From Promethearchaeota archaeon (GTDB taxonomy: Archaea > Asgardarchaeota > Lokiarchaeia > Sigynarchaeales > SOKP01): DNA of 11,114 bases. Both the position numbers and the translations under genes were made by a program. Shown in pieces: positions 1 through 11,114 of the stretch; positions within the stretch are counted from its first letter, which is position 1; each line of letters starts with the position of its first letter. Where the stretch lies: positions 1 through 11,114 of the forward strand of contig WJIN01000053.1 in the NCBI GenBank assembly GCA_014730295.1, in the 5' to 3' direction. Below the pieces are notes generated by a model. It ran no database searches and was not told the origin of the DNA. It worked only from the letters and a program-made list of their open reading frames with translations.

Positions 1-45
1 TGTGTAGTAAGAAGTAAGTTAGTACTACCTAATACCGATTCACGA
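1..45 (+). rRNA. possible 3' end of a 23S rRNA gene (weak)
   Basis: The first ~75 bases are richer in GC than the AT-rich spacer after them, as expected at the end of an RNA gene. Positions 21-35 (AGTACTACCTAATACCG) resemble the conserved 23S 3'-terminal stretch, which in E. coli reads GGTACTAATGAACCG. A tract at 54-73 (AGGT, CAGAGA, CAC) can pair with ACCT, TCTCTG and GTG at 9784-9800, just upstream of the 23S gene at the other end of the window, the geometry expected of a 23S processing stem. The alignment needs a gap of about two bases and the pairing is interrupted, so this is a tentative call. A 5S 3' end was considered and fits less well. Confidence 0.3.
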
Positions 46-276
46 ACGTGTTGAGGTCCACAGAGACGTGCACTCTTAAAAATGCATCAACATTCTATTT
101 ATTTGTTCTATAATTGATTGAATGTAGGTTCTTTCATTCATCTTTCCCCGATAAGAATGGTTTCGAAACATTTCTAAATTTTTCTTTTCTTAACTCAATT
201 TGGTGTATCTTATCTCTAATAATGGGGGAGATTTTTCAATAAGGCATCTAAATAGGTAGGGATAAATAAAGAAAAA
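46..276. other. AT-rich spacer with no recognisable gene
   Basis: This holds no convincing open reading frame. It contains a 10-bp perfect palindrome, GTTTCGAAAC, at 160-169 of unknown meaning. Its right end is the downstream side of the minus-strand tRNA gene. Confidence 0.5.
261..276 (-). terminator. T-rich terminator of the initiator tRNA gene
   Basis: Read on the minus strand, the encoded CCA end is followed at once by five T residues and then a further T-rich run (TTTTTCTTTATTT). T tracts of this kind terminate archaeal RNA polymerase without needing a hairpin. Confidence 0.55.
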
Positions 277-383
277 TGGTAGCGGGGGTTCGATTTGAAC
301 GAACGGTCTCAGGGTTATGAGCCCTGCGGCGTATTTAATAAGCGTAAACCGCTTGATTATAAACCAGGCTAGCCCACCCCGCT
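277..383 (-). tRNA. initiator tRNA-Met (CAT) with a D-loop intron
   Basis: Read on the minus strand, the acceptor arm AGCGGGG (383-377) pairs with CCCCGCT (287-281), followed by discriminator A280 and a genome-encoded CCA (279-277). The anticodon stem CAGGG/CCCTG (326-322/314-310) encloses loop CTCATAA with anticodon CAT at 319-317. The T arm is GTTCG/CGAAC with loop TTCAAAT. The A1-T72 pair and three consecutive G-C pairs at the base of the anticodon stem mark it as the initiator rather than the elongator. The gene is 107 nt including CCA, about 30 nt too long. All the excess lies between the D-stem halves GGC (374-372) and GCC (330-328), and contains a hairpin AAGCG/CGCTT. The anticodon loop, the usual intron site, is uninterrupted. 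Intron borders cannot be fixed by eye because no strict bulge-helix-bulge fold was found. Confidence 0.88.
333..363 (-). other. putative tRNA intron in the D-loop (approximate borders)
   Basis: Initiator D arms in archaea carry about 14 nt between the first three D-stem pairs, whereas 41 nt lie there in this gene. The surplus centres on a 5-bp hairpin AAGCG/CGCTT with loop GTTTA, flanked by AT-rich arms that can partly pair. Archaeal splicing endonuclease removes such non-canonical introns. The exact cut sites are inferred only roughly. Confidence 0.6.
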
Positions 384-410
384 ACGGTTGTGGAGTTAGT
401 TCGGATATGC

Positions 411-430
411 TTAGAAATATTTGATAAATT
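411..430 (-). promoter_or_regulatory. candidate TATA region for the initiator tRNA
   Basis: On the minus strand an AT-rich box, AAATTTATCAAATATTTC, ends about 30 bases before the tRNA 5' end. This would give a short pre-tRNA leader removed by RNase P. It is inferred from spacing and composition only. Confidence 0.3.
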
Positions 431-506
431 TAATTTTGATTTACTTGTACGAAAAATGAATTAAACATTTCTTATATTTTTAATGATCCTCAATTTAAAA
501 TCTGCT

Positions 507-526
507 ATTGTTTTATTAAAAACAAT
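507..526. repeat. 8-bp inverted repeat between divergent genes
   Basis: ATTGTTTT and AAAACAAT flank the 4-base loop ATTA as a perfect inverted repeat. It lies between the divergently transcribed tRNA and the site-2 protease gene, about 30 bases upstream of the protease's TATA-like box. It could be a regulator binding site. In such AT-rich DNA it could also be chance. Confidence 0.35.
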
Positions 527-555
527 AAATTTAATTTCAATTTAATATTTGAGAG

Positions 556-563
556 TTTAAATA
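556..563 (+). promoter_or_regulatory. TATA box implying leaderless transcription of the protease gene
   Basis: TTTAAATA is centred about 25 bases before the ATG at 584. This is the normal archaeal TATA-to-start-site distance, so the transcript would begin at or next to the start codon. No Shine-Dalgarno sequence lies before the ATG, consistent with a leaderless mRNA. Confidence 0.5.
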
Positions 564-583
564 GTCCGTTATAGATATTTCAC

Positions 584-2359
584 ATGACTCTTGATTTCTT
601 AATTGATTTTTTATTAAACCCATGGACAATCGTATCCTTAATTTTTTGGGGGATAGTTGGTCTCTTTGTCCTCGCACTCCGAAATAGAAAACACGCCTAT
701 AACGTATTTTTTCCTTTTTTAGCAATGTTTAAGACAAAAAGATTGAATAAATTTATTAATAAATTAGGCAAAAAAGCCCCTCGATTTTGGAAAGTTTTTT
801 GGACTATTGGTATATTTATCTCATTTAGCTTTACAATATTCGCATTCTGGTTTTTTTTTAGTAATTTTATTAGTTTAATAATCAGCCCCTCAATCACTAA
901 TGTAATAACTCCTCTTATTCCTGGGGTTACGGTGGATCTTCCGATCTTTGCCTATTTATTACTCCCACTTTTATTTATTGTAACGACTCATGAATTAGCG
1001 CATGGTGTCTCGGCAACTGCGGATGACGTCAATATAGAATCAACTGGTGTGTTGGGTGCGGGATTATTCTTTTTAATTGGATTTGGAGCCTTCGTAGAAG
1101 TAGACGAGAAGCAATTAAACTCTAAAAAATATTCACGAGGTACACGTTTACGAATCAGTGCCGCAGGTACTTACGTGAATGCAATTACTGCTGGGATTGG
1201 ATTTTTGCTAATTCTTGCCGCGCCATTGATGATTTCCCCGTTCTATTCACAAGTCCCTCAGATTCGAGAGGTTTTAACGATTCAAGAGGGCGGATATAAC
1301 TATGGGAATATATCTATAAATGATCAAATTCTTGCTATCAAGCATGCATCAGACTCTGATACCAGCTATGTTTCCTTAGACGCGTATCAGGGAATAGATT
1401 TAACAAATATTCTTGAAAACAAAACAGAAGGGATAAGTGTATCCGTAGGAGATAAACTCACATTCAAAGTCTTCAATCCGAGTGTTGGGATCCTAGAAAA
1501 AAACATTACATTAGGTCCCAAAATTCCCTTAAAGTACGAAATCTACGACACATACATAATTCTTACCTACAATTATACAAGCGCCCAAGAAATAAATATC
1601 AATATTACAAAAATCAATGGAGTGCCCATAAATTATTCAAATGGAATAACTTTTTGGAGCTTTCGGACCAATTTCACCTTAAATGAAATTAATTTGACCT
1701 CAGAAGGAGATGGAGATTTCATCTATCCCGTCAAAAATGGGGATCCGTATGTGGGAATAACAAGTGCATCTTCATTCATGTATAAGAACGCAATTGGCCA
1801 ATTTTTCTCGAATTTTTGGCCTTATTTCGTAAGCCAAGAACTCTTTTGGTTGTTTGCCATTGCATTTAGTCTCACTTTATTTAATATGCTTCCTCTTCCT
1901 GTATTTGACGGGGATCGAATCGTGAAAGAATTCATTGACTGGGGTGTGGGCGAGAATTACGAGAAGAAAAAGACAAAGAAGGATAAGTTCAGGTTTGATC
2001 CAGATGATAATAAATTAGAACTGTCAGAATATCGCGTAGAGGAAATCAATTCAATACAATTTATAGAGGAAAATGGCACTGAGCGGAATGAAATGTTATT
2101 AGGAAAAGAAAATTTCGATCTTGTTGACGAGATTGGGGATGGATATACATCAACGATTACTTTGAAACTCCCAGAGGATTCAAAAATCAATAAAGGGACA
2201 GTCATAGAAGTATCCTATACATATTTGCATGATACTAAACGCAAATTAAAAAGAATAATACTTAATGCTATAAGAGCCATTACCTTATTTGTTGTTGCTG
2301 GAAACTTCATTCTTTCCTTTGTTAAATTCGGATTTAATCTCTTTTGGCTTCCAGGATAA
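584..2359 (+). CDS. site-2 protease family intramembrane metalloprotease (M50)
   Basis: A multi-pass membrane zinc protease of the S2P/M50 family, which cuts substrates inside or next to the membrane. The zinc-binding HELAH motif is at residues 136-140 within a hydrophobic segment. The second catalytic motif, N434-MLPLPVFDG-443, supplies the third zinc ligand, D442. Hydrophobic segments lie near residues 9-31, 72-103, 121-137, 155-172, 195-217, 414-440 and 560-588. Residues ~222-400 form a soluble, Asn-rich region in the place where many S2Ps carry a PDZ-like domain. A charged, beta-rich stretch of ~105 residues (450-555) separates the DG motif from the last membrane segment, which is unusual; at 591 residues the protein is longer than typical archaeal S2Ps. 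Substrates are unknown. The tRNA thiolation gene follows after 6 bp, so the two are probably co-transcribed. Confidence 0.9.
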   Translation: MTLDFLIDFLLNPWTIVSLIFWGIVGLFVLALRNRKHAYNVFFPFLAMFKTKRLNKFINKLGKKAPRFWKVFWTIGIFISFSFTIFAFWFFFSNFISLIISPSITNVITPLIPGVTVDLPIFAYLLLPLLFIVTTHELAHGVSATADDVNIESTGVLGAGLFFLIGFGAFVEVDEKQLNSKKYSRGTRLRISAAGTYVNAITAGIGFLLILAAPLMISPFYSQVPQIREVLTIQEGGYNYGNISINDQILAIKHASDSDTSYVSLDAYQGIDLTNILENKTEGISVSVGDKLTFKVFNPSVGILEKNITLGPKIPLKYEIYDTYIILTYNYTSAQEININITKINGVPINYSNGITFWSFRTNFTLNEINLTSEGDGDFIYPVKNGDPYVGITSASSFMYKNAIGQFFSNFWPYFVSQELFWLFAIAFSLTLFNMLPLPVFDGDRIVKEFIDWGVGENYEKKKTKKDKFRFDPDDNKLELSEYRVEEINSIQFIEENGTERNEMLLGKENFDLVDEIGDGYTSTITLKLPEDSKINKGTVIEVSYTYLHDTKRKLKRIILNAIRAITLFVVAGNFILSFVKFGFNLFWLPG

Positions 2360-2365
2360 TAATAA

Positions 2366-3349
2366 ATGAATGAACACGCCGAAGATCTCGATATGTTTGA
2401 AGTTGGAAAATGCGATCAATGCGGAAAAAATACTTCTGTATATTATAGGCCGCACGCGGGGCAATCTTTCTGCTCAAGGTGCCTAACTAAAAGTATCGAA
2501 CGTATCATTAATAAGACCGTCTCGAAATATAATATGCTCTCTCCGGATGATAAGATTATTGTTGGACTCTCTGGGGGAAAAGATTCTATTATTCTGCTGT
2601 ATAATCTAATAAAGATACAAAAAAAAGTTCATAATGCCAAACCCCTCATCGCACTTTCTATTGATGAGGGTATAAAAGGATACAGAACTCAGAGCTTAAA
2701 ATCAGCACGCAAATTCTGCCAAAAGTTTGGTATTAGACACGAAATCTATTCATTTAAGCAAAAAGTTGGGAGAACGCTTGATGAAATATTAAAACTCAAA
2801 AAAGGCGAGCCTGATTTCAGATATCCGTGCAATTATTGCGCTCTTATCCGACGTAGATTATTAAATGATATTGCTCTCGAACTAGGAGGAACTGTCCTAG
2901 CATTGGGTCATAACCTAACTGATATCGCAGAAACATTTCTCATGAATATCTTATTTAAAAGATTTCCTTTAATTGCACAACAATCGCCACAAAAAGAACC
3001 AGTAAAAGAAAATACATACTATCTAAAAAAAATACATCCGTTAATGAAACTTCCCGAGGAGGAAATCTCAATTTATGCAAAGTTAATGGAATTGGATTAT
3101 TATCATGCTAAATGTCCCTATAGAACACAATTTCCCATATTAAGAAAAAAAGTGTTAAACTTTATCCTAAATTTAAAAGAAACCAGTCCAGAAATAGAAT
3201 TCAATCTATTTAATGGATTTCTTGAGCTTTCTGAGATTTTAAGAAAAGAATATGAAGATACCAATCTAAATTTTTGCTCTCTTTGTGGATATCCCACATC
3301 GAATTATGATTTATGTAGTTATTGTCAATTAATACAAGAAATAAAGTAA
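2366..3349 (+). CDS. ttuA: tRNA 2-thiolation enzyme, TtuA/NcsA/Ctu1 family
   Basis: An adenylating sulfur transferase expected to place 2-thio groups on tRNA uridines (in archaea probably wobble U34) using sulfur from a ubiquitin-like carrier. The N-terminal zinc finger uses C16, C19, C36 and C39. The PP-loop SGGKDS at residues 69-74 binds ATP. C155 and C158 (CNYC) with C250 match the three cysteines that hold the Fe-S cluster in TtuA, and GHN at 181-183 is the family's second nucleotide-site motif. A C-terminal zinc finger uses C304, C307, C317 and C320. Its 327 residues are normal for the family. The start lies 6 bp after the protease stop, and AGGA at 2353-2356 could serve as a weak ribosome site. 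It converges with get3, with 7 bp between the stops. TtuA versus NcsA naming is a matter of lineage. Confidence 0.92.
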   Translation: MNEHAEDLDMFEVGKCDQCGKNTSVYYRPHAGQSFCSRCLTKSIERIINKTVSKYNMLSPDDKIIVGLSGGKDSIILLYNLIKIQKKVHNAKPLIALSIDEGIKGYRTQSLKSARKFCQKFGIRHEIYSFKQKVGRTLDEILKLKKGEPDFRYPCNYCALIRRRLLNDIALELGGTVLALGHNLTDIAETFLMNILFKRFPLIAQQSPQKEPVKENTYYLKKIHPLMKLPEEEISIYAKLMELDYYHAKCPYRTQFPILRKKVLNFILNLKETSPEIEFNLFNGFLELSEILRKEYEDTNLNFCSLCGYPTSNYDLCSYCQLIQEIK

Positions 3350-3356
3350 AAATATA

Positions 3357-4337
3357 CTAGTTTATTAATTCTTCCGCCATTTTTTTTAGCATTGAATATC
3401 CTCTGATTTCTTCTTTAAAGAGAGGAACCTCGATTATGTTTTTATTCATATTTTCTCCAAATATCTTCCTTACTCTTTCTAAATGCTTCTGCTGCATGCT
3501 TCTCCTGCTTTGACAAAAATCACATAGCTCTTGAGTATCGGGAAATAATTGATTTACAATTATATTCGAGGAGGGAATTTGATATTTAAGTAGTTGATTA
3601 TTTAAACGACCCGTTTCTGCAATCGCCATTTCTTCGGGGATCATTACAATAACAAAAGAATTTACATTGGGATTGGTCAAATCTTCCCGAGCTCTCTTAA
3701 TGGACTCATTCAACTTTTCCAAAAGTTCAAGGGAATTATCATCTTCTTTTTCTTCCCGGGTAAAGAAGGTTTTTATCGATCCAAAAATCTTTCCCACTTT
3801 AAGTCGCAATTTGAGTAATTTCCCAATCCATCCAGATAAAGTTTCAGGAAGTCCTAAAAACCTTAATGTATGACCCGTTGGTGCGGTATCAAAAATTATT
3901 AATTCGTACTCATGATCTGTTTCTATAAACTCTAAGACCTTGGCAAATGCTAAGGCTTCATCAATGCCGGGAGGGTTCATGGAAGAAAGCTCTTGTAGGT
4001 CTCCGAACATCCCCATATCCCCCATTGCAGGTAAGCCCATCTCTTCTATTGGATTAATATTGGTCATTCCCTCAAATTCAGACATATTCGCTTTCGGATT
4101 AATTTCTAAAGCGGTCAAATTTTCCACCCCCTCTATGGGTGTAGGTTCTCCTGGGGCCAACTCTATACCTAAACTATCTCCAAGTGAATGTGCGGGATCT
4201 GTACTGATTATAAGTGTTTTCCTACCTTGCTCCGCCGCCCATATCGCAGAGCTAGTTGCGCAACTCGTCTTGCCGACACCTCCTTTCCCCCCAAACATGA
4301 CCATTTTCCGGTTTAAAAGAATCTCTCTTAGTTCCAT
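3357..4337 (-). CDS. get3: Get3/TRC40/ArsA-family ATPase for tail-anchored protein targeting
   Basis: A cytosolic dimeric ATPase that captures C-terminal membrane anchors after release from the ribosome. The deviant Walker A GGKGGVGKT is at residues 16-24, switch I STDPAHSLGD at 45-54, the family signature PPGIDEA at 122-128 and switch II DTAPTGHTLRF at 150-160. The CDFC motif at 272-275 matches the zinc-binding CxxC of the Get3 dimer interface and favours Get3 over arsenite-pump ArsA. Only one ATPase domain is present, and no ars genes are near. The methionine-rich, Gly/Pro-rich stretch at ~100-120 (GLPAMGDMGMFGD) falls in the helical substrate-binding region. It lies 90 bp downstream of aRF1 on the same strand. 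An A/T-rich box centred near 4362, ~25 bases upstream of the ATG, suggests its own leaderless promoter. Confidence 0.92.
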   Translation of the reverse strand: MELREILLNRKMVMFGGKGGVGKTSCATSSAIWAAEQGRKTLIISTDPAHSLGDSLGIELAPGEPTPIEGVENLTALEINPKANMSEFEGMTNINPIEEMGLPAMGDMGMFGDLQELSSMNPPGIDEALAFAKVLEFIETDHEYELIIFDTAPTGHTLRFLGLPETLSGWIGKLLKLRLKVGKIFGSIKTFFTREEKEDDNSLELLEKLNESIKRAREDLTNPNVNSFVIVMIPEEMAIAETGRLNNQLLKYQIPSSNIIVNQLFPDTQELCDFCQSRRSMQQKHLERVRKIFGENMNKNIIEVPLFKEEIRGYSMLKKMAEELIN

Positions 4338-4355
4338 AATTAAATTGATTTTGTG

Positions 4356-4367
4356 ATATTTTATTTT
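4356..4367 (-). promoter_or_regulatory. candidate TATA box for get3
   Basis: On the minus strand AAAATAAAATAT is centred about 25 bases before the get3 ATG, fitting leaderless initiation. Other TATA-like sequences (TTTAATAAA and TTTATAAG) lie further upstream, so the exact box is uncertain. Confidence 0.35.
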
Positions 4368-4427
4368 ACTTTATTAAATAGTCTTATAAACTTATGATAT
4401 TTAGTATATTGTGTACTTTTTCGATCT

Positions 4428-5702
4428 CTAATAGGAGAATTTATAGCGTAATAAAGCGACGACGCCCCCAAAAGTGCTATATAATGTTTCGCCTTCTTCT
4501 GTTTCTTTAGAGATGATTTCTATATCGGCACCGGTGCTTTCTGCCATCTCTCCGAATGCTTCTACTAATGATTTATGCTCAACTAACCCAAAGGTATTGG
4601 AGCTACACTTCGGACAGACTTCATCTTGAATTATTGTTTCTGTATCTTCAAATTCTTTCTCTTTAATAATTCGATGTTCGGTGTATCCACAATTCGAGCA
4701 CTCCAATTTTGCCCGATATCTATCCAACTCTTCAGAGATAATCAGCATATCAACAGCACCATAATTTAATCCTTTTTCCACTTCTTTAATACCATAGGTG
4801 GCTAACCCAGAATCGCTAGTAATTTCGCTCATAAATTTTTGCATAACCTTTTTTTCATGAATATATTTAATATCTTCAATATTATCTTTTACGCGCTCTA
4901 ATAATGCTCGGATCCCTTCTGAACCACCATACCCTAAATCCACAACGTCCATAATCTTTTCTTGCAATCGATAATCCAGACTTTCATCTCTTACGAACTT
5001 CTCTTTGGAGGGTCCGGGGCCACCTATGAATATACCCCGAAGCTCTTCCATATCTAAGAAGATTTTATTAATTTCATCAGAAATTCTTCGATAAAAACGC
5101 TTCTCTCCTTCCTCAATTAATCGTTCAAATCTTCTTTGAGATTGTCCACCTGCGCGATGTTTGCTATGTATTCCAGATGTGAATTCTCGTACTACCTCTA
5201 CTCTATTTCCCTTAACATATCCTACTGCCGATTCTTGACGTCCAATTACAATTAAACCATAGGTTGCTTTTTCTTGGAGCATATCTTCCAGAGGCCATAA
5301 CAAGAATTTACTATCACAATGATAGCGAAATGTATTAACTACATTCGGAGGTTCTACGATATAAAGTTCGTTTTTTTCCGTTCCTGGAGTATCATTTTGA
5401 GGTATTGCCCCCGAGAACATAATCATTCCATTTTTAGGAATTTCTTTGAATGTCCGTAATTGTCCAAGTAAGCTGGAGATGCTATCAAGTACATTTTTTC
5501 TGGTTAATTTGGATTTGATATTCTGACTTTCACTTACTTCATTTTTTAAATAATTGGTAACATCAGACAACTTCTTATCAGGTGGAATATATAAACTGAC
5601 CAATTCTGTGTGAAATCCCTTTTTATCTTTAAGCTCTTCTATAAGTTTTTTCGTCCTGTATCTCTTAAGATCCACACCTTTTTCTTCACTTTGTTGGCTC
5701 AT
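4428..5702 (-). CDS. prf1: peptide chain release factor aRF1
   Basis: The single archaeal class-I release factor, which reads all three stop codons and triggers peptide release with aEF1A-GTP. The stop-codon recognition motif NIKS is at residues 61-64 and the YxCxxxF motif at 127-133. The catalytic GGQ is at 185-187 within the conserved HRAGGQSQRRFERL. The C-terminal domain carries a zinc ribbon (C335, C338, C363, C366), which binds the partner GTPase side. Its 424 residues are the usual length. The start follows an AT-rich divergent promoter region shared with the 4-phosphopantoate--beta-alanine ligase gene. Stop codon TAG. get3 follows on the same strand. Confidence 0.97.
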   Translation of the reverse strand: MSQQSEEKGVDLKRYRTKKLIEELKDKKGFHTELVSLYIPPDKKLSDVTNYLKNEVSESQNIKSKLTRKNVLDSISSLLGQLRTFKEIPKNGMIMFSGAIPQNDTPGTEKNELYIVEPPNVVNTFRYHCDSKFLLWPLEDMLQEKATYGLIVIGRQESAVGYVKGNRVEVVREFTSGIHSKHRAGGQSQRRFERLIEEGEKRFYRRISDEINKIFLDMEELRGIFIGGPGPSKEKFVRDESLDYRLQEKIMDVVDLGYGGSEGIRALLERVKDNIEDIKYIHEKKVMQKFMSEITSDSGLATYGIKEVEKGLNYGAVDMLIISEELDRYRAKLECSNCGYTEHRIIKEKEFEDTETIIQDEVCPKCSSNTFGLVEHKSLVEAFGEMAESTGADIEIISKETEEGETLYSTFGGVVALLRYKFSY

Positions 5703-5795
5703 CTTAATCTACAAATTTTATAATTATCCAAAAATTAATAGTTTTTCGTATATATCTCATAAATATAGTAGAAAAATTGTATAAATTGGCTATTA
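5703..5795. promoter_or_regulatory. divergent promoter region between aRF1 and the ligase gene
   Basis: These 93 bp separate two divergent start codons. Minus-strand TATA-like boxes (TATTAATT near 5734-5741 and TTATAAAA near 5716-5723) would serve aRF1. Plus-strand TAAATATA (5760-5767), ~32 bases before the ATG at 5796, would serve the ligase gene with a leader of only a few bases. No operator-like repeat was evident. Confidence 0.4.
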
Positions 5796-6599
5796 ATGAC
5801 TAACCAGAAAGAAAACACACATTTTATTCCCAAGGACCATCCACGATATAAAAGTTTGACATATCGTCATAAAATTATCGAAGGGATGAAAGATTTAATT
5901 GTCGCTGAAGCGGGCCTAATTGCACATGGGAGAGGGGAGGCTTTCGATTATATTATTGGAGAAAGCACAACGGAAAATGCGAAAAAAGCAATCGAAGCAG
6001 CAATCGCCGCATTTTATTTGGCAGACCATCCAGTTATTAGCGTAAATGGAAACGTGGCAGCTCTTATCCCAGAAGAATTAGTAAAATTTTCTCAAGTTAT
6101 TTCCGCACCCTTAGAAATTAATTTGTTTTATAGGAAAGAGGGGCGGATTGAAGCAATCAAAAAGGTTTTGCGAGAGGCGGGAGCACAAAATTTGCTTGGT
6201 GTCAATGAAAGTGAGATGGTTGAGATTGAAGAATTATCGAGTAATAGACGATTAGTAGATCCTAGAGGGATTAAAAAAGCAGATCTCGTGTTTGTACCCC
6301 TAGAGGATGGAGATAGAACAGAAGCTCTCAAGAAAAACGGGAAACAAGTCATCACCGTAGATTTAAATCCCATAAGTAGGACCGCTCTATGGGCCGATAT
6401 TACGATTGTCGATAATATTATTCGCGCTGTACCTCTCATGATTGAGACTGCCCAAAAATTTAAAAATTTCCCCCGAGAAAAATCTAAATCAATAATAGCT
6501 AATTTCGATAATGTTAAAAACATCCAAGCTTCCCTAGATTTGATAATTTCCTATATTGAAGAACAAAAAATAGAGGCATTCAAGGGATTAGATGTTTGA
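5796..6599 (+). CDS. 4-phosphopantoate--beta-alanine ligase (archaeal phosphopantothenate synthetase)
   Basis: Joins 4-phosphopantoate and beta-alanine with ATP to give 4'-phosphopantothenate, the archaeal replacement for bacterial PanC and CoaA. Together with pantoate kinase it forms the archaeal route to coenzyme A. Recognisable family blocks are HPRYKSL at residues 15-21, GRGEAFDYIIGE at 45-56, SVNGNVAAL at 82-90, VPLEDGDRTEAL at 167-178 and DLNPISRTA at 189-197. Its 267 residues are normal for this archaea-only family (COG1701/DUF137). It is a soluble cytosolic protein with no membrane segment. Pantoate kinase is not in the window, but ketopantoate reductase, which acts earlier in the same pathway, lies two genes away on the opposite strand. 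A terminator-like hairpin follows the stop. Confidence 0.94.
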   Translation: MTNQKENTHFIPKDHPRYKSLTYRHKIIEGMKDLIVAEAGLIAHGRGEAFDYIIGESTTENAKKAIEAAIAAFYLADHPVISVNGNVAALIPEELVKFSQVISAPLEINLFYRKEGRIEAIKKVLREAGAQNLLGVNESEMVEIEELSSNRRLVDPRGIKKADLVFVPLEDGDRTEALKKNGKQVITVDLNPISRTALWADITIVDNIIRAVPLMIETAQKFKNFPREKSKSIIANFDNVKNIQASLDLIISYIEEQKIEAFKGLDV

Positions 6600-6604
6600 C
6601 CCTT

Positions 6605-6640
6605 AAGAACATTTCAAAAAAGAATAAATGTTTTTATTTC
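6605..6640 (+). terminator. hairpin plus T tract after the ligase gene
   Basis: AACATTT (6608-6614) and AAATGTT (6626-6632) form a perfect 7-bp stem, extendable to ten pairs with one G-U. The right arm runs into a T-rich stretch, TTTTTATTTC. It lies 6 bases after the stop codon and before the acetyltransferase promoter, a good position for termination. Confidence 0.5.
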
Positions 6641-6642
6641 AT

Positions 6643-6658
6643 TAATATATTATAATTA
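6643..6658 (+). promoter_or_regulatory. candidate TATA region for the acetyltransferase gene
   Basis: TAATATATTATAATTA lies about 30-45 bases before the ATG at 6689. This would place the transcript start 10-20 bases upstream of the ATG. No clear Shine-Dalgarno site is visible. Confidence 0.35.
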
Positions 6659-6688
6659 CACTAATTACTAAACGATCGCAAACTGACC

Positions 6689-7225
6689 ATGGGAACTGAA
6701 AAAGAATCAAAACCCAACTTTTTTGGCATACACGGCAAAAAAAAGGACTATATCATCAGAAGATGTACTACAGATGATTTGGAGGGGGTTATTGAAGTAA
6801 ATGAAAGAGAACTCCCAGAAGATTATCCCTATTTTTTCTATAAAAGCATTTTGGATAATTATTCCGATTCTTTTTTAATTGCATGCGAACGAGACAATCT
6901 CGAGAAAATAATTGGGTATGTTATGTGGAGGATAGAGCGTACTCCATCGATAAACAGCCTGAAATTAGTTAATAAAGGCCATTTGGTTAGTATCGCGGTT
7001 TCAAAGGGATGGCGACGAAAAGGTATTGCCACCGCACTTCTTAAGAAAAGTATGCCCGAAATCCAGAAACAAGATATCTCTGAATTTGTTTTGGAAGTTC
7101 GTGTCTCGAATTATCCCGCGATTAATCTATATAAACGTTTAGGGTACAAAATCCAGACAATTAAGAAGGCATATTATCGAGATGGCGAAAATGCTTATTA
7201 TATGGTACGAAAAACAAAATCATAA
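6689..7225 (+). CDS. ard1: Ard1/NatA-like N-terminal acetyltransferase (GNAT family)
   Basis: A GNAT enzyme expected to transfer acetyl from acetyl-CoA to the alpha-amino group of protein N termini. The acetyl-CoA pyrophosphate-binding motif RRKGIA is at residues 109-114 (R/QxxGxA). LPEDYPYFFY at 42-51 matches the LPENY-type substrate loop of archaeal Ard1 and eukaryotic Naa10. NYPAINLYKRLGY at 141-153 and the tail YYRDGENAYYM at 162-172 also closely follow the Ard1/Naa10 pattern. This makes it NatA-like rather than generic RimI. The N-terminal ~20 residues are polar and lie before the fold begins at YIIRR. Its 178 residues are typical. It ends 4 bp before the convergent ketopantoate reductase stop. 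Confidence 0.9.
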   Translation: MGTEKESKPNFFGIHGKKKDYIIRRCTTDDLEGVIEVNERELPEDYPYFFYKSILDNYSDSFLIACERDNLEKIIGYVMWRIERTPSINSLKLVNKGHLVSIAVSKGWRRKGIATALLKKSMPEIQKQDISEFVLEVRVSNYPAINLYKRLGYKIQTIKKAYYRDGENAYYMVRKTKS

Positions 7226-7229
7226 ACAA

Positions 7230-8219
7230 TCATAGCTGGGATTCTTCCAGACCTTTTATTAAGCAAGTGATTGTACGATTTATCGGAACTTGATCTTCAT
7301 CTTCGCTATATGTAACTATTCTTCCATTAATAAAATCAATTTCCGTCTTCTTTCCTTTCAATACATCCTGCAGCATTGAATTGATATTATCTTTCGTCTT
7401 TCGTGCTACATCAAAACATACTTCCACATAATCTTTGTTAGTGAGATTAATATTTCTCTTCCGAGCAATTACTAGCGCTTCTTCTATGGCATCTCGAATA
7501 AGATTTCTTAACTTCTCCCTTTTAATTAATTCACCATTTTTGAGACGAGTTAAAGCCCCAAATGCGTTAATTCCTATATTTACAAAGATCTTTTCCCAGC
7601 AATTCCGTATAATATCGTCCACAATCTCCGTTTTAATACCCGCCCTTGACATTAATTCTGCCAAAAGACCCAAATCTTCAATGGCACCTTCTTTTTCGCC
7701 TTCTGGAATATCATCCTTAAAAGGAAATCCTATCCTCGTAAAACCTATACCCGTATGCTTCACTTTACCCGGGTGAGGAATTAAGGCTCCGTTAGATGTA
7801 ATTCCACGAATAATTTTATGTTTGGAGATAAAATTTTTAACAATATCCTCATTTCCAATTCCATTTTGGAGAATAACTACCCAATCCGTTCGTTGAATTA
7901 ATTCCTGATATTCTGATAATGCTTCAATTATATCATAGGTTTTAGTCGTTAGAAAAAGGAATTTAAAGCTATCTCCTGAATTATGTTTCAAATAGTCGAG
8001 AATATTAGTATACCCATTTATGTTGTCAATGAGTATTTCTTCTGATCCTTTTTCTAATATTAGCCCATTTTCATTTATTGCCGTTATATGTGCCTCTCTG
8101 CCAAAAAAGTTTATCTCGATTTTATATTCTTCCGAAATAATATTCGCTAAATAACCTCCAAACAAACTACCGATTGATCCTGCTCCAATAAACGCTATCC
8201 GTATTTTTATTGTATTCAT
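7230..8219 (-). CDS. panE: 2-dehydropantoate 2-reductase (ketopantoate reductase)
   Basis: Reduces ketopantoate to pantoate with NAD(P)H for coenzyme A synthesis. The N-terminal Rossmann loop GAGSIG is at residues 12-17. The C-terminal helical domain holds the family's catalytic block, with K210 of CWEK matching the catalytic lysine, N214 and N218 in the following helix, S281 near the substrate site, and E293 in TEIDFINGRIV. Its 329 residues are slightly longer than bacterial PanE. It is the second gene after the DUF72 gene on the minus strand, 30 bp apart with a hairpin between. Archaeal ketopantoate reductases are known targets of CoA feedback. A sister ApbA-family dehydrogenase of other specificity cannot be wholly excluded, but the nearby 4-phosphopantoate--beta-alanine ligase supports this call. 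Confidence 0.88.
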   Translation of the reverse strand: MNTIKIRIAFIGAGSIGSLFGGYLANIISEEYKIEINFFGREAHITAINENGLILEKGSEEILIDNINGYTNILDYLKHNSGDSFKFLFLTTKTYDIIEALSEYQELIQRTDWVVILQNGIGNEDIVKNFISKHKIIRGITSNGALIPHPGKVKHTGIGFTRIGFPFKDDIPEGEKEGAIEDLGLLAELMSRAGIKTEIVDDIIRNCWEKIFVNIGINAFGALTRLKNGELIKREKLRNLIRDAIEEALVIARKRNINLTNKDYVEVCFDVARKTKDNINSMLQDVLKGKKTEIDFINGRIVTYSEDEDQVPINRTITCLIKGLEESQL

Positions 8220-8232
8220 AATCCAATTTCAC

Positions 8233-8247
8233 CGTCTGGATCAGACG
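8233..8247 (-). repeat. intercistronic hairpin between the DUF72 and panE genes
   Basis: CGTCTG and CAGACG form a perfect, GC-rich 6-bp inverted repeat with a 3-base loop. It begins two bases after the DUF72 stop codon and 13 bases before the panE start. There is no T tract after it, so it looks more like an mRNA-stabilising or translation-tuning stem than a terminator. Confidence 0.5.
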
Positions 8248-8249
8248 TT

Positions 8250-9194
8250 CTAATTTTTAAAAAATTTATCTAAGCTCATTTGGCCTTTAGAAACCGTTCC
8301 CGAATCTTTTTTCACTTCTAAGATATCAATATCTCCGGGTCTATTTCGGGGGTGTATGTTTAGTTTATCCATCATCATTAATGAATTCTTAGGAGCATAT
8401 CCCGAAAAATGATTGTTAAAATATATCCCCACAATTTTAGCAGTATCAATAACAGCTTCCACCAACTTGCCATATTTATCGATTTCTTGCTCGCTAAAAA
8501 GATAATCAAACCAAATTCTCTCCCCAAAACCGTGAAATCTAATATAGGCGAACTCTTGATTGGTGATATCCATTCTGGGAGGAAGCGTTGGTTCTATTAC
8601 CGCACAATAGGTTAAAGCATTCTCTCTCAGATATGCAAATGTTTCCTCATCCATCCACGATTCATTTCTGAATTCTACGGCTAAGTTATATGGCGCATCA
8701 CGATAATCAATTGGCCATTCATTTATGAACTCTTTTAAATTGGAAAAATGCTCATCTTTATTAAATGAGGGGGGCAACTGAATGAGGAATGCCAATAATT
8801 TTCCCGATTGAATTAAAGGCTCCATCACCTTCAAATAGACCTCTAAATGATGGTAGCATTCAGTCAGATCTAACTTATTCTCATGAGTGATTACACGGGG
8901 AATTTTTGCCGTAAATACAAAATCATCAGGAGTCCGTATCGCCCACCCCTTCACGATCCTCTTCGAAGGAATATTATAGAAGGTGGTATTAATTTCATTC
9001 GTATAGAAAATCTTGGAATAATAATTGAGAAAATCTTTACTATCTAGGCTCTTAGGATAAAACGGTCCGACCCACTCCTCATAACTCCAGCCCGAACATC
9101 CTATATATGTTCTCTTTGACATTTTGTTTAGTTTATTAACTGCTATTTCACTATAAGATATGTTGCCAAAAAAAGATATTTTTTCAATATCCAT
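8250..9194 (-). CDS. DUF72 (YecE-like) TIM-barrel protein with a C-terminal PIP box
   Basis: Belongs to DUF72/YecE (COG1801), a TIM-barrel family of unproven function. Family blocks are GCSGWSY (residues 32-38), NTTFYNIPS (69-77), AVEFRNESW (172-180), YIRFHG (217-222) and YFNNHFSGYAPKNS (258-271). The C terminus ends QMSLDKFFKN. Residues Q305, L308, F311 and F312 give an exact PCNA-interacting QxxLxxFF pattern after a Lys/Ser/Gly-rich linker, suggesting recruitment to the sliding clamp. The start is uncertain: M25 (position 9122) gives the more usual N terminus just before RTYIGCSGW, while the longer form has a TATA-like TTTTATCC about 22 bases upstream of position 9194. It heads a two-gene unit with panE. 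Confidence 0.88.
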   Translation of the reverse strand: MDIEKISFFGNISYSEIAVNKLNKMSKRTYIGCSGWSYEEWVGPFYPKSLDSKDFLNYYSKIFYTNEINTTFYNIPSKRIVKGWAIRTPDDFVFTAKIPRVITHENKLDLTECYHHLEVYLKVMEPLIQSGKLLAFLIQLPPSFNKDEHFSNLKEFINEWPIDYRDAPYNLAVEFRNESWMDEETFAYLRENALTYCAVIEPTLPPRMDITNQEFAYIRFHGFGERIWFDYLFSEQEIDKYGKLVEAVIDTAKIVGIYFNNHFSGYAPKNSLMMMDKLNIHPRNRPGDIDILEVKKDSGTVSKGQMSLDKFFKN

Positions 9195-9414
9195 CTACCG
9201 ATTTGATTTATTGGATAAAATGATTATGGATAGCCCGAAAATAATTTCCACAAAACAACGCGTTTTTCTTTTCTGATCTCGGTCTTAGTTCCAAACCATA
9301 AAAATAGTGGACAAATTATTACACAATTAACTGTTTGTGTCCCTATCTTACCTATTAAAGTTTTTGGTTTTCAAACCGTAAAGCTTTTAATATCCAAATT
9401 ACTTAAAATATTTG
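9195..9414. promoter_or_regulatory. spacer with promoters for DUF72 (minus) and the RNA region (plus)
   Basis: An AT-rich spacer with no credible gene. On the plus strand, TTTTAATA at 9385-9392, preceded by an A-rich BRE-like stretch (GTAAAGC), would start transcription near 9415. CTTAAAATATTT at 9402-9413 is a second candidate. A short inverted repeat, GGTTT/AAACC, is at 9366-9377. On the minus strand, TTTTATCC at 9213-9220 could be the DUF72 TATA box. Confidence 0.4.
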
Positions 9415-9660
9415 TCGATGGATGAAAGTTAAAGTATGAAAACTTCTATTACATTCATCGCAAGTTATTGGATGGTTCCATGGTTCATCTGTTGATGAAG
9501 CATCACCGATAACTGGCATGGCCCTATGGAAGTCCTTCGGTAATATCGATACGACAGGAAATAGGTGCTTAAGCGACCATACGATCATCGAAAATATCTT
9601 ATCCTTGGTTAGCTTAAGGATACCGTGCCAAGCATGAGAAGAATCATGCTCATAGGAACA
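9415..9660. ncRNA. candidate structured RNA upstream of 23S (unidentified, strand uncertain)
   Basis: A stretch richer in GC than its AT-rich borders on both sides, and dense in inverted repeats. Perfect stems include TATCCTT/AAGGATA (9600-9606/9616-9622), AGCATGA/TCATGCT (9631-9637/9644-9650), TTCATC/GATGAA (9484-9489/9494-9499) and ACCGA/TCGGT (9505-9509/9537-9541). The last encloses ACT/AGT and CAT/ATG, and GGTGC/GC-g-ACC (9564-9578) has one bulge. RNA genes stand out this way in AT-rich archaea. I could not match it to SRP RNA (no conserved helix-8 motif), RNase P RNA (no paired conserved cores) or a tRNA. A 93-codon reading frame on the minus strand (9684-9403) with one CxxC is possible but matches no family I know. 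It may instead be part of a long 23S precursor leader. Confidence 0.4.
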
Positions 9661-9672
9661 CACCCCAAAAAG

Positions 9673-9689
9673 ATAATATTTCATATTAT
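9673..9689. repeat. AT-rich 7-bp inverted repeat at the island's edge
   Basis: ATAATAT and ATATTAT flank the 3-base loop TTC. It sits in the AT-rich gap between the structured island and the 23S leader. It could mark an RNA 3' end or a promoter element. The downstream TTTATGTAAAATAAA might be an internal rRNA promoter. Confidence 0.3.
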
Positions 9690-9728
9690 TTATGTAAAAT
9701 AAACATGGAATAAGTCTTCTTGAAATCG

Positions 9729-9766
9729 TCTCAAATTTTTAATTGTCTTGAGATCGTAGTATCTCA
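9729..9766 (+). promoter_or_regulatory. two mutually exclusive hairpins in the 23S leader
   Basis: TCTCAA (9729-9734) pairs with TTGAGA (9748-9753). TGAGAT (9749-9754) pairs with ATCTCA (9761-9766). Both stems are perfect 6-bp helices and share bases 9749-9753, so only one can form at a time. They lie about 50-80 bases before the 23S start, in the leader of the precursor. Confidence 0.35.
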
Positions 9767-9811
9767 TACACGACACCCTATATGTGAGCTCTCTGAACCT
9801 TTCCCTGAGTA

Positions 9812-11114
9812 GTTGCCAATACGCCTCTCTATTTGGTGGATATCTAGGCTTGGGCACCGATGAAGAGCGTGACAAGCTGCGATAAGCTCGGGTTAGTCGC
9901 ACGTAGACGTTGACCCCGAGATTCTTCAATAGGACATCCGCTCGCGGCTCAATAATCCGCGAGATTCTCCTGTGAGAAGGGGAACCCCGAGAAGTAAAAC
10001 ATTTTAGTATCGGGAGGAAGAGAAAACAAGAGTGATTCCGTGAGTAACGGCGAGCGAAAGCGGAACAGATCAAACCGAATCCCTAGAGAAATCTAGTGGA
10101 AATGTGGTGTGTGGGCCTCGTACGACCTAACCATTGAAAGTGAATACCCCTGGAAAGCGGAGCCATAGAGCGTGATAGCCGCGTAACTGTAAATTGGAAG
10201 GTTGCTGCGAGTGTCCCCGAGTAATGCGGGATAGTTTTCTCGTGTGAACATGCCAGATACACATTGGCAAATCTAAACATGTCCCAAGACCGATAGCGTA
10301 GTAGTAGCGTGAGCGAAAGATGAAAAGAAACCCGGAAGGGCCGTGAAAAGCGCTTGAAACCAAATAGTTTAGTAGGGAAGCGGCGTGGAAGGACAGATTC
10401 TCCGAGAATGAGTCCTGGTGACGGGATATCATATTGGAGAGGACTATCGTCGCTTCATCAGTCTGGAATCATTGGCCAGGGAGTTTGCAGTAGAGGCGAG
10501 CTTAAATGTTTACCAACATGGAGGCAAAGGGAAACCGATATTCCTGCAGCCTAATTATCACATTAGATCGACCTAATTCTTTCGGTGCGGTTTTGCCGTT
10601 TCCGCAAAGGATTAGTGACATCTTCTAAGGAATTAGGTCAGAGGAACGGTCTTAAAGGGCCTAAAGTCGCTGCTGCAAGACCCGAAGCCGGTCGATCTAT
10701 TCCTGGTTAAGATGAAGTCGTTCGAAAGGACGATGGAGGTCTGCACCAGTGCTGACGTACAATTCGCTTGGATGAACTGGGAATAGGAGCAAAAGGCTAA
10801 TCTAGATCGGTAATAGCTGGTTCCTTCCGAAGTTGGTCTCAGCCAAGTCTCAGACGAGGTTGCCAGTGGCGTAGAGCACTAACTGAGGTGTCTGGAGGAG
10901 AGATCCTTCACCCCTCTCTTAAACTCCGAAGCTGCTGGCGCTATAGACTCTGGGAAACGGGTTGGCGGGCGTAAAGTCCGTCGCCGAGAAGGGAACAACC
11001 TAGACTTGGGTTAAGGTCCCAAAGTGCAGGTTAAGTGTTAAACGAAAGGGCGTCATATTTCTAAGACAGCAAAAGGATAGGTATAGAAGTAGCCACTTCC
11101 TAACGAGTGTGTAA
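9812..11114 (+). rRNA. 23S rRNA, 5' part (runs off the window)
   Basis: The 5' domain is recognised by GGTGGAT at 9835, GCGATAAGCTCGG near 9880, GTAACGGCGAGCGAAAGCGG near 10043 and CGTGAAAAGCGCTTGAAACC near 10342. Further on are GACCCGAAGCC near 10679, TAATAGCTGGTTCCTTCCGAAG near 10812 and GGTCCCAAAGTGCAGGTTAAG near 11014. The last bases match the stretch just before the E. coli ~1100 region, so roughly the first third to two-fifths is present. The exact 5' end is estimated from the spacing to GGTGGAT in E. coli. No 16S gene or tRNA precedes it within the window, so it is unlinked from 16S on that side. Open reading frames inside it are artefacts. Confidence 0.95.
10570..10639 (+). other. extra hairpin in 23S domain II (expansion-segment-like)
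   Basis: A perfect 10-bp stem, GACCTAATTC (10570-10579) with GAATTAGGTC (10630-10639), encloses a second stem, TGCGG/CCGCA (10586-10590/10602-10606). It falls between the GGGAAACCGA block (10528) and GACCCGAAGCC (10679). In E. coli the corresponding interval is only a few tens of bases, so several tens of bases are extra here. The position is near eukaryotic ES9. Confidence 0.6.

Follow-up and report, generated by a model that had tools for sequence, protein, structure and literature searches.

A DUF72 TIM-barrel protein of an Asgard archaeon with a PIP-box-like C-terminal tail, predicted to be a sliding-clamp client

Precedents and the window protein

The closest precedent for the tails described here is EndoMS/NucS. 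According to PMC8228993, this DNA-repair family carries its PIP motif at the C terminus in archaea, has a clamp-binding C terminus in Actinobacteria, and is stimulated by clamp binding. The likeness to DUF72 is that of a single family with clamp-type tails in archaea and bacteria; however, EndoMS/NucS has a RecB-type nuclease domain with proven activity, whereas DUF72 is a TIM barrel. FEN1 of the same archaeal family likewise has a C-terminal PIP box, in nearly the same letters as the DUF72 protein studied here, although its enzyme part, an XPG-family nuclease, is different from the DUF72 barrel. In PMC11139829 the PIP box is given as Qxx(aliphatic)xx(aromatic)(aromatic) and the bacterial clamp-binding motif as Q(aliphatic)x[L/M][F/L], with QLxLF among the strongest forms.

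DUF72 is widespread and has had a solved structure since 2004, yet it has no assigned function. Solved members include Tm1631 (1VPQ) and EF0366 (1VPY, 1ZTV), and a DUF72 gene of E. faecalis ends in QLDLF. In the literature searched, which covered few subscription journals and was mostly judged from listings, we found no report linking DUF72, COG1801, YecE or YunF to a sliding clamp, nor one tying Tm1631 or EF0366 to it. An action of DUF72 on DNA lesions was proposed earlier from computational modelling, and the clamp tails make that proposal worth testing.

The stretch of DNA analysed here (the window, 11,114 nucleotides) carries on its minus strand an ORF (8250..9194) of 314 aa as called. The initial annotation had assigned it to DUF72, and the Pfam search agreed: residues 46-276 matched PF01904 with 200.5 bits against a cut-off of 25.3 (E 4.5e-59). 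At E <= 0.001 no other Pfam family was matched, that of endonuclease IV and AP endonuclease family 2 included, and there was no match to the UVDE family. Translation probably begins at M25 (nt 9122) rather than nt 9194, the ORF having been called 24 codons early (9120-9194): most of the relatives listed have 287-297 aa, and residues 1-26 of the model have a pLDDT below 50; the real coding sequence is then likely to be 8250-9122. The protein is of Lokiarchaeota type, and the nearest named locus, on a Lokiarchaeota MAG contig, is 87% identical.

On the minus strand, the TIM barrel (residues 28-280) occupies 8355..9113 and is followed by a linker (residues 281-304, 8283..8354). The DNA at 8250-8291 encodes SKGQMSLDKFFKN and then a stop, and forms the end of the ORF. 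It contains the PIP-box-like peptide QMSLDKFF (8259..8282), which is partly helical in the model (308-313), and the last residues KN with the stop codon (8250..8258, stop at 8250-8252). An ending QMSLDKFFKN with QxxLxxFF at the extreme C terminus had been noted from the DNA, and it stands: QMSLDKFF, residues 305-312 of 314, is in the terminal segment and has the full form Qxx(aliphatic)xx(aromatic)(aromatic) of a PIP client.

The tail in archaeal and bacterial DUF72 proteins

A search with the window protein covered 147 genomes related at the level of phylum or below, 135 of which gave a match. Main-clade orthologues (E below 1e-100) were present in 44 of the 65 genomes of the same family, and all 44 distinct ones were analysed. 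Every one of them had the motif Qxx[LIM]xx[FY][FYLIM] within 10 residues of the stop, compared with 0/89 other non-overlapping ORFs of at least 150 aa from Asgard loci, while shuffling the last 30 residues of the same proteins produced the motif at a rate of 0.0017 (0.17%). The window motif is therefore more than a chance match, and conservation extends beyond the barrel in 44/44, the second aromatic often being L, I or M. Among the nearest proteins, i.e., the best 120 of 602 matches (one of them the window's own), 110 had the strict PIP pattern and 119 the core pattern, so that the tail withstood the comparison of orthologues proposed for it. The fourth place was L in 109 of these 110 strict matches (Q being fixed by the pattern), while the eighth held F (48), L (44), I (12), M (5) or Y (1). 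The window's exact FF is thus one variant among several. When compared with 14 distant archaeal DUF72 proteins, hand-picked and mostly tailed, the window protein showed 8% identity in the linker, 41% in the barrel and 54% in the motif, with the motif Q kept in 93% and the L in 100%.

XPG_I (FEN1) was present in all 12 family genomes chosen, and the best-scoring FEN1 of each ended in QVSLDNFFK, QTSLEQFFK, QVSLDDFIK or similar (12/12), nearly the DUF72 peptide. This comparison took the best-scoring gene per genome plus two further XPG-family loci that resemble a paralogue (L207, a loose fit to the pattern, and L208, no fit), eight further XPG matches lying outside the sample. On a matrix built from the 12 FEN1 tails the window tail scored 17.8 bits. 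A score of at least 8 bits was reached by 41/44 orthologues, 20/33 other Asgard DUF72s, 2/37 from Thermoproteota and 1/5 paralogues, and by 0/89 background ORF tails (1/89 background proteins reached 8 bits anywhere along its length). The tail is therefore similar to the PIP box that FEN1 carries in this archaeal family, in keeping with its first description as an archaeal PIP box. As for the clamp itself, PCNA_N was above cut-off in 11 of the 12 family genomes, i.e., in relatives only, one of the 11 being weak and ending unlike the others; the clear PCNA proteins of the family end in FLAPRVEE-type sequences or close to it.

The wider archaeal sample, which leaves out Euryarchaeota, was more varied. 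Other Asgard standalone DUF72s had the strict PIP pattern in 11/33 and the core pattern in 25/33. Among the eight rows lacking the core, L054, L056, L070 and L086 retain a Q-less end of the SLDKW or RLDNW type, L084 has the motif just beyond the 10-residue limit, and L057 ends early (QTRLL); no tail motif was seen in L090 or in L005, the latter a distant second DUF72-like ORF that entered the sample because the main ORF is cut by the contig edge and incomplete ORFs were excluded. A second Asgard DUF72 paralogue had the motif in 5/5, this being a sample of five rows from several dozen matches. For Thermoproteota, DUF72s without a recognised SWIM part had it in 3/37 (strict) or 7/37 (core); these rows are part, mainly the better-scoring part, of the matches in 175/200 genomes, and three SWIM-type proteins that passed the filter (L003, L099, L120) are among them. 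The motif was found in 0/33 SWIM-fused archaeal DUF72s. Many archaeal DUF72s (many of L002-L007, L099-L102 and L123-L150) are about 390-480 aa long and carry no clamp tail; they have a CKH-containing C-terminal segment that, by eye, we take to be SWIM-like, and at several of these loci a second DUF72-like ORF lies nearby. The DUF72 of Nitrososphaera (L183), in host sequence adjoining a provirus, ends in SRITDFI without a Q.

In bacteria, the closest 120 of 3,789 relatives of the Priestia megaterium DUF72, Bacillota where named, all end in a β-clamp-type pentapeptide: QLDLF in 74, QLDFF in 16, QLGLF in 10, QLNLF in 8 and others in 12. Taken as written, the clamp motif fits 97 of these 120, with L at position 2, or 100 if M is counted as aliphatic. 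The remaining 20 have QLDFF (16), QLDIF (3) or QLIDF (1), and a wider pattern, Q[LMSAIV]x[LMIF][FL], fits 120/120. The PIP core occurred in 2 of the same 120 and its strict form in none. DUF72 ends in QLSLF in Paenibacillus, in QMDLF plus two residues in Listeria, in QLKLF in S. aureus and in QLDLF in E. faecalis. Enterobacterial YecE (E. coli, Salmonella and two Klebsiella) ends in QQSSLF, a weaker fit that departs from the clamp definition at position 2, and Aeromonas YecE in QGVLPF. A negative set was provided by the closest 120 of 2,797 relatives of a Desulfosarcina DUF72, those with a name being Desulfobacterota, with the clamp motif in 0/120, the strict PIP pattern in 0/120 and the loose core in 1/120. 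By eye, the single DUF72s of Devosia, Gemmatirosa, Deinococcus, Nonomuraea, Oceanithermus, Rhodanobacter and Paraburkholderia had no such tail.

A clamp tail in all DUF72 proteins is ruled out by the SWIM-fused set (0/33), the Desulfosarcina-type set (0/120 strict) and the low numbers in Thermoproteota. Where a tail exists, its apparent type mostly agrees with the clamp type of the host; some lineages have no tail. The agreement is imperfect, the β-clamp pattern being fitted by 1/33 of the other Asgard and 1/37 of the Thermoproteota rows. Two Thermoproteota proteins (L158 and L161) end in DQVKLF and NQEKLF, a shape between PIP box and β-clamp motif. On a quick tree of 98 barrels, built with the tail columns removed, the PIP label required 12 changes (starred branches force at least 5 of these) and the clamp-motif label 3, so the tails appear to have been gained or lost repeatedly.

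Gene neighbourhoods

The next gene downstream of the window DUF72 is a PanE/ApbA ketopantoate reductase (7230..8219, minus strand). PanE adjoins DUF72 in 43/44 main-clade loci of the archaeal family (L009-L052), often with RimI next and PPS further on. We considered operon support for a repair role in the window and rejected it, since this conserved neighbour gives no repair link. The pairing of a putative clamp client with a gene of the CoA pathway is stable, and PanE has no evident connection with the clamp. The flanking genes are of archaeal type (aRF1, an NcsA/TtuA-like protein, a RimI-like acetyltransferase and the archaeal 4-phosphopantoate-β-alanine ligase). On the other side of DUF72, in the region 9195-11114, an archaeal-type 23S rRNA begins at 9812 (+) and continues past the end of the window; neither a 16S rRNA nor a tRNA was found within the window, and the rRNA genes may therefore be unlinked.

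Elsewhere, three tail-less DUF72 genes, one on a Desulfosarcina plasmid and two on viral contigs, adjoin a Y-family gene and DnaE (L177:4298-10073, L222:3959-8746 and L223:3253-8808). A regulator gene is present in two of the three clusters, i.e., LexA in L177 and an S24-type protein in L223; in L222 the scan left out the region upstream of DUF72. In the ImuA-ImuB-DnaE2 type of SOS mutasome cassette, ImuA has a usual place in the gene order. The clusters resemble such a cassette in that lexA, a Y-family (IMS) protein and DnaE lie together near DUF72, but the DUF72 gene takes the usual place of ImuA, and the arrangement belongs to tail-less relatives and not to the window gene. A simple pattern detected no clamp motif in the three Y-family partners, and one of the DnaE proteins has one QAELF. 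An alignment search gave three viral-contig DUF72s. One of them, L224, is close to terminase genes and outside such a cassette; one search found no viral-contig DUF72 close to the Desulfosarcina one. It has also been published that DUF72 genes are enriched "to some degree" beside polB2, and that SRAP genes are likewise enriched near polB2. In a Rhizobium phage of 206 kb, the DUF72 gene overlaps a gene annotated as a DNA recombination-mediator protein (L187:2992-4249), for which there was no Pfam match.

The initial annotation had pointed from the tail to DNA replication or repair. That suggestion gains support, at the level of sequence and gene order, from the β-clamp-type pentapeptide in Bacillota, the polymerase and LexA neighbours elsewhere and the polB2 enrichment.

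What the barrel may do at the clamp

We propose that DUF72 is a sliding-clamp client, with a PIP tail that binds PCNA and a barrel whose most likely task is to recognise or process a DNA lesion (probability about 0.7). A TIM barrel, of the fold group that includes AP endonuclease and UV-damage endonuclease, would be anchored by its C-terminal PIP box in the hydrophobic pocket of PCNA. Such docking would deliver the barrel to freshly replicated or repaired DNA, there most likely to recognise or process a lesion; in Bacillota the β clamp would play the part of PCNA. What the sequences establish is the motif together with its conservation, the resemblance to FEN1 tails and the match of motif type to clamp type in archaea and Bacillota, and on that footing clamp binding is predicted with high confidence. 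A role in DNA maintenance is somewhat less likely than clamp binding, and for lesion cutting we put the odds at about even. The chemistry may be that of a lesion endonuclease, or at least lesion binding, a point that we hold less firmly than PCNA binding. Because the Bacillota proteins bear a β-clamp motif at the same place, recruitment to the clamp seems to recur within DUF72. With a PIP-type tag in archaea and its bacterial version in one bacterial group, DUF72 probably acts at sites of replication or repair.

The barrel has a set of conserved polar residues (E67, N/D69, K97, Q139, E174, R176, R219, H221, N260 and N261). In a fold search it was matched about equally by AP endonuclease, UVDE, MbnB and sugar epimerases; the barrels of AsfvAP (an AP endonuclease) and SacUVDE were 8% and 12% identical to it, and endonuclease IV itself was not among the best 50 matches listed. 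We dropped the fold search as proof of nuclease function, because AP endonuclease and UVDE match no better in it than the epimerases and MbnB do. This even match lends something to a metabolic barrel of the sugar isomerase/epimerase type, with a tail that is incidental or meant for another partner, and so does the conserved PanE neighbour. However, PIP-type tails in archaea, QLDLF-type tails in Bacillota, and lexA and polymerase gene neighbours are not what one expects of a metabolic enzyme, and we consider this account unlikely. A more serious contender, though one we would give less than an even chance, differs from the preferred reading in chemistry alone: the tail would bind PCNA, and the barrel would be a non-nuclease subunit that recognises lesions, shields them or regulates a translesion or fork-protection complex, with possible partners such as Y-family, DnaE or PolB2 polymerases. 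It would suit the cluster of tail-less DUF72s with a Y-family protein and DnaE, the shared enrichment of DUF72 and SRAP genes near polB2, and DUF72 crystals for which no metal has been reported, but the strictly conserved polar pocket looks catalytic rather than structural.

The tail itself might be a chance match or a lineage relic that does not bind the clamp. Of the 110 strict matches in the best 120 of 602, 61 have L, I or M in place of the second aromatic, and several lineages lack the tail or have it in altered form; FEN1 itself, however, has F, L or I at that place, the linker diverges while the motif stays, and the contrast of 44/44 with 0/89 and the scores on the FEN1 matrix make chance or relic status highly improbable. 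Short terminal PIP peptides are able to compete for PCNA, so the tail could also keep other clients off the clamp, or mark the protein for degradation, without recruiting an enzyme. A strictly conserved, catalytic-looking barrel would probably be superfluous for either use, which we regard as very unlikely.

More tentatively, and with a little under an even chance, the clamp-client reading may extend across domains: DUF72 (YecE/YunF) would be a DNA-lesion enzyme recruited to the host clamp through repeatedly acquired peptides (PIP in archaea, QLDLF in Bacillota) or, if tail-less, through an SOS mutasome operon. If so, it would represent a previously unrecognised DNA repair or damage-tolerance activity that is common in prokaryotes. 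A clamp tail of fitting type in archaea and Bacillota makes this family of "unknown function" directly testable, e.g., in B. subtilis with DnaN and YunF, which has an end of the QLDLF type.

DUF72 was matched in 9/14 named control genomes, and E. coli yecE in 5375 of 5426 complete E. coli genomes, in 5088 of them across at least 80% of the gene. Some enterobacterial yecE copies (L193, H125 and H129) are matched without their first residues and have a site-specific integrase gene overlapping or preceding them, a picture that would fit insertion of an element at the 5' end of the gene.
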